DNA of 64,000 nucleotides from Lutibacter agarilyticus (GTDB lineage: Bacteria; Bacteroidota; Bacteroidia; Flavobacteriales; Flavobacteriaceae). This document shows, in pieces, positions 1 through 64,000 of this stretch. Made by a program: the position numbers and the translations under genes. The stretch lies in the NCBI RefSeq assembly GCF_900188235.1, contig NZ_FZNT01000005.1:62001-126000 (forward strand), in the 5' to 3' direction. Position 1 is the stretch's first letter. Every line of letters begins with the position of its first letter. Below the pieces are notes generated by a model. It did no database searches, had not been told where the DNA came from, and was given only the letters and a program-made list of their open reading frames with translations.

Positions 1-1244
1 TTTGGTAAAGAGTACACAGGATTAGCATTGTTAATAATAACAGCTCCAATTTTACCTGCATTCATATCTGTTATTAATTGCTTTACAGTAGCATCATTAC
101 CATGTCTAACATTTTTAGTAGCAACCGTATCAATTACTTCACTGTTTAACAATTTATTAATTGCTAAAGCTAATAATTGTGCCTTTTCATCTTGAATACC
201 AGTAACAACAACGGCCTTACTTCCTGCTTCTTGAAGCTTCTTGGCTGCAATGTCAATAGCTTGAGTTAAAGGAGTAAATTCCATAGTAACTGCGCCACCA
301 CTTAATACTGAATACAATCTTGCTAATGCAGTAATTTGCTTTGATGGTTTTACCATAACACGCTTATCAGCATTTGCTCCAGACAATGTCATGTTAGATT
401 CAATATGCATATGGTATGACATTTTCCCTTTACTTGGAACACGTCCTTTTGCATACCCCGCGTCAAAGCCTCCACCTTGCCAATCTCCTAAGAAATCTGC
501 ACCAATAGAAACAATTGCTTCTGCTTTTTCAAAATTATAATCTGGTAAAGCTCTAAATCCGTAAGCAGTTTCAAAAGCATCTAATGCAGCTGATTCTGAA
601 ACAGCATCGTAAACTACGTGACTTACATTTCCAAATGTTTCACTAAATTGATTTACTATTTTTTTAGTTGAAGGACTAGCACAAGTACCTGTTAATATAG
701 CAATTGGTAAACCAGCAGTTTTTACATCATTTAATTTTGCTATAATTTCTTCATTTGCCTTATCCCAAGATGTAGCTTCTCCGTTTGCTTTTGGTCCTTT
801 TAACCTTAAACTATCGTATAAAGAAAGTACCGAAGCTTGCACACGTGCATTTGTACTTCCGTTAGCTTCTTTATTAGGTTCAATTTTAATTGGACGTCCT
901 TCTCTTACTTTAACTAATATATTTGCAAAATCAAAACCATCAGCCATTGTTGTTGCGTAATATTCTGCAACACCAGGAATAATATCATCTGGCTTAATTA
1001 CATAAGGAATTGATTTTACCACCGGACCTTCACAAGCAGCTAATGAAGCAGCTGCCGTTGTAAATCCAACATACTTTAAAAAGTCTCTACGTGTAGTTGA
1101 TGAAGCCTCTAGATTTTCTTTATCACCTAAAAAATCATCTGTTGGAATTTCTTCAACAAACTCGTTATTTTTTAACGTATCAACAACCAAGCTATTCTCT
1201 TTAAGCTCTTCAACACTTTTCCAGTATTTTTTGTTTGATGCCAT
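1..1244 (-). CDS. actB: Alternative complex III subunit B, ActB (partial, C-terminus beyond window)
   Basis: Iron-sulfur/molybdopterin-oxidoreductase-like subunit of the quinol:electron-acceptor oxidoreductase alternative complex III, which takes electrons from menaquinol on the periplasmic side of the inner membrane. The reading frame is open from the ATG at 1244 to the window edge (about 414 codons seen). The N-terminus reads MASNKKYWKSVEEL, followed by a Tat-like RRDFLK at residues 52-57, a short Ala-rich hydrophobic stretch and a lipobox-like LAAC ending at Cys72. This unusual N-terminus, with its signal about 50 residues in, is typical of ActB. It lies 32 nt downstream of actA on the same strand, the normal act order. 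The iron-sulfur half is outside the window, so its clusters cannot be checked. Confidence 0.9.
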   Translation of the reverse strand, partial: MASNKKYWKSVEELKENSLVVDTLKNNEFVEEIPTDDFLGDKENLEASSTTRRDFLKYVGFTTAAASLAACEGPVVKSIPYVIKPDDIIPGVAEYYATTMADGFDFANILVKVREGRPIKIEPNKEANGSTNARVQASVLSLYDSLRLKGPKANGEATSWDKANEEIIAKLNDVKTAGLPIAILTGTCASPSTKKIVNQFSETFGNVSHVVYDAVSESAALDAFETAYGFRALPDYNFEKAEAIVSIGADFLGDWQGGGFDAGYAKGRVPSKGKMSYHMHIESNMTLSGANADKRVMVKPSKQITALARLYSVLSGGAVTMEFTPLTQAIDIAAKKLQEAGSKAVVVTGIQDEKAQLLALAINKLLNSEVIDTVATKNVRHGNDATVKQLITDMNAGKIGAVIINNANPVYSLP

Positions 1245-1276
1245 TTTATATCTTGTTATTTACTTCGTAATTAATA

Positions 1277-2845
1277 TTAATAGTGACATTTACCACATTC
1301 TAAACCTCCCATTTGAGCCTCAGTCACCTTTTCTACACCGTATTTTTTAGCTAATTGATCGTGAATATTTTTGTAATATCCATTTTCAGTCATATCAACT
1401 TCTGTTTCTCTATGGCAAGTAATACACCAATCCATTGTTAATGGAGAATATTGGTATACTTCATGCATTTCTTCTACAGGACCGTGACATTTTTGACAAG
1501 CTACTCCTGCCACTGTAACGTGTTGTGAGTGATTGTAATAAGCAAAATCAGCTAAATTATGAATACGAACCCACTCTATTGGTTTTTGTTCATACCCTTC
1601 AATGTATTGCACATTTTCTTTATCCCAACCTACTGCGTCGTAAATTTTTTGAATCTCGTTATCTAAATCTTCTTTAGAATAATCTCCAAATAATTCGCCG
1701 TTATATTCTGAAATTGATTTATGACAGTTCATACAAACATTTGCTGTTGGTATTCCTGAAGTTTTACTGTGTTTTGCCGAAGAGTGACAGTATTGACAAT
1801 CAATTTTATTATCACCTGCGTGCACTGTGTGAGAAAAAGCTATTGGCTGAATTGGCTGATAACCTTCATTTAAATCTACTTGCATTAACCATCCAAACAA
1901 TAACCATGCTCCTCCAACTACACAAAATATCACGAATAAGAAACGTAAGAAAGGATTGAAAATAATTGATTTCAACATGCTTGGCTCTTGCTCTTCACCT
2001 TCAACAACTACTTTGTTTGTGGTAGCGGCAACAATTAATGACAATGCTAAGAATGCTAAAATTGTAAGTAATAATGTTGGTAACACACCAAAACCAGGAT
2101 TGTCAAAAACCTCTTGATCTTTTGCTGAAGTTGCACCTCCAACAGCTGTAACTTTCACATCACCAACTGCTAAGTATTTTAACACATCTTCAATATCCTC
2201 ATCTGAAAGCTGCGGGAAAGGAGTCATTGCAGCAGGATTGCTGTCTTGCACCTCTTTCGCTAACTTATCTCCTGAAGCTACTAAAGCATTGTTATCTTTA
2301 ATCCAAGCTATTAACCAATCAGCCTCACGCTTGTCGGTAATTTTTAAAAGTTCAGGACCTATTAACTTCCCTTCTAATTTGTGACATGCTGCACAATTAG
2401 CTTTAAAAATAGTTTTCCCACGCTCGACACCCGGATCAATTTCTTGAGTTGCTACAGTTTTAGGTGCTGCAGGTTCACCTTTTGTGTACGCTAAAATATC
2501 AATTACATCTTGATCAGATAATTGAGGGTTAGCTGTCATTGGCAATTTGTTGTTTTCTTCAAAAACTTGAATTGCTAATTTGTCTCCGGACTTAATCATT
2601 CCTGGACTATCTTTAATCCAAGCAATTAACCAATCTTGTTCTCTTTTTTCAGTAATTCCCTTTAAAGCAGGGCCTACTAACTTCTTGTCTAATCTATGGC
2701 AAGCAGCACATACAGATTTGAAGAGTTTTTCTCCATTAGCTGCATCGCCTTCTTGCGCAGATAAATTAAGTGAAAAAATAAAAAGGAAAGCAAGACTACT
2801 TCTGATTAATCTTGATAATGCACTGTGTTGTTTCACACTTTTCAT
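1277..2845 (-). CDS. actA: Alternative complex III cytochrome c subunit, ActA-type, with seven haem motifs
   Basis: Membrane-anchored multihaem cytochrome c that passes electrons out of alternative complex III. The ATG at 2845 gives 522 residues; the longer frame to 2881 would need a TTG. A signal peptide (about 1-30) is followed by two tandem monohaem domains with CAACH at 46-50 and 151-155. These domains are close copies, sharing LIAWIKD and a PQLSD-D-I helix. Then come two membrane helices (about 252-275 and 299-322) and a pentahaem part with CxxCH motifs near 350, 371, 450, 474 and 517. The gene is the first of the act operon, directly before actB. From memory, described ActA proteins have the pentahaem part; the double monohaem N-terminus is the odd feature. 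Confidence 0.92.
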   Translation of the reverse strand: MKSVKQHSALSRLIRSSLAFLFIFSLNLSAQEGDAANGEKLFKSVCAACHRLDKKLVGPALKGITEKREQDWLIAWIKDSPGMIKSGDKLAIQVFEENNKLPMTANPQLSDQDVIDILAYTKGEPAAPKTVATQEIDPGVERGKTIFKANCAACHKLEGKLIGPELLKITDKREADWLIAWIKDNNALVASGDKLAKEVQDSNPAAMTPFPQLSDEDIEDVLKYLAVGDVKVTAVGGATSAKDQEVFDNPGFGVLPTLLLTILAFLALSLIVAATTNKVVVEGEEQEPSMLKSIIFNPFLRFLFVIFCVVGGAWLLFGWLMQVDLNEGYQPIQPIAFSHTVHAGDNKIDCQYCHSSAKHSKTSGIPTANVCMNCHKSISEYNGELFGDYSKEDLDNEIQKIYDAVGWDKENVQYIEGYEQKPIEWVRIHNLADFAYYNHSQHVTVAGVACQKCHGPVEEMHEVYQYSPLTMDWCITCHRETEVDMTENGYYKNIHDQLAKKYGVEKVTEAQMGGLECGKCHY

Positions 2846-2929
2846 ACTTAAAAAAAATATTTTCTTTCTTGTTTGGTACAATTATTTCATTTAAAAAATT
2901 ATGACTTAAATCATATTTAAACGATTTAA

Positions 2930-2958
2930 CAAAAGTACTATTAAAATGTAAATCACAA
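2930..2958 (-). promoter_or_regulatory. Probable promoter of the act operon
   Basis: On the minus strand TTTG (2958-2955) is followed after 17 bp by TACTTTTG (2937-2930). This matches the Bacteroidota sigma-A pattern TTTG-N17-19-TAnnTTTG. Transcription would start near 2924, leaving a leader of about 80 nt before the actA ATG at 2845. Confidence 0.6.
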
Positions 2959-3035
2959 AAAGTAATATTAGGTAATACTTAATTTATATTCATTCTAAAT
3001 AAGACTGATTTAACATGTGGTTTAATTGAAAACTA

Positions 3036-3043
3036 TAAATTTG
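3036..3043 (+). promoter_or_regulatory. Possible -7 box of the SPOR-domain gene
   Basis: TAAATTTG matches TAnnTTTG 19 nt before the ATG at 3063. No clear -33 box is seen at the right distance. Confidence 0.35.
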
Positions 3044-3062
3044 CTCAAAAACAAAAAGAATA

Positions 3063-3434
3063 ATGACAAAATCAACCAAAAGCACCTTTTTAAGTCTGTT
3101 TATCATCCTTTTTATAGGTATCGCCAATGCGCGCTCACAAAGTGAAAATGAGAAAATAAATAACTTAATTGATCAAAAGATTAGTTATAACAAAAAAAAT
3201 AAGAACTCTACCGTCTTTAAAATTCAATTATATAATGGTAATGAAACAGAAGCTTATAAAATAAAGGAAGATTTTAACACTAGTTTTCCTGATTACCATG
3301 CAGAAGTTGTTTATGATAAACCTGAATGGAAAACACAAGTAAATAAGTTTAAAACTCGTTTAGATGCTGATAGAGTTGCCATAATAATTAAGGAAGAATT
3401 TACAGCTGCTATAGTTTTAGAAGATAAAATTTAA
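3063..3434 (+). CDS. Secreted SPOR-domain protein
   Basis: Small exported protein of 123 residues with a signal peptide (about 1-25, ending near IANARS). One SPOR-type domain fills the C-terminal half: a FKIQLYNG strand, a helix, PDYHAEVVYD, PEWKTQVNKFKTRLDADR and a final AAIVLEDKI strand. SPOR domains bind denuded peptidoglycan, so a periplasmic cell-wall role is likely. The gene stands alone, convergent with infB. The specific function is unknown; a sporulation link is not implied in this phylum. Confidence 0.82.
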   Translation: MTKSTKSTFLSLFIILFIGIANARSQSENEKINNLIDQKISYNKKNKNSTVFKIQLYNGNETEAYKIKEDFNTSFPDYHAEVVYDKPEWKTQVNKFKTRLDADRVAIIIKEEFTAAIVLEDKI

Positions 3435-3450
3435 ACTATAACATAATAAA

Positions 3451-3609
3451 AAGAGGCTGTCTGAAAAGGTTGTCTTTTTTTTGAAAAAAAGCTACAATTT
3501 GTTTAATTTCATGGAAATGAATAAAAAAGTAGTTTTTAAGACTTAAAATCAAGCCCCTTAAAACAAAAAAAAGGCTGTCTAAAAATTTCGTTTCAGACAG
3601 CCTTTTTTT
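3451..3609. repeat. Dispersed inverted-repeat element, copy 1 (nested arms)
   Basis: AGGCTGTCTGAAA at 3454-3466 is the exact reverse complement of TTTCAGACAGCCT at 3591-3603. A second inner copy of the left arm, AGGCTGTCTAAAA, starts at 3572. Related elements occur at 28345-28437 and 42261-42366, each between operons. The outer arms enclose about 125 nt of AT-rich, non-coding DNA. Confidence 0.75.
3570..3609. terminator. Bidirectional terminator between the SPOR gene and infB
   Basis: AGGCTGTCT (3572-3580) pairs with AGACAGCCT (3595-3603) around a 14-nt loop. It is flanked by a run of A on the left and a run of T on the right, so it can stop transcripts from both convergent genes. Confidence 0.75.
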
Positions 3610-3624
3610 ATGAGTATAACTAAA

Positions 3625-6546
3625 TTATTTTAGTTTTTTCTTAACTTCAACTTCATGGTAAGCTTCAATTATATCTCCTATTTCTATATTGTTAAAGTTT
3701 TTAATTTGTATACCACAATCGTATCCCTTAGTTACTTCTTTGGCATCATCTTTAAAACGTTTTAAGGCAGTTAATTCACCTGAATGAATTACAACGCTGT
3801 CTCTAATAATTCTAATTTTAGATGATCGCATTATCTTCCCACTTACTACCATACAACCTGCAATGTTACCAACTTTAGAAATTTTATAAATCTCTCTGAT
3901 TTCAACATTACCTGTTACTTCCTCTTTGATTTCTGCAGATAACATTCCTTCCATTGCATCACGCAAATCGTTGATTGCATCATAAATAATAGAGTATGTT
4001 CTTACATCTATTTCCTCATTATCAGCAAGCAACCTTGCATTACCAGATGGCCTTACATTAAATCCAACAATAATAGCATCAGATGCTGAAGCTAATAATA
4101 CATCAGATTCAGTAATAGCTCCTACTCCTTTATGAATAATATTCACTTGAATTTCATCAGTAGATAATTTTTGGAATGAATCAGTTAACGCTTCAACAGA
4201 ACCATCAACATCACCTTTCAATATAATATTCAACTCTTTAAAGTCTCCTAATGCAATTCTTCTTCCTATTTCATCTAGTGTAATATGACGTTGTGTTCTT
4301 ACAGATTGCTCACGTTGTAATTGAGAACGTTTAGCTGCAATTTGTTTCGCCTCTTTTTCATCTTCAAATACGTGGAATCTATCACCCGCTTGAGGTGCTC
4401 CGTCTAAACCTAATATAGATACTGGTGTAGAAGGTCCAGCAGCCTTCATATTATTTCCTCTTTCATCAAACATAGCTTTTACTTTACCACTATGTTTACC
4501 TGCTAACATATAATCTCCAATTTTCAATGTTCCTTCTTGAACTAAAATTGTAGATACATATCCACGTCCTTTATCTAATAATGCTTCAACAACGGTTCCA
4601 ACAGAGTTTTTATTTGGATTTGCTTTTAAATCAAGCATTTCTGCTTCAAGCAATACCTTCTCTAATAATTCATCAACACCTTCTCCTGTTTTTGCAGAAA
4701 TATTGTGTGATTGAATTTCCCCCCCCCAATCTTCAACCAACAAATTCATTGCTGAAAGTTGCTCTTTAATTTTATCAGGGTTTGCGTGTGGTTTATCAAT
4801 TTTATTAATTGCAAATACAATTGGAACACCAGCTGCTTGAGCATGACTAATAGCTTCTTTTGTTTGAGGCATTACATCATCATCAGCCGCTACCACAATA
4901 ATTACAATATCTGCAACTTGTCCACCACGTGCACGCATTGCTGTAAAAGCCTCGTGACCAGGTGTATCTAAGAAAGCAATTTTTTGACCACTTTTAAGTT
5001 GAACACCATACGCACCAATATGTTGCGTTATTCCTCCTGATTCACCAGCAATTACATTTTCTTCACGAATATGATCTAATAAAGATGTTTTACCGTGATC
5101 AACGTGTCCCATTACCGTAATAACAGGTGCTCTTAGTTCTAATTCTTCAACAGTATCTACATGTTCTTCGATTGATTCTTCAACTTCAGCACCAATAAAA
5201 TTAACCGTATAATCAAACTCTTCAGCAACTATAGTTAATGTTTCTGCGTCTAAACGCTGATTCATTGTCACCATCATCCCTAAAGACATACATGTTGATA
5301 TAATATTTGTTACAGGAATGTTCATCATTGTAGCAATTTCACTAACCGTAACAAATTCAGTTACTTTTAGAACTTTACTTTCAATAGCCTCTAATTCTTG
5401 ATCAATCTCGGTTTGTTGACGGTGTTGATCTCTTTTATCTCTTCTATATTTTGCTCCTTTACCTTTTTTAGATTTCCCCTGTAATTTCTCTAAGGTTTCT
5501 CTAACTTGTTTTTGAACGTCAGCTTCAGTAGGTTCCTCTTTTACAATTGGTTTTCTAGGACCTCCACGTTGTGGACCTCTATTTGCTCCTGGACCTCCTC
5601 TATGCTGCGCTGGTCTAACAACTCTTTTTTCTCCTGGTACTGGTGCTTTTTTAATTCTTCGACGTTTCTTTTTATTTGCATCAGAAGCTGTATCTTTTTT
5701 AGCAGGGTCAACTTTCTTAGCTTTTGGTTTTTTCTCAAATTGCTTTAAGTCAATTTTGACACCTGTAATTTTTGGACCAGATAATTTTTGATATTTAGTT
5801 TGAATTGATTGAGGCTCGCTAGATTCTTCTGCAGGCTTTTCATCAGAACTAACAGTAGGTGTAACTTCAGCTTCTTTTGGAGTTTCCTTCACTACTTCAA
5901 CAGGTTTTTCAACCACCTTCTTCTCTGCTGCTTTTGGTTCTTCCTTAACAACTTCAACAGGCTTCTTCTCCTTTTTTACCGGCTCTTCTACCTTCTTCTC
6001 AACTACTACAACTTCTTTTTCAACCTCAGGTTGTTTAGCTTCAATAATTGGTTCTTCCTTTTTTGGTTGCTCAGATTCTACAATAGCTGCTGGCTTTTCA
6101 ACAACTGCTGGCTTTTCTTCTTCAACAACAACTGGCGTTTCAGCAACAGGCTCTTTTTCTACAACTGGTTCTTGAACCTCTGCTTTTTTAGGTTCAATAT
6201 CAATTTTACCTACAGTTTTCAATTCAAGTTTTTCAGCTTTGGCTCTTACAACTTCTTTTTTGGCTTCATCTTCTAGACGACTTTTTTCGGCTTTTTCTTC
6301 TGCAGCAATTCTAAGCGCTTCTTTTTCTTTTCGCTTTTCTTCACTTACTTCTTTTGAAGCCGCTCTTTTGTTTCTATCAGTTTGAAAACCATCCAATAAT
6401 ATTTCGTACTCTTCACTAGATATTTTAGTTGTTGGGCGTGCTTCAACCTCGAAGCCTTTGGTCGCCAAATGTTCAACAGCTCTATCTAACGAAATGTTTA
6501 ATTCTCGTAATACTTTGTTTAGTCTCAATGTCTTGTTTTCAGCCAT
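3625..6546 (-). CDS. infB: Translation initiation factor IF-2
   Basis: GTPase that places fMet-tRNA on the 30S subunit and promotes subunit joining. The 973-residue protein has an IF2_N helix bundle at about 1-50 and a long Lys/Glu/Val/Pro-rich linker (about 60-330, with a Gly/Arg-rich patch). A second IF2_N segment lies near 385-440. The G domain starts at about 478 (GHVDHGKT; later DTPGHEAF and NKID), followed by the beta-barrel and IF-2 C-terminal domains. It is the last gene of rimP-nusA-infB, 41 nt after nusA. The repetitive acidic/basic linker explains the extra length compared with enteric IF-2. A run of nine G on the coding strand (4727-4719) encodes the Trp-Gly-Gly near residue 606. 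Confidence 0.98.
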
Positions 6547-6587
6547 ATAATCAATTTTTAGCCTATTATTTTTGAATCTTTGAAAAA

Positions 6588-7847
6588 TTAATCTTCAAAT
6601 TCATCTTTTAATATTTTTTGAACCTCTAAAATAGTTTCCTCTTCTAAATCAGTTCGCTTTACAAGTTCAGCTACATCTTTTTCAAGAACGCTACGCGCTG
6701 TATCTAAACCTATGTTTTTAAATTCTTGAATTACCCAAGCTTCTATTTCATCAGAAAACTCAGTTAATTCAACATCATCTTCCATTTCAACACCTTCACG
6801 TTGAACGTCTAATTCATATCCTGTTAATTGAGATGCTAAACGAATGTTTACCCCGTTTTTACCAATGGCTTTTGAAACCTCTTCTGGTTGTAAAAATACA
6901 TCAACTCTACCTTTTTTACCATCTTCTCGCCCTTCTTCTTCGTGGATTTTCATAGAAACCACTTTCGCAGGACTTAAAGCTCGAGCAATAAATAACTGAG
7001 TATTTTTTGTAAAATTTAACACATCAATGTTTTCATTTCCTAATTCACGAACTATACCGTGAATTCTAGATCCCTTCATACCAACACAAGCCCCTACTGG
7101 ATCAATTCTATCATCATAAGAATCAACAGCTACTTTTGCTTTTTCACCTGGTATTCTAGCAACGCCTTCAATAGTAATTAAACCATCAAAAACCTCAGGA
7201 ATTTCTTGTTCAAATAATTTCACTAAGAATTCAGGAGCTGTTCTTGACATAATAATTACAGGTTTGTTACCGCGTAACTCAACTGTTTTAATAATTCCGC
7301 GAACTGAATCTCCTTTACGGAAATAATCTGATCTAATTTGTTCACTTTTAGGCAACACTAACTCGTTTCCTTCATCGTCTAATAATATTACTGCATTATG
7401 ACGAATATGATGAACTTCTGCGCTGTATATATCTCCTTCTAACTCTTTAAAATGCTTAAATGTGTTTGTACTATCGTGTTCGTAAATTTTTGATATTAAG
7501 TTTTGACGCAAAGCTAAAATTGCTCTTCTACCTAAATCAATTAATTTTACTTCTTCTGATACATCTTCCCCTATTTCAAAATCAGGTTCTATCTTACGTG
7601 CTTCAGCAAGTTCAATCTCTTCATTATCATCTTCCGACATACCATCGGCGACAACAACTCTATTTCGCCATATTTCTAAATCTCCTTTATCAGGATTTAT
7701 AATAATATCGAAGTTATCATCAGATCCAAATTTTCTTTTTAAAGCAGCTCTAAAAACCTCTTCAAGTATCGCCATAAGCGTTACTCTATCAATATTTTTA
7801 TCTCCTTTAAACTCTGAAAATGACTCAATTAATGCTATATTTTCCAT
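6588..7847 (-). CDS. nusA: Transcription termination/antitermination factor NusA
   Basis: RNA polymerase-associated elongation factor acting in pausing, intrinsic termination and antitermination. The 419-residue protein shows the NusA N-terminal domain ([14 protein letters not shown]...), an S1 domain (about 130-200), two KH domains ([13 protein letters not shown] and [14 protein letters not shown]) and a short acidic C-terminal tail. The C-terminal acidic repeats of enteric NusA are absent, as in most non-proteobacterial forms. It lies 12 nt after rimP and 41 nt before infB, the classical order. A terminator-like hairpin in the operon leader suggests a route for feedback by NusA itself, but that is inference. 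Confidence 0.98.
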
Positions 7848-7859
7848 GCACTCTACTAA

Positions 7860-8324
7860 TTAAAATATTATTTTCACTTTTGCTTCTAAAATAGTTGAAA
7901 AAAGTAATGTTGCATTTTTTACAACGGTAACTTTTCCTTTTCCTATAGGTTTTGGCTCTCTTGCTTTCCACTCTAACTCAATAGAATTTTCATTTACAGT
8001 TTTTAACAAACCTTCAACCTTAGTGTGATCTTTTAGCGTAACTTCTAAAATACGATTGATATTTTTTTGGTACTGCCTATTTACTTTTAAGGGGTTTGAA
8101 ACATCAGGTGAAGTAACTTCTAAAGAAAAATCTTCTTCCTCCCTGTCTAAGTTATGTTCAATTTCACGATTTATTCTGATACATTCTTTTAAAGAAATAC
8201 CTTTATCGCCATCAACTTCAACATAAATTTTATTGTCTGGCAAAAATTTTAATTCAATTAAAAACAATTCTGGGTTTTCTTCCAGCGCATTGTTTAACAA
8301 ATTTATAACTTTTTCTTTATTCAT
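7860..8324 (-). CDS. rimP: Ribosome maturation factor RimP
   Basis: Assembly factor for the 30S subunit, 154 residues, the usual length. It has the N-terminal alpha/beta domain (FLIELKFLPDNKIYVEVDGDKGISLKECIRI as its core pattern) and the SPDVSNPL motif linking to the Sm-like C-terminal barrel. It is the first gene of the rimP-nusA-infB operon. The start ATG at 8324 lies only 8 nt after the T-tract of a leader hairpin. Confidence 0.95.
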   Translation of the reverse strand: MNKEKVINLLNNALEENPELFLIELKFLPDNKIYVEVDGDKGISLKECIRINREIEHNLDREEEDFSLEVTSPDVSNPLKVNRQYQKNINRILEVTLKDHTKVEGLLKTVNENSIELEWKAREPKPIGKGKVTVVKNATLLFSTILEAKVKIIF

Positions 8325-8332
8325 TATAGTAT

Positions 8333-8358
8333 AAAAAGAGGGGACTTACCGTCCCCTC
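8333..8358 (-). terminator. Terminator-like hairpin in the rimP leader (candidate attenuator)
   Basis: GAGGGGAC (8338-8345) and GTCCCCTC (8351-8358) form a perfect 8-bp GC-rich stem with a 5-nt loop. On the minus strand five T follow at once, and the rimP ATG is 8 nt further on. No minus-strand gene lies upstream, because uspA is divergent, so the element can act only on the rimP transcript itself. Confidence 0.7.
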
Positions 8359-8387
8359 CTATCTTCTTTACTGTTTCAAATTCCGTG

Positions 8388-8395
8388 CAAATATA
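8388..8395 (-). promoter_or_regulatory. Probable -7 box of the rimP-nusA-infB operon
   Basis: The minus strand reads TATATTTG, a full match to TAnnTTTG. This would start transcription near 8382 and give a leader of about 58 nt that contains the hairpin at 8338-8358. No good -33 TTTG is seen. Confidence 0.5.
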
Positions 8396-8488
8396 CTAAC
8401 ATTTTTTGGAAATGATAAAAATTCATTCTTTTTTTTAATATAAAAGTGTTAACTTTACCTTAAATCTCATCTATTATTACACGGTTTT

Positions 8489-9319
8489 ATGAAAAAAATA
8501 CTAGTTCCCATAGATTTTTCGGTACAAGCAGAATATGCAGCAAAAGTAGCTGTTAGTATTGCTAAACTAACCAATGCGAAAATTTACTTATTACATATGC
8601 TTGAACTTCCTACAGGGGTTATTGACCCTTCTAGTTACGGAACCTCTAGCAACACTCCTACCGCTTTATTATTTTTAAAAAGAGCCTATGAAAAATTTGA
8701 GAAATTTAAAAAACTATCTTTTTTTGACGGTATTAAAATAGAAGATTCGGTGTTATTTCACAAAGCCTATGACGGAATTATTGATGAAAGTGTGAAAAAT
8801 GACATTGATTTAATAGTAATGGGTTCAAAGGGCACTTCAGGGTTAGAAGAAATGCTAGTTGGTTCAAATACTGAAAAGGTAGTTAGAAATTCAGACATCC
8901 CTGTTTTAGTTATAAAGCAAGAAATTGAAAATTTTAAGATTGAAAATATTGTTTTTGCTTCAAATTTTAATTCGGACGCTCGTAAATCTTTTCAAAAAAT
9001 ATTAGATTTCTCAGCTATATTTGATGCTCAAATACATTTACTTAAAATAAACACCATTCATAATTTTGAAACGACTAAAGAATCAAGTGACGCTATTAGA
9101 AATTTTATAAATGATTTTGATCTAAACAATTATACACTTAATATTTACAACGATGTTTCTGTAGAAGCAGGAGTACTTAATTTTGCAAAAGTGATTGATG
9201 CTGATATTATTTTATTAAACACTCATGGACGACGTGGACTAGCACATTTATTTACAGGAAGCATTGGTGAAGATTTAGCTAACCACGCAAAACTACCGGT
9301 ATTGACTTTTAAAATTTAA
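8489..9319 (+). CDS. Universal stress protein with tandem Usp domains
   Basis: Cytoplasmic stress-response protein of 276 residues made of two UspA domains. The first (1 to about 145) starts MKKILVPIDFS and carries the ATP-binding motif GSKGTSGLEEMLVGS near 111. The second ends with THGRRGLAHLFTGS near 245, a second G-2x-G-9x-G(S/T)-like motif. Both motifs look intact, so ATP binding is likely at both sites. The gene is monocistronic, divergent from rimP and followed by a long hairpin. The exact stress cannot be told from sequence. Confidence 0.92.
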   Translation: MKKILVPIDFSVQAEYAAKVAVSIAKLTNAKIYLLHMLELPTGVIDPSSYGTSSNTPTALLFLKRAYEKFEKFKKLSFFDGIKIEDSVLFHKAYDGIIDESVKNDIDLIVMGSKGTSGLEEMLVGSNTEKVVRNSDIPVLVIKQEIENFKIENIVFASNFNSDARKSFQKILDFSAIFDAQIHLLKINTIHNFETTKESSDAIRNFINDFDLNNYTLNIYNDVSVEAGVLNFAKVIDADIILLNTHGRRGLAHLFTGSIGEDLANHAKLPVLTFKI

Positions 9320-9340
9320 CAGAAGAATTATTAAAATTTA

Positions 9341-9397
9341 CTGTTTATATAAAAAACCTTATTGAGTTAAACTTAATGGGGTTTTTTATATAAACAG
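9341..9397 (+). terminator. Long terminator hairpin after uspA
   Basis: The arm at 9341-9358 (CTGTTTATATAAAAAACC) is the exact reverse complement of 9380-9397. The pairing extends inward by about five more pairs, including two G-T. The GG followed by six T in the 3' arm gives intrinsic-terminator character. Confidence 0.75.
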
Positions 9398-9447
9398 AGT
9401 TTAGCGCAAATTAAGATATAAAAAAATCGAAATCCTTTTAAAATAAA

Positions 9448-9534
9448 GTGATTGCGATTGAAAATTTTGATTTATCACAAGCTTCTGTTCACGATATCCA
9501 CTATTTAAAAGATATACTGCATTCAAGGTTGTAA
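9448..9534 (+). pseudogene. Fragment of an IS982-family-like transposase
   Basis: A 28-codon open stretch encodes VIAIENFDLSQASVHDI followed by HYLKDILHSRL and a stop. The pattern A-S-V-H-D-I-x-Y-L-K-D resembles the mid-catalytic part of IS982-type DDE transposases as I remember them. No start codon, terminal repeats or other catalytic parts are seen nearby, so this is a decayed remnant. The family call rests on this short motif only. Confidence 0.5.
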
Positions 9535-9569
9535 CGTAACAAATGTTTCTTTTTTTTAGAGATTCTAAG

Positions 9570-9678
9570 CTACAAATTTCAGTTCAAAATCCATTATTTC
9601 TTTAGGAATTTTATAACCAATAATTTTCCGCGGGCTATTATTGAGTTTATTTTGTATTATTAGAAGTGTGTTATCTAT
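9570..9678 (-). pseudogene. C-terminal remnant of an IS30-family-like transposase
   Basis: The minus strand encodes IDNTLLIIQNKLNNSPRK, continues IIGYKIPKEIMDFELKFVA, then a stop at 9572-9570. The pattern QNKLNNxPRKxxGYKxPxE is the typical C-terminus of IS30-type DDE transposases. Only this tail is present; the HTH and DDE core are missing. It sits between the uspA terminator and the stop codon of the MarC-family gene. Confidence 0.65.
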
Positions 9679-9718
9679 TTTAGTACCTCGAACTATTACT
9701 GGTGTTACTATACGTTTT

Positions 9719-10330
9719 TTATATATTCCCAAAGTAACTACTAATTCCGCTTAAAATACTTTGCACAGCATACGAAGCTAAAATCAGTCCCATAATTTTA
9801 CTTATTACCGTAATCCCATAATCCCCAATTCTCTTTTGTAAGTGATTTGCTCCCAAAAGAATTAGACAGGTAATTCCAATAACTAGTAAAACTATTCCCA
9901 TTGTGATTAATTGTTGTTGAATTGTATAAATGTGATTATCCGTCATTAAAACAACTGCCATAATTGCTCCTGGTGATGCTATGGAAGGAATAGCGATTGG
10001 AAATATTGTTACATGTTTGAAGTCTGTAATTCGATTTTTTTCCAGTTCAGGTTTTCCATCTCCGAATATCATTGTTAATGCAAATAAAAATAGAATTACA
10101 CCACCTGAAATTTGGAAAGCGTCAAGAGATACTGACATTCCTTCTAAAATAAGTTGTCCAATTACGATGAAAAATAAAAGTATCAAAAAAGCTATTACAG
10201 ATGCTCGGATTGCAATTTTCTTTTTATGGCGTAAATCAAATTCTTTAGTAGCCTCAAGATATACAGGAATTGTTCCAATTGGGTCAATTACAGCAAAAAC
10301 GAAAAATATTGTTGTTAAAACCTCAACCAT
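9719..10330 (-). CDS. MarC-family integral membrane protein
   Basis: Inner-membrane protein of 203 residues with about six hydrophobic helices. Family features are an early FAVIDPIGTIPVYLE motif, a second half-repeat with FPIAIPSIASPGAIM, and a basic loop (RHKKKIAIRAS) between helices. MarC proteins were once thought to confer multiple drug resistance, but their substrate is not established. It lies one nucleotide after the DUF3124 gene on the same strand, so the two are probably co-transcribed. Its neighbours downstream are transposase fragments, suggesting an accessory location. Confidence 0.88.
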   Translation of the reverse strand: MVEVLTTIFFVFAVIDPIGTIPVYLEATKEFDLRHKKKIAIRASVIAFLILLFFIVIGQLILEGMSVSLDAFQISGGVILFLFALTMIFGDGKPELEKNRITDFKHVTIFPIAIPSIASPGAIMAVVLMTDNHIYTIQQQLITMGIVLLVIGITCLILLGANHLQKRIGDYGITVISKIMGLILASYAVQSILSGISSYFGNI

Positions 10331-10331
10331 T

Positions 10332-10841
10332 TTACTTAATACGTTTAGCTTGAGTTGTGAAAGATAAACCTTGTTGTCCCATAGTAGAAGTCATTATTCC
10401 CTCAAAAAGGGGTTCTGAAGAGCCTTTTGGCACTTGCCATTCAAAAATAAAATTTGAACCAGTTCCACCAGAAACATCAATCTCATCTATTATTATTTCT
10501 GTTGTTTCCATTGGTGCTAAAAAAATTGGTGAGTCAACATATATTCTTACAGATTTTCCGTAAGTATCATAATATTCAACTCTTAAAAGGTAGATAGTAT
10601 CTAAATCACTGGTATTTCTCATACTTATCATTGAAGTTAGGTTGTGAGTTCTATGTTCAGTCATACTATATATTTGAGAATAAACTGATAGATACGATTT
10701 TCCAAATTCAAGTGAATCCTTGGATTCTAGATTAATTGCACGTTTTGACCAATTTTCAGAATGTATAGAGCTAATTTCTTTCTTTTCATTGCAACTAAAA
10801 AGTAGGTAAACTATTACTATGCTTAAATACTTTATTTTCAT
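10332..10841 (-). CDS. DUF3124-family lipoprotein
   Basis: Exported lipoprotein of 169 residues. The signal sequence ends in a lipobox (LLFSC, Cys about 17), followed by NEKKE, which lacks an Asp at +2. The globular part has the DUF3124 pattern: YLSVYSQIYS, LTSMISMRNTS, an aromatic D-T-I-Y-L-L strand, a proline-rich IFLAPMETTEI, and SGGTGSNFIFEW near the end. The function of DUF3124 is unknown. It is immediately upstream of the MarC-family gene (1 nt gap), so the pair may act together at the envelope. That pairing is inference. Confidence 0.8.
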   Translation of the reverse strand: MKIKYLSIVIVYLLFSCNEKKEISSIHSENWSKRAINLESKDSLEFGKSYLSVYSQIYSMTEHRTHNLTSMISMRNTSDLDTIYLLRVEYYDTYGKSVRIYVDSPIFLAPMETTEIIIDEIDVSGGTGSNFIFEWQVPKGSSEPLFEGIMTSTMGQQGLSFTTQAKRIK

Positions 10842-11460
10842 TTCAGTACGTTGTTTTTAAGAATGTGTAGTAAATAAGAAAGTATGAAAATGTACGATTT
10901 TAATATTTCTCCATTTTCAAACTAGAAAAGAGTAAATATAAAGGAATTAATTAAGAATTAATAACAAAGGAGAGCCTTTTTTCATACACTTGAAATTGCT
11001 TAACGTTTTATAACACTAGCTTAATTAGATTAAGATAACGTTAGTTAGATATACTATTATAAAAAACGATACTCGTTGTAAAGTTAGAAAAAGTTTTGCA
11101 AACTGTTAAACAAGGGTAAATTGTAGTTTAGATTAGACAATATAAGACCTACAACTTCCAAGTAAATTAGGATAAAATACTTGAGGTTTTAAACAAGTTT
11201 GAATCAAACGATTATTTTTTATTACAAATTAGAACATTTCAATTATCCGATAAAGAACGGATATACATAAATTTAAAATGTTAATTTTATACAGCTCTCA
11301 ACCTACCCCCGTCCTAAATATTGAAGAAGTCATTTTTTCTCCCCACACCCCTCAATTTGATGTGAGATTTTAATTCGTTAGAATCGTTAAATATTAGTTG
11401 ATGAGTATTAATGGATTTATAACACCTTTTAACGAAGTGACACAAAAAGTGACACACTGT
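10842..11460. other. Long intergenic stretch with no supported gene
   Basis: About 620 bp of AT-rich DNA between the DUF3124 gene and the tRNA-Gln terminator. A 37-codon open stretch at 11171-11284 (ending LSDKERIYINLKC) has a stop directly upstream and no start codon, so it could be a gene remnant or chance. A 10-bp direct repeat AAGTGACACA occurs at 11435 and 11447. Nothing else is recognised. Confidence 0.6.
11435..11456 (+). repeat. Short tandem direct repeat near tRNA-Gln
   Basis: AAGTGACACA is repeated exactly with a period of 12 bp. It lies just beyond the tRNA-Gln terminator. It could be a protein-binding site or a relic of an integration event; sequence alone does not decide. Confidence 0.5.
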
Positions 11461-11499
11461 AAAAACAAAATCCCTCTAAACGCAATGTTTAAAGGGATT
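11461..11499 (-). terminator. Terminator of tRNA-Gln
   Basis: AATCCCT (11469-11475) pairs with AGGGATT (11493-11499), and TAAAC (11477-11481) with GTTTA (11487-11491), across one C-A mismatch. On the minus strand the stem is followed by TTTTGTTTTT. Confidence 0.8.
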
Positions 11500-11514
11500 G
11501 TTTCAAAATGCTTG

Positions 11515-11585
11515 TTGACCTACAAGGACTCGAACCTTGACTGACGATACCAAAAACCGGAGTGCTACCATTACACCATAGGTCA
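11515..11585 (-). tRNA. tRNA-Gln (anticodon TTG)
   Basis: The reverse complement folds as a tRNA. The acceptor TGACCTA pairs with TAGGTCA, the D arm is GTGT/GCAC, and the anticodon loop TTTTGGT has TTG at 34-36. The T arm is CAAGG/CCTTG with loop TTCGAGT. CCA is not encoded. One pair of the anticodon stem (C27-T43) is mismatched, and the variable loop has 4 nt. Confidence 0.93.
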
Positions 11586-11755
11586 TTTTGCGGGTGCAAA
11601 TTTAAGGCAAAGTTTGAAATCCGCAAACATTTTTACATTTTTTTTTAAAAAAAATACACTTTGAAGCTTTAAGGCTTTATTAACACACCTTATTACACAT
11701 ACTTATACTATTTAAGATTAATTTTTGTTAAATTCGCCACGATAAAAAATTTTAT

Positions 11756-14700
11756 ATGAATTCATTTAATTTTTCTAAATGGAACACTCTAATTGGGTGG
11801 GCTACTTTTGCCATAGCGTTAATAACATACACTTTAACTTTAGAACCTACAGTTAGTTACTGGGATTGTGGAGAATATATTTCAACAGCTGTTAAATTAG
11901 AAGTTGGACATCCACCAGGAGCCCCTTTATTTCAAATGTTAGGAGCTTTCTTTGCTATGTTTACAACTGATGTTATGGAAATTGCTAAAATGGTAAATTT
12001 CATGTCTGCGCTAGCAAGTGCTTTTACCATACTTTTTATGTTTTGGACCATCACAGCTTTAGGTAAAAAGTTGATAGAAAAATCGTACGAATTAAATACC
12101 AGTTCATACATTGCTATTTTAGGAAGTGGAGTTGTAGGTGCTTTAACCTATACATTCTCTGATAGCTTTTGGTTTAGTGCCGTAGAAGGTGAAGTGTATG
12201 CCATGTCATCTTTTTTAATGGCATTACTATTTTGGTTAGGTTTACGATGGGAAGCAGAAATGGACAAACCACAAGGAAATAAATGGCTTTTATTAATAAG
12301 TTTTGTGGTAGGTTTATCTTTTGGTGTTCACATATTATCACTTTTAGTTATTCCATCAATTGTATTTTTATACATCTACAAAAAATACGGTAATTTAAAT
12401 TACAAACAATTTATAATAGCCAACTTAGCATCTATCTTAGTATTGGTTTTTGTATTTAAAATGCTATTTCCTTATACACTAAAGTATTTTAGTGCTTTAG
12501 AATTATTCTTTGTAAACTCAATTGGATTGCCTTTTGACACAGGAAGTATTATCGCTGGAATTTTATTAATTGCATTCTTTTACTTCGGAATTCGTTATAC
12601 ACATAAAAAGCATTTGGTAAGAGCCAATACAATTATCCTTTCTGTATTATTTATCATTATCGGATTTTCATCGTGGTTAATGCTGCCTATTAGAGCAAAT
12701 GCCAATACTACTATTAATGAAAACAATCCATCAAGTGCACGTGAACTTTTAGCTTATTACGATCGTGAGCAATATGGTGATGCCAATGTTTTTTACGACA
12801 CTTATTACTCGTTAATTTACAACAGAGAACAAGACCGTGAAAACCCTAGCAGGGATGACAAACCTAAATATGAAAAAGATGAAACAACCGGAAAATACAT
12901 TATTGTAAACAATTACAAAGATGCGCTACCAAATTGGAGCAGCAAACACAAAGGTTTTATTCCAAGAATGGTGAGCACCAGTGGTAGTGTTATTAAAAAT
13001 TACAAAGCCATTGCTGGCATTCCTCAAAACAGTAAAAGGAGACCTACATTTTTAGAAAACCTAACTTTTATGGTCGATTTCCAATTTGGATATATGTATG
13101 GCCGCTATTTTATGTGGAATTTTGTAGGAAGGCAAAATGATGTACAAGGGCAATTAGACATTCAAAACGGAAACTGGCTAAGTGGAATTAAATTTATTGA
13201 TGAAATGCGCTTAGGCCCACAATCTAACTTACCTTCAGATGTTAAAAATAACAAAGGTCGAAATACTTATTACTTCCTTCCTTTAATTTTAGGGATTATT
13301 GGAGTTTTATTTCATTTGAAAAAAGATAAAAACGATTTTTATGTATTGTTCTTATTCTTTGCTTTCACAGGTTTGGCAATTATTTTTTACACAAATCCAA
13401 AACCATTTGAACCACGTGAACGAGATTACGCCGTTGTAGGATCGTTTTATATTTTTGCAATTTGGGTAGGATTTGGAGTGTTAGCACTATTTGAAAAGCT
13501 GAAAAACTACGCCAATCAAAATACCGTTGCTATTGCAGTTTCCGCAATAGCATTGTTGGCAGTACCAACTTTAATGGCTAGTGAAAACTGGGATGATCAC
13601 GATAGGTCTAACCGCTATACATCTCATTTAAACGCAAAAGCTTATTTAGATTCATGTGATCCAAATGCTATTCTATTTACCATTGGAGATAATGATACAT
13701 TCCCGCTTTGGTACCTTCAAGAGGTTGAAAACTACAGAACAGATATGAAGCTTATAAACACTAGTTTATTTGCTACCGACTGGTATATTGACCAAATGAA
13801 ACGCAAAACATATAAAGCAGACGCTATTCCTTCTCAATTAACTCATGACAAGTACAAATGGGGAACTTTAGATGTTGCTTATTATTTTGAAGAATTATTT
13901 CCTCAGTTAAAAGATTCTGTGATTGATATAGACTCTTTCATGAAATGGGTTGAAAGCGACAGTCCTAGAACTCAGTACGATTTAGATGATGATGGTATTC
14001 CTGAAAAAGTACTACCAAGTAATAAAATTAGAATTCCTGTTGACAAAAAAGCTGTATTAAGAAACGGTATTGTAGCCCAAAAAGATGCGGATTTAATTGT
14101 GCCTTATATTGATATTAATTTTGGTAGCAATCTTACTAAAAACCGAATTTTAATGCTTGATATATTAGCAAATAACAATTGGGAAAAACCAATTTATTTT
14201 ACGGGTGGCGCTCAAGCTGATGAAGAATATATATGGCTAAAAGACTATTTACAATTAGATGGAATGACTTTTAAATTAGTACCAATTTACACCCCAAACA
14301 AAAGTAATTTCTTTGAAATGGGACGCATTAATACAGATATTATGTATGAAAATGTGAGCAATTGGGACTGGAGAAACATTACAGATGACAACATTTATTT
14401 AGATCCTGAAACTAGAAAAAACTCTGTAACCTACAGAAACAATATGGAGCGTTTGGCACGCACTTTAATTAAAGAAGGTAAAACCGATAAAGCAAAAGAA
14501 ATTTTACGTATTTCGTTAGAAAAAATGCCTGTTCACAAATTTGGACATTACAGCATGTTAATTTCTTATATTGATTTATTCTACCTTATAAATGAAAAAG
14601 AAGATGCACGTAAATTAGTTACTGAATTAAAAACTGTTTTTCAAGAAAAACTGACCTACTACAGCCAATTTAACCAAGCTGATATAGAAGGGATTTTTGA

Positions 14701-14839
14701 TGAAATTGAACGCAATCTATTAATGTACGATCAAGTATTAAAAACAGTGATTCAGTTTGACGATGAGGATTATGCAAAAACATTGAAAGACGAATATATT
14801 ACTTATATAAAACTCTATGAGTTTTTAATGAGCGAATAA
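11756..14839 (+). CDS. DUF2723 (TMEM260-like) membrane protein, probable glycosyltransferase
   Basis: Large inner-membrane protein of 1027 residues. The N-terminal region holds the DUF2723 signature: TLEPTVSYWDCGEYI followed by GHPPGAPLFQMLG, with many helices to about residue 600. An acidic residue in this first loop (D-C-G-E) is typical of GT-C-type enzymes. The rest is soluble, with a conserved GDNDTFPLWYLQ motif, and ends in a TPR-like helical tail (LIKEGKTDKAKEILRISLEK). The animal homologue TMEM260 is a protein O-mannosyltransferase, so a GT-C glycosyltransferase role is plausible; donor and acceptor are unknown. It lies 2 nt before the polysaccharide deacetylase, so the two form an operon. 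Confidence 0.85.
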   Translation: MNSFNFSKWNTLIGWATFAIALITYTLTLEPTVSYWDCGEYISTAVKLEVGHPPGAPLFQMLGAFFAMFTTDVMEIAKMVNFMSALASAFTILFMFWTITALGKKLIEKSYELNTSSYIAILGSGVVGALTYTFSDSFWFSAVEGEVYAMSSFLMALLFWLGLRWEAEMDKPQGNKWLLLISFVVGLSFGVHILSLLVIPSIVFLYIYKKYGNLNYKQFIIANLASILVLVFVFKMLFPYTLKYFSALELFFVNSIGLPFDTGSIIAGILLIAFFYFGIRYTHKKHLVRANTIILSVLFIIIGFSSWLMLPIRANANTTINENNPSSARELLAYYDREQYGDANVFYDTYYSLIYNREQDRENPSRDDKPKYEKDETTGKYIIVNNYKDALPNWSSKHKGFIPRMVSTSGSVIKNYKAIAGIPQNSKRRPTFLENLTFMVDFQFGYMYGRYFMWNFVGRQNDVQGQLDIQNGNWLSGIKFIDEMRLGPQSNLPSDVKNNKGRNTYYFLPLILGIIGVLFHLKKDKNDFYVLFLFFAFTGLAIIFYTNPKPFEPRERDYAVVGSFYIFAIWVGFGVLALFEKLKNYANQNTVAIAVSAIALLAVPTLMASENWDDHDRSNRYTSHLNAKAYLDSCDPNAILFTIGDNDTFPLWYLQEVENYRTDMKLINTSLFATDWYIDQMKRKTYKADAIPSQLTHDKYKWGTLDVAYYFEELFPQLKDSVIDIDSFMKWVESDSPRTQYDLDDDGIPEKVLPSNKIRIPVDKKAVLRNGIVAQKDADLIVPYIDINFGSNLTKNRILMLDILANNNWEKPIYFTGGAQADEEYIWLKDYLQLDGMTFKLVPIYTPNKSNFFEMGRINTDIMYENVSNWDWRNITDDNIYLDPETRKNSVTYRNNMERLARTLIKEGKTDKAKEILRISLEKMPVHKFGHYSMLISYIDLFYLINEKEDARKLVTELKTVFQEKLTYYSQFNQADIEGIFDEIERNLLMYDQVLKTVIQFDDEDYAKTLKDEYITYIKLYEFLMSE

Positions 14840-14841
14840 CA

Positions 14842-15468
14842 ATGAAAAAATACATTATAAAAACTCCAAGCCTAGTTAAATTGTTTTTCAACAATTGGGT
14901 TTGGAGTTTCTCTTCAAAAGAAAAAACATTGTATTTAACTTTTGATGACGGACCTACTCCTGAAATAACAAACTGGACTTTAAACACACTTAAGGAGCAC
15001 AATGCAAAAGCCACTTTTTTTTGCATTGGAAAAAACATTGCTAAATATCCTGAAATTTACGAGAAAATTAAAGCTCAAAATCATACTGTAGGAAACCACA
15101 CAAACAACCATTTAAATGGCTATAAAACAACTGCTACAACTTATCTTGAAAACATTGACCTTTCAGAAGAAAACTCAGGAGAAAAATTAAACCTTTTTAG
15201 ACCACCATACGGAAAACTAAAACTTTCACAAGCTGAACAAATTAGAAAAAAAGGTTACAAAATAGTTATGTGGGATGTTTTAAGTGCCGATTTTGATACT
15301 AAAATCACTTCTGAAGAATGTTTAGCCAATGTTATTAAAAATGTAAAAAATGGAAGTATTATTGTTTTTCATGATAGCGTAAAAGCTAGTGAAAAATTAA
15401 AATTTGTATTACCTAAAATATTAGAATTTTACAAAGCTAAAGGCTATACTTTTAATGCTATAAATTAA
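14842..15468 (+). CDS. Polysaccharide deacetylase (NodB fold, CE4)
   Basis: Metal-dependent carbohydrate N-deacetylase, 208 residues. All CE4 motifs are visible: TFDDGP (catalytic Asp35 and metal Asp36), HTNNH (metal His86 and His90), RPPYG at 120-124, WDVLSADFD near 144-152 and the catalytic His in FHDS (His177). There is no clear signal peptide, although residues 10-22 are moderately hydrophobic. It starts 2 nt after the DUF2723 gene, suggesting a shared role in glycan processing. Its stop codon overlaps the stop of the convergent thioredoxin-like gene by 4 nt. Confidence 0.9.
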   Translation: MKKYIIKTPSLVKLFFNNWVWSFSSKEKTLYLTFDDGPTPEITNWTLNTLKEHNAKATFFCIGKNIAKYPEIYEKIKAQNHTVGNHTNNHLNGYKTTATTYLENIDLSEENSGEKLNLFRPPYGKLKLSQAEQIRKKGYKIVMWDVLSADFDTKITSEECLANVIKNVKNGSIIVFHDSVKASEKLKFVLPKILEFYKAKGYTFNAIN

Positions 15469-15761
15469 ACGTATTGTTGCACTAAATTAATTAACGTATT
15501 TGCATCTTGATCCCCAGATTGGCGCCATTTCATTTCACCATCTTTATAAATAATAAATGTTGGATTTCCTTTAATTCTTAATGCGTTTGCTAAAATCTCA
15601 TTTTTTTCAACATCAATTTTAATCACTTTGGCACTATCGCCTAACGCCGCAGCAACATCACGCAACGTTGCATGAAAATTATCAGAATCTGCTTCCCACT
15701 CTGCATAAAAATCAATTAAAACAGGAATTTCTGAACTTATTAATTCGCCAAACTTTGTCAT
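15465..15761 (-). CDS. Thioredoxin-fold protein lacking the CXXC active site
   Basis: Protein of 98 residues with a clear thioredoxin fold: VLIDFYAEW, then KVIKIDVEKN, GNPTFIIYKDGE with the cis-Pro, and a final helix. Where thioredoxins have WCGPC, this one has WEADS at 22-26, so both cysteines are gone and there is no Cys elsewhere. It therefore cannot act as a disulfide reductase and may be a binding or scaffold protein. From memory, similar Cys-less forms exist in other Flavobacteriaceae, so this may be an established lineage and not a recent loss. It stands alone, convergent with the deacetylase gene. Confidence 0.85.
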   Translation of the reverse strand: MTKFGELISSEIPVLIDFYAEWEADSDNFHATLRDVAAALGDSAKVIKIDVEKNEILANALRIKGNPTFIIYKDGEMKWRQSGDQDANTLINLVQQYV

Positions 15762-15848
15762 AACTTATGTGTTTTTTTTCAACAAAAACTCAAAAAATGA
15801 ATACCTATACATATACAAATGTAACATTTTTAATTAAAAAATCCTTAT

Positions 15849-17063
15849 CTACCTATTTCTCAAGGTAATTACCGTTATTTCTGGCCAAATTCCAACTCTT
15901 CCTGGGAATGCTAAAAACCCAAAACCACGATTCACATTAATATATCTTCCAAAGGCAGAGTAAATGCCTGCCCATTGCTCATAAACATACTGAACAGGAC
16001 TCCATTTTATACCTGGTATCTCTATTCCAAACTGCATTCCGTGTGTATGACCACTTAAGGTTAAATGGTAATTATGTTCATCTACTTTTACTTCTGTATT
16101 CCAATGCGAAGGATCGTGACTCATTAATATTTTAAAATCTTCCTTCGCTATTTTAGAAGATGCCAACTTTAAATCTCCTGCTTTTTTAAAACGAGTTCCC
16201 CAATTTTCAACACCAATTAATGCAATTTTATCAGTTCCTTTTTCTAAATAAACACTATTATTTAACAATAAATTAAACCCTATTTTTGGGTGAATATCTT
16301 TTATTGCTTGGAAATTAGCTTCTTTTTCATCTGAAGACTTCCAACGGGCATATTCTCCGTAATCATGATTTCCCAATACAGAATATTTTCCGTCTTTCGC
16401 TTCTAACTTTTTGAAATAAGGGATCCAAGGTTCCATTTCATCAGCCGTATTGTTTACAATATCGCCTGTAAACAAAATTACATCAGAAGCTTGTTCATTT
16501 ATCAAATCGATACCTGCACTTATTTTTTCAGCATCATCAAAACTACCACTATGAATATCTGAAATATGCGTAATTTTAAATCCGTCAAAAGCAGTTGGTA
16601 AATCATCGAAAAACAGGGTATGTTCAATTACTTGGTAGTTGTATTTCCCGCGCGCCATTCCGTAAATAACAGAAAAAAATGGTATTGCAGCTAAACCTAA
16701 CGCCACTTTACTTACAAACACTCTTCGGTCTTCTAAAAAAACTTTGGAACTAGAATTGCTTGAAAAATAGTTGAAAACACCTTTTACTATTCTAAAAACA
16801 TCTTCTGAAAATAAGATTAATAATGCTATAATTTTTGGTGTGATTGATAAAATTACCAAACCAAAGGCAAACATTACCGCCTGCGACATCCCCGTTGACC
16901 TGTTAAATGTTGTTAATTGGTAAATAACATTTGCTAAAACACCTATTGAAAAAAGCCAATAAAATGCATAAACAAACTTACTTTTAGTACTTGTTTTTAC
17001 ACCTTGAAACGCATAAAAATCAACAAAAAGAACAAACGCAATAAATAAAACCCATCTTATCAT
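15849..17063 (-). CDS. Membrane-anchored metallophosphoesterase
   Basis: Calcineurin-like phosphoesterase of 404 residues with an N-terminal membrane part. Helices lie near 3-20, 33-52 and 64-86, with a further hydrophobic segment near 118-135. The catalytic domain follows: HISDIHSG at 167-173, FTGDIVN near 198, GNHDYGEY at 231-238, MSHDPSHW near 311 and SGHTHGMQ near 337. All metal ligands are present. The architecture is that of YaeI/YkuE-type enzymes, some of which cleave UDP-diacylglucosamine-like or nucleotide substrates. The active site should face the periplasm, but the substrate is not known. Confidence 0.88.
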   Translation of the reverse strand: MIRWVLFIAFVLFVDFYAFQGVKTSTKSKFVYAFYWLFSIGVLANVIYQLTTFNRSTGMSQAVMFAFGLVILSITPKIIALLILFSEDVFRIVKGVFNYFSSNSSSKVFLEDRRVFVSKVALGLAAIPFFSVIYGMARGKYNYQVIEHTLFFDDLPTAFDGFKITHISDIHSGSFDDAEKISAGIDLINEQASDVILFTGDIVNNTADEMEPWIPYFKKLEAKDGKYSVLGNHDYGEYARWKSSDEKEANFQAIKDIHPKIGFNLLLNNSVYLEKGTDKIALIGVENWGTRFKKAGDLKLASSKIAKEDFKILMSHDPSHWNTEVKVDEHNYHLTLSGHTHGMQFGIEIPGIKWSPVQYVYEQWAGIYSAFGRYINVNRGFGFLAFPGRVGIWPEITVITLRNR

Positions 17064-17137
17064 AAAAACAAATCTAAATTTATTTTATGATAAACTACAA
17101 AATGCTATTTAAAATTAAGAAGGTTTTAACTATAAAA

Positions 17138-18184
17138 TTAATATTTAGTATATTCTTCATTACTCCCATCACTGTCTATTTGGTAATGAAAATCTATTTC
17201 TAATAAACCAGCCTCTCCCGTATAAGTATCATTAGCTGAATCAGAAGAATTTCTAAAAAGTCTACATACCAACATACTAGACAATGTTTTCCCATCTCCA
17301 TTAATACCATCAGTTCCAATACGTGTAATTACATGTTCATAATTCGCAATATCACCTGTGTTTGGAGCAGCAACAGTATTTCCCGTAATTGTAGTAGTTG
17401 CCCCAAATACCTCTCCAACCTTAACCCAAGTATATTCTAAACCCCAAGCAACTCGAGTTGCCATAGGAGCACCATCTTTTGTTGTCCAATGCACATGCGG
17501 ATAAATCTTAGTTCCTTCTTTCCATCCATGTGGCATTTGTACTGTAAAAACAATATCACTTTCTTTATTTTGGTCCGATTGATTTTTAAACCAAAGAAGA
17601 AGCGTGTTCCCTAAAAATGACCCCCAAGCAGCCCCCTCAGTTGTGTTTTTTATTTTAACAGAGTTTACAGGCACTTTTAAATCATCCCATCTAGTGGCAT
17701 TCCCAATATAACTTAATGAACCGTCTGTTGTTACCTTTGTATAATTTCCACTGATGCTATCTCCCATAAAAACAACACCATTGGCATCAATTTTCATGCG
17801 CTCTGCACCTCGTGTAGTAAAATTTATTTCATCACCATTAGGATCGGTATCTGTAACATTTTCAACTTCAATTTTAGTATCGCCATCAGTGTCAGACAAT
17901 GTTGCTTCACCAACTAACTCTTTCCAAGTATCTACATTGTAATACCAAAAACTCTTTGTTTCAGTATCAAACACCAAGAGTCCATTTGCAGGTGATGGTA
18001 TTGCAGCTCTTAATGTTGAATTCATCCTTGGCACTAAAACCCCCTTATTATTATCTGGTGACTGTATATCCAACATAGATGAAGCGTGTGGTGTTGTAGT
18101 TCCTATACCTACTTGGGCTGTAGAATTAATTGTTACAAAAAGTACAATAATTAAAGTTGTAATATATAATTTTAGATTTTTCAT
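17138..18184 (-). CDS. Secreted surface protein with VGIGTTTPxASSMLDI N-terminus
   Basis: Exported protein of 348 residues. A signal peptide (1 to about 23, ending STAQ) is followed by VGIGTTTPHASSMLDIQS and GVLVPRMNS. This N-terminal module is common in Bacteroidota surface and fibre-like proteins and is shared with the next gene upstream. An acidic DTDGDTKIEVEN segment resembling a calcium-binding loop lies near 97-108. The rest is beta-rich with no family I recognise. No T9SS C-terminal domain is seen. It is the last of three co-directional surface-protein genes, 36 nt from its neighbour. The function is unknown. Confidence 0.72.
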   Translation of the reverse strand: MKNLKLYITTLIIVLFVTINSTAQVGIGTTTPHASSMLDIQSPDNNKGVLVPRMNSTLRAAIPSPANGLLVFDTETKSFWYYNVDTWKELVGEATLSDTDGDTKIEVENVTDTDPNGDEINFTTRGAERMKIDANGVVFMGDSISGNYTKVTTDGSLSYIGNATRWDDLKVPVNSVKIKNTTEGAAWGSFLGNTLLLWFKNQSDQNKESDIVFTVQMPHGWKEGTKIYPHVHWTTKDGAPMATRVAWGLEYTWVKVGEVFGATTTITGNTVAAPNTGDIANYEHVITRIGTDGINGDGKTLSSMLVCRLFRNSSDSANDTYTGEAGLLEIDFHYQIDSDGSNEEYTKY

Positions 18185-18220
18185 AATTAAGTTTATAATT
18201 TATATTTTTAAGAATATTAG

Positions 18221-19057
18221 TTACATTCCTATAGCTACAAAATTAAAGGATTTAATGTTAACATATTTATTAGCCGAAGTTAAATTCCCAACGAAAAATT
18301 CAATATAATCCGTTGGGTCTAACCATAACAGCACATGCATAGCTGTACTTTGATATTCAGAAGTATTCCCAGTAGTAATAAATAATTTTGAAGAATCTTG
18401 AACCAATCCATTTTTACCTACAGCAAAAATAAACACATCTTTTGAAATTTCTGGAGAGTAACTAAAACTAAGTGCTATATGAAAATACCGCCCTACAGTT
18501 CCTTCATAAGTCAAACGGCTATCTGCACCTGTTCCAAACATATCATTTACAAAGTTAGTATTTGCAGTGCCAGGATTAATTTTATTCATATTATCATTGG
18601 TTATCAACCCTGAATTTCCAGTAGCTACAGAAGGAATTGTTAAATTAAACCCTGCTGTTTCAAAATAACTAATCTCCCCCATTGGCAACATCAACCGTCC
18701 TACTGCTGTAAGAGTTCCTGTAAAAGTTTTATCTCCTGCAATTGTTTGATTTGTTGTTAAATCTACATAACTTCCAGCCCCAGTTTCTACAACTTGCCAT
18801 GAGGTTCCATTGTAATAATTTAATTTATTAGTAGTGATATTGTAAATTAACAATCCTGCTGCAGGAGCTCCAATAAGGTCTCTAGCTGACGTATCCATTC
18901 TTGGAGGTAGAAATCCTTTTTCTGATGAAGTAATATCCAACATTGATGAGGCATTTGGAGTTGTTGTACCTATACCAACTTGGGCAAAGGTATTAATTGC
19001 TGTAAAAAACAGAATAACAAGTACTATAAAAAACAGTTTTAGGTTTAAATTTCTCAT
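18221..19057 (-). CDS. Secreted surface protein, paralogous N-terminus
   Basis: Exported protein of 278 residues with a signal peptide (about 1-25, ending TFAQ), then VGIGTTTPNASSMLDITS and KGFLPPRMDTSARD. The next segment, AAGLLIYNITTNKLNYYNGTSW, matches the equivalent segment of the downstream gene. The C-terminal half is unique and beta-rich, ending FNFVAIGM, somewhat like trimeric fibre heads. It lies between the T9SS cargo gene (26 nt) and its paralogue (36 nt), so all three are probably one transcript. The function is unknown. Confidence 0.72.
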   Translation of the reverse strand: MRNLNLKLFFIVLVILFFTAINTFAQVGIGTTTPNASSMLDITSSEKGFLPPRMDTSARDLIGAPAAGLLIYNITTNKLNYYNGTSWQVVETGAGSYVDLTTNQTIAGDKTFTGTLTAVGRLMLPMGEISYFETAGFNLTIPSVATGNSGLITNDNMNKINPGTANTNFVNDMFGTGADSRLTYEGTVGRYFHIALSFSYSPEISKDVFIFAVGKNGLVQDSSKLFITTGNTSEYQSTAMHVLLWLDPTDYIEFFVGNLTSANKYVNIKSFNFVAIGM

Positions 19058-19083
19058 GATTTGGCTATTTTTAATTTGAATCT

Positions 19084-21015
19084 TTAATTTACAATTTTAA
19101 AAGTTTCCCTCCCTAAATTGGTATCAACAACAATTACATACACACCTTCTTTAAAATAAAATGGAATGCTTACTTCAGCATTTGTATATGAATTCTTATT
19201 AACTTTCACTATTTGTTGACCTAATAAATTAAAAATTGTAATGTTTTTAATTTCTTTAGACCCTGTATTTTTTACTATGATACTATTATTTTTATCGTAA
19301 AAAGCAACAATTTTTTCATCAGCTATATTCTCATCATCAACAGCTAAGGTTTGATTTGTACTAGGTTTAAATACAATAGAAAACCGATCTAAATAATTAC
19401 CTGTGCTAATATTCAAGTTAAAACTAGCATCGCATAAACTATGTGTTGTATTTAATAAATTATCTTTTATATACACTGTTTCTGCAAAGTTCTCAACAGC
19501 ATCAAGCATAATGGTATGCTGCCCTTCTTCAGCCATTAATAAACCCAAAGGAATTTCAATTGAATCATCATAACTTCCCACACCTTCAATTACATATTTT
19601 CTAGTTAAATCATTTTCAATTATAAAAAACAACTCGTTAATTCTTGGGTCTGCCATCAAAGCATCATAGCCTGGATTGAAATTAATATCAGCAGGAGAAT
19701 TTGGTACAAACCCCAATACTATTTGCCTATGATATCCCTTTGGATCTCTATAACCTATTCTTATAATACTATTTTTAGAAAGATCTGTCCCAGTTTCGGC
19801 AATACTTGCTTTTTGAGCTGATTTTAGAAACTCTGAATCACCTGCTTCTGTTACAAAATCTCTTTGAGCATTGTTAAAAGTTATTGTTCCACTAGCAGTT
19901 GCATCTACAAAAAAACCTTGTCCAACAGCAAGATATTGCCCAGGAATTTTTCCTGCAGCATCTCCTAAACCACTAGTTCCAGGTATTAATGTAGGCGCAA
20001 CACCCGCAGTTATATTCCGAGTAGCATACCCCCCTTTATAATTAGCTAAAACATGTGAATCAGAGCCTCCGTCAACCCAAAAATAAATTTGATTCACAAT
20101 ACCTGTATCATCATTATCTTCTATAAATTTTGTAATATCTAAAGCTGAAGGGTAGGGATTTCCCAACAAAACTGACTCACCATTATTTACAGTAAATGTA
20201 TAGGTACCATTGTTAGGAGTTCCCTTAAAAATATAATTTTGATTGGCTGCTCCTGTACCTTTTATACTATAACCTGTTGCAATAGCAATTTCACTATTAT
20301 GATCTCTTTTAATCCACCCAGAATAACCAGCACTATTAGGCGCATAGGTATACAACCATCTGGTACTTATAGTTATTGGAGAAGTAGCAGCACCATCTAA
20401 TGCGGTTGCATAATTTATTGAAGGGGTACTGAATGGATTAGATGCTGCATCTGTACCATCAAATAAGCCTGTACTTAACTTAAAAACTCCATCTATATGT
20501 ACGGGTGACGACCAATAATTAAAACCATAAATTGTAGAAATACCTTGTTGATCTCTTAATAAATTCCCTGAACCAGAGTTAGCAACATTATTTACTTGAA
20601 TTAATTGCGCCTCGTCAACCAAACGTAAATCACCACTAGTTAAGGTAAGTGTATTTGTAACAAATAGCCCAAAATTATCTTCAACTAAAACACCTGTTGT
20701 TGAATTATCAACTTCTAAATTAAAAAAATTAATTTCTTTAGTTGAGCCTGAAATGGTTTGAATAGCATTTGTAGTACTTTTAAAAAAAGTAGTACCCGAC
20801 ACAGCGGAAGTTATACCATTATTATTGAAGTTATGGTTTAAATATAAATCTCCGTCATTATTATGGTTAGCACCTGATTTATTTGTATATTCTTCTCCAA
20901 AATACACTTCAGTGCCAGACTTAATTTGTATAATACCTTCGTTAACAATCTGAGAAAAAAGGCTAGTTCGACAAATTAAAAACAAACAAACTAAAATAAA
21001 GTAGTTTTGTTTCAT
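19084..21015 (-). CDS. T9SS cargo protein with type A sorting domain
   Basis: Secreted protein of 643 residues with a signal peptide (about 1-21). The body is long and beta-rich, rich in Thr, Asn and Gly, with no enzyme motif that I recognise. The C-terminal about 80 residues form a type A T9SS sorting domain: ITIFNLLGQQIVKVN, then FYFKEGVYVIVVDTN and a final ETFKIVN strand. The protein should cross the outer membrane through the type IX system and stay on the surface or be released. It is the first gene of the three-gene surface cluster. Confidence 0.85.
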   Translation of the reverse strand: MKQNYFILVCLFLICRTSLFSQIVNEGIIQIKSGTEVYFGEEYTNKSGANHNNDGDLYLNHNFNNNGITSAVSGTTFFKSTTNAIQTISGSTKEINFFNLEVDNSTTGVLVEDNFGLFVTNTLTLTSGDLRLVDEAQLIQVNNVANSGSGNLLRDQQGISTIYGFNYWSSPVHIDGVFKLSTGLFDGTDAASNPFSTPSINYATALDGAATSPITISTRWLYTYAPNSAGYSGWIKRDHNSEIAIATGYSIKGTGAANQNYIFKGTPNNGTYTFTVNNGESVLLGNPYPSALDITKFIEDNDDTGIVNQIYFWVDGGSDSHVLANYKGGYATRNITAGVAPTLIPGTSGLGDAAGKIPGQYLAVGQGFFVDATASGTITFNNAQRDFVTEAGDSEFLKSAQKASIAETGTDLSKNSIIRIGYRDPKGYHRQIVLGFVPNSPADINFNPGYDALMADPRINELFFIIENDLTRKYVIEGVGSYDDSIEIPLGLLMAEEGQHTIMLDAVENFAETVYIKDNLLNTTHSLCDASFNLNISTGNYLDRFSIVFKPSTNQTLAVDDENIADEKIVAFYDKNNSIIVKNTGSKEIKNITIFNLLGQQIVKVNKNSYTNAEVSIPFYFKEGVYVIVVDTNLGRETFKIVN

Positions 21016-21041
21016 AACTTTGTTATTTAATTACCCACACT

Positions 21042-21049
21042 CAAATTTA
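21042..21049 (-). promoter_or_regulatory. Possible -7 box of the surface-protein operon
   Basis: The minus strand reads TAAATTTG, 26 nt before the ATG at 21015. A TTG lies about 20 bp upstream of it (21072-21070). Confidence 0.45.
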
Positions 21050-21140
21050 AATAAAATACACGAAATACGCAATAAAAAACACAATTATTATAATAAATGG
21101 TAAATTATAGAGTGTTTAAAACAAAAACAGATTAACAATT

Positions 21141-23969
21141 ATGAAACAAAAACGTCTTTTTCTTTTAGATGCTTATGCATTGATATTCCGCGGTTATTAT
21201 GCACTTATTAAAAATCCAAGAATTAATTCTAAAGGGCTAGATACATCTGCCATATTAGGTTTTACCAATTCACTTTTAGATGTTATCAAACGTGAAAACC
21301 CAGACCACTTGGCTGTTGCCTTTGATAAAGGCGGCTCTCATATTCGCTCTGAAGCATTTCCAGAATACAAATCAAACCGACAAGAAACACCTGAAGCTAT
21401 TAAAATTGCAGTACCTTATATTCAAGAAATTTTAAAGGCAATGCATATTCCTATTATTGAAAAAGAAGGTTTTGAAGCCGATGATTTAATTGGCACGCTT
21501 TCAAAACAAGCTGAAAAAGCTGGATACCAAACTTTTATGGTAACACCTGACAAGGATTTTGCACAATTAGTTTCTGAAAACATATTTATGTACAAACCCT
21601 CACGTATGGGTAATGGTATTGAAATTTGGGGAATCCCAGAAGTACAAGCGAAATTTGAAGTTGAACGACCAGAACAAGTGATAGACTATTTAGGTATGAT
21701 GGGAGATGCCGTTGATAATATCCCCGGATTACCTGGTGTTGGAGATAAAACTGCCAAAAAGTTTTTGAAAGCATACGGAACCATGGAAAACTTATTTGAA
21801 CACACTCATGAACTAAAAGGTAAAATGAGAGAGAAGGTTGAAGCCAACAAAGAACTTGGCTTGCTATCTAAAGAATTAGCTACAATAATGTTAGACTGCC
21901 CTGTTGAATTTCATGAAGAAGATTATTTATTAAATCACCCCGACTTAGAGAAAACTAATGAGATTTTTAAAGAGCTAGAGTTTAGAAGAATCGCAGACAG
22001 CTTACCAACCATTTTTAAATCGTTCCCAACAATTGACGGAGAAAAAATTGAGTTAAAAGTTGAAAATACTAAAAACACTACCCAAACAGCACCAACATCA
22101 GAATCACATCAATTCGATTTATTTTCAGCACCAAGCACTGCAACTGAGATTGTTTCTGGATATCAGACTATTGAAAATAATAATCAGTTATATCAGTATG
22201 TAGACACAGCTTTTTCAAGAAAATTACTTTTACAGAAATTAACAGAACAACCATCCGTAGCTTTTCATATTGAAACTATAGGCGCCAATTGTTTTGACGC
22301 CGCAATTATTGGCATTTCATTTTCGTATGAAAAAGGCAAGGGCTACTTTGTTACCATAAATACAGAAAAACAAACTGAAATTTTAAATGAATTTAAAGTG
22401 TTTTTTGAAAATTCAACCATTGAAAAAACAACAACTGATAGTAAATATTTTATCAAAATATTGCACAAATTTAATATTGAATTAAAAGGAAAACTTTTTG
22501 ACACAAGGCTTGCGCATTACTTATTACATCCTGATATGCGCCATGATATTAGCGTACTAGCAGAAACCTATTTAAACTATCGCCCGTTAACTTTAGAGTC
22601 CTTAATTGGTAAAACAGGGAAAAATCAACTTTCACTTCCACAAATTGAACTTTCAAAACAAGCTAACTACGCTATTGAAATAGCAGATATTTCATTTCAA
22701 TTAAAGCAAATTTTTGAAAAAGAGCTAGAACAAAATAATTTAACCAAATTATACACTGAAATTGAACTACCAGTACTTCGTGTGTTGGCTGCAATGGAAT
22801 TAGAAGGTATTAAATTAGATGATGTATTTTTGAATTCATTGGCAGACGATTTAACAAGTGATATTAAAAAATTAGAAGAAACCATCTATAAAGAAGCTGA
22901 TATTGAATTCAACTTAGCTTCACCAAAGCAATTAGGCGATGTGCTTTTTGAACATCTAAAATTGGTTGAAAAACCTAAAAAAACGAAAACAGGTCAATAT
23001 GCTACAGGAGAAGAAATCTTATCAAAGTTAGCTCCTAAACATCAAATCGTTAAAGATATTTTAGAATGGAGAAGTTTAGTCAAACTAAAAAACACCTATG
23101 TTGATGCATTACCAAAAGAAGTAAATCCAATCACTGGAAGAATACACACAACCTATAGTCAATCGGTTGCAGCAACTGGAAGATTAAGTTCTAACAACCC
23201 CAATCTTCAAAATATACCTATTAGAACTGAGCGAGGCAGACAAGTTAGAAAAGCATTTGTACCAAGAAATGAAGAATACACCCTAGTAGCTGCCGATTAT
23301 TCTCAAATTGAATTACGTATCATAGCTGCGCTAAGTGAAGATGAAAGCTTGATAGAGTCTTTTAGCCGTGGTGAAGATATTCACGCGGCAACGGCAGCTA
23401 AAATCTTCAGAATAAATTTAAATGAAGTAACTCGTGAGCAACGTGGAGATGCAAAAGCTGTAAACTTTGGTATTATTTATGGGCAAGGCGCATTTACGTT
23501 AGCACAACAATTAAACAAATCACGTGGTGAAGCAAAAGAACTTATTGACAATTATTACAAAACTTTCCCAAAGCTAAAGCAATACATTGCAAACCAAATA
23601 GAATTTGCACGAGAAAACGGCTATGTAGAAACTATTTTAAACCGACGTAGGTATTTAAAAAACATCAATTCACAAAATGCCATAGTTAGATCAGCAGACG
23701 AACGAAATGCCGTAAATGCACCTATTCAAGGTAGTGCAGCCGATATTATTAAAATAGCCATGATTAAAATTCAACAACTACTAAATGAAGGAAATTACAA
23801 GTCTAAAATGCTATTACAAGTGCATGATGAATTGGTTTTTGACATGCATAATAGTGAAATAGAATCTTTAAAAACACGCATTAAAAATGAAATGGAACAT
23901 GCCTTTAAACTTTCAGTTCCATTAACGGTTGATTTAGGCGAAGGAAAAAACTGGTTAGAAGCACACTAA
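21141..23969 (+). CDS. polA: DNA polymerase I with a degenerate proofreading domain
   Basis: Repair and Okazaki-fragment polymerase, 942 residues. The 5'-3' exonuclease domain (about 1-290) looks intact (LLDAYALIFRGYYA, FEADDLIGTL, MGDAVDNIPGLPGVGDKTA). The polymerase domain has motif A DYSQIELR, motif B with RGDAKAVNFGIIYG, and motif C VHDELVFD. The 3'-5' exonuclease domain (about 345-525) keeps its fold (GKLFDTRLAHYLLHPDMRH) but not its catalytic residues. The Exo I D-x-E is H376-I-E378. The Exo II Asp is F437 in SKYFIKIL. Exo III Y-x3-D is Y510-AIE-I514. Proofreading is therefore probably lost. The gene stands alone between the surface cluster and rplM. Confidence 0.97.
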   Translation: MKQKRLFLLDAYALIFRGYYALIKNPRINSKGLDTSAILGFTNSLLDVIKRENPDHLAVAFDKGGSHIRSEAFPEYKSNRQETPEAIKIAVPYIQEILKAMHIPIIEKEGFEADDLIGTLSKQAEKAGYQTFMVTPDKDFAQLVSENIFMYKPSRMGNGIEIWGIPEVQAKFEVERPEQVIDYLGMMGDAVDNIPGLPGVGDKTAKKFLKAYGTMENLFEHTHELKGKMREKVEANKELGLLSKELATIMLDCPVEFHEEDYLLNHPDLEKTNEIFKELEFRRIADSLPTIFKSFPTIDGEKIELKVENTKNTTQTAPTSESHQFDLFSAPSTATEIVSGYQTIENNNQLYQYVDTAFSRKLLLQKLTEQPSVAFHIETIGANCFDAAIIGISFSYEKGKGYFVTINTEKQTEILNEFKVFFENSTIEKTTTDSKYFIKILHKFNIELKGKLFDTRLAHYLLHPDMRHDISVLAETYLNYRPLTLESLIGKTGKNQLSLPQIELSKQANYAIEIADISFQLKQIFEKELEQNNLTKLYTEIELPVLRVLAAMELEGIKLDDVFLNSLADDLTSDIKKLEETIYKEADIEFNLASPKQLGDVLFEHLKLVEKPKKTKTGQYATGEEILSKLAPKHQIVKDILEWRSLVKLKNTYVDALPKEVNPITGRIHTTYSQSVAATGRLSSNNPNLQNIPIRTERGRQVRKAFVPRNEEYTLVAADYSQIELRIIAALSEDESLIESFSRGEDIHAATAAKIFRINLNEVTREQRGDAKAVNFGIIYGQGAFTLAQQLNKSRGEAKELIDNYYKTFPKLKQYIANQIEFARENGYVETILNRRRYLKNINSQNAIVRSADERNAVNAPIQGSAADIIKIAMIKIQQLLNEGNYKSKMLLQVHDELVFDMHNSEIESLKTRIKNEMEHAFKLSVPLTVDLGEGKNWLEAH

Positions 23970-24045
23970 ATCATTGTATTTTTAAAAAATTGAAAATCAA
24001 AATCATAGCTAAAAATACCACATTTAAAATATAAACAATTTACTG

Positions 24046-24076
24046 TTTGAATTATAAATAATAGTTTGTACATTTG
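24046..24076 (+). promoter_or_regulatory. Promoter of rplM-rpsI
   Basis: TTTG (24046-24049), a 19-bp spacer and TACATTTG (24069-24076) match the Bacteroidota consensus exactly. A small hairpin TCCCT-TTTT-AGGGA at 24080-24093 lies at the start of the leader. Confidence 0.75.
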
Positions 24077-24130
24077 CACTCCCTTTTTAGGGACAAAAAA
24101 TAATGTTTAATTATAACAAAGAATTTAATT

Positions 24131-24586
24131 GTGAGTAAATTAAGTTACAAAACAGTATCAGCTAACAAAAATACCGTTACTAAAGAGTGGGTATTAGTTG
24201 ATGCAGACGGCCAAACGTTGGGTCGTCTAGCTTCTAAAATAGCGATGCTAATTAGAGGTAAATACAAGCCAAATTACACTCCTCACGTAGATTGTGGAGA
24301 CAATGTAGTGGTTATCAACGCAGAAAAAATCAATTTAACTGGTAAAAAGTGGACTGACAAATCTTACATTCGTCACACAGGTTATCCAGGTGGTCAAAGA
24401 TCATTAACTGCAACAGAAATGTTTGAAAAAGAACCAACTCGTTTGGTTGAAAAAGCAGTAAAAGGAATGTTACCTAAAAACATTTTAGGTAGTGCTTTGT
24501 TCAGAAATTTATATGTTTATGCTGGTGCTGAACATAATCAAACTGCACAAGCTCCAAAAGCTATTAACCTTAACGATCTTAAATAA
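24131..24586 (+). CDS. rplM: 50S ribosomal protein L13
   Basis: Large-subunit protein of 151 residues, essential for early 50S assembly. Family motifs are TVTKEWVLVDADGQTLGRLAS, GKYKPNYTPHVDCGDNVVV, and YIRHTGYPGG. The start is GTG at 24131; no ATG is available that keeps the conserved N-terminus. It is followed 2 nt later by rpsI, the usual L13-S9 pair. A 54-nt leader separates it from the -7 box. Confidence 0.98.
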   Translation: MSKLSYKTVSANKNTVTKEWVLVDADGQTLGRLASKIAMLIRGKYKPNYTPHVDCGDNVVVINAEKINLTGKKWTDKSYIRHTGYPGGQRSLTATEMFEKEPTRLVEKAVKGMLPKNILGSALFRNLYVYAGAEHNQTAQAPKAINLNDLK

Positions 24587-24588
24587 TC

Positions 24589-24975
24589 ATGGATACAATA
24601 CACAAAATAGGTAGAAGAAAAACAGCTGTTGCCCGTGTTTATGTTTCTGAAGGAAAAGGAAATATTGTGGTTAACAAAAAAGACTATAAAGATTACTTTA
24701 CTACACCTCACTTGCAATATAAAATTATGCAAGCTTTAAACTTAACTGATAATGCTGAAGCATTTGATATTAAAGTTAATGTATTTGGTGGTGGTATAAC
24801 AGGACAAGCAGAAGCTATTCGTTTAGGAATTTCTAGAGTTTTAGTTGAACTAAATCCCGAAAACAGAACAATTCTTAAACCAGAAGGATTACTTACAAGA
24901 GACCCAAGAATGGTTGAACGTAAAAAATTCGGTCAAAAGAAAGCAAGAAAAAAATTCCAATTCTCGAAACGTTAA
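24589..24975 (+). CDS. rpsI: 30S ribosomal protein S9
   Basis: Small-subunit protein of 128 residues, normal length. It starts IHKIGRRKTAVARVYVSEG and has the GGGITGQAEAIRLGI motif. It ends with the basic KKARKKFQFSKR tail, whose last Arg reaches the P-site tRNA. It is co-transcribed with rplM (2 nt gap). An ACACCAAA/TTTGGTGT hairpin lies 18 nt after its stop. Confidence 0.98.
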   Translation: MDTIHKIGRRKTAVARVYVSEGKGNIVVNKKDYKDYFTTPHLQYKIMQALNLTDNAEAFDIKVNVFGGGITGQAEAIRLGISRVLVELNPENRTILKPEGLLTRDPRMVERKKFGQKKARKKFQFSKR

Positions 24976-24993
24976 TCGTTTTATTAGATTGGT

Positions 24994-25012
24994 ACACCAA
25001 ATTATTTGGTGT
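24994..25012 (+). terminator. Weak hairpin after rpsI
   Basis: ACACCAAA and TTTGGTGT form an 8-bp stem with a 3-nt loop. Only two T follow, so it is a poor terminator and could instead be the first stem of the rpsB leader or a processing site. Confidence 0.4.
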
Positions 25013-25066
25013 TTCATTGAAATTAAAAACAAAGTTGTCGTTGATCAGTCAATGACTGTAAAAAGT

Positions 25067-25116
25067 TTAGCATCCAAATAGGGAAGATCGCATAGCCGCT
25101 ACTTCCCTATTGCTAA
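25067..25116 (+). promoter_or_regulatory. Structured leader upstream of rpsB (candidate ribosomal-protein leader)
   Basis: TTAGCA (25067-25072) pairs with TGCTAA (25111-25116), enclosing ATAGGGAAG (25078-25086) paired with CTTCCCTAT (25102-25110), with a one-sided bulge. The loop also contains a TAG-CCG-CTA stem. No T-tract follows, so it is not a terminator. Its place directly before rpsB suggests autoregulation by S2, which is inference. Confidence 0.55.
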
Positions 25117-25144
25117 GTCTCAACGGAACGTAAACTACATACAA

Positions 25145-25879
25145 ATGGCAAATATTGAAATTAAAGAATTATTAGACGCAGGTGTACACTTTGGTCACCT
25201 AACAAGAAAGTGGAGTCCAAATATGGCACCATACATTTACGGAGAACGTAATGGAGTGCATATTATTGACCTTTACAAAACTGCAGCAAAAATTGAAGAA
25301 GCTTCTGAAGCTTTAAACAAAATTGCAATCTCAGGACGTAAAATCCTTTTTGTAGCTACAAAAAAACAAGCAAAAGAAATTATTTCTGACAAAGCTAAAA
25401 GCGTAAACATGCCTTACATCACTGAAAGATGGCCAGGTGGTATGTTAACTAACTTTATAACTATCAGAAAAGCTGTTAAAAAAATGGCTACTATTGATAG
25501 AATGAAGCAAGATGGATCTTTTGAAGCACTTTCAAAAAGAGAAAAATTACAAATTAACCGCCAACGTGAAAAACTAGAAAAGAACTTAGGTTCAATTACA
25601 GATATGACACGTTTACCAGGTGCTATTTTTGTAGTTGATGTTAAAAAAGAGCACATTGCTATTGCTGAAGCTCAAAAATTAAACATTCCAATTTTTGCAA
25701 TGGTTGATACAAACTCTGATCCAAGAGGTATTGACTACGTTATTCCTTCAAATGATGATGCTTCTAAATCTATCAACAAAGTATTCGGTTATATTACTGA
25801 TGCTATTGCTGAAGGTTTATCTGAAAGAAAAGCAGGGAAAGACAAAGTTGCTGAAGTAAAAGCAGAAGAAACTAAATAA
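25145..25879 (+). CDS. rpsB: 30S ribosomal protein S2
   Basis: Small-subunit protein of 244 residues. Motifs are LLDAGVHFGHLTRKWSPNM, IHIIDLYKT, RWPGGMLTNF and PIFAMVDTNSDP. The C-terminus has a Lys/Glu-rich tail (KDKVAEVKAEETK). It is followed 48 nt later by tsf, the common rpsB-tsf pairing. The 169-nt gap after rpsI contains a strongly folded leader at 25067-25116. Confidence 0.98.
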   Translation: MANIEIKELLDAGVHFGHLTRKWSPNMAPYIYGERNGVHIIDLYKTAAKIEEASEALNKIAISGRKILFVATKKQAKEIISDKAKSVNMPYITERWPGGMLTNFITIRKAVKKMATIDRMKQDGSFEALSKREKLQINRQREKLEKNLGSITDMTRLPGAIFVVDVKKEHIAIAEAQKLNIPIFAMVDTNSDPRGIDYVIPSNDDASKSINKVFGYITDAIAEGLSERKAGKDKVAEVKAEETK

Positions 25880-25927
25880 TTAATGTAAAATAGTTGAATT
25901 TAAAAATTCAACAAAAATTATAATATT

Positions 25928-26899
25928 ATGGCAAAAATTACAGCCGCTGAAGTAAATAAATTAAGAAAATCTACCGGAGCTGGTATGATGGACTGTAAAA
26001 ACGCACTTGTTGAAGCAGAAGGAGATTTTGACAAAGCAGTGGATATTTTACGTAAAAAAGGACAAAAAGTAGCTGATAAAAGAGCTGACAGAGATACTTC
26101 TGAAGGTGCTGTTATAGCTAAAGTTAATGCTGATAACACTAAAGGTGCTATTATTTCATTAAACTGTGAAACTGATTTTGTTGCTAAAAATGACGATTTT
26201 GTTGCGCTTGCAACTAAATTTGCTACAATTGCGTTAGACTATGACTCAAAAGAAGACTTTTTAGCTGCTGATTTTGGAGGATTAACAGTTGCTGAAAAAT
26301 TAATTGAGCAAACTGGAGTTATTGGTGAAAAATTAGAAATTGGCGCTTTTGAAAAAGTTACTGGTGACTTTGTTGGTTCTTACATTCACGTTGGAAACAA
26401 AATTGCTGCTGTAACTGCATTAAACACTAACATTGAAGGTGCTGCAGAAGTTGCAAAAGACCTTTCTATGCAAGCTGCTGCAATGGGAGCTTCAATTTTA
26501 TCTTACAAAGATTTTGATCCTGCTTACATTGCTTCTGAAACTGAAGCAAGAATTGCTGTAATTGAAAAAGATAATATTGAATTAGGAAGATTAGGTAAAA
26601 CACTTAAAAATGTTCCTACTTATATTTCTAGAGCACAATTAACTGATGAAGTTATTGAGCAAGAAAGAGTAAGATTACAAGAACAATTAAAAGCTGAAGG
26701 AAAACCAGAAGCTATTTGGGATAGAATTATTCCTGGTAAAATTGAAAGATTTATTTCTGACAATACAACTTTAGATACTGAACAATGTCTTTTAGACCAA
26801 GTATTTATTAAAGACGAAAAGAAAACAGTTGCTGAGTATGTAAAAACACTTGGTGAAGATGTTGCCGTAGTAGACTTTAAAAGAGTTTCAATTGCTTAA
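25928..26899 (+). CDS. tsf: Elongation factor Ts
   Basis: Nucleotide-exchange factor for EF-Tu, 323 residues. It has the N-terminal UBA-like domain (VNKLRKSTGAGMMDCKNAL) and the core ISLNCETDFVAKNDDF motif. Two dimerisation domains follow. The protein is longer than E. coli EF-Ts (283) because the second half of the core is expanded, which is normal in this phylum. It is co-transcribed with rpsB and followed by a strong terminator. Confidence 0.98.
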   Translation: MAKITAAEVNKLRKSTGAGMMDCKNALVEAEGDFDKAVDILRKKGQKVADKRADRDTSEGAVIAKVNADNTKGAIISLNCETDFVAKNDDFVALATKFATIALDYDSKEDFLAADFGGLTVAEKLIEQTGVIGEKLEIGAFEKVTGDFVGSYIHVGNKIAAVTALNTNIEGAAEVAKDLSMQAAAMGASILSYKDFDPAYIASETEARIAVIEKDNIELGRLGKTLKNVPTYISRAQLTDEVIEQERVRLQEQLKAEGKPEAIWDRIIPGKIERFISDNTTLDTEQCLLDQVFIKDEKKTVAEYVKTLGEDVAVVDFKRVSIA

Positions 26900-26920
26900 T
26901 TCACAAGCTTAAATAATTTA

Positions 26921-26949
26921 AAAACCTCGCTTATTGCGAGGTTTTTTTT
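26921..26949 (+). terminator. Terminator of rpsB-tsf
   Basis: AAAACCTCGC and GCGAGGTTTT pair around the loop TTATT, followed by further T residues. This is a textbook intrinsic terminator. Confidence 0.92.
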
Positions 26950-27004
26950 GTTAAAAAAAGAATATCCCATTTACAGTTTACACCTAAACTTATAAACTAT
27001 TTCA

Positions 27005-27012
27005 TATATTTG
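27005..27012 (+). promoter_or_regulatory. Probable -7 box of pyrH-frr
   Basis: TATATTTG matches TAnnTTTG and lies 20 nt before the chosen pyrH ATG, just after the tsf terminator. No clear -33 box is seen. Confidence 0.55.
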
Positions 27013-27032
27013 CATAACTTTTTAAAATGATT

Positions 27033-27740
27033 ATGGCTTATAAAAGAATTCTATTAAAATTAAGTGGTGAAGCATTAATGGGTGATCGCCAACACGGTAT
27101 AGACCCAAAACGTTTAGCTGAATATGCTGAAGAAATTAAAACCATTGTAAATCAAGGTATTGAAGTTGCTATTGTTATTGGTGGTGGTAACATTTTTAGA
27201 GGTGTTGCAGGCGCTAGTAATGGTATTGACAGGGTTCAAGGTGATTATATGGGAATGCTTGCTACTGCAATAAATGGTTTAGCATTACAAAGCGCTATTG
27301 AAGCTGCAGGTATTAAAACTCGATTACTTACTGCTATTAAAATGGAACAAGTTGCAGAACCTTTTATTAAAAGAAGAGCTGTACGTCATTTAGAAAAAGG
27401 ACGTGTAGTAATTTTTGGGTGTGGAACAGGAAACCCTTACTTTACAACTGACACAGCTGCGGTTTTAAGAGCTATTGAAATTGGTGCTGAAGTTATTTTA
27501 AAAGGAACTCGCGTTGATGGAATTTACAATGTAGATCCAGAAAAGCATGAAGATGCCATTAAGTTTGACACCATAACATATAAAGATGTTATGAATAAAG
27601 GTTTAAAAATTATGGACATGACCGCATTTGCCTTAAGTCAGGAAAATAATTTACCTATCATTGTTTTTGACATGAATACTCAAGGAAACCTTGAAAAAGT
27701 AATCGCAGGTAAGAACATAGGAACACTTGTTGATAAATAA
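27033..27740 (+). CDS. pyrH: Uridylate kinase
   Basis: Hexameric UMP kinase (UMP + ATP to UDP + ADP) of pyrimidine nucleotide synthesis, 235 residues from ATG 27033. An in-frame ATG 6 nt upstream (27027) is also possible, but [17 protein letters not shown] fits the family start better. Amino-acid-kinase motifs are [35 protein letters not shown] and a C-terminal DMTAFALS. It is followed by frr after 20 nt, the usual pyrH-frr order. Confidence 0.97.
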
Positions 27741-27760
27741 ATCATTAACATTTTTCAATT

Positions 27761-28315
27761 ATGAATGAAGAATTAGACTTTATAATAGATAGTACAAAAG
27801 AATTAATGCAAAATGCTATTACGCATTTAGAAAAAGAATTCAGAAATATTAGAGCTGGAAAAGCTAGCCCAGCGATGATTGGAAGTGTAACCGTTGATTA
27901 CTACGGTTCACAAACACCGCTAACACAAGTAGCCAATGTTAGTACCATGGATGCCCATACAATTACGGTGCAACCTTGGGAAAAACATATGCTTCATGAA
28001 ATTGAAAAAGCAATAATGATTGCTAATTTAGGCTTCAACCCTATGAATAATGGTGAAATCATCATTATTAATGTTCCTGTATTAACTGAAGAAAGACGTA
28101 AAGAACTTTCCAAACAAGCTAAAGCGGAAGCTGAACATGCAAAAGTAAGTATCAGAAATGATAGAAGAGAAGCTATGCAAGAAATTAAAAAAGCTGAAGC
28201 TTCTGAGGATATGAAAGCAAATGCTGAAGCTGATGTTCAAAAATTAACAGATAAATTTATTACTGAAGTTGATTCTCATTACAAGGTAAAAGATGAAGAA
28301 ATCATGAAAGTTTAG
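27761..28315 (+). CDS. frr: Ribosome recycling factor
   Basis: Splits post-termination ribosomes with EF-G; 184 residues, normal length. It has the long helical domain I (MQNAITHLEKEFRNIRAGKAS), domain II with VDYYGSQTPLTQVANVS, and the C-terminal helices with RRKELSKQAKAEAEHAKVSIRN. It is the last gene of the pyrH-frr unit. A dispersed inverted-repeat element at 28345 probably acts as its terminator. Confidence 0.98.
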   Translation: MNEELDFIIDSTKELMQNAITHLEKEFRNIRAGKASPAMIGSVTVDYYGSQTPLTQVANVSTMDAHTITVQPWEKHMLHEIEKAIMIANLGFNPMNNGEIIIINVPVLTEERRKELSKQAKAEAEHAKVSIRNDRREAMQEIKKAEASEDMKANAEADVQKLTDKFITEVDSHYKVKDEEIMKV

Positions 28316-28344
28316 TTACTTAGAGTTAAAATTTCATATAAAAT

Positions 28345-28437
28345 AAGAGGCTCTCTAAAAAGTAAGCTGTTCGTCAACCTGAACCTGAGATAGATTCAGA
28401 ATAACGGATTTTTGGAACTTTTCAGACAGTCTCTTTT
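28345..28437. repeat. Dispersed inverted-repeat element, copy 2
   Basis: The left arm AAGAGGCTCTCTAAAAAGT mirrors the right arm, which begins ACTTTTCAGACAGTC at 28418, with three mismatches. The interior contains TTCGTCA and CCTGAA words with a TTCAG match on the other side, so the whole unit of about 93 nt can fold into one long hairpin. It lies between frr and the next operon. Confidence 0.75.
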
Positions 28438-28474
28438 ATTAATTTATATTTACGTGTTTGTGATAATTTAAACA

Positions 28475-30982
28475 ATGAAAAAATTTTTATTTTTTTTATT
28501 AATTCCCTTTCTCACTTTTTCTCAAACACTCCTACAAGGAACTGTTGTAGATGCAAACACAAAAAAGCCGCTATCTTTTGCATCTGTAACAACCAATACA
28601 ACTATTAGAGTATTGACTGATATTGACGGAAAGTTTAGTTTAAAAACAACCAACAATTTTAATGAAATTACTATTTCATACATAGGTTACTCATCAATAA
28701 AAATCCAAATAAAAGCAACCACTAAATTTATTTCAGTAAAATTAAAAACTACCGTTGAAAATTTAAACGAAGTTTTAATAACAGCTAGTGAAAACCCTGC
28801 ACTTCAAATTATACGAAATACCATTGAAAACAAATCGAAAAATAATATTGAAAAAGCATTAAACTCCTTCAAATTTAATGCCTACAATAAAGTGCTAATA
28901 ACTGCAAATCCTGATTCAATCAATGGAAAATTAGATTCTGTTTATACAGTTCAAAAAGGAATAAAATCATTCAAAAAAATTGATTCGACTAATTATAATT
29001 TCAAAAAAGAAATAGATAATCAGCATTTATATATTTCTGAAAAAATTTCTGAATTTATTTTTGAAAAAGGCAAAAAGAAGAAAGAAGTTATTTTAGCATC
29101 GCGAATGGCGGGTTTAAAGCAACCTATTTATGAACTTTTTGCTCTATCATTCCAAGGGTTCTCATTTTATAATGAAATTTACACAATTGCAGGAACCAAT
29201 TACACCAACCCTGTTTCAAAAAACGCCATAAAACAATACCATTATAAAATTTTAGATACCGTTAATAATGGGCACGGAACATCCTATATAATCCACTTCA
29301 AACCTAAAAAAAAGAAAGAATACTTAGGAATTGAGGGAGTTTTATATATTGACACTGAAAATTTTGCTATTACAAAAGCTGTTGCTGAATTAAAAGGAAT
29401 TGTTAGTGTAAAAGCGGTTCAAAATTATTCGTTTAATACCAAATTTAATAATTGGTTTCCAAAAGACAAAAGTGTAATTATAAAGAAAGGGGCTATTAAA
29501 GAGCATGTTTCTTTACTTGGCGGATTAATTAAATTTAGTAAAAATAAGAGTCAGGATTCAATAGTAAGTACTTCAAAAAATAAACCTGAAGATGTTGTTT
29601 ATTTTATTTCGACTTCTAAAAACTCAAACATTCAAATTAACACACCTTTAAACGTTAAAAGGGGTTCATCAACAATACTATTTAACGATGATGCTGCAAA
29701 TAAAACATCTGGTTTTTGGAACAAACACCGACCGGATTCATTAACAAAAAGAGGGTTAAATACTTATACATACCTTGATAGTATTTCGGAAAAAGAAGGT
29801 GTAGAGAAAAAAATAAATTTAGCAAGAAACCTATTAAAAGGTTACTACCCTACAACATATATTAATCTTGATCTTGGTAAAATTTTAAATTTAAACAACC
29901 ATGAAGGATTTAGAGTAGGTTTTGGTGGAATTACCAATACCCATTTTTCTCAAAAATTTAAGGTTGAAGCCTACGCAGCTTATGGAACAAAAGACACTAA
30001 TTTTAAATATAGTTTTGGTGGCGCAGTTCGTTTAAATAAAGAGGCTAATACTTGGTTTGGCTTAAAATACACCAATGATATTAAAGAAGCAGCTTCGCTT
30101 GATTTTATTGCTGAAAACACTTCATTTTCCCCTATAAACCCAAGAAACTTAAACATTGATAAATTTTATAATTATAAAACTATTAGCGCGCTTTTATATC
30201 ATGATATTCAACCTAATATAGAAGCTAAACTTAGATTTAGCAGCGGTAAATACAAAGCATTGTTTAATTACAAATACAGTTCTCCAAATATTAACGTAAA
30301 AGAATATAAGCTTACAAATGCCGTTATTGGGATTAATTACACGCCTAGAAATGAATATATGAATTCGCCTTTAGGAAAAATTAAAGTAAAAAATGGATAT
30401 CCTCAATTTTCATTTCAATTAATTCAAAGTTTAAAAAATGTGTTAGATAGCGATTTTGGCTTCACACAAGTCAATATTCGTGCAAATTATAAAATTGAAC
30501 GTTTAAGAAGAGCTACCACAAGTTTTCTGTTAGAAGGTGGAATTGTTTTTGGTGAAACACCTATTTCTCATTTATACAATGCTACTCCAAACTACACCTA
30601 TAAAAACCCGTGGATAAAACGAATTACTTTTGCAGGTAAAAACAGCTTTGAAACGATGAGTTATAACGAATTTATATCTGATAGGTTTGTAGCATTACAT
30701 TTAAAACATGAATTTAGAGTTTTTAAATTTAACAAACGTTTTAAACCTCGATTAACACTAGTTACTAGATTTGCTTTAGGTGACATAGAAAAAGCTGAAT
30801 ACCATCAAGAGATTTCTTTCAGCAAACTAAGTAAAGGTTATTTTGAAAGTGGTTTAGAATTTAACTCTTTATTTAAAGGTTTTGGAGTAAGTGCCTTTTA
30901 CCGGTATGGATCATATATTAAACCTGAATGGAGTGATAATTTAGCTGTTAAAATCACCTACAATATCCACTTAGGATTTTAA
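28475..30982 (+). CDS. DUF5686 outer-membrane protein with carboxypeptidase-like regulatory domain
   Basis: Exported protein of 835 residues. A signal peptide (1 to about 17) is followed by a carboxypeptidase-regulatory-like (CarboxypepD_reg) beta-sandwich at about 20-95 (LQGTVVDANTKKPLSFASV, ISYIGYSSIKI). The DUF5686 region follows, ending in a predicted outer-membrane barrel (many alternating strands from about 440 and a C-terminal aromatic-rich YNIHLGF). The N-terminus resembles that of TonB-dependent receptors, but no plug domain or TonB box is seen. The function of DUF5686 is unknown. The gene seems monocistronic. Confidence 0.82.
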   Translation: MKKFLFFLLIPFLTFSQTLLQGTVVDANTKKPLSFASVTTNTTIRVLTDIDGKFSLKTTNNFNEITISYIGYSSIKIQIKATTKFISVKLKTTVENLNEVLITASENPALQIIRNTIENKSKNNIEKALNSFKFNAYNKVLITANPDSINGKLDSVYTVQKGIKSFKKIDSTNYNFKKEIDNQHLYISEKISEFIFEKGKKKKEVILASRMAGLKQPIYELFALSFQGFSFYNEIYTIAGTNYTNPVSKNAIKQYHYKILDTVNNGHGTSYIIHFKPKKKKEYLGIEGVLYIDTENFAITKAVAELKGIVSVKAVQNYSFNTKFNNWFPKDKSVIIKKGAIKEHVSLLGGLIKFSKNKSQDSIVSTSKNKPEDVVYFISTSKNSNIQINTPLNVKRGSSTILFNDDAANKTSGFWNKHRPDSLTKRGLNTYTYLDSISEKEGVEKKINLARNLLKGYYPTTYINLDLGKILNLNNHEGFRVGFGGITNTHFSQKFKVEAYAAYGTKDTNFKYSFGGAVRLNKEANTWFGLKYTNDIKEAASLDFIAENTSFSPINPRNLNIDKFYNYKTISALLYHDIQPNIEAKLRFSSGKYKALFNYKYSSPNINVKEYKLTNAVIGINYTPRNEYMNSPLGKIKVKNGYPQFSFQLIQSLKNVLDSDFGFTQVNIRANYKIERLRRATTSFLLEGGIVFGETPISHLYNATPNYTYKNPWIKRITFAGKNSFETMSYNEFISDRFVALHLKHEFRVFKFNKRFKPRLTLVTRFALGDIEKAEYHQEISFSKLSKGYFESGLEFNSLFKGFGVSAFYRYGSYIKPEWSDNLAVKITYNIHLGF

Positions 30983-31014
30983 AAGATTTCACTTAATTAG
31001 CCCAACTATTTTCA

Positions 31015-31022
31015 TACCTTTG
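31015..31022 (+). promoter_or_regulatory. Possible -7 box of the MMPL permease gene
   Basis: TACCTTTG matches TAnnTTTG 14 nt before the ATG at 31037, which implies a very short leader. Confidence 0.45.
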
Positions 31023-31036
31023 CAAAAATTTTTTTT

Positions 31037-33412
31037 ATGGGTTTTTGGGCTCGAGTTTCCAGATTTATTTTAACTAAAAGATATTTTATCTTATTTCTTA
31101 TTGCAGCTGCCACTTATTTTTTGGCTTCTCAAATGCAATATATGCGATTTTCATATACCGAAGCTAATTTGCTTCCAAAAGATCATCCAGTAAATATTGA
31201 GTACGATCATTTTTTAGACCTCTTTGGTGAAGAAGGAAACCTTGTTATTTTAGCCGTTGAAGACCTTTCACTTTTTACTCCTGAAAAATTTAATGATTGG
31301 AACAAGCTTTCTAAAAAATTAGATTCATTTAGTCAAGTTGACTTTACTATTGCTGTTGGAGATATTAAAAAATTAGTTAAAAATAGTGAAACAAAATCGT
31401 TTGACTTAGAACCTCTTTATGAAAAAGAGCCACAAACTACTGAAGAAGTTTTAGCTATTAAAAAAGAACTTTTTGAGAACCTTCCATTTTTTGATAATTT
31501 CTTGTACAGCAAGGAGTCTAAAGTTATTAGAACAGTTGTGTATATGGATAAAAACATAGTCAATACTGCTGCCAGAAAAGACTTTGTATTCGACGAATTA
31601 AATCCATTAATTGAAAAATTTGAAAAAGACCATAATATAGATGTTCGTATAAGTGGTATGCCATATATACGTACCATGAATGCTCAAAATATTATAGATG
31701 AGATAGGACTTTTTGTTGGTCTTGCATTGGGAGTTACAGCATTAATTTTCTTTTTCTTTTTTCGTTCAATTAGAGCTACGTTTATTACACTTTTAGTTGT
31801 AAGTATTGGTGTGGTTTGGGCTTTTGGTTTTATTGGACTATTCAGGTATGAAATTTCCGTATTAATGGCTTTAATTCCACCATTAATTATTGTAATTGGG
31901 GTTCCAAATGCGATCTTTTTAATAAATAAATACCAACAAGAAGTAAAAAAACACGGAAATCAGGCTAAATCGTTACAACGTGTAATTTCAAAAATTGGAA
32001 ATGCTACTTTAATGACTAACATTACAACTGCCTCTGGTTTTGCAACATTTATTTTTACTAAAAGTCAATTGTTAAGAGAGTTTGGTATTATTGCTTCCAT
32101 AAACATTATAGCAATTTTTGTTTTAGCCCTGCTAATTATTCCAATTATATACAGCTTTTTAGCACTTCCGAAGGAAAAACACCTTAAACATTTAGAAAGA
32201 AGATGGATTGATGGTATTGTAAATTGGATGGAGTACGTTGTAAGACACCATAGAGTATCAGTATATGCCACTACGATAGTTTTAATTATTGCAAGCATGA
32301 TAGGTATTTATATGATTAAAGTATCTGGTAGTTTAATTGAAGACATGCCAAAAGGTAAACAATTTTATAAAGATATTGTGTTTTTTGAAGAAGAATTCGG
32401 AGGTATTATGCCTCTAGAAATTATAATTGACACCAAACAAGATAAAGGAGTTATGAAACTTTCCACTTTAAAAAAGATGGAAAAAATTGATGAAACCATT
32501 GAAGAAATTCCTGAGTTATCAAAACCTATATCTGTTTTAAATATTGTTAAATATTCAAAACAAGCTTTTTATAGCGGAAAACCAAAATATTATCAATTAC
32601 CAAATAATCAAGAAAAGAACTGGATTTTATCTTACGCTAAAAATTCAACATCTAATATAAAATTGATGGATAATTTTGTAGATTCTACTGGACGTTATGC
32701 CCGTATTACTACATTCATGAAAGATATTGGAACTGATAAAATGCAAATTATTGAAGACCGTTTACAGCAAAAGCTTGACAAAGAATTTCCAAAAGATAAA
32801 TATAATACTACAATGACTGGGAAAGCGTTAGTTTTCTTAAAGGGTACTAACTTTTTAGTAAACAACTTAGTTGTTTCTCTTTCTTTAGCTATTTTATTAA
32901 TTGCCTTTTTTATGGCATTTATGTTTCGTTCGTTTAGAATGATTGTTATTTCATTAATTCCAAATATATTTCCACTATTAATTACCGCAGGTTTAATGGG
33001 ATATTTAGGCATTCCTATAAAGCCTTCCACCATCTTAGTTTTTAGTATTGCATTTGGTATTTCAGTAGATGATACGATTCACTTTTTAGCAAAATACCGC
33101 CAAGAATTAATTGCCAATAACTGGAGAATTAAACCTTCAGTATATGCTGCACTTAGAGAAACTGGTGTAAGTATGTTTTATACTTCCATCGTATTATTTT
33201 TTGGATTTTTAGTATTTACCGTTTCAAGTTTTGGAGGAACAATTGCATTAGGAGGTTTAGTTTCTGTAACACTGTTATTTGCTATGGTTTCAAATTTATT
33301 GTTGTTACCTGCTTTATTACTTTCATTAGAAAGAAGTATTGCAAATAAAGAAACGTTAAAAGAGCCTGTTCTTGACATTTTAACACCTGAAGACCAAAAC
33401 GGAGATAAATAA
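31037..33412 (+). CDS. MMPL/RND-family inner-membrane transporter
   Basis: Permease-like protein of 791 residues with the RND layout: one N-terminal helix, a large periplasmic loop (about 35-220), a five-helix block (about 220-380), helix 7 near 410, a second loop and a final five-helix block. The family motif [12 protein letters not shown] and the acidic pair in [12 protein letters not shown] (helix 10, proton relay) are present. It resembles hydrophobe/sterol-type RND exporters and not the tripartite drug pumps, since no adaptor or TolC gene is adjacent. Lipid or hopanoid export is a guess from the family. Confidence 0.85.
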
Positions 33413-33467
33413 CTCTTAATTTTAACACCAAACCTTCATTTAGGTTTCCATCTTTCATTAGTTCATG

Positions 33468-33475
33468 TATATTTG
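33468..33475 (+). promoter_or_regulatory. Probable -7 box of asnS, which decides its start
   Basis: TATATTTG places the transcript start near 33480. A TTG in frame at 33478 would lie at or before that point, so translation must begin at the ATG at 33496. Confidence 0.6.
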
Positions 33476-33495
33476 TATTGCTTAAATTTTACAAT

Positions 33496-34929
33496 ATGAT
33501 TAAAAGTAATGTAGCTGAACTTTTAGGTTCAGATAATTTTTTACAAGAAATAACCTTAAACGGATGGGTAAGAACTTTTAGAGCAAATAGATTTATTGCT
33601 TTAAACGATGGTTCTACCATAAATAATATACAATGCGTTGTAGACTTTGAAAAGATGGATGAGGCTACTTTAAAACGCATTACAACAGGAGCTGCAATTT
33701 CTGTTACGGGTACTTTGGAAGAAAGCTTAGGTAAGGGGCAAAAAGTTGAAGTTAAAGTTACTTCACTTAAAATATTAGGAGATTCAAACCCTGATGAATA
33801 CCCAATTCAACCTAAAAAACATAGTTTTGAATTTTTACGTGAAAATGCACATTTAAGAATTAGAACAAATACTTTTGGAGCTGTAATGAGATTACGTTCA
33901 GCATTATCATTTGCAGTGCATAAATATTTTACAGAAAACGGATTTTACAATTTCCACGCGCCAATTATTACAGGATCTGATGCTGAAGGTGCCGGTGAAA
34001 TGTTTAATGTTTCAACATTAGACCCACTTAATCCTCCAAAAAAAGAAGATGGAACTATTGATTATTCTCAAAATTTCTTCGGAAAAGAAACAAACTTAAC
34101 TGTATCTGGGCAATTAGAAGCTGAAACTTATGCAATGGCCTTGGGTAAAGTGTATACTTTTGGACCAACATTTAGAGCCGAAAACTCAAATACCACACGT
34201 CATTTAGCTGAATTTTGGATGATTGAACCGGAAGTTGCATTTAACAATTTAGATGACAATATGGATTTGGCTGAAGATTTTATAAAATCGGTTATTTCAT
34301 ATGTACTTGCTAATTGTAAAGATGATATTGCTTTTTTAAATGACAGATTAATACAAGAAGACAAAAGAAAACCTGCCATTGAACGTAGTGAAATGACATT
34401 AATAGAAAGGTTAAACTTTATTGTTGAAAACAATTTTAAACGTGTTAGCTATACAGAAGCAATTGATATTTTAAGAAATTGTAAACCTAATAAAAAGAAA
34501 AAATTTCAATACATTATAAACGAATGGGGTGCCGATTTACAAAGTGAACACGAACGTTTTTTGGTTGAAAAACACTTTAAATGTCCTGTAATTTTATTTG
34601 ATTACCCTGCAAATATTAAAGCATTTTATATGCGTTTAAATGAAGACGGGAAAACAGTAAGGGCAATGGATGTATTGTTCCCTGGTATTGGTGAAATTGT
34701 TGGAGGTAGCCAACGTGAAGAACGTTTAGAAGTGCTTCAACAAAAAATAAAAGAGTTAAATATTGATGAAAAAGAATTGTGGTGGTATTTAGATACGAGA
34801 AGATTTGGCACGGCCGTGCATAGCGGATTTGGATTAGGTTTTGAACGCTTAGTACAATTTACCACAGGTATGGGGAATATTAGGGATGTAATTCCGTATC
34901 CTAGAACACCTCAAAATGCAGAATTTTAA
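33496..34929 (+). CDS. asnS: Asparaginyl-tRNA synthetase
   Basis: Class IIb aminoacyl-tRNA synthetase, 477 residues. The N-terminal OB-fold anticodon-binding domain ([16 protein letters not shown]) is followed by the catalytic core. Motif 2 includes [20 protein letters not shown], and motif 3 is [21 protein letters not shown]. Residues such as [13 protein letters not shown] and the AEFWMIEPE segment favour Asn over Asp specificity. The start is ATG 33496; the longer frame begins with TTG inside the predicted promoter. It is monocistronic with a strong terminator. Confidence 0.97.
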
Positions 34930-34941
34930 ATAATAAATTTG

Positions 34942-34974
34942 AAAAACATATTGCTACTGTAATATGTTTTTTTT
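34942..34974 (+). terminator. Terminator of asnS
   Basis: AAAACATATT and AATATGTTTT pair around GCTACTGT and are followed by four more T. Confidence 0.85.
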
Positions 34975-35006
34975 GTATTTTTATAAAAAGCTATTGCAAA
35001 TAGTCT

Positions 35007-36458
35007 ATGTTAAAACAAAGTTTAAATTTTAAATTATTACAAAAATTATCTCCACAACAAATTCAGTTGATGAAGTTAATTCAACTTCCTACGCAAGCAT
35101 TTGAACAAAAATTAAAACAAGAGTTAGAAGAAAATCCTGCATTAGAAAGCGGCAAAGAAAATACTGATGAGTACCAAAGTTCTGAAGATGAATATGATGA
35201 TACTGGAAATGAAAACATTAATGCTGATGACATAAATATTGATGAGTATTTAAGTGATGATGAAATTCCAAGTTATAAAACACAGGCCAATAACTATTCT
35301 CCTGATGATGAGGAAAAACAAATTCCTTATGCTTCAGGAACTTCATTCACACAAACGCTAAAAAATCAAATAAATACTTACAGACTTACCGAAGAAGAAG
35401 AATTAATCACAGATTTTTTGATTGGAAGTATTGATGAAAGTGGTTATTTACGACGAGATTTATTAGATGTTTTAGATGATTTAGCTTTTACACAAAACAT
35501 TTTCACCAATATTGAAGAACTTGAACGCCTACTTAAATTAGTACAGCATTTAGATCCTGCAGGCGTAGGTGCTCGAGATTTAAAAGAATGTCTTGTATTG
35601 CAATTAAAGCGAAAAAAAGAGAAGAAAAGTGTTCTTTTAGCTATTGACATTTTAGAAAACTCTTTCGATCATTTTGTAAAAAAACATTACGCTAAACTAT
35701 TACTTAAATTTCACATTTCAGAAGATGAGTTAAAAGATGCTATCAAAGAAATTGAAAAATTAAATCCTAAACCTGGTGGTTCGTTTGTTGGAAATAATAA
35801 AATTGCAGAACAAATTGTACCTGATTTTACTATAAGAATTATTGAAGGTGAACTAGAGCTTACTTTAAACGCTAGAAACGCTCCAGAACTACATATTTCA
35901 AATGAGTATAACAATTTATTAAAAGGATATAAAGATTCTAAAGATAAAACCAAATCTCAAAAAGATGCAGTAATGTTTATTAAACAAAAATTAGATGCTG
36001 CAAAATGGTTTATTGATGCTATAGTACAACGCCAACAAACTTTATTGTTGAATATGAACGCTATTATGCAACATCAAAAAGAATACTTTTTAACAGGTGA
36101 TGAACGTAAGTTAAAACCTATGATACTAAAAGACATAGCTGATGTTATTAATATGGATGTTTCTACAGTATCTAGAGTTGCAAGCAGTAAATACGTTACT
36201 ACTCCTTACGGAACAAAATTAATTAAAGATTTTTTCTCAGAATCTATGAAAAATGTTCAGGGAGAAGATGTTTCAACTAAAGAAATTAAAAATATATTAG
36301 CTACAGTAATTAAAGAAGAAAGCAAAAGAAAACCTTTGACTGATGATAAATTATCTTTAATATTAAAAGAAAAAGGGTACCCTATTGCAAGAAGAACTGT
36401 AGCAAAATATAGAGAACAATTAGATATCCCCGTTGCTAGATTACGAAAAGAGATTTAG
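35007..36458 (+). CDS. rpoN: RNA polymerase sigma-54 factor
   Basis: Alternative sigma factor needing enhancer-binding ATPases, 483 residues. The Gln/Leu-rich region I is at the N-terminus (LNFKLLQKLSPQQIQLMKLIQLP), followed by an acidic region II (about 50-110). The core-binding domain has LDPAGVGARDLKECL, an HTH has DVINMDVSTVSRVAS, and the RpoN box is ARRTVAKYRE near the C-terminus. No sigma-54-type enhancer-binding protein gene lies in the window. The next gene begins 22 nt downstream. Confidence 0.97.
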   Translation: MLKQSLNFKLLQKLSPQQIQLMKLIQLPTQAFEQKLKQELEENPALESGKENTDEYQSSEDEYDDTGNENINADDINIDEYLSDDEIPSYKTQANNYSPDDEEKQIPYASGTSFTQTLKNQINTYRLTEEEELITDFLIGSIDESGYLRRDLLDVLDDLAFTQNIFTNIEELERLLKLVQHLDPAGVGARDLKECLVLQLKRKKEKKSVLLAIDILENSFDHFVKKHYAKLLLKFHISEDELKDAIKEIEKLNPKPGGSFVGNNKIAEQIVPDFTIRIIEGELELTLNARNAPELHISNEYNNLLKGYKDSKDKTKSQKDAVMFIKQKLDAAKWFIDAIVQRQQTLLLNMNAIMQHQKEYFLTGDERKLKPMILKDIADVINMDVSTVSRVASSKYVTTPYGTKLIKDFFSESMKNVQGEDVSTKEIKNILATVIKEESKRKPLTDDKLSLILKEKGYPIARRTVAKYREQLDIPVARLRKEI

Positions 36459-36480
36459 CAAAATCACCTTTAAAAAAGCT

Positions 36481-37104
36481 ATGAAATTTTCAAAATTTAT
36501 CTCTTATTTTTTTCACCCTATCAATTTTGCTATTATAGGTGCTGTAATCTATTTTTTATTTGTCCCAAAATATATTTTTAAGGAACAAGAGTATATCATT
36601 TTATTGATAATTTTTATAGGAACTTATATTTTCCCTTTACTTCTATTGTATTTAATGAAGCAATTTAAATTAATAAATAGCTATCATTTAAATACAATTG
36701 AAGAACGAAAATTTCCAACCCTATTATTTATTTCAATCTCTATTTTTATTGGCCAATGGCTCTATAAAACATCTGTGGTAAATTTATTAGCACTTTACTA
36801 TATAGGATTTGGGCTATGCTTAATCACTACCTATATATTCCTTAACTTTAATAAAAAAATAAGTTTACATACAGCAGCAATTGGTGGTTTTATAGGTTTT
36901 TTACTTTTTTTTAGCTACCACTATAAGATTAATTTAATACTCTTATTAATTGGGTTTTTAATATTCAGCGGTATCATAGCAACCGCTAGACTTGAATTAA
37001 AGGCTCACAGTATGGCTGAAGTAGTTTTAGGGTACATTTTAGGTATAGCCACGCAATTACTTGTGTATGGTACTTATTTAAAGTATATAGAACTTCAAGC
37101 CTAA
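36481..37104 (+). CDS. PAP2-like integral membrane protein
   Basis: Membrane protein of 207 residues from the ATG at 36481; the longer frame into rpoN would need a TTG. It has about six helices. In helix 4 KISLHTAAIGG resembles the PSGH motif of PAP2 phosphatases. ARLELKAHSMAEVVLGYILG resembles the SR-x5-H-x3-D motif, with Glu in place of Asp. The first motif (K-x6-RP) is not clear, so enzymatic activity is uncertain; it may be a divergent lipid phosphatase. Its last 27 nt overlap the convergent PorT-like gene. Confidence 0.65.
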   Translation: MKFSKFISYFFHPINFAIIGAVIYFLFVPKYIFKEQEYIILLIIFIGTYIFPLLLLYLMKQFKLINSYHLNTIEERKFPTLLFISISIFIGQWLYKTSVVNLLALYYIGFGLCLITTYIFLNFNKKISLHTAAIGGFIGFLLFFSYHYKINLILLLIGFLIFSGIIATARLELKAHSMAEVVLGYILGIATQLLVYGTYLKYIELQA

Positions 37105-37734
37105 ACTAAAATCTTTTAAATTAAGTTTTTTATTGTCAACAATAACATTATTAAATAAAGGATTTAATCCGTAATAAATAAAAACATTCCAACTTCCATA
37201 TCCTGCTGATAGAATTAAGCCATATTGAAATTTTTCTAGTTCTGATATGTTTTTTAATTCAATAGTTTCATCTTCAAACATAAAAATTGATTTGGAGTGA
37301 AAAAGATAAGATATTTTTACACCTCCATAAATTCTCCAAAAACTATAATCTGAGGCTGTAGAAGTTCGCCAACGAAATTCAATAGGAATTTCAACTAATT
37401 GTGTTTTAAACCGGGAAGTTTCATATAAATTTCGTTCTTCTTCAATATCCAATAAAAAACTACTGCTGTATGAATTATATGCGTAACCAAAACCTACTCC
37501 TATTCCAACATTTCGTCTTTCATTAATTGGCATATCATATATATATCCTAATGAAAAACCTCCAGAAAAAAGGGAACTCCTTTCCGAATCTGGTTTATTA
37601 TTAAGTAAATTATAACTTAATGAAACGTATATATGATCCTCTCTATAACGAGCGTCAATGGTGTCATTCTCTACTTGTGCACTTAAACTAAAGACACAAA
37701 TAAGAAAAATAAGAGTTAACCATAGTTTTTTCAT
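37078..37734 (-). CDS. PorT-like outer-membrane beta-barrel protein
   Basis: Exported barrel protein of 218 residues. A signal peptide (about 1-19, ending SLSAQ) is followed by alternating amphipathic strands (YVSLSYNLL, GVGFGYAYNSY, IPIEFRWR, VFIYYGLNPLF) and a C-terminal LGLKFYIL strand. This is the small porin/PorT-like family of Bacteroidota; PorT itself is a T9SS component, but the family is broad and this assignment is not secure. It follows the exbB-exbD operon after a terminator. A TATATTTG box lies only 5 nt upstream of its ATG, suggesting a nearly leaderless transcript. Confidence 0.7.
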   Translation of the reverse strand: MKKLWLTLIFLICVFSLSAQVENDTIDARYREDHIYVSLSYNLLNNKPDSERSSLFSGGFSLGYIYDMPINERRNVGIGVGFGYAYNSYSSSFLLDIEEERNLYETSRFKTQLVEIPIEFRWRTSTASDYSFWRIYGGVKISYLFHSKSIFMFEDETIELKNISELEKFQYGLILSAGYGSWNVFIYYGLNPLFNNVIVDNKKLNLKDFSLGLKFYIL

Positions 37735-37761
37735 ATGAACAAATATACTTTATTATACCAA

Positions 37762-37793
37762 AAATGGCAATCAAATAAATTTGATTGCCATTT
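37762..37793 (-). terminator. Terminator of the exbB-exbD operon
   Basis: AAATGGCAATCAAAT (37762-37776) is the exact reverse complement of 37779-37793. On the minus strand the stem runs into several T residues. It separates exbD from the PorT-like gene. Confidence 0.8.
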
Positions 37794-37817
37794 AATTTTT
37801 TTAGAAACTATTAAATA

Positions 37818-38288
37818 TTAATAATTACTTTTTAAGTCACTTCCTTTAGTTGTAGAAAAACTAACTTTTAAAGCATTAATATCTCTTAATTGCTCTTTAA
37901 TATCTAGAATTGTACCTACACTCGCCTCTTTGTCAGCTTTAATAGAAGTAGTCATATATTTAACCTCTTCTTCTTTTCTTAAAGCTCTTTCAGCAAATAT
38001 AAAACTAGGTACATCATTCACGTCAATAATTTTATCATTCACCTGAATTTTATCTCCACCAATTCTTTTATCTTTTGATTTACCCACATAAATAGTACTT
38101 ACCAAACTTTTCATTTCTAACTTCTTAACTTCCGTAGCTTGTGGAAGGGTAGGTTTTGCAATTAACAAATCAGTTTCCCTCATTGTAGTTGACACCATGA
38201 AAAAGAATAGTAACATAAATACAATATCAGGTAAAGATGCCGTAGAAATGGCTGGTAAACCTTTTTTCTTCTTTTTAAACTTACTCAT
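37818..38288 (-). CDS. exbD: ExbD/TolR biopolymer transport protein (second copy)
   Basis: Energy-coupling protein of 156 residues with one membrane helix (about 20-40) carrying the conserved Asp in LPDIVFMLLFFFMV (Asp21). The periplasmic domain has the ExbD pattern (TIYVGKS, IQVNDKIIDV, ITSIKADKEASVGTILDIKEQLRDI as its core). With ExbB it forms the proton channel that drives TonB-type transport or a gliding/secretion motor. It lies 9 nt after the first exbD copy. The basic N-terminus KFKKKKKG faces the cytoplasm. Confidence 0.9.
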   Translation of the reverse strand: MSKFKKKKKGLPAISTASLPDIVFMLLFFFMVSTTMRETDLLIAKPTLPQATEVKKLEMKSLVSTIYVGKSKDKRIGGDKIQVNDKIIDVNDVPSFIFAERALRKEEEVKYMTTSIKADKEASVGTILDIKEQLRDINALKVSFSTTKGSDLKSNY

Positions 38289-38297
38289 ATCGTAATA

Positions 38298-38915
38298 CTA
38301 TTTTAATGGTTCTGGTTCAGAGATAATTTGAGGATAGCTATCCTTCAAAAAATCAATTTTTTCTTTAACAGCAGCACTTCCACTATCCTTATAATCTTTT
38401 AATAAATCGTTATAAGTTCTATCATATTTTTGCAAAGCTAGTTTATTTCTTAACTCATTATATGCTGACTCAATTTCATTTTGAATTGAAACGTACATTC
38501 CATAAGTTGTTCCTCTATCACTTTGCAAAGAGATAATAGCTTTAGATGGATGATCTGATGATGCTGGATCTTTAGCTCCTTGACAATAATCACAAGGTTC
38601 GCCTGGTTGTTCTCCTTTTGGAGCACTAACACCACCACCATTATCAATAAAAGCCATTGCTATATCTTTAATATCTGTAACTTGAACAAAATCTGTACCT
38701 TCAATCAAAATTTGATTTGAACGGTTTACAGTAATGTCTAGTACATTTTTTTCTTTAATGGTTACTTCTGGAGTATCTTCTGATTTTTCAGGTAATTTAC
38801 GAGAAATACCCGAGTCAACATCCATGGTAGTTGTTACTAAGAAAAATATTAAAAGCAAGAACGCAATGTCTGCCATTGATCCTGCATTAATCTCCGCATT
38901 TTCTCTTCTTGCCAT
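38298..38915 (-). CDS. exbD: ExbD/TolR biopolymer transport protein (first copy, with insert)
   Basis: ExbD of 205 residues. The membrane helix has the proton-path Asp in GSMADIAFLLLIFFLV (Asp16). The periplasmic domain is longer than usual, with an insert of about 25 residues rich in Gly and Pro that holds a CDYC motif (near 100-103). The C-terminal tail is long and charged. The Cys pair could form a disulfide or bind metal in the periplasm. It sits 7 nt after the small membrane protein and 9 nt before the second exbD. Pairs of unlike ExbD genes are common in this phylum. Confidence 0.9.
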   Translation of the reverse strand: MARRENAEINAGSMADIAFLLLIFFLVTTTMDVDSGISRKLPEKSEDTPEVTIKEKNVLDITVNRSNQILIEGTDFVQVTDIKDIAMAFIDNGGGVSAPKGEQPGEPCDYCQGAKDPASSDHPSKAIISLQSDRGTTYGMYVSIQNEIESAYNELRNKLALQKYDRTYNDLLKDYKDSGSAAVKEKIDFLKDSYPQIISEPEPLK

Positions 38916-38922
38916 AGTTATC

Positions 38923-39384
38923 TTATTTTACAAGTCCTTTAACAAAGTCTAATAGAACAAATACTAAACCAATTGCTCCTAATATAAAACTATAGTTAAT
39001 TAATGTACTTACCCATTTTGAAACACTTCCTGCTTCTCCTTCTGGTAAAATATTCCCAATACCATCAGTAACAGCTCCATCAGAGGCTAAAACGTAAGAT
39101 ACTACTAAAAGTACTACCATTACACCAATACCTAACAATGATGTTTTTAAAACTTCTGGATTCTTAATTAAATTCCAAATTGAGAATACAACTGCTATTA
39201 CTGCTGTTGCTATTAAAATAAATGTAGCAAAACTAATAAATGGTGAAACTATGCTAGCTTGCAAGTCTGCACTTTCTACTATAGGATCATCTCCTTCCAT
39301 AACAATTCTAATGAAAAAATAGAAGGCTACAAACCCTATAATCCCAGCTACAATTGTTAATATTCCTGATAATTTCTTATTCAT
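38923..39384 (-). CDS. Four-helix membrane protein in the exbB-exbD operon
   Basis: Inner-membrane protein of 153 residues with four helices: about 8-28, 48-70, 84-102 and 130-150. Between helices 3 and 4 is a Gly-rich periplasmic loop (DGAVTDGIGNILPEGEAG). I do not recognise a named family. Its place between exbB and exbD, with 8- and 7-nt gaps, implies that it belongs to the same membrane complex. It may be an accessory channel subunit; no catalytic residues are evident. Confidence 0.75.
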   Translation of the reverse strand: MNKKLSGILTIVAGIIGFVAFYFFIRIVMEGDDPIVESADLQASIVSPFISFATFILIATAVIAVVFSIWNLIKNPEVLKTSLLGIGVMVVLLVVSYVLASDGAVTDGIGNILPEGEAGSVSKWVSTLINYSFILGAIGLVFVLLDFVKGLVK

Positions 39385-39392
39385 CGTCCTAA

Positions 39393-40139
39393 TTATTTTT
39401 TGTATCTAACTAATAGATCTACAAGTGAAATTGAAGCATCTTCCATATTGTTAACAATACTATCTACTTTAGAAATAATATAGTTATAAAAAATTTGAAG
39501 AATAATTGCTACTACTAAACCAAATACAGTAGTTAATAATGCCACTTTAATACCTCCGGCAACAACCGTTGGAGAAATATCTCCTGCAGCTTGAATAGAG
39601 TCAAATGCACTAATCATACCAATTACAGTCCCCATGAAACCAAGCATTGGTGCTAAGGCAATAAATAATGATAACCAAGAGATATTTTTCTCTAATAATC
39701 CCATTTGAACTCCACCGTATCCAACAACTGCTTTTTCAGCTGCTTCAACACCTTCATCCATTCTATCTAAACCTTGATAGAAAATAGAAGCTACAGGTCC
39801 TTTTGTATTTCTACAAACTTCCTTAGCTGCTTCAACTCCACCTGAATTTAATGCCTCATCAACTTTAGCTACTAATTTCTTAGTATTAGTTGTAGCCATA
39901 TTAAGATAGATAATTCTTTCAATAGCAATTGCTAAACCTAAAATTAAGGCTACCAATACAATTCCCATAAAGAATGGTCCACCTTCAATAAAACGTTGTT
40001 TTAATTCTTGGTGAAATGTTTTTGCTTCTGTTGCGTCTGCAACTTGTTCAGTTTTTGCTGCATCTTGTGCAATTGCTTTAGGTGCTGCTCCAAATAACAA
40101 TAATCCTGTAATTGCAAGGATAGTAAATACTCTTTTCAT
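39393..40139 (-). CDS. exbB: ExbB/TolQ/MotA-type proton channel protein
   Basis: Proton-channel subunit of 248 residues. An apparent signal-like N-terminus (1-24, ending AIAQ) precedes helix 1 (about 52-72). The conserved core has LAPMLGFMGTVIGMI and SPTVVAGGIKVALLTTVFGLVVAI, where the Thr/Gly residues line the channel. A cytoplasmic loop has GPVASIFYQGLDR. It is the first gene of exbB-X-exbD-exbD. The added N-terminal segment is usual in Bacteroidota ExbB. The complex may energise TonB or a specialised motor; the sequence does not say which. Confidence 0.92.
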   Translation of the reverse strand: MKRVFTILAITGLLLFGAAPKAIAQDAAKTEQVADATEAKTFHQELKQRFIEGGPFFMGIVLVALILGLAIAIERIIYLNMATTNTKKLVAKVDEALNSGGVEAAKEVCRNTKGPVASIFYQGLDRMDEGVEAAEKAVVGYGGVQMGLLEKNISWLSLFIALAPMLGFMGTVIGMISAFDSIQAAGDISPTVVAGGIKVALLTTVFGLVVAIILQIFYNYIISKVDSIVNNMEDASISLVDLLVRYKK

Positions 40140-40442
40140 CGTGTAATAGTTAATTTATTAATTTTTTACTGGTTAAATATATATTATAATTTTCACAAAA
40201 CAAACAATCCCAGCGAAGAGAAAGATTTTATTGTCTTTGACTCAGACATAACTCAACGTATTTGTTACGATTTGCGAATCGCAAGTAACAAAAAATTGTT
40301 GAATTCTGAAAATTTTAAGTGGACTAAAACTCAAATTTTTGATTTTTTAAAATTATCTAATATATCGTCTATAATTATTCCTAAAATTGTTAATTATTTC
40401 AATATATTTTAAATTTTCATTTATTTATTATCATAAACTAAA
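40140..40442. other. Intergenic region between exbB and ansA
   Basis: About 300 bp without a gene. It contains one notable hairpin (40261-40292) and otherwise AT-rich DNA that should hold the exbB promoter. I could not identify that promoter with confidence. Confidence 0.6.
40261..40292. repeat. Unexplained inverted repeat upstream of exbB
   Basis: TTTGTTAC (40261-40268) is the reverse complement of GTAACAAA (40285-40292). Inside, TTGCG and CGCAA pair, with a GAT bulge. No T-tract follows on the minus strand, so it is a poor terminator. It may be a small interspersed repeat or a regulator site. Confidence 0.5.
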
Positions 40443-41477
40443 TTAATCAACTGTAATTTCACCACGTAATGAAGATTCAAAAATTAATTTAAATTCACTT
40501 TTCGGAGTATTTTGTCCTATCAAGCACATGAGTTTAGCTAAAGCTGATTCTGTTGTGCTATCTTTCCCGCTAATTACCCCCATTTTTTCAAGCATAATAC
40601 TTGTTTCATAATGCCCCATAATAACACCCCCACCTGCACATTGCGAAACATTTACTATGTGTATTCCTGAATTTATTGCTTGTTCTAATAAATCTAAAAA
40701 CCATCTTTCTGAAGGTGCATTTCCAGATCCAAAAGTTTCCAAAACCACTCCTTTAAGACCTTTTATTTTCAAAACACTTTCAACAACTTGTTTTGTAATT
40801 CCAGGGAATATTTTAAGTACTACAATGTTGGCATCTAAACTCTTTTGAGTAAAAAACTTATTATCCGTTATACGGCTAAGAAAATTATTTTTAAAAAATT
40901 TTAAGTGCACACCACTCTCTGCTAAAGGTGGAAAATTAAACGATGTGAATGCCTGAAAGTGTTCTGCATTAATTTTACTTGTTCTATTGGCCCTATATAA
41001 TTTGTATTCAAAATACAAACAAACTTCTGAAATTATTGGATTTCCATTTTCATTTGCTGCTGCAATTTCAATTGATGTAATTAAATTTTCTTTAGCATCT
41101 GTTCTTAAATCTCCAATTGGTAATTGAGATCCTGTAAAAATAATTGGTTTCGATAAGTTTTCTATCATAAAACTAATTACTGAAGATGTGTATGACATTG
41201 TATCTGAACCATGTAGTACTACAAAACCATCAAACAGCTCATAATTATCTTCAACTATTTCAACTAAAGCTACCCATTTTTCTGGATTCATATTAGAAGA
41301 GTCTATAGGTTCTTCAAAAGAAACCGTTTCAATTGAACAATTTAAATGATTTAATTCGGGAATATGATTCAATAATTTATCAAAATTAAATGCTTTCAAA
41401 GCCCCTGTTTTAAAATCTTTAACCATTCCAATTGTACCCCCTGTATAAATTAAAAGTATGTGTGGTTTTTTTGTCAT
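40443..41477 (-). CDS. ansA: Type I (cytoplasmic) L-asparaginase
   Basis: Hydrolyses L-asparagine to aspartate and ammonia; 344 residues, typical for cytoplasmic type I enzymes, with no signal peptide. The first catalytic Thr is in YTGGTIGM (Thr15). The second is in VLHGSDTMSYTSS, and KPIIFTGSQLPIGDLRTDAKENL follows. The C-terminal domain has LETFGSGNAPS and VSQCAGGGVIMGHYE. The gene is on its own, divergent from the zinc peptidase. A TATTTTTG box at 41534-41527 (minus) could be its promoter. Confidence 0.93.
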   Translation of the reverse strand: MTKKPHILLIYTGGTIGMVKDFKTGALKAFNFDKLLNHIPELNHLNCSIETVSFEEPIDSSNMNPEKWVALVEIVEDNYELFDGFVVLHGSDTMSYTSSVISFMIENLSKPIIFTGSQLPIGDLRTDAKENLITSIEIAAANENGNPIISEVCLYFEYKLYRANRTSKINAEHFQAFTSFNFPPLAESGVHLKFFKNNFLSRITDNKFFTQKSLDANIVVLKIFPGITKQVVESVLKIKGLKGVVLETFGSGNAPSERWFLDLLEQAINSGIHIVNVSQCAGGGVIMGHYETSIMLEKMGVISGKDSTTESALAKLMCLIGQNTPKSEFKLIFESSLRGEITVD

Positions 41478-41555
41478 TTTGTCTGAAACTTAAAATTGGA
41501 ATAATTTATGCTATATTCTAGGGAAACAAAAATACAGTATTAAAAAAAGATATAT

Positions 41556-42251
41556 ATGGAATTTTATATTTTAATTGGTGTTATATCACTTGTAAGTTGG
41601 TTGGTAAGTCAACGTTTAAAGAATAAGTTTACATACTATTCAAAAATTAGATTGCAAAATGGTTTAAGTGGAAGAGAAATTGCTCAAAAAATGTTAGCAG
41701 ATAATGGTATTTATGATGTAAAAGTTATTTCAACTCCTGGGCAATTAACAGACCACTACAATCCTATTAATAAAACCGTTAATTTAAGCGAGTCTGTCTA
41801 TAACCAAGCAAATGCTTCAGCCGCTGCTGTTGCGGCGCATGAATGCGGTCATGCAGTACAACACGCAACTGCTTATGAATGGTTAACAATGCGATCTAAG
41901 TTAGTTCCAGTTGTGGGCATTTCTTCGAAATTTTCGCAATGGCTGGTAATTGGAGGTTTAATATTAGGTGCCGCATCTGGAAATACGGGTATTGGCTTTA
42001 CAATTGCAGTTATTGGATTAGGAATGATGGCTATTGCAACCTTATTTAGTTTTGTAACCTTACCTGTTGAATATGATGCAAGTAATAGAGCTTTAGCTTG
42101 GTTAAAAACAAACAATATGCTTACCAATAGTGAGCAAGATGGCGCTAAAGACGCATTAAAATGGGCTGCTCGAACTTATTTAGTTGCCGCCCTATCTTCT
42201 TTAGCTATGCTATTATATTGGGGGTTAAGAGTTCTTGGCAATAGAGATTAA
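41556..42251 (+). CDS. Membrane zinc metallopeptidase (YugP-like)
   Basis: Membrane-bound peptidase of 231 residues. An N-terminal helix (1-17) is followed by a soluble part with AVAAHECGHAVQHA, the HExxH zinc motif at His95-Glu96-Cys-Gly-His99. Then come two or three more helices (about 127-170 and 205-222), with the likely third zinc ligand in VEYDASNRA. This matches the neutral zinc metallopeptidase family of YugP. The substrate is unknown. It is monocistronic and followed by a dispersed repeat. Confidence 0.88.
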   Translation: MEFYILIGVISLVSWLVSQRLKNKFTYYSKIRLQNGLSGREIAQKMLADNGIYDVKVISTPGQLTDHYNPINKTVNLSESVYNQANASAAAVAAHECGHAVQHATAYEWLTMRSKLVPVVGISSKFSQWLVIGGLILGAASGNTGIGFTIAVIGLGMMAIATLFSFVTLPVEYDASNRALAWLKTNNMLTNSEQDGAKDALKWAARTYLVAALSSLAMLLYWGLRVLGNRD

Positions 42252-42260
42252 TATCATCAT

Positions 42261-42366
42261 AGAGGCTGTCTAAAAAGTCATAAATCCGTCATTTTGAAAT
42301 CTAAGGTTCTGCAAAGCTATTCAAGTTCATCTTGACGAAAAACTCACTTTTAAAACAGCCTCTTTT
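42261..42366. repeat. Dispersed inverted-repeat element, copy 3
   Basis: The left arm AGAGGCTGTCTAAAAAGT (42261-42278) mirrors the right arm ending ACAGCCTCT with two mismatches. An inner pair CGTCA/TGACG (near 42287 and 42333) flanks the middle. The unit is about 105 nt. It lies between the convergent zinc peptidase and Lrp-family genes and ends in a T-tract, so it may terminate both. Confidence 0.75.
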
Positions 42367-42368
42367 AT

Positions 42369-42833
42369 TTATAACTTTATTTGACGATTTATATGTTGAT
42401 CTAAAGATAGAAATGTTTCTGTTTTTGAAATGCCTTTTATTTGTTGAACTTTATCACTCAACAAGCTTAATAAATGTTCATTATTTTTACAAAGTACTTT
42501 TATTAAAATCGCCCAATTTCCTGTTGTATAATGACTTTCAACTACCTCTGAAATTTCATTTAATCGTTTAATCACTTCTGAATATTTACTTGCTGTATCC
42601 AAATGAACTCCAACAAAAGCTAGTGTTTCATAACCTAAAACTTTAGGATTTATCATAAATTTAGAACCTGCAACTAAACCTGAAGCCTCTAACTTTCGCA
42701 ACCTTTGATGAATTGCCGCTCCTGAAATACCAATTTCTCGAGCAATACTTAGAATAGGAGTTCTGGCATCATTTATTAAATGTTTCAAAATAACCTTGTC
42801 AATACCATCAATACGCAACTCTTTTTCTTTCAT
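42369..42833 (-). CDS. Lrp/AsnC-family transcriptional regulator
   Basis: DNA-binding regulator of 154 residues. The N-terminal winged HTH (DKVILKHLINDARTPILSI, then AREIGISGAAIHQRLRKLE) is followed by the RAM ligand-binding domain with FVGVHLD, VVESHYTTGNWAILIKV and LLSDKVQQIKGISKTETF. Such proteins sense amino acids and bind DNA as octamers. The target genes are not evident. It is separate from accC by a long terminator hairpin. Confidence 0.9.
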   Translation of the reverse strand: MKEKELRIDGIDKVILKHLINDARTPILSIAREIGISGAAIHQRLRKLEASGLVAGSKFMINPKVLGYETLAFVGVHLDTASKYSEVIKRLNEISEVVESHYTTGNWAILIKVLCKNNEHLLSLLSDKVQQIKGISKTETFLSLDQHINRQIKL

Positions 42834-42857
42834 CTCATTAAATTTGAAAGTAAATAT

Positions 42858-42897
42858 AAAAAATAAAGGATATGATTTCTCATATCCTTTATTTTTT
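42858..42897 (-). terminator. Terminator of the fabH-accB-accC operon
   Basis: AAAAAATAAAGGATATGA and its exact reverse complement pair over 18 bp around the loop TTTC, giving poly-T on both strands. It directly follows the accC stop. Confidence 0.88.
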
Positions 42898-42916
42898 ATT
42901 ATAATTTGAAAGTTTA

Positions 42917-44266
42917 TTAATCCTCTTCAGGTTTAATAACAAAATCTTCCATAAATTTAGTTGTATAATTACCTGCTAAATAATCTGGGTGTTGCATTAA
43001 TTGACGATGAAACGGAATAGTTGTTTTCACTCCTTCAATCACAAATTCATCTAAAGCTCTTTTCATTTTAGCAATAGCTTCTTCTCGTGTTTGTGCCGTC
43101 GTAATTAATTTAGCAATCATTGAATCGTAATTTGGCGGAATTGAGTAACCTGCATACACATGTGTATCAACTCTAATTCCATGACCACCTGGAATATGCA
43201 ATGTTGTAATTTTCCCTGGTGAAGGCCTAAAATCATTAAAAGGGTCTTCAGCATTAATTCGACATTCAATAGAATGTAATTTCGGTAAGTAATTTTTACC
43301 CGTAATAGGAATTCCTGAAGCTACTTTAATTTGTTCGTAAATTAAATCGTAGTCTATAACTTGCTCTGTAATTGGATGTTCTACTTGAATACGCGTATTC
43401 ATTTCCATAAAATAGAAATTCTTATGCTTATCAACTAAAAATTCAACTGTACCAGCACCCTCATAAGCAATATATTCAGCAGCTTTTACTGCAGCTTCTC
43501 CCATTTTTTTTCTTAATTGAGGAGTCATAAATGGAGAAGGAGCTTCTTCAGTTAATTTTTGATGACGACGTTGTACAGAGCAATCTCTCTCTGATAAATG
43601 ACAAGCTTTACCAAATGAATCTCCAATAATTTGAATTTCAATATGACGAGGCTCTTCAATTAATTTCTCCATATACATTCCGTCGTTTCCAAAACAAGCA
43701 AAAGCTTCTTGACGAGCAGAATCCCAAGATTCTTTTAGGTTTTCTTTTTTCCAAACAGCACGCATTCCTTTACCGCCACCACCTGCAGTAGCTTTCAACA
43801 TAACAGGGTACCCCATTTCGTCTGCAAGAACTTCAGTTTCTTCAAAAGTTTCTAATAAACCGTCAGAACCTGGAATTGTAGGTACACCTGCAGCTTTCAT
43901 AGTAGCACGAGCAGAAGCTTTATCTCCCATTCTACTAATCATTTCGGCAGAAGCTCCAATAAACTTTATACCGTGCTCTTCACATAATTTTGAAAATTTA
44001 GCGTTTTCGGCTAAAAATCCATAACCGGGATGAATTGCGTCAGCATTTGTAATTTCAGCTGCAGCTAAAATTGCGGACATTTTCAAATAAGAATCAGTAC
44101 TTGGTGGTGGACCTATACATACTGCTTCATCTGCAAAACGTACATGTAAACTTTCAGCATCAGCAGTAGAATAAACCGCCACAGTTTTTATTCCAATTTC
44201 CTTACAAGTTCTAATAATTCGTAATGCTATTTCCCCTCTATTGGCAATCAATATTTTTTTAAACAT
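42917..44266 (-). CDS. accC: Acetyl-CoA carboxylase, biotin carboxylase subunit
   Basis: Carboxylates biotin on AccB using ATP and bicarbonate, the first step of fatty-acid synthesis. The 449-residue protein has an N-terminal [17 protein letters not shown]-grasp motifs with [14 protein letters not shown] and [14 protein letters not shown], and the catalytic [16 protein letters not shown]. The length is the usual one for the stand-alone subunit. It is the last gene of fabH-accB-accC, 81 nt after accB. The carboxyltransferase genes accA and accD are not in the window. Confidence 0.97.
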
Positions 44267-44347
44267 ACCTTTTTGATGTTAAAAATTCAATGTTATTTAT
44301 TTCACCCATGGCTGATTGAAATAATTAAATTGAATTTGGGTTAAACT

Positions 44348-44833
44348 TTACGATGGATCTACTAAATACAATGGCTGACCAAACTCAACTGGTGTTCCAT
44401 GTTCTACTAATACTTTTACTATTCTTCCTGAAACTTCAGATTCTATTTCATTAAATAGTTTCATAGCTTCAACAATACAAACAACAGTATCTTCACTTAC
44501 AGTATCACCTACTTCAACAAATACTGGTTTGTCTGGTGAAGGTTTTCTATAAAAAGTACCAATAATTGGTGATGTTATTTCAATATATTTTGAAGTCTCA
44601 TCAGTTGCAACCGGAGCTGCACTTGGAGCCTCAGTAGCTGAAGCAGGAGCAGCTGCTGCCATAGGAATTTGCTGCATTCCCATTGGTGCTTGTTGCAAAA
44701 TAGTAGTTTCTGTTTTTTCAGATCCAGTTTTAATGGTGATTTTAATATCTTCCATTTCTAACTTCACTTCACTTGCGCCAGATTTGGCAACGAATTTTAT
44801 CAGGTTTTGAATATCCTTTAATTCCATATTCAT
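44348..44833 (-). CDS. accB: Acetyl-CoA carboxylase, biotin carboxyl carrier protein
   Basis: Carrier of 161 residues that shuttles carboxybiotin between AccC and the carboxyltransferase. It has an N-terminal helical segment (LKDIQNLIKFVAKSGASEVKL as its pattern), an Ala/Pro/Ser-rich linker (about 50-80), and the biotinyl domain with the modified Lys in EAMKLFNEI (about 127). An in-frame ATG two codons later (44827) is an alternative start. It lies 21 nt after fabH and 81 nt before accC. Confidence 0.96.
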   Translation of the reverse strand: MNMELKDIQNLIKFVAKSGASEVKLEMEDIKITIKTGSEKTETTILQQAPMGMQQIPMAAAAPASATEAPSAAPVATDETSKYIEITSPIIGTFYRKPSPDKPVFVEVGDTVSEDTVVCIVEAMKLFNEIESEVSGRIVKVLVEHGTPVEFGQPLYLVDPS

Positions 44834-44854
44834 TTAGTTTTGGTTGTTAATATT

Positions 44855-45850
44855 TTATGAATTATATGCCCATTTTAGGTAAATAGATCCCCATGTGAAT
44901 CCACCTCCAAATGCAGCAAAAATTATTTTATCTCCTTTTTTAAGTACTTTTTCATAGTCGGCTAAAAGCAAAGGCAAGGTAGCTGAAGTTGTATTTCCGT
45001 ATTTTTGGATATTCATCATTACCTTTGAACTATCTAATTTAATTCTATTAGCTGTAGCTTCAATAATACGCTTATTTGCTTGATGCGCTGCAAGCCAATT
45101 AATATCCTCTTTTTTCAAGTTATTTCTAACCAAAATTTTCTCTGCAACATCAGCCATATTAAAAACTGCATTTTTAAACACTGTTTTTCCTTCTTGATAC
45201 ACAAAATGTTCTCCTTTTTCAAAAGTATCTTCTGAAATAGGATAAGCCGAACCTCCTGCTTTTGCTCCTAAAAATTCTCTTCCTACACCATCACTTCTCA
45301 AATATTCATCTTGCACCCCTAATTCTTCTTCATTAGGCTCAAACAATACAGCTCCTGCTCCATCTCCAAAAATTATACAGGTTGCTCTATCTGTATAATC
45401 AATCATAGATGAGCATTTGTCTGCACCTATTAATAATACCTTTTTGTACTTACCTGACTCGATGTAACGAGCAGCTACAGACATTCCGAATAAAAAACTA
45501 GAACAAGCTGCATCCATATCAAAACCAAAAGCATTTGTTGCTCCAATTTCAGAAGCCACGTAAGCTGCTGTTGCTGCTGCTTGCATATCTGGTGTTGCTG
45601 TTGCAACTAATACTAAATCAATTTCCTTAGGATCTAACCCTTTTTTATCGATTAATTCTTGGGCTGCTTTAATTGCCATGTATGAAGTTCCCTTTCCTTC
45701 TCCTTTAAGAATTCTTCGCTCCTTAATACCTGTTCTTGCTGTTACCCATTCATCATTAGTATCTACCATTTCTTCTAACATTTTATTTGTTAAAATATAA
45801 TCTGGAAGATATTTTCCAACGGCTGTTATCGCTGCAGTAATTTTTGCCAT
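44855..45850 (-). CDS. fabH: 3-oxoacyl-ACP synthase III
   Basis: Condenses acetyl- or branched acyl-CoA with malonyl-ACP to start fatty-acid chains; 331 residues. The catalytic Cys116 is in MDAACSSFLFG, the His in WLAAHQANKRI and the Asn in YGNTTSATLPLL. It starts TAAITAVGKYLPDYILTN, as in other FabH proteins. It is the first gene of fabH-accB-accC, an arrangement that puts initiation and malonyl-CoA supply under one control. Confidence 0.96.
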   Translation of the reverse strand: MAKITAAITAVGKYLPDYILTNKMLEEMVDTNDEWVTARTGIKERRILKGEGKGTSYMAIKAAQELIDKKGLDPKEIDLVLVATATPDMQAAATAAYVASEIGATNAFGFDMDAACSSFLFGMSVAARYIESGKYKKVLLIGADKCSSMIDYTDRATCIIFGDGAGAVLFEPNEEELGVQDEYLRSDGVGREFLGAKAGGSAYPISEDTFEKGEHFVYQEGKTVFKNAVFNMADVAEKILVRNNLKKEDINWLAAHQANKRIIEATANRIKLDSSKVMMNIQKYGNTTSATLPLLLADYEKVLKKGDKIIFAAFGGGFTWGSIYLKWAYNS

Positions 45851-45955
45851 ATTTATTCTTATCTTTTGATAAAAAAGAGAGCCAAAGAAATGAAAATTAT
45901 TTTAATTCTTGACTTAAAATCGTTCTAAATTAACAATTTTGACTCTAAAAAACAC

Positions 45956-45982
45956 AAAAAACCCTCAAAATGAGAGTTTTTT
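45956..45982 (-). terminator. Possible terminator between rpmF and fabH
   Basis: ACCCTC and GAGAGT, flanked by A and T runs, form a stem with one G-T pair. On the minus strand the run of T follows the stem. It lies between two genes often read together, so it may be partial. Confidence 0.6.
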
Positions 45983-46004
45983 ATATATTTTTTACTTTTT
46001 TATA

Positions 46005-46199
46005 TTACGCCTGAACTTCTTCAGAATCAATAACAATTTGACCTCTGTAATATAATTTTCCTTCATGCCAGTGTGCTCTGTGATATAAGTGAGCTTCACC
46101 AGTTGTTGGATCAACAGCAACCTGAGGAGCTACTGCTTTGTAATGAGTTCTTCTTTTATCTCTTCTTGTTTTGGATATCTTTCTTTTAGGATGTGCCAT
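46005..46199 (-). CDS. rpmF: 50S ribosomal protein L32
   Basis: Small large-subunit protein of 64 residues beginning [18 protein letters not shown], the L32 signature. The zinc-binding CxxC pairs of some L32 forms are absent, so this is the Cys-free type. Its first 14 nt overlap the end of the DUF177 gene, so translation is probably coupled. It is followed by fabH, the widespread DUF177-rpmF-fab arrangement. Confidence 0.97.
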
Positions 46200-46758
46200 T
46201 ACTTTTATTTTTTTCTATTAGTATATTCTTTAATTTATTCCACCTAGGATCAACTTCCTTATCAGTGCTTTGTTCTTCTTCTTGTTGTTCTTCAACTTTT
46301 ATCTCAAATTCTTTTAACTTGTCTAAAACTTCTGACTTTAATGAGCCATCAGCTACCCCTGGATGAATTCTTTTAATAGGAACTGCCAAAACAATTTCCT
46401 CATAAATGTATTGCGCTACATTTATTTTAAATTCTGAATGGGGAATAATTAATAATTCTTCATTATCATCATTATATTCATTTCCAAACTTTACAATTAA
46501 ATCTAAATTAGCATCAATTGGTTGGTGAAATAATTCACCCGTAACATCGCAATGCACTTCAACCCAACCGTTGCATTTAAAATTTAACTCAAACATTGTT
46601 GGTTTTTTCAAAAAAGATAAAACCACTTTTACGTTCGAATTGTTAAATTCTTCATAGTCAAAAAAATCAAAGAACTCGCTATCAATTTCATATTCAAATT
46701 GATGCATTCCATCTTTTAAACCCATAAAAGAAATATCAAACTCTTTTAAATCTTTCAT
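46186..46758 (-). CDS. DUF177/YceD-family protein
   Basis: Protein of 190 residues of the DUF177 (YceD) family, linked genetically to 23S rRNA and L32 accumulation in other organisms. The visible family pattern is [18 protein letters not shown] (one Cys of the family's usual set), then PIKRIHPG, and a charged C-terminal tail ending [15 protein letters not shown]. The stop lies inside rpmF (14-nt overlap). A biochemical role is not established; ribosome assembly is the likely area. Confidence 0.9.
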
Positions 46759-46780
46759 TTAGAACTTCAATTTGAGCGTG

Positions 46781-46788
46781 CAAAGATA
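46781..46788 (-). promoter_or_regulatory. Probable -7 box of DUF177-rpmF
   Basis: The minus strand reads TATCTTTG, matching TAnnTTTG, 22 nt before the ATG at 46758. No -33 box is evident. Confidence 0.5.
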
Positions 46789-46842
46789 TAAAATAATCTC
46801 TATTAATTATAAAATTAATTTTGAATTTTTATTGTTTTGCTA

Positions 46843-47880
46843 TTATCTGCGTTTTTTTAAAGTGTTTTTAGTCAAACTCTTATACTCTTCACGACTTTTA
46901 AATACTTGAATAGCACTAAAAACCGCTTCTTTAAAAGAATTTATATTTGCTTTTCCTTTTCCTGCCAATTCATAAGCAGTACCGTGATCTGGCGATGTTC
47001 TAACTTTATCTAAACCAGCTGTAAAATTAACTCCCTCACCAAAAGAAAGGGTTTTAAATGGCGCTAAACCTTGATCATGATACATTGCTAAAATAGCGTC
47101 AAAATTTTTATAATTCTCAGAACCAAAAAAACTATCTGCAGCATAAGGACCGTACACTAACTTCCCTTCTTTTTGAATTTCAGCGATTGTAGGTCTTATA
47201 ATATCATCATCTTCTTTACCTATTACTCCATTATCTCCACAATGTGGATTTAACCCTAAAATTGCAATTTTTGGTTTTGAAATAGCAAAATCTTGTATTA
47301 ACGTATTATGCATAATACTAACTTTCTGCTGAATTAATTCTGGAGTAATGGTTTTTGAAATTTCAGAAACTGGAATATGTCCCGTAATCAACCCTATTCT
47401 TAGATTACCTGCCATTAAAATCATTAATGACTCTCCTGTTAATTTTGATTCTAAATATTCTGTATGTCCTGGGAAAACAAATTCTTCAGATTGAATATTA
47501 TCTTTATTAATTGGCGCGGTTACCAATACATCAATTTCATTATTTATTAAAGAATTTGTTGCTGCTTCCAAAGATAAAAATGCGTATTTACCCGCAATTT
47601 CTGTATGCTTACCTAACTCAACATTTATATCATCGTTCCATAAATTTATAATATTTAATTTACCTGGAACTGTTTTATCTATCTGCTTAACCCCATTAAA
47701 CGGTGTATTAATATTCATTGATTTTTTATATGCTGAAAGTAATTTTGTGCTTCCAAATATTACAGGAGTACAAAAATCTAGCATTCTTTTATCTAAAAAC
47801 GTTTTTAATATAATTTCTATTCCAATACCATTAAAATCTCCTATCGAAATTCCTAATTTTATTTTTTCAGAATTGTTCAT
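46843..47880 (-). CDS. pdxA: 4-hydroxythreonine-4-phosphate dehydrogenase
   Basis: NAD-dependent oxidation step in pyridoxal-5-phosphate synthesis by the DXP-dependent route; 345 residues. Motifs are ISIGDFNGIGIEIILK, VTAPINKDNIQ, FPGHTEYLES (zinc His), LGLNPHCGDNG and YHDQGLAPFK, with TSPDHGTAYELAG at the end. All zinc ligands look present. Slightly longer than E. coli PdxA (329). It is divergent from ribE, with a 62-nt gap. A TACTTTTG box at 47921-47914 (minus) could be its promoter. Confidence 0.95.
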   Translation of the reverse strand: MNNSEKIKLGISIGDFNGIGIEIILKTFLDKRMLDFCTPVIFGSTKLLSAYKKSMNINTPFNGVKQIDKTVPGKLNIINLWNDDINVELGKHTEIAGKYAFLSLEAATNSLINNEIDVLVTAPINKDNIQSEEFVFPGHTEYLESKLTGESLMILMAGNLRIGLITGHIPVSEISKTITPELIQQKVSIMHNTLIQDFAISKPKIAILGLNPHCGDNGVIGKEDDDIIRPTIAEIQKEGKLVYGPYAADSFFGSENYKNFDAILAMYHDQGLAPFKTLSFGEGVNFTAGLDKVRTSPDHGTAYELAGKGKANINSFKEAVFSAIQVFKSREEYKSLTKNTLKKRR

Positions 47881-47942
47881 GAATCAGGTTTATTATTCTT
47901 AATTTTGAGACTTCAAAAGTAATCAAATAAATTAACAAAAAG

Positions 47943-48527
47943 ATGTTTACAGGTATAATAGAAACTTTAGGTATTGTTAAAAATATAGTTAAAGAAGGTG
48001 AAAATTTTCATATTACCATTGAAAGTGATTTTACTTCAGAGTTAAAAATAGATCAAAGTGTAGCTCATAATGGCGTATGCTTAACAACAGTAGCAATTAA
48101 CGGAAATGAATACACTGTTACAGCTATTAAAGAAACTTTAGATAAATCTAATTTTAAACATTTAAAAATTGGCGATAAAATAAACTTGGAACGCGCCATG
48201 ATTTTAGGAGCTCGCTTAGACGGACATATTGTACAAGGTCATGTTGATCAAACTGCTACTTGTACTAATGTAAAAGAAGAAGATGGTAGTTGGGTTTTTG
48301 ATTTTGAATACGACAGTAGCTTGAACAATGTAACTATTGAAAAAGGATCTGTTACTGTAAACGGAACCAGTTTAACTGTTGTTAACTCAAAAAAGAATAG
48401 CTTTTCTGTAGCTATTATTCCTTATACTTATGAGTATACCAATTTCCATACTTTTGAAAAAGGAACAGTTGTAAATTTAGAATTTGATGTAATTGGAAAA
48501 TATGTTGCTAAATTATTAGAAAAATAA
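47943..48527 (+). CDS. ribE: Riboflavin synthase, alpha subunit
   Basis: Dismutates two 6,7-dimethyl-8-ribityllumazine molecules to riboflavin; 194 residues. The two lumazine-binding repeats are clear: MFTGIIETLGIV with VAHNGVCLTTV in the first, and LDGHIVQGHVDQTA with VNGTSLTVV in the second. The length is normal. No FMN riboswitch is seen upstream. A TAATTTTG box at 47900-47907 is a possible promoter. It ends next to the stop of the convergent PID-CTERM gene. Confidence 0.95.
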   Translation: MFTGIIETLGIVKNIVKEGENFHITIESDFTSELKIDQSVAHNGVCLTTVAINGNEYTVTAIKETLDKSNFKHLKIGDKINLERAMILGARLDGHIVQGHVDQTATCTNVKEEDGSWVFDFEYDSSLNNVTIEKGSVTVNGTSLTVVNSKKNSFSVAIIPYTYEYTNFHTFEKGTVVNLEFDVIGKYVAKLLEK

Positions 48528-48716
48528 TTAGCTTTTTTTGCGAAGTTTATATACTCCAAAAGCAACACCTGAAATAATTAAAAAGGATAAGCCTCCATCA
48601 ATTGGATTACCAGGAGGTGGCGGTGGACCTGGAAGAGGTGGGTCTTTAGCGTATGCTACAAAAGTAAAGAGCATAAAAAAAAGTGATAGCAATACACTGT
48701 TAATCTTAATGTTCAT
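48528..48716 (-). CDS. Small PID-CTERM-type surface protein
   Basis: Peptide of 62 residues from ATG 48716; the longer frame to 48731 would start with TTG. It has an N-terminal signal peptide (to about AYA), a Pro-rich stretch (PPLPGPPPPPG), then NPIDGG, a hydrophobic segment (LSFLIISGVAFGVYKL) and RKKS. This tripartite C-terminus (PID motif, helix, basic cluster) is the pattern of the PID-CTERM sorting signal of Bacteroidota. With almost no mature domain, it is a nearly bare sorting signal. The fate of such proteins is not well known. Confidence 0.78.
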   Translation of the reverse strand: MNIKINSVLLSLFFMLFTFVAYAKDPPLPGPPPPPGNPIDGGLSFLIISGVAFGVYKLRKKS

Positions 48717-48762
48717 ATTTTGGGGTTTCAATTTAAAATATAGTATTAATATACTTACCTTG

Positions 48763-48770
48763 CAAATATA
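48763..48770 (-). promoter_or_regulatory. Probable -7 box of the PID-CTERM gene
   Basis: The minus strand reads TATATTTG, 46 nt before the ATG at 48716. It supports expression of this short gene. Confidence 0.5.
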
Positions 48771-48904
48771 CTATTTTAAATTATATCCTAATATTTATAT
48801 AAAAAACTTTGATAATTGACTACGTTTATTAAACAACGAAACACTTTTACACAATAAAAGGGCATGTTTTATATATTAATATAAAACTTACTAATAAAAC
48901 AGCA

Positions 48905-48935
48905 TAAAAAAAGCCTTACATTTCTGCAAGGCTTT
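48905..48935 (-). terminator. Terminator of the downstream tRNA
   Basis: AAAGCCTT (48910-48917) pairs with AAGGCTTT (48928-48935), followed on the minus strand by a T-tract. It lies 14 nt beyond the tRNA 3' end. Confidence 0.8.
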
Positions 48936-48949
48936 ACGAGTTTTAAAAG

Positions 48950-49023
48950 TGGTCCCACTTGGGCTCGAACCAAGGACCCTCTGATTATGAGTCAGATGCT
49001 CTAACCAGCTGAGCTATGGGACC
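48950..49023 (-). tRNA. tRNA-Met (anticodon CAT)
   Basis: The reverse complement folds fully: acceptor GGTCCCA/TGGGACC, D arm GCTC/GAGC, anticodon stem TCTGA/TCAGA with loop CTCATAA, T arm CTTGG/CCAAG. The anticodon is CAT. The first acceptor pair is G-C, so it is not the initiator. An Ile2 (lysidine) identity is possible but less likely. CCA is not encoded. Confidence 0.9.
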
Positions 49024-49175
49024 TAAAACTGGGTGCAAAATTACTACTATTTTTTATATGAGCAATACTTTTGTGAACTTTTTACTAAATATTTCTTTAT
49101 TTAATTTATTGTGTTTTATCAAACCAAACCTAACTTTCTAAGAGCGAATAATTAAGCCTGTAAATTGGAATTTAA

Positions 49176-49529
49176 TTACTTTCCAAAATTTTGTTTCAGC
49201 CAAACTTTTTGAGCTTCCCGTTTTAAAACTAAAAAAGCAACTTGTTCTATAGAGTCCCGTAAACGTTCCGAAGCTAGTTTTATTAATGATCGCTCTGAAA
49301 CATCAACCCTGTACAACAAATTCAAATAATCGTCGTAATTATTGGTTATTAAATTCATTAAAAATTCGATTAACAAACTCTTTAATTCTAATGAAGTTAA
49401 CGTCTCTTGAAATTCAAAATTAATGTTAGACAGGTGTAAATCTTTATTTAATTGCTGAATTAACTGCACATATAAATCTTCAGATTGAAGTTTTGTTAAT
49501 AATTCAACACTATTATTTGCTTGCAACAT
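49176..49529 (-). CDS. Conserved hypothetical protein coupled to polyprenyl synthase
   Basis: Helical protein of 117 residues, no signal peptide, no Cys. Visible features are a Leu/Gln-rich N-terminal half and a C-terminal helix with RLRDSIEQVAFLVLKREAQKVW. I do not recognise the family. Its ATG overlaps the stop of the polyprenyl synthase gene by one base (TAATG), so the two are translationally coupled. It may assist isoprenoid or quinone synthesis, by context only. Confidence 0.65.
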   Translation of the reverse strand: MLQANNSVELLTKLQSEDLYVQLIQQLNKDLHLSNINFEFQETLTSLELKSLLIEFLMNLITNNYDDYLNLLYRVDVSERSLIKLASERLRDSIEQVAFLVLKREAQKVWLKQNFGK

Positions 49530-50500
49530 TAAATGGTTCTTTTCATTAAATCGAATCCAAAATTCCGTAGTGCAGCTTTCTTTTCTTCTGAAATAGCTAA
49601 CTCCTTTAAAACATCAAAAGCTTGGTTAGAATACTTTTCAATTTCAGCTTTAGTGATTTCTTCAATTTTATTCCTCTTAAATAAATGAGTAACCTCTGCT
49701 ACTTTTTCTTTTGAAGTATCATTTGAATTATACATTTCTAATAATCGTTGTTTATCTACTTCATTACAAACTTCCAAAGCTTTTAAGTATAAAAACGTTT
49801 TTTTATCTTCAATTATATCACCTCCTATTTGTTTCCCAAATGTTGCTTGATCTCCAAACGTATCTAAATAATCATCTTGTAACTGAAATGCCAACCCTAA
49901 ATTCAATCCAAAATTATATATTTTTTCAGTTTCTTTTTCATCTACTCCAGCAATATCAGCGCCCATTTTCATAGCTGCAGCAACTAAAACAGATGTTTTA
50001 TTAGTTATCATTGTTATATATTCAGGAATAGAAACATCATTTCTAGTTTCAAAATCTATATCTAATTGTTGTCCTTCACAAACCTCTAAAGCTGTTTTAT
50101 TAAACAACAACATTAATTTCTTATAAATAACTGGTTCGTAATTTTCAAGACATTTGTAAGCCATAATCATCATTGCATCACCTGATAAAATTCCCGTATT
50201 TTCATTCCATTTTATATGCACGGTCTCTTTACCTCTTCTAATTGGGGCGCTATCCATAATATCGTCATGAATTAAGGTGAAATTATGAAATACTTCAATA
50301 GCCAATGCAGCATCAAAAGCCTTTTTAGCATCACCTCCAAAAAGATCACAGGTCATTATTGCTAAAATTGGTCGTAAACGCTTTCCTCCTAATTGTAAAA
50401 TATAATGGATTGGTTCGTATAAATTTAAAGGCTCTTTTACCTCAATTTGTTCATTTAAATAAGATAAAAAATCTTCTTTATAAGTATTAATGCTAATCAT
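49529..50500 (-). CDS. Polyprenyl (trans-type) diphosphate synthase
   Basis: Builds long all-trans isoprenoid chains, likely for the menaquinone side chain; 323 residues. Motifs are GGKRLRPILAI, the first Asp-rich motif in LIHDDIMDSAPIRRG, and the second in QLQDDYLDTFGD, then GGDIIEDKKTFL. The residues before the first Asp-rich motif, which set chain length, are FHNFT, compatible with a medium to long product. The exact chain length cannot be set from sequence. Confidence 0.93.
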   Translation of the reverse strand: MISINTYKEDFLSYLNEQIEVKEPLNLYEPIHYILQLGGKRLRPILAIMTCDLFGGDAKKAFDAALAIEVFHNFTLIHDDIMDSAPIRRGKETVHIKWNENTGILSGDAMMIMAYKCLENYEPVIYKKLMLLFNKTALEVCEGQQLDIDFETRNDVSIPEYITMITNKTSVLVAAAMKMGADIAGVDEKETEKIYNFGLNLGLAFQLQDDYLDTFGDQATFGKQIGGDIIEDKKTFLYLKALEVCNEVDKQRLLEMYNSNDTSKEKVAEVTHLFKRNKIEEITKAEIEKYSNQAFDVLKELAISEEKKAALRNFGFDLMKRTI

Positions 50501-50587
50501 TCAATAAAATTTTATGTAAAAATACATCTTTCAACAAATATTATAAACAAATCGTAAAAATATAATGTTATCAAATTATTAAACTAC

Positions 50588-50615
50588 GGAAACTTTTTTT
50601 GTTTCTAAAGTTTCC
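50588..50615 (+). promoter_or_regulatory. Palindromic operator over the -33 box of the tetR promoter
   Basis: GGAAACTTT (50588-50596) and AAAGTTTCC (50607-50615) are exact reverse complements separated by 10 bp. The TTTG of the -33 box (50598-50601) lies inside. This is the geometry of a TetR-family operator for autoregulation. Confidence 0.7.
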
Positions 50616-50628
50616 TTTTATATATTTG
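50598..50628 (+). promoter_or_regulatory. Promoter of the tetR-RND efflux operon
   Basis: TTTG (50598-50601), a 19-bp spacer and TATATTTG (50621-50628) match the Bacteroidota consensus exactly. The tetR ATG is at 50660. Confidence 0.78.
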
Positions 50629-50659
50629 CAGCCAAAATCTGATAAAAAAACAAGATTTT

Positions 50660-51265
50660 ATGAAGGAAGTCATTTTAAAAAAAGCGGGAGACACATTTTT
50701 AAAACTTGGTTTTAAGAGTGTTACAATGGATGATATTGCCAATGAATTAGGTATTTCAAAAAAAACAATTTATAAGTACTTTAAAAACAAAGCCGATTTA
50801 GTTGATGAAACAACGTTTTACATGCACGAAGCAATGCATAAAGAAGCGTTAAAGATCTATAATTTGGGTTATAATGCCATTCAAGAAAATTTTGAAGTAA
50901 ATAAAGTTTTTAAAGGCTTTATGCAAAATTTGGATGATTCGCCACTATATCAATTACAAAAATACTATCCTGAAACGCACCAAAAAATAATGTCTCAGGA
51001 ATACTGTTTGTTTAAGGATTGTTTACTAAGTAATATTGAAAAGGGAATTAAAGAAGGGTTATATAGAAAAGAAATAATGATAGATCAAGTTACAAAATTT
51101 TACTTTTCACTTATTATGAGCGTGCATGATTCCAATTTATACACCTATAGTAAAAACACCATTAACAAGTTAGAATTAAATGTATTAGAATACCACACAA
51201 GAGCAATTGCTACTGAAAAAGGAATAAAGATTTTAGAAGAACAATTAAAATTAAACAATATTTAA
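50660..51265 (+). CDS. TetR/AcrR-family regulator of the efflux operon
   Basis: Repressor-type regulator of 201 residues. The N-terminal HTH is clear: SVTMDDIANELGISKKTIYKYFKNK (positions about 20-45). The C-terminal ligand domain is helical and family-specific. It starts the operon tetR-tolC-adaptor-RND, 1 nt before the TolC gene. The palindrome at 50588-50615 is probably its own operator, so an inducing ligand would release the whole operon. The ligand is unknown. Confidence 0.92.
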   Translation: MKEVILKKAGDTFLKLGFKSVTMDDIANELGISKKTIYKYFKNKADLVDETTFYMHEAMHKEALKIYNLGYNAIQENFEVNKVFKGFMQNLDDSPLYQLQKYYPETHQKIMSQEYCLFKDCLLSNIEKGIKEGLYRKEIMIDQVTKFYFSLIMSVHDSNLYTYSKNTINKLELNVLEYHTRAIATEKGIKILEEQLKLNNI

Positions 51266-51266
51266 A

Positions 51267-52607
51267 ATGAAAAAATACCTCATCCTATTATTAGGGATAG
51301 CAACTATTCAATTAAATGCACAGGAAAGCTTGTCTTTATCGCTTGATGATGCCATTGCTTATGCCCTAGAAAATAGCTACGCTAGCATAAATGCTACTAG
51401 AGATCTTGAATTATCAAAACAAAAAAACAAGGAAACTGTTGCATTTGGATTGCCACAAATTAATGCTAATTTTGATTACCAGCACTGGATAAAACAACAA
51501 GTCTCGTTAATCCCAGCTGAATTTGGAGGTGGAAATTCAGGTGATTTTATTGAAATTGTTTTTGGAACAAAAAATAGTTTATCAGCATCAGCAACATTAT
51601 CGCAGGTAATATTTGACGGCTCTTATATTGTTGGTCTAAAGTATCTTGACACCTACATGCAAATTTCAAGAGACTCTAAAGAAAAAACAGAACTAGCAAT
51701 TAGAGAAGCTGTTATTAACGCCTACGGAAATGTACTATTTACTGAAGAAGGAATTTCAATACTCAAAAAAAACGTTGAAACACTTGAAAAAAACTTAACT
51801 GAAACCAATCAAATTTATTTAAATGGTTTTGCTGAAGAAGAAAGTGTAGAGCAACTTAAATTAACATTAGCTTCATTAAAAACAACATTAAATAAAAGTC
51901 AAAAGTTAAAAAACATCAATTACAAAATGTTTAATATTACTATTGGCGCCGATATAAACACCAACACGACTTTAACTGATAATTTAGACGAATTAACAAA
52001 AGAAAACATTCAATTTAGTTTACTATCAAACGATTTTAATATTGAAGACCATATTGATTTTAGAATCGCTGAAAATCAGGTAGAAGGAAAAGAAGCTGTG
52101 GTAAAATTAGAAAAAAGCAAAGCATTGCCAACCTTAAACTCTTTTGTAAATTTCGGTTATCAAGGCTACAGTGATACTTTTTCATTTCATGAAAGTCAAC
52201 AAGAATGGTTTGACTCTTCTTTATTGGGCGTTAATTTAAGTGTTCCTATTTTTAGTGGTTTAGCAAGAAGTGCCAGAACCCAACAAGCAAAAGTTGAATA
52301 CGACAAAGCAAAAACTAGTTTTGAAGAAACTAGTCAAAAAATATTATTAGAATTAGAAACTGCCAAGGTAACGTATCAATATTCTGTTGAAGAATTTGAA
52401 ACTTCTAAACAAAATTTAGCATTAGCTGAACGTATTGAAAAGAAACAAGAAATTAAATTTTTTGAAGGAATTTCAACAAGTTTCGACTTAACAAATGCAC
52501 AAAATCAATTATACACAATGCAACAAAACTACTTACAAGCAATGCTAAATGTTATTGCTGCTAAAGCTGGTTTAGATAAAGCATTAAACACACCAATAAG
52601 CAACTAA
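51267..52607 (+). CDS. TolC-family outer-membrane efflux protein
   Basis: Outer-membrane channel of the tripartite pump, 446 residues with a signal peptide (1-18, ending LNAQ). The two repeats of the family are visible: LSLDDAIAYALENSYASI at the start and a second helical coil block from about 270 (VEGKEAVVKLEKSKALPTLN), with LSVPIFSGLARSARTQQAK typical of TolC/NodT. It follows tetR by 1 nt and precedes the adaptor by 13 nt. Confidence 0.93.
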   Translation: MKKYLILLLGIATIQLNAQESLSLSLDDAIAYALENSYASINATRDLELSKQKNKETVAFGLPQINANFDYQHWIKQQVSLIPAEFGGGNSGDFIEIVFGTKNSLSASATLSQVIFDGSYIVGLKYLDTYMQISRDSKEKTELAIREAVINAYGNVLFTEEGISILKKNVETLEKNLTETNQIYLNGFAEEESVEQLKLTLASLKTTLNKSQKLKNINYKMFNITIGADINTNTTLTDNLDELTKENIQFSLLSNDFNIEDHIDFRIAENQVEGKEAVVKLEKSKALPTLNSFVNFGYQGYSDTFSFHESQQEWFDSSLLGVNLSVPIFSGLARSARTQQAKVEYDKAKTSFEETSQKILLELETAKVTYQYSVEEFETSKQNLALAERIEKKQEIKFFEGISTSFDLTNAQNQLYTMQQNYLQAMLNVIAAKAGLDKALNTPISN

Positions 52608-52620
52608 AAAAACAATCAAA

Positions 52621-53793
52621 ATGAAATATTTTTACACCATATTAGCAATAACGTTTTTATTTACCTCTTGCGGAGGACATGATACAAACCAAAATTTAGA
52701 CACCATACTTCAGTCTGGTGATATTGCAGCTATTAAATCTAAAAGAGCAGAAATTGCCACAAAACAAAAAGAAATTGCAGCGCAGCTACTTTTAATTGAT
52801 GAAAAAATTGCTGAACTACAACCAAACAAAAAAATCCCTTTAACTACAATTATTACAGCTAAAGAAAGTGTTTTTAAGCATTATATAGATTTACAAGGAA
52901 ATGTTACAACAAAAAGTAATTTGGTTATTTTCCCTGAATATGCAGGAATCTTAAAAGAAGTAAATGTTGTTGAGGGACAGAGTGTTAAAAAAGGGCAAAT
53001 TTTAGCAAGAATTGATGATGGTGGTTTAAGTCAACAATTATCGCAATTAAATATTCAACTAGAATTAGCTAAAACTACCTTTGAACGTCAGGCGCGTTTA
53101 TGGAATCAAAAAATTGGTTCTGAAATGCAATATCTTCAAGCAAAATCTACTTATGAAGCTCAGCAAAAAGCAATTATTCAGCTTGAAGAACAAATAGCAA
53201 AAACATTAATTAAAGCACCTTTCGATGGTATTATTGATGATATTATAACCAACCAAGGAACGGTGGTTTCTCCTGGCCAATCTCAATTAATGCGTATCAT
53301 TAATTTGAGTAATATGTATATTGAAACTGATGTGCCTGAAAGTCATATTACAACAGTTACAAAAAACAAAAAAGTAGTCATTAATTTCCCTGTATTAGGT
53401 AAAACAATTGATGGCGAAATAAGACAAGCTGGAAGCTTTATCAATCCAGCAAATAGAACGTTTAAAATTGAAGTTGCTGTTCCAAATAAAGACAACACAA
53501 TTAAACCAAATTTAACTGCAAAACTTAGAGTTAACGATTATACAAACCCTAGTGCTATATTAATTCCGCAAAGTATTATTTCTGAAAATGCAAATGGTCA
53601 ACAATATGTATATGTTGTTCAAGGCAGAAATGGAACCGACCAAGGAACTGCACATAGAGTAATTATTGAAACAGGATTAATTCAAGGAGATGAAATTGAA
53701 GTTTTATCTGGAATTTCTGTAGGAGATGAAATAATTAAAGAAGGTGCCCGAAGCATCAAAGATGCTCAAACTGTTAAAATTTTAAACCTATAA
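52621..53793 (+). CDS. RND efflux periplasmic adaptor (membrane fusion lipoprotein)
   Basis: Periplasmic adaptor of 390 residues, anchored by a lipid: lipobox FLFTSC with Cys17. A coiled coil (about 45-70) precedes the beta-barrel and lipoyl parts: VFPEYAGILKEVNVVEGQSVKKGQILARID, then the hairpin, then TLIKAPFDGIIDDIITNQGTVVSPGQ. The barrel and membrane-proximal domains close the protein. The N-terminal coil before the first lipoyl half is a little longer than in AcrA-like proteins. It links the RND pump to the TolC-like channel. Confidence 0.93.
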   Translation: MKYFYTILAITFLFTSCGGHDTNQNLDTILQSGDIAAIKSKRAEIATKQKEIAAQLLLIDEKIAELQPNKKIPLTTIITAKESVFKHYIDLQGNVTTKSNLVIFPEYAGILKEVNVVEGQSVKKGQILARIDDGGLSQQLSQLNIQLELAKTTFERQARLWNQKIGSEMQYLQAKSTYEAQQKAIIQLEEQIAKTLIKAPFDGIIDDIITNQGTVVSPGQSQLMRIINLSNMYIETDVPESHITTVTKNKKVVINFPVLGKTIDGEIRQAGSFINPANRTFKIEVAVPNKDNTIKPNLTAKLRVNDYTNPSAILIPQSIISENANGQQYVYVVQGRNGTDQGTAHRVIIETGLIQGDEIEVLSGISVGDEIIKEGARSIKDAQTVKILNL

Positions 53794-53802
53794 TTTATCA
53801 AA

Positions 53803-56800
53803 ATGGCAAAACAAGAAAAACAAATTGATAAAGAGTTTAAACTATCATCCTGGGCCATAGATAACAAAACAACTATCTATGTTTTAATGATTTTGATTCT
53901 ATTTTTAGGAGCCTCTGCATTTTTTAATATGCCTAGAGAAAATTTCCCTGAAATTAAAGAAACAAAAATATATATTAGTTCGGTCTATCCCGGAAACACT
54001 GCTGAGGATATCGAAAAGTTAATTACTGACCCTCTTGAGGATCAATTAGAAACAGTAAGTAATGTAGTTGAAATAACATCTACATCCCAAGAAGATTACT
54101 CTATTATAATTGTTGAATTTGACGAAAAAATTAGTGTTGAAGCAGCAAAACAAAAAGTAAAAGATGAAATAGAAACCGAAACTTCAAGTGAAGATTGGCC
54201 TACTTTTAACGGAGCTAAAGTTGAACCTAACGTGTTCGATTTAAGTTTGTCTGAAGAAATGCCAATTTTAAATATCAATATTTCTGGCGACTACCCAATT
54301 GAACGTTTAAAAGAGTTTGGTGAATACTTAGAAGATGAAATTGAAAATTTACCTCAAATTAAACAAGTAGATATAAGAGGGGCACAAGAAAAAGAAGTAG
54401 AAGTTGCTGTTGACATTTTTAAAATGACAGCTGCAAAAGTAAACTATGACGATATTGCAAATTCAATTGGAGGCGGAAACATCACCATGTCTGCAGGTAA
54501 TTTTATTGCAAGCGGACAACGTAGAACCATTCGTATTATTGGTGAAATTGAAAACCCAGATCAACTTGAAAATTTTGTTGTGAAATCAGAAAATGGGAAT
54601 TCAATTTATTTAAAAGATGTAGCAACCGTTTCTTTTAAACCTAAAGATAGAACAACCTACGCCCGAGAATTTGGAAATACAGTAGTAATGCTCGATGTTA
54701 AAAAAAGGGCGGGTAAAAATATGGTTACAGCTGCTGAACAAATTCAACAAATAGTTAAAAATGCCAATGAAAATGTCTTTCCGGCCGATTTAAAAGTAAC
54801 TATTGCCAACGATCAATCTTCAGTAACCGTTGGACAAGTTGACGACTTAGTAAACAACATTATTTTTGGAATAATATTAGTTGTTACAGTACTAATGTTT
54901 TTCTTAGGATTTAAAAATGCACTGTTCGTTGGATTCGCAATCCCAATGTCCATGTTTATGTCATTAATGATTCTCGAAATGTTAGGTTATTCCTTAAACA
55001 CCATGGTACTTTTCGGACTAATTATGGGACTAGGAATGCTGGTTGATAACGGTATTGTGGTGGTTGAAAATGTGTATAGACTCATGGATGAAGAAGGCAT
55101 GAGCCGAAAAGACGCTGCAAAAAAAGGAATTAGTGAAATTGCGTTTCCTATTATTATTTCTACAGCCACAACAGTTGCAGCATTTATTCCTTTAGGGCTT
55201 TGGCCAGGAGTTATGGGGCAATTTATGATTATTCTTCCTATAACACTTTCCATTGTACTAGGTTCTTCTCTATTTGTTGCCATATTTTTCAACTCAGTTT
55301 TAGTTTCTCAATTTATGACTATTGAAGATGTTGATATGCCATTCAACAAAATAGTGAAACTAACAAGTATTATTACGGGTATTGGTTTATTCATTGCCAT
55401 TTTTGGTGGTTCATACAGAACACTTGGAGTGTTGATGATTACAACGGCTATTCTTTTATGGATTTATAGACTTTTCCTAAGAAAGATGGCTAATTATTTT
55501 CAGGTAAATATTTTAACCAAACTGGAAATGTATTATGAAAAAGCATTAAAAAAAGCTTTATCAGGTTGGAGAATGTACGCATATTCAATTTTTACAATTA
55601 CATTATTAATTATTTCATTTATTTCATTCGGAATTTCTTTAAGCTCTCAAAGAACAAAAGTGGAGTTTTTCCCAGACAATAAACCCAATCAAATTATTGT
55701 TTATATTGAATATCCTGAAGGAACAGATATTGAAAAAACAAATGAAATCACCAAACTAATTGAAAAACAAGTTTACGAGGTTTTAAATGATGATTTATAT
55801 GTAGATAACGGGTATAACTTTATGGTTGAAAGTGCTGTTTCACAAGTTGGTGAAGGTGCTGGAAATCCACAAACCGATGGAGGTTCTGCTGCTGAAATGC
55901 CACACAAAGGTAAAATAACCGCTTCCATGCGCGAGTTTAAATATCGAAGAGGCGAAGACAGTGAATTGTTACGTCAAAAAGTACAAACTGCTTTAGTTGG
56001 TATTTATCCTGGAGTTTTAATCTCTGTTGAAAAAGATACTAACGGACCGCCTGCAGGTTCACCAGTAAACATTGAAATTGAAGGTAAAGATTACAATGAA
56101 CTAATTGCAACTGCCGAAAGAATGCGTGATTTTATCAATTCAAGAAACATTCCTGGAATTGATGAACTAAAAATTGATGTTAACAAAGACAAACCAGCAA
56201 TGCAGGTTATTGTTGACAGAGAAAAAGCAGGCGAATTAGGTGTAAATACTATGAAAGTTGGTCAACAACTAAGAAACTCAATTTTTGGAGCAAAAGCGGG
56301 TATTTATAAAGAAAACGGTGAAGATTACGATATTTATGTGCGTTTTAATGAAGAAAACAGGTATAATTCTAGTGCAATTTTCAATCAGAAAATTACATTT
56401 AGAGACATGGCTTCTGGAAAAATAAAAGAGATTCCTGTTTCAACAGTAGCAAAACAAACAAATACTTCTGGTTTTAGCGCCATTAAACATAAAGATGTGA
56501 AACGTGTAGTAACCGTTTATTCAGCCCTAGCACCAGGTTATACGGATGCAGGTGCTATCGTGAATCAAATTCAAGATGCAATGAACGATTTTACCGATTT
56601 ACCTAGCGATATTAAAATTGACTATACAGGGCAAATTGAAGAGCAAAATAAACAGATGGCATTTTTAATGGGAGCATTTTTTACAGGACTTTCATTAATA
56701 TTTTTCATTTTAATATTCCAATTTAACTCTATTTCAAAACCTACAATTATTATGGGAGCCATAGCACTTAGTTTAATTGGTGTTTTTGGAGGAATGGTAT

Positions 56801-57270
56801 TAACTGGTGATGCGTTTGTAATTATGATGACGATGATGGGTATTATTTCACTCGCCGGAATTGTAGTAAACAATGGTGTGGTATTATTAGATTATGCTCA
56901 ATTATTAATAAACCGTAAAAAATTAGAGTTAAATTTAAGTGAAGATGAATTTTTATCGTTGAACGACACTTATAAGTGTATTGTTCTTGCTGGTAAAGCA
57001 CGTTTAAGACCTGTACTTTTAACAGCTATCACCACTATTTTAGGGTTGGTTCCTTTAGCTATTGGGTTGAATATTAATTTCTTTACACTTTTTAGTGAAT
57101 TTGATCCAAACATATATATTGGAGGTGATAATGTAGTGTTTTGGGGACCATTAGCTTGGACCGTTATTTACGGTTTAATTGTAGCTACCTTTTTAACGCT
57201 AATTATTGTTCCTATCTTCTTCTTATTATCAATTAAATTGAAATACAAATTAAAAAAAGTTAGTTTTTAA
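53803..57270 (+). CDS. RND-family efflux pump, inner-membrane permease
   Basis: Proton-driven pump of 1155 residues with 12 helices and two large periplasmic loops. N-terminal signature is FFNMPRENFPEIKETKIYIS. Helix 4 has LGMLVDNGIVVVENVYR with the proton-relay Asp. Helices 10-12 contain GIVVNNGVVLLDYAQ. The insert between helices 6 and 7 is long, making it larger than AcrB (1049). It is the last gene of tetR-tolC-adaptor-pump, 9 nt after the adaptor. The substrates cannot be told from sequence; drug or metal export are both possible. Confidence 0.94.
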   Translation: MAKQEKQIDKEFKLSSWAIDNKTTIYVLMILILFLGASAFFNMPRENFPEIKETKIYISSVYPGNTAEDIEKLITDPLEDQLETVSNVVEITSTSQEDYSIIIVEFDEKISVEAAKQKVKDEIETETSSEDWPTFNGAKVEPNVFDLSLSEEMPILNINISGDYPIERLKEFGEYLEDEIENLPQIKQVDIRGAQEKEVEVAVDIFKMTAAKVNYDDIANSIGGGNITMSAGNFIASGQRRTIRIIGEIENPDQLENFVVKSENGNSIYLKDVATVSFKPKDRTTYAREFGNTVVMLDVKKRAGKNMVTAAEQIQQIVKNANENVFPADLKVTIANDQSSVTVGQVDDLVNNIIFGIILVVTVLMFFLGFKNALFVGFAIPMSMFMSLMILEMLGYSLNTMVLFGLIMGLGMLVDNGIVVVENVYRLMDEEGMSRKDAAKKGISEIAFPIIISTATTVAAFIPLGLWPGVMGQFMIILPITLSIVLGSSLFVAIFFNSVLVSQFMTIEDVDMPFNKIVKLTSIITGIGLFIAIFGGSYRTLGVLMITTAILLWIYRLFLRKMANYFQVNILTKLEMYYEKALKKALSGWRMYAYSIFTITLLIISFISFGISLSSQRTKVEFFPDNKPNQIIVYIEYPEGTDIEKTNEITKLIEKQVYEVLNDDLYVDNGYNFMVESAVSQVGEGAGNPQTDGGSAAEMPHKGKITASMREFKYRRGEDSELLRQKVQTALVGIYPGVLISVEKDTNGPPAGSPVNIEIEGKDYNELIATAERMRDFINSRNIPGIDELKIDVNKDKPAMQVIVDREKAGELGVNTMKVGQQLRNSIFGAKAGIYKENGEDYDIYVRFNEENRYNSSAIFNQKITFRDMASGKIKEIPVSTVAKQTNTSGFSAIKHKDVKRVVTVYSALAPGYTDAGAIVNQIQDAMNDFTDLPSDIKIDYTGQIEEQNKQMAFLMGAFFTGLSLIFFILIFQFNSISKPTIIMGAIALSLIGVFGGMVLTGDAFVIMMTMMGIISLAGIVVNNGVVLLDYAQLLINRKKLELNLSEDEFLSLNDTYKCIVLAGKARLRPVLLTAITTILGLVPLAIGLNINFFTLFSEFDPNIYIGGDNVVFWGPLAWTVIYGLIVATFLTLIIVPIFFLLSIKLKYKLKKVSF

Positions 57271-57290
57271 TCCTATAATTACCGAAATTT

Positions 57291-57327
57291 AAAAAAGGTG
57301 TTTCATTCAAATGAAACACCTTTTTTT
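57291..57327 (+). terminator. Terminator of the efflux operon
   Basis: AAAGGTGTTTCATT and its reverse complement pair around CAA, with A and T runs at the ends. A TAATG-like ATG at 57311 inside this hairpin is not a real start for recX. Confidence 0.88.
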
Positions 57328-57343
57328 GTTATTTTTGACCAAT

Positions 57344-57817
57344 ATGCAACATCAAAAAACATATACTGTTGAAGAGGCCACTAGAGCTCTAGAAAACTAC
57401 TGTGCTTACCAGGAACGTTGCCACAAAGAAGTAGAGCAAAAATTATACGACTTAAAAATGATTCCTGAAGCTAAGGAGCATATTTTATTGCATCTTATGC
57501 AACACAATTTTTTAAATGAAGAGCGTTATGCAAAATCTTTTGTAAGAGGAAAATTCACCATAAAAAAATGGGGGAAAATTAAAATTATCAATGAATTGAA
57601 ATTCAGAAATATTTCAGCTTACAATATAAAAACTGCTTTAAAAGAAATTAATGAAGACGATTATTACACTACTTTAAAAACAATTGCAATAAAAAAAGAA
57701 GCCCTCATAAAAGAATCTAATTCATTTAAAAAAAGAAATAAACTTTCTACTTTCTTAATTTCAAAAGGCTATGAAAACACATTGGTTTTTGAAGTTGTAA
57801 AAGAACTTATTAAATAA
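57344..57817 (+). CDS. recX: Regulatory protein RecX
   Basis: Small helical protein of 157 residues that modulates RecA filaments. It has three tandem RecX motifs: EATRALENYCAYQERCHKEVEQKL, then FLNEERYAKSFVRGKFTIKKWG, then the C-terminal LSTFLISKGYE. The start is ATG 57344 (MQHQKTYTVEEA). The upstream ATG at 57311 lies within the terminator stem of the efflux operon. A TATTTTTG box at 57330-57337 ends 6 nt before the ATG, so the transcript may have almost no leader. Confidence 0.88.
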   Translation: MQHQKTYTVEEATRALENYCAYQERCHKEVEQKLYDLKMIPEAKEHILLHLMQHNFLNEERYAKSFVRGKFTIKKWGKIKIINELKFRNISAYNIKTALKEINEDDYYTTLKTIAIKKEALIKESNSFKKRNKLSTFLISKGYENTLVFEVVKELIK

Positions 57818-57835
57818 CCTTTTCAATTTCTATAT

Positions 57836-57851
57836 ACTGATTTAAATCAGT
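57836..57851. promoter_or_regulatory. Perfect 16-bp palindrome upstream of the MORN-repeat gene
   Basis: ACTGATTTAAATCAGT is a perfect palindrome centred on TTTAAA. It lies about 22 bp upstream of a TAGTTTTG -7-like box (57873-57880) for the gene at 57906, a likely regulator site. No T-tract follows, so it is not a terminator. Confidence 0.5.
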
Positions 57852-57905
57852 CCTCCTGAACAATTTTAGCTGTAGTTTTGATAAACTAATCAAACTATTT
57901 ATCTT

Positions 57906-58271
57906 ATGAAAAAGACTTTTTTTATGGCTGTACTCCTACTATTCACTTCAATAACATTTGCTCAAAAAACTAATTTACCAAAAACTGAAAAAAAAGGAAA
58001 ATTAACTGAAATTACTTTGTATTATGACAATGGCAAAATTATGCAACACGGATTTTACGCGAAATCTGGAAAATTACACGGAGGCTGGGAAAGTTATAAT
58101 AATGATGGAACCAGAAAATGTATAGCCTTTTATGACAATGGTGTAAAAGTAGGTGCGTGGACTTATTGGGACAAGGGTATAAAAACCAACGTTGTTTACA
58201 ACAACAATAAAATTATAAGTATAGAAAAAGTAGATACTGATTTAAAAAACTATAAAAACGACCACAACTAA
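57906..58271 (+). CDS. Secreted MORN-repeat (YwqK-like) protein
   Basis: Exported protein of 121 residues with a signal peptide (1-19, ending TFAQ). The mature part has MORN-type repeats of the kind Y-DNGK-Q-GFY: LYYDNGKIMQHGFYAKSGK, then LHGGWESYNNDG and KVGAWTYWDKG. Databases often label this class a toxin-antitoxin YwqK antitoxin; with a signal peptide and no toxin gene nearby this label is unlikely to apply. The function is unknown. Its stop overlaps the end of the convergent lipoprotein gene by 4 nt. Confidence 0.8.
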   Translation: MKKTFFMAVLLLFTSITFAQKTNLPKTEKKGKLTEITLYYDNGKIMQHGFYAKSGKLHGGWESYNNDGTRKCIAFYDNGVKVGAWTYWDKGIKTNVVYNNNKIISIEKVDTDLKNYKNDHN

Positions 58272-58789
58272 TAGTTGTACTTTTTTAAGAAAACAGCATC
58301 TTTAACTTTATTAACTTTGAGTACTTCATTCATATTATCATTTGGTACTGTTAAAGAAAGTACATAGTGCTCTATTTTCCACACAGTATCGGTGCTCTTT
58401 AAAACACCTGAACCTCTGCAAACACCCATCCAAGTAGCTAATAACTCATCAAACCAAGCTATTTTCCCTTCTTCATCTATATAAACATTTCTATCAATTG
58501 GGTTAAAACTCCAAGCCGAACCATTATCAAAATATGGTTTTGAAAAATCTTTAAATTCTTGCAATCCCCAAACTTCAGTAGCATCAGTTCCTACAAAAAC
58601 ACTATTGTTAGTCATAGCAGTAAAATAAGCTTCAAAATTGGTTTCATCGGCATTTTTATGCCAAGTATTCAATACGTTATTTATATCGCTAGTTTCTTTA
58701 GCAACATCAACTTTTGCGGTAATTGGTGCTTTGCCTTCACAACTTATGAATAAAACTAAAACAACAATTATTAGTATACCTTTTTTCAT
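58268..58789 (-). CDS. SnoaL/NTF2-like lipoprotein
   Basis: Lipoprotein of 173 residues: lipobox LFISC with Cys17. The mature domain has the nuclear-transport-factor-2 cone fold pattern (DINNVLNTWHKNADETNFEAYFTAMT, then FVGTDATEVWGLQEFKDFSKPYFD and AWFDELLATW). Such proteins bind small molecules or act as hydrolases/isomerases; no catalytic set is clear. It lies 3 nt after the preceding lipoprotein gene and forms an operon with it. Confidence 0.78.
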   Translation of the reverse strand: MKKGILIIVVLVLFISCEGKAPITAKVDVAKETSDINNVLNTWHKNADETNFEAYFTAMTNNSVFVGTDATEVWGLQEFKDFSKPYFDNGSAWSFNPIDRNVYIDEEGKIAWFDELLATWMGVCRGSGVLKSTDTVWKIEHYVLSLTVPNDNMNEVLKVNKVKDAVFLKKYNY

Positions 58790-58792
58790 AAG

Positions 58793-59434
58793 CTACTGTT
58801 TTGTTTTTGAAGATATTTTAGGCTTGTTTGAAGGTTTTTTAATTGTCTTTGAAGATATTCTAGGCTTCATTGTAACACTTTCTATAGTTGAGTTCTCTTC
58901 TTCAATTTGAATAGGTTTTTCAGTATCAACTTCCAAAGCATTTTGTAATTCTATAGCTTTATAAATGGTATTAATCTTTGCATTTACCGATGCAAAAACC
59001 GCAATAATCTGACCTACTTCATCAATTACCTCTTCATCTGTTATTGAGGATATGGTGGCCATATCTGCCAAGCGCAGCGCTTCATTATGCAACACATTAA
59101 AACGTGCAATTACATTTAGTTTATCAATCGCTTCTACCCTAACGCTATCTTTCATTAATTTCACCAAATCTGCTAATTCTTCAGATTTAGAAAGCGCCTC
59201 AGAAACTGATATATTATAATACGAAATTAACAACGCATCAACATCATTATATTCCTGCCAATGTTCAAAATCTTTTTTGGCTGCCGGAATCAAAGTTTCA
59301 GAAATGGTATTTGTAATTCTATTAGAATTAACTGCTAAAGAATCTATTACAGATTGATTGGCTTCTGTTCTCTTTGAATTACAAGAAAAACCAATTAATA
59401 AGATTAGGAATAAAAACGGATATAAATACTTCAT
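58793..59434 (-). CDS. Hypothetical lipoprotein with a basic C-terminal repeat
   Basis: Lipoprotein of 213 residues from ATG 59434 (MKYLYPFLF). The lipobox is IGFSC with Cys18. The longer frame to 59455 would use TTG inside a promoter box. The mature part is helical and acidic, without a recognised family. The C-terminus has a short repeat of basic units (KPRISSKTIKK, then PSNKPKISSKTKQ). It forms an operon with the NTF2-like lipoprotein. The function is unknown. Confidence 0.68.
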   Translation of the reverse strand: MKYLYPFLFLILLIGFSCNSKRTEANQSVIDSLAVNSNRITNTISETLIPAAKKDFEHWQEYNDVDALLISYYNISVSEALSKSEELADLVKLMKDSVRVEAIDKLNVIARFNVLHNEALRLADMATISSITDEEVIDEVGQIIAVFASVNAKINTIYKAIELQNALEVDTEKPIQIEEENSTIESVTMKPRISSKTIKKPSNKPKISSKTKQ

Positions 59435-59452
59435 TTTAAAACAACTTAACGC

Positions 59453-59460
59453 CAAAAATA
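59453..59460 (-). promoter_or_regulatory. Possible -7 box of the lipoprotein operon
   Basis: The minus strand reads TATTTTTG, matching TAnnTTTG. It overlaps the TTG at 59455, which supports the downstream ATG at 59434 as the start. Confidence 0.45.
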
Positions 59461-59575
59461 CTAATAATTATGTTGAATAATTAAAAAGAATGTGAATTTG
59501 ATAAAAAACACTTCCATTCTAATTGAAATTTTATTTTCAGTATATTTACTCCCCTACTAAATCAGCTTAATTTTA

Positions 59576-60532
59576 ATGAGTAAACGTATATTAATTATTG
59601 GTGCTTGCGGCCAAATTGGAACTGAATTAACACTAAAACTTCGTGATATAAATGGAAAAAATGCTGTAATTGCCTCAGATATTAGAGAAGGAAGTAAAGA
59701 ATTAATGAAATCTGGACCTTTTGAATTGGTAAATGCCATGGATTATGACTCCATTTCAAAAATAATTGACACTTATACTATTACTGAAGTTTATTTAATG
59801 GCAGCAATGCTTTCAGCAACAGGAGAACAATTTCCGGCCAAAGCTTGGGAATTAAATATGACTTCATTGTTCAATGTTTTAAATTTAGCCAAAGAAGGAA
59901 AAATTAAAAAATTATTTTGGCCAAGTTCAATTGCTGTTTTTGGACCTACAACTCCAAAAGAAAATACCCCTCAAGAAACCGTTATGGAGCCTACAACAGT
60001 TTACGGCATAAGTAAACAAACAGGCGAGCGTTGGTGCGAATACTATCACAAAAAATATGGTGTTGATGTAAGAAGTATTAGATATCCGGGCATTATAAGT
60101 TGGAAAACAAAACCGGGTGGTGGCACCACTGATTATGCTGTTGAAATTTACCATAGCGCATTATTAATAGGTAAATACACTTCTTTTTTAAAGAAAGAAA
60201 CCAAATTACCTATGATGTATATGGACGATGCTATTGAAGCCACCATTGCAATTATGAATGCTGCGCCAGAAAAAATAAAAGTACGTTCTTCATATAATTT
60301 AGCAGCTATGAGTTTTACGCCTGAAGAAATTGCCAAGGTCATTAAAAAATTTATACCAGAATTTGAAATTTCATACAATGCAGATTTTAGACAGCCAATT
60401 GCTGATAGTTGGCCAAGTAGCATTGACGACATTAGAGCTCGAGAAGATTGGGGTTGGCAACACAAATTTGACCTCGTTAAAATGAGCGAAAACATGCTTC
60501 ACAACTTACATGCTAAATACAATATATTATAA
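59576..60532 (+). CDS. L-threonine 3-dehydrogenase, short-chain (epimerase-like) type
   Basis: NAD-dependent oxidoreductase of 318 residues, extended SDR fold. The dinucleotide site is IIGACGQIGTEL. Catalytic Ser, Tyr and Lys are in PSSIAVFG and YGISKQTGE, and PGIISWKTKPGGGTTDYAV follows. This pattern matches the GalE-like threonine dehydrogenases known from Flavobacterium-type bacteria, which oxidise L-threonine to 2-amino-3-ketobutyrate. That class is distinct from the zinc-dependent enzyme of E. coli. The kbl ligase partner is not in the window. Confidence 0.87.
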   Translation: MSKRILIIGACGQIGTELTLKLRDINGKNAVIASDIREGSKELMKSGPFELVNAMDYDSISKIIDTYTITEVYLMAAMLSATGEQFPAKAWELNMTSLFNVLNLAKEGKIKKLFWPSSIAVFGPTTPKENTPQETVMEPTTVYGISKQTGERWCEYYHKKYGVDVRSIRYPGIISWKTKPGGGTTDYAVEIYHSALLIGKYTSFLKKETKLPMMYMDDAIEATIAIMNAAPEKIKVRSSYNLAAMSFTPEEIAKVIKKFIPEFEISYNADFRQPIADSWPSSIDDIRAREDWGWQHKFDLVKMSENMLHNLHAKYNIL

Positions 60533-60653
60533 ACCATCAAAAAGTTGTTATCAAATAAAAACAGCTAGTTTTGTTTAAGTCAAAAATGTTTTTAGAAAAC
60601 ATAAAAATCTCTGATATTCAATATTTTAATTTTTGAAAATTTTAATAATGAAC

Positions 60654-60669
60654 ACTAAAACGTTTTAGT
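60654..60669. promoter_or_regulatory. Perfect 16-bp palindrome upstream of the methylmalonyl-CoA operon
   Basis: ACTAAAACGTTTTAGT is a perfect palindrome with a CG centre, a shape typical of LacI-type operators. It lies about 60 bp upstream of a TAAATTTG -7-like box (60732-60739). Confidence 0.5.
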
Positions 60670-60693
60670 AATTTAACAGTTGTTTAAGAGATT

Positions 60694-60711
60694 ATATGAC
60701 ATCTATCATAT
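60694..60711. promoter_or_regulatory. CRP/FNR-like operator upstream of the methylmalonyl-CoA operon
   Basis: ATATGA-N6-TCATAT is a symmetrical site with the TATGA-N6-TCATA spacing of CRP/FNR-family targets (compare TGTGA-N6-TCACA). It ends 20 bp before the -7-like box at 60732. It may tie the operon to carbon or oxygen status. Confidence 0.45.
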
Positions 60712-60731
60712 CTTTAAAATAAGGTATCCCT

Positions 60732-60739
60732 TAAATTTG
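60732..60739 (+). promoter_or_regulatory. Possible -7 box of the methylmalonyl-CoA operon
   Basis: TAAATTTG matches TAnnTTTG 90 nt before the ATG at 60830, just downstream of two palindromes. There is no clear -33 TTTG, which would fit an activator-dependent promoter. Confidence 0.4.
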
Positions 60740-60829
60740 TTGTTTCCTTTTTAAAAGCATCAAAATCAGTCTTTTTAAAGGGCTTTAATTAAAAATAAAA
60801 TAACATTAATACTAAAAATTATAAAAATT

Positions 60830-61231
60830 ATGAATATTTCACACATTGAACACATAGGAATTGCAGTTGAAAACTTAGAAGAATCAATTAAATACTATGA
60901 AGGTGTTTTAGGAATGAAATGCTACAGCATTGAAGAAGTTGTTGATCAAAAAGTAAAAACAGCATTTTTTCAAGTTGGAGACACAAAAATTGAATTATTA
61001 GAAAGCACCTCTCCTGACGGACCAATTGGTAAATACATTGCTAAAAAAGGACAAGGAATTCACCACATTGCTTTTGCCGTTCCAAATGCATCAGAAGCTT
61101 TAAAAACTGCTGAAGAAAGAGGTGTTCAATTAGTAGATAAAGTTTCTCGCCCAGGTGCTGAAGGTTTAAACATTGGTTTCTTACACCCAAGATCTACCCA
61201 AGGGGTACTTACTGAACTTTGTTCAAAATAA
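60830..61231 (+). CDS. mce: Methylmalonyl-CoA epimerase
   Basis: Interconverts (R)- and (S)-methylmalonyl-CoA, 133 residues of the VOC/glyoxalase fold. Metal ligands and signature are HIEHIGIAVENLEESIKYYE, KIELLEST, and GIHHIAFAVPNA. The length is normal. It lies 27 nt before the carboxyltransferase gene, so it starts the operon. Its position links the pump to propionate or odd-chain and branched-chain amino-acid breakdown. Confidence 0.94.
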   Translation: MNISHIEHIGIAVENLEESIKYYEGVLGMKCYSIEEVVDQKVKTAFFQVGDTKIELLESTSPDGPIGKYIAKKGQGIHHIAFAVPNASEALKTAEERGVQLVDKVSRPGAEGLNIGFLHPRSTQGVLTELCSK

Positions 61232-61258
61232 AAATATAGCTACGCTAAAAACTAACAC

Positions 61259-62818
61259 ATGGGAAATCAAGATAAAATCAACGAACTTATAGAAAAAAGA
61301 GCTAAAGCAAAATTAGGTGGCGGTGAAAAACGTATTGATTCTCAACATGCTAAAGGTAAATTAACAGCACGTGAGCGTATTGACATTCTTTTAGACGAAG
61401 ATAGTTTTGAAGAATTTGACATGTTTGTAACGCACAGAACAAAATCATTTGGTTTAGATAAAGAAATTTATCTATCTGATGGTGTTGTAACGGGACATGG
61501 AACAATTGATGGAAGAATTGTTTACCTTTTTGCGCAAGATTTTACTGTTTTTGGCGGTTCATTATCTGAGACATATGCTTTAAAAATATGTAAAATAATG
61601 GATATGGCTATGAAAATTGGTGTTCCTGTAATTGGATTAAACGATTCAGGTGGAGCACGTATTCAAGAAGGAGTTAGATCTTTAGCCGGTTATGCTGAAA
61701 TTTTCCAAAGAAATATCATGGCTTCAGGTGTAATTCCTCAAATATCTTCAATTTTAGGTCCGTGTGCTGGTGGAGCAGTTTATTCTCCTGCTCTTACAGA
61801 TTTCACTATTATGACTGAAAACACAAGTTATATGTTTGTTACAGGACCAAAAGTAGTGCAAACAGTAACTGGTGAAGTTGTAACAACTGAGCAATTAGGT
61901 GGTGCAAAAATTCACTCAACAAGATCTGGTGTTTCTCACTTTTTAGCTGAAAATGATGAAGAAAACTTATTATTAGTTCGTAAATTACTAAGTTATCTGC
62001 CTTCAAATAATTTAGAAGATGCCCCTGTAATTACGTGTAATGACCCTATTGACAGGTTAGAAGATGCTTTAAACGAAATTATTCCTGAAAATGCCAATCA
62101 GCCTTATGATATAGTTGATGTAATTTCAATAATTGCCGATAACGGTGAATTTACTGAGGTCCATAGAAACTATGCAAGAAACATTTGTGTTGGTTTTGCT
62201 AGGTTTAATGGTCACCCAGTAGGTATTGTAGCAAACCAACCAAAATATTATGCAGGAGTTTTAGATATTGAAGCTTCAAGAAAAGCGGCTCGTTTTGTAC
62301 GTTTTTGTGATGCATTCAACATTCCAATTGTAACATTGGTTGATGTACCTGGCTTTTTACCAGGTACTGGTCAAGAATATGGAGGTATTATTTTACACGG
62401 AGCGAAACTATTGTTTGCTTACGGTGAAGCTACTGTGCCAAAAGTAACTATTACTTTACGTAAATCGTACGGTGGTGCTCACGACGTAATGAGTTGTAAA
62501 CAATTACGTGGAGATGTAAACTACGCTTGGCCAACTGCAGAAATTGCTGTAATGGGAGCTAAAGGAGCTGTTGAAGTTTTAGAAGGATCTAATATTAGAA
62601 AAATTGAAGATGCTGATGAAAAACAAGAGTACATTGACAAAAAAGAAGAAGAATATACGCAAGCATTTGCAAACCCATACGAAGCAGCAAAATACGGATT
62701 TATAGATGACGTTATTGAACCTAGAAATACGCGTTTTAGAATTATTAGAGCATTAGAATTACTTCAAAATAAAAAAGAAGTAAATCCTCCTAAGAAACAT
62801 TCAAATATTCCACTATAA
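61259..62818 (+). CDS. mmdA: Methylmalonyl-CoA decarboxylase / acyl-CoA carboxylase, carboxyltransferase subunit
   Basis: Carboxyltransferase of 519 residues moving CO2 between methylmalonyl-CoA (or propionyl-CoA) and biotin. Motifs are [38 protein letters not shown], and in the second half [18 protein letters not shown] and [15 protein letters not shown]. The same family serves propionyl-CoA carboxylase and MmdA. The OadG, biotin and beta-subunit genes directly downstream favour the sodium-pumping decarboxylase. Its stop shares one base with the next start (TAATG). Confidence 0.93.
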
Positions 62819-63177
62819 TGAGCTTTATTCCATTAATTTCAGATCAAATTAGCGAAGGATACGTAATTTTAATTACCGGATTGTTAATTGTTTTTTGTTC
62901 TTTATTAACACTTTCCTTGTTTTTTAAATTCGGATTGCCTGTAATGCTTTATGTATATAAAATAATTACAAAAAGAAAAGACAAAAAAATTTCAGAAATT
63001 AAAGTTGAAGCTGATAAGGATTTTACGGGTGAAATTGCAGCAGCTATTGGTGCAGCAGTGCATTTGTATTTAGATCAACAACACGATCACGAAAGCGCAA
63101 TTTTAACTATAAAACAAGTTAAAAAACCATATTCACCTTGGAGTTCTAAAATTTATGGAACTCAAAATAGATTATAA
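62818..63177 (+). CDS. OadG-family gamma/delta subunit of a sodium-pumping decarboxylase
   Basis: Small membrane protein of 119 residues with one N-terminal helix (about 15-40), a basic loop (ITKRKDKK) and a soluble tail with GEIAAAIGAAVHLYLDQQ and a C-terminal VKKPYSPWSSKIYGTQNRL. This matches the OadG/MmdD family, which stabilises the complex. It overlaps mmdA by one base and precedes the biotin carrier by 3 nt. The C-terminal W-SKIYG segment is typical of the family in Bacteroidota. Confidence 0.85.
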   Translation: MSFIPLISDQISEGYVILITGLLIVFCSLLTLSLFFKFGLPVMLYVYKIITKRKDKKISEIKVEADKDFTGEIAAAIGAAVHLYLDQQHDHESAILTIKQVKKPYSPWSSKIYGTQNRL

Positions 63178-63180
63178 GAT

Positions 63181-63600
63181 ATGAAGAGCTATAAATTCAA
63201 AGTAAACGAAAACGGTTATACGGTTAATATTAAATCTCACGAAGACAATATTATTAAACTTGAAGTAAACGGTACTACATATGATGTTGTAATGAGCAAG
63301 GAGATAAAGAAAACAAAAACTCCAACATTGGTTCGTTCAGCATCAAAAAGACCTACTGAGCCTTTAAAAGTAAACCCAAAATCTCAAGTAACTAGAATTG
63401 TAGCGCCTATACCTGGAGTAGTTTTATCTATTGATGTTAAAGTTGGTGATACACTTAAAGTAGGTGATAGAATGTTGGTTTTAGAAGCAATGAAAATGGA
63501 AAACAATATTGTTTGTGAAAAAGCAGGTACCATTACCGCTTTAAAAATTGTCGTTGGTCAACAAGTTTTACAAGATGAACTATTGATAGAACTAGAATAG
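63181..63600 (+). CDS. Biotin carrier subunit of the decarboxylase
   Basis: Biotin carrier protein of 139 residues. The N-terminal half (YKFKVNENGYTVNIKSHED) is a small beta domain, followed by a Lys/Pro linker. The biotinyl domain has VVAPIPGVVLSIDVKVGDTLKVGD-type pattern and the modified Lys in EAMKMENN (about 113). It carries CO2 from the carboxyltransferase to the membrane beta subunit. It is 3 nt after the OadG gene and 56 nt before the beta subunit gene. Confidence 0.93.
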   Translation: MKSYKFKVNENGYTVNIKSHEDNIIKLEVNGTTYDVVMSKEIKKTKTPTLVRSASKRPTEPLKVNPKSQVTRIVAPIPGVVLSIDVKVGDTLKVGDRMLVLEAMKMENNIVCEKAGTITALKIVVGQQVLQDELLIELE

Positions 63601-63656
63601 AAAATATTGAGTTTGACAGTTTTAGTTAAAAACTATCAACTCTTAAATTTAAAAAA

Positions 63657-64000
63657 ATGAAAAAAGTAATTTTAATATTTTGTGTTCTATCCTTGCTAAT
63701 TTTTATTAGACCAGCATTGGGTTTAAACTCAAATACAAATACCACTGGCAACACTCCTATTTCAACCAATCAAGTTGATGAGGTAGAAGAATCAGGTTCA
63801 TATAGTGGCGCTTTTGAAGGAATCAAACAATTTTACAATTACACAGGTTTTGCAAATGCCACATCTGGCAATTTATTAATGATTTTTATTGGTATTGTTT
63901 TTATATATCTTGGAATTAAGTTTGATTATGAACCATTACTTTTAATTCCTATTGGTGCTGGTGTTATTATAGGAAATATTCCTTTTGTAGCCGGTAACCA
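63657..64000 (+). CDS. Sodium-pumping decarboxylase beta subunit (partial, right edge)
   Basis: Start of the membrane subunit that couples carboxybiotin decarboxylation to Na+ export. The 114 codons seen have an N-terminal hydrophobic, signal-like segment (1-22) and a hydrophilic linker (NTNTTGNTPIST, acidic). Then comes FEGIKQFYNYTGFANATSGNLLMIFIG with YLGIKFDYEPLLLIPIGAGVIIGNIPF, the typical first part of OadB/MmdB. The signal-like extension before it is notable. The rest is outside the window. Confidence 0.88.
   Translation, partial: MKKVILIFCVLSLLIFIRPALGLNSNTNTTGNTPISTNQVDEVEESGSYSGAFEGIKQFYNYTGFANATSGNLLMIFIGIVFIYLGIKFDYEPLLLIPIGAGVIIGNIPFVAGN

Follow-up and report, generated by a model that had tools for sequence, protein, structure and literature searches.

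The polA gene of Lutibacter agarilyticus, which lies within the 64,000 nucleotides of contig NZ_FZNT01000005.1 analysed here (the window), raises the question of what becomes of a DNA polymerase I (Pol I) when the catalytic residues of its proofreading site are replaced. A first-pass annotation of the locus had offered two readings, a repair polymerase without editing or a domain kept only as scaffold. We followed the residues, the domain and the other fidelity factors through the genus, the family and, for the site itself, the phylum.

Domain architecture and active-site residues

PolA combines the Pfam domains for 5'-nuclease, 3'-5' exonuclease and polymerase in a single chain, each above its cut-off, and is the sole chromosomal Pol I ortholog, one that relatives share; on both counts it is a PolA1, the ordinary DNA polymerase I (Table 1). 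The only DNA_pol_A match in the L. agarilyticus genome is PolA itself, and the search with this profile returned no second, intact Pol I. Residue equivalences were taken from a phmmer alignment of PolA with the E. coli Klenow chain and follow E. coli numbering. Three of the four catalytic carboxylates are substituted in this alignment, and with three of the five residues of the active DEDDy set (D355/E357/D424/Y497/D501) replaced, PolA falls, by its sequence, outside the active enzymes of this type. E. coli Pol I retains all five residues, whereas PolA has only the equivalents of E357 and Y497. Positions near the active site have changed as well, with D433 for N420, I470 for M458 and L485 for F473. 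The first-pass annotation had assigned H376, E378, F437, Y510 and I514 within positions 22255-22690, which encode residues 372-517, and these assignments and coordinates proved correct.

Its further statements, that the exonuclease fold is kept and that the motifs of the other two domains are intact, agree with our data. DNA_pol_A_exo1 matches PolA with 75 bits at a Pfam cut-off of 23.6, the AlphaFold2 model has a mean pLDDT of 84.2 overall with block means of 75-96 over residues 351-530, and Foldseek aligns PolA to Klenow (1kfs) with a TM score of 0.91 (by target length) and an rmsd of 2.8 A. In this fold, and in its polymerase motifs (motif A DYSQIELR, motif C VHDE and the fingers residues R768/K772/Y780), PolA resembles E. 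coli Pol I.

Table 1. Features of the L. agarilyticus polA locus, with positions in the window
Feature	Position	Strand	Basis
polA, DNA polymerase I, 942 aa	21141..23969	+	ORF; sole PF00476 match in genome
5'-nuclease domain, residues 1-290	21141..22010	+	Pfam, 181 and 111 bits
QFDLF, residues 324-328, candidate sliding-clamp-binding motif in disordered linker	22110..22124	+	Family rows; pLDDT
3'-5' exonuclease domain, residues 352-531, fold retained, active site lost	22194..22733	+	Pfam, Klenow alignment, AlphaFold2, Foldseek
H376, replaces Exo I Asp (E. coli D355)	22266..22268	+	Klenow alignment
E378, Exo I Glu (E. coli E357), retained	22272..22274	+	Klenow alignment; 31/31 Lutibacter rows
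F437, replaces Exo II Asp (E. coli D424)	22449..22451	+	Klenow alignment
Y510, Exo III Tyr (E. coli Y497), retained	22668..22670	+	Klenow alignment
I514, replaces Exo III Asp (E. coli D501)	22680..22682	+	Klenow alignment
Polymerase domain, residues 560-942, catalytic motifs present	22818..23966	+	Pfam, 533 bits
Fingers patch, residues 773-809, eight conserved residues co-switched in Lutibacter	23457..23567	+	Conservation comparison

Distribution of the loss

Within the genus Lutibacter, 37 of 38 genomes (own included) gave a PolA match. By manual tally of the 30 genus rows that were read (our own P0001 plus L003-L031), the Exo I Asp and the Exo III Asp are each missing from all 30 and the Exo II Asp from 27. 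A sequencing or assembly error, which had been named as a possible refutation, is thereby practically ruled out, as the same losses recur in the 29 other genus rows, which come from other genomes, and the frame is open throughout. Rows L032-L038 are also Lutibacter (NCBI family Flavobacteriaceae), at 73-82% identity; L039 and L040, likewise titled Lutibacter, share 68% identity and have an intact exonuclease site.

The alignment across Flavobacteriaceae that the first-pass annotation had proposed revealed an altered site in 28 of 249 evenly sampled genomes (3 unreadable). A PolA match was found in 248 of them, and the Exo I DNA pattern was present in 213 and absent from 36. From the latter, 33 could be read, with an altered catalytic carboxylate in 28 and an intact site in 5; the other three comprise the genome without a PolA match and two with fragments missing part of the site. 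By manual tally the 28 genomes are spread over 24 of 235 genera. This survey screened the Exo I DNA pattern only, so that a loss of Exo II or Exo III in a pattern-positive genome escapes it; the 24 pattern-positive rows that were read are all intact. Among the 152 de-duplicated family rows, 95 retain all four carboxylates. Beyond the family, the rows read from a 118-genome phylum search are intact in 27 of 28 cases up to class level (own excluded, ten of the 28 being family members) and in 21 of 21 cases from other classes of the phylum (row sums by hand). The first-pass view of PolA as a single odd protein therefore has to be given up: the loss is genus-wide in the rows read, recurrent in the family and common in bacteria (PMC12926913).

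On a tree of the 152 rows, built with linker and exonuclease domain excluded, the site appears to have been lost repeatedly within the family, 7 to 13 times depending on the support cut-off. Fragmentary or broken rows (L167-L170, of which L168 is exo-lost) and 13 near-identical rows had been left out beforehand. On the full tree 13 changes are counted, with as many all-lost clades, and collapsing weak branches at SH-aLRT 70, 80, 90 and 95 reduces the number of losses to 11, 10, 9 and 7, respectively. The range is this wide because this is a single-gene tree with weak nodes and with long branches from small genomes. When the fingers patch was removed as well, 13 losses were still counted; in this patch-free tree the 31 Lutibacter rows form one clade (96.1) with the exo-lost L113 as sister (68.9), and in the first tree Lutibacter forms a clade only together with L113, with poor support (19.1).

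Fate of the exonuclease domain

In the lost lineages, the change in evolutionary rate is specific to the exonuclease domain. Calculated without the five active-site columns, the ratio of exonuclease to polymerase branch lengths is 1.00 for intact and backbone branches, 2.04 for Lutibacter with L113 and 2.27 for the other lost rows, and the corresponding 5'-nuclease ratio shows no rise (0.68, 0.47 and 0.52). Terminal-branch comparisons gave p = 6e-5 and 4e-7 on rows that are not independent. Median dN/dS values, from pairs that are likewise not independent, are 0.11 for the exonuclease, 0.08 for the polymerase and 0.04 for the 5'-nuclease domain in 64 Lutibacter pairs, and 0.04, 0.04 and 0.03 in 22 intact pairs. 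With a median of 0.11, selection on the Lutibacter exonuclease domain is relaxed yet present.

The decay is centred on the active site. The comparison covered 71 exonuclease sites at which at least 95% of intact rows agree. In Lutibacter, 47 of these persist in at least 90% of rows, 14 fall in between and 10 survive in less than 30%. These ten (374, 376, 377, 380, 433, 436, 437, 470, 485 and 514, equivalent to A353, D355, T356, D359, N420, Y423, D424, M458, F473 and D501 in E. coli) flank Exo I, II or III or correspond to M458 and F473; we take N420, Y423 and F473 to form the lining of the primer-end site. The F-D-T...A-H-Y-L...P-D-M-R-H segment is mostly retained in Lutibacter rows (T455 in 52%), and so is K435. 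Y510 is retained in 30 of 31 rows. For comparison, 125 of 129 conserved 5'-nuclease sites persist in 90% or more of the Lutibacter rows.

PF01612 scores separate the two groups of 30 genomes each, with at least 111 bits in intact and at most 98 bits in lost genomes. The exo-lost PolA of L160, L164, L165 and L159, from genomes of 1.6-2.2 Mb, is far more eroded, at 23-32 bits. The GC3 medians of polA are 0.28 in intact, 0.20 in Lutibacter and 0.28 in other lost rows; base composition as a cause was discarded, as the lost rows share no trend. As a separate observation, E378 occurs in all 31 Lutibacter rows, its partner Asp being gone from every one, and in 5 of the 26 other lost rows.

Linker motif and fingers patch

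The linker between the 5'-nuclease and the exonuclease domain is poorly conserved except for one fixed peptide, QFDLF, and its residues 296-338 have a pLDDT below 50 in the AlphaFold2 model, that is, they are predicted to be disordered. The pattern Q..[LIM]F is found in 149 of 152 family rows. Shuffling the linkers 200 times gave a mean of 2.4 rows and a maximum of 7. It is kept in 54 of 57 exo-lost rows; all three rows without it (L154, L165, L166) are exo-lost. Further out, all 28 rows sampled as far as the level of the class carry the pattern, against 6 of 21 from the phylum's other classes; the class of the window in GTDB is Bacteroidia. The peptide resembles the clamp-binding consensus QL(S/D)LF quoted in the available text of PMC11139829, where such a motif is defined as Q-phi-x-[L/M]-[F/L] within a disordered region and phi is aliphatic; it departs from this at position 2, which in PolA and in most family rows is F, a residue that is not aliphatic. 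Binding of E. coli Pol I to the clamp has been reported (PMC6010275, text available in part), and the clamp table in the accessible part of the review gives neither a motif nor an affinity for it (PMC11139829). Among the matches listed in our literature search, as far as their text was available, no clamp motif of this type was described for a Pol I ortholog.

A second feature concerns the fingers, where the otherwise conserved positions 773, 782, 783, 786, 788, 791, 793 and 809 have switched together in Lutibacter. No site outside the exonuclease domain other than these eight combines conservation in at least 95% of intact rows with retention in less than 50% of Lutibacter rows. The corresponding QG..T state occurs in 36 rows, 34 of them exo-lost and mostly of one clade, and 23 exo-lost rows do not have it. 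Tight coupling of patch and exonuclease loss was rejected, as separate lineages give it no support, and the data point only weakly to a causal tie between the two. Most patch residues are also seen in rows of unrelated lineages, L048 and L061 (exo intact) and L117 and L120 (exo lost). The L061 patch deviates from its Aquimarina relatives, and its codons 780-799 are nearest to Lutibacter rows (80-83% DNA identity); an old exchange of a short segment and convergence are both possible.

Other fidelity factors

Searching 30 genomes yielded 29 rows of the replicative polymerase DnaE1, which begins with a fused DnaQ-type exonuclease domain. All 29 rows agree on the His and the Asp of Exo III in this domain, and 27 of them show D at the Exo II Asp position; the other two rows, both from exo-lost genomes, begin at Exo II, where the column is unreliable. 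The own DnaE1 has the Exo I (DTE), Exo II and Exo III motifs, Exo I having been read in this copy only. The PHP domain of the same protein (L201, contig C20; relatives L171-L199) contains TDSGN and looks atypical.

For gene content, 30 exo-lost genomes were set against 30 intact ones, 22 of the latter read at the site and 8 classified by the Exo I pattern alone. MutS_I is matched in 59 of the 60, including all 30 exo-lost genomes; the only one without a match is exo-intact, and a loss of mismatch repair was thus dismissed. A tie to Y-family polymerases was dismissed as well, the counts being alike (57 matches in lost and 55 in intact genomes). RNase_T matches amount to 134 in lost (3-7 each) and 112 in intact genomes (2-6 each). 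The own genome contains no stand-alone DEDDy exonuclease, as its one PF01612 match is PolA, and compensation by such an enzyme finds no support in the wider set, in which weak second PF01612 matches occur in lost (G033, G158, G164, G270) and in intact genomes (G152, G202, G213, G215). The motifs of the DnaE1-fused DnaQ domain and the retention of MutS would argue that any rise of mutation in gap repair, as suggested by the first-pass annotation, is small.

A probable non-editing Pol I with a scaffold domain

Our data make it highly probable that PolA is a Pol I without editing whose dead exonuclease domain is retained as scaffold: the absence of editing would follow from the dead 3'-5' exonuclease site, and the scaffold role from the retained constraint, the predicted fold and the motif-centred decay. 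To this extent the first-pass interpretation is supported, by the alignment and by fixation in the genus as well as by the pattern of decay and the constraint elsewhere; its picture of an isolated case is not. PolA would act as the ordinary cellular Pol I, with the 5'-nuclease stripping primers and flaps and the polymerase filling short gaps, and a wrong nucleotide would most likely be irreversible owing to the dead site. The exonuclease site was probably lost in the Lutibacter ancestor, as the Exo I and III Asp are gone from all genus rows read and the Exo II Asp from most. Thereafter the surroundings of the active site would have decayed under continued selection on the remaining domain, for which the simplest cause would be its role as a structural part of the Klenow body. 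Errors in the short PolA patches would be left for mismatch repair, bulk replication would keep its own proofreader in the DnaQ-type domain fused to DnaE1, and QFDLF in the flexible linker probably tethers PolA to the sliding clamp at nicks. Some findings speak against this reading: E378 and Y510 would not be needed by a wholly dead site, the 14 intermediate sites indicate decay beyond the cleft, RNase_T matches are somewhat more frequent in lost genomes, and the fingers patch is left unaccounted for.

We consider it improbable that the loss was selected, with a non-editing Pol I favoured for mismatch extension and lesion bypass and thereby for survival or mutation supply. The recurrence of the loss would fit, and Pol I of H. 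pylori, which does not edit, is able to extend mismatches, copies past lesions and contributes mutations (PMC3121766); the same was proposed for inactive Pol I in the available part of PMC12926913. However, Y-family counts are nearly equal, MutS is retained and the rate change resembles relaxed constraint. A still less probable cause lies in the fingers, where the patch may have reduced strand displacement, which would have made exonuclease idling at nicks unnecessary and left the site free to go. The eight switched residues are the sole sites of this kind outside the exonuclease domain, 34 of the 36 rows with the patch state are exo-lost, and mitochondrial Pol gamma needs its exonuclease for ligatable ends (PMC4557304, text available in part); but most of the 34 rows belong to one clade, the patch occurs next to an intact site in L048 and L061, and it is missing from 23 lost rows.

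There is very little chance that the site is still active with altered ligands (H376, E378, Y510) or on another substrate. The retention of E378 (31/31) and Y510 (30/31) would suit such an activity, yet the genus shows H, Y or N at residue 376 and, at residue 514, N, I, F, K, S, Y or others, which leaves no fixed substitute, and adjacent residues have decayed as well. Editing for Pol I in trans by another nuclease is just as doubtful: the surplus of RNase_T matches in lost genomes (134 versus 112) is set against the finding that the own genome is without a stand-alone DEDDy exonuclease.

Relation to known polymerases

An exo-dead Pol I is a known kind of enzyme. Taq, Bst and mycobacterial Pol I are examples with an inactive DEDDy site. 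According to the accessible text of PMC12926913, the DEDDy motif is substituted in about half of PolA1 proteins; the distribution largely follows phyla, substitution being most frequent in Firmicutes, Tenericutes and Actinobacteria, and is enriched in anaerobes. H. pylori Pol I was predicted from its sequence to be non-editing, showed no editing in the assay and is a source of mutations, and E. coli without Pol I editing has a lagging-strand mutator effect (cited in PMC3121766, available in part). Lutibacter PolA shares with such PolA1 enzymes the order of 5'-nuclease, vestigial exonuclease and polymerase and the substituted carboxylates (PMC3121766, PMC12926913). In contrast to the largely phylum-specific losses in the available text of PMC12926913, the loss in Flavobacteriaceae is recent and recurs within a family in which the intact site is the norm, and QxxLF lies in the linker. 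What our analysis adds is a fine-grained repeated loss amid an intact family norm, a decay centred on the active site, and an adjacent clamp-type motif. No study of this enzyme was found among the matches listed for Lutibacter and DNA polymerase.

With the actinobacterial PolA2/APEX proteins, Lutibacter PolA has in common an inactive exonuclease domain together with a QxxLF motif; however, PolA2/APEX has no 5'-nuclease and carries the motif in a loop of the exonuclease domain, whereas Lutibacter PolA has the 5'-nuclease in Pfam and the motif in the linker (PMC12926913, partial text). We give even chances to the wider proposal, drawn from sequence comparison, that Pol I is tethered to the clamp by the conserved linker motif throughout the class, and that in Lutibacter and several other lineages it is non-editing too, in convergence with PolA2/APEX. 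The conserved QxxLF offers a one-peptide test of clamp tethering of Pol I across a large bacterial class. Moreover, dead and intact enzymes stand repeatedly side by side in one family, so that the cost of the loss becomes measurable with close pairs, which bears on the question why many bacteria dropped Pol I editing.

Besides, the own contig C13 carries, outside the window at about 136-139 kb, a second DnaE-type polymerase (989 aa frame) that adjoins a Y-family polymerase. This pair is like the DnaE2B-PolY arrangement described in Bacteroidetes in the available part of PMC12926913.
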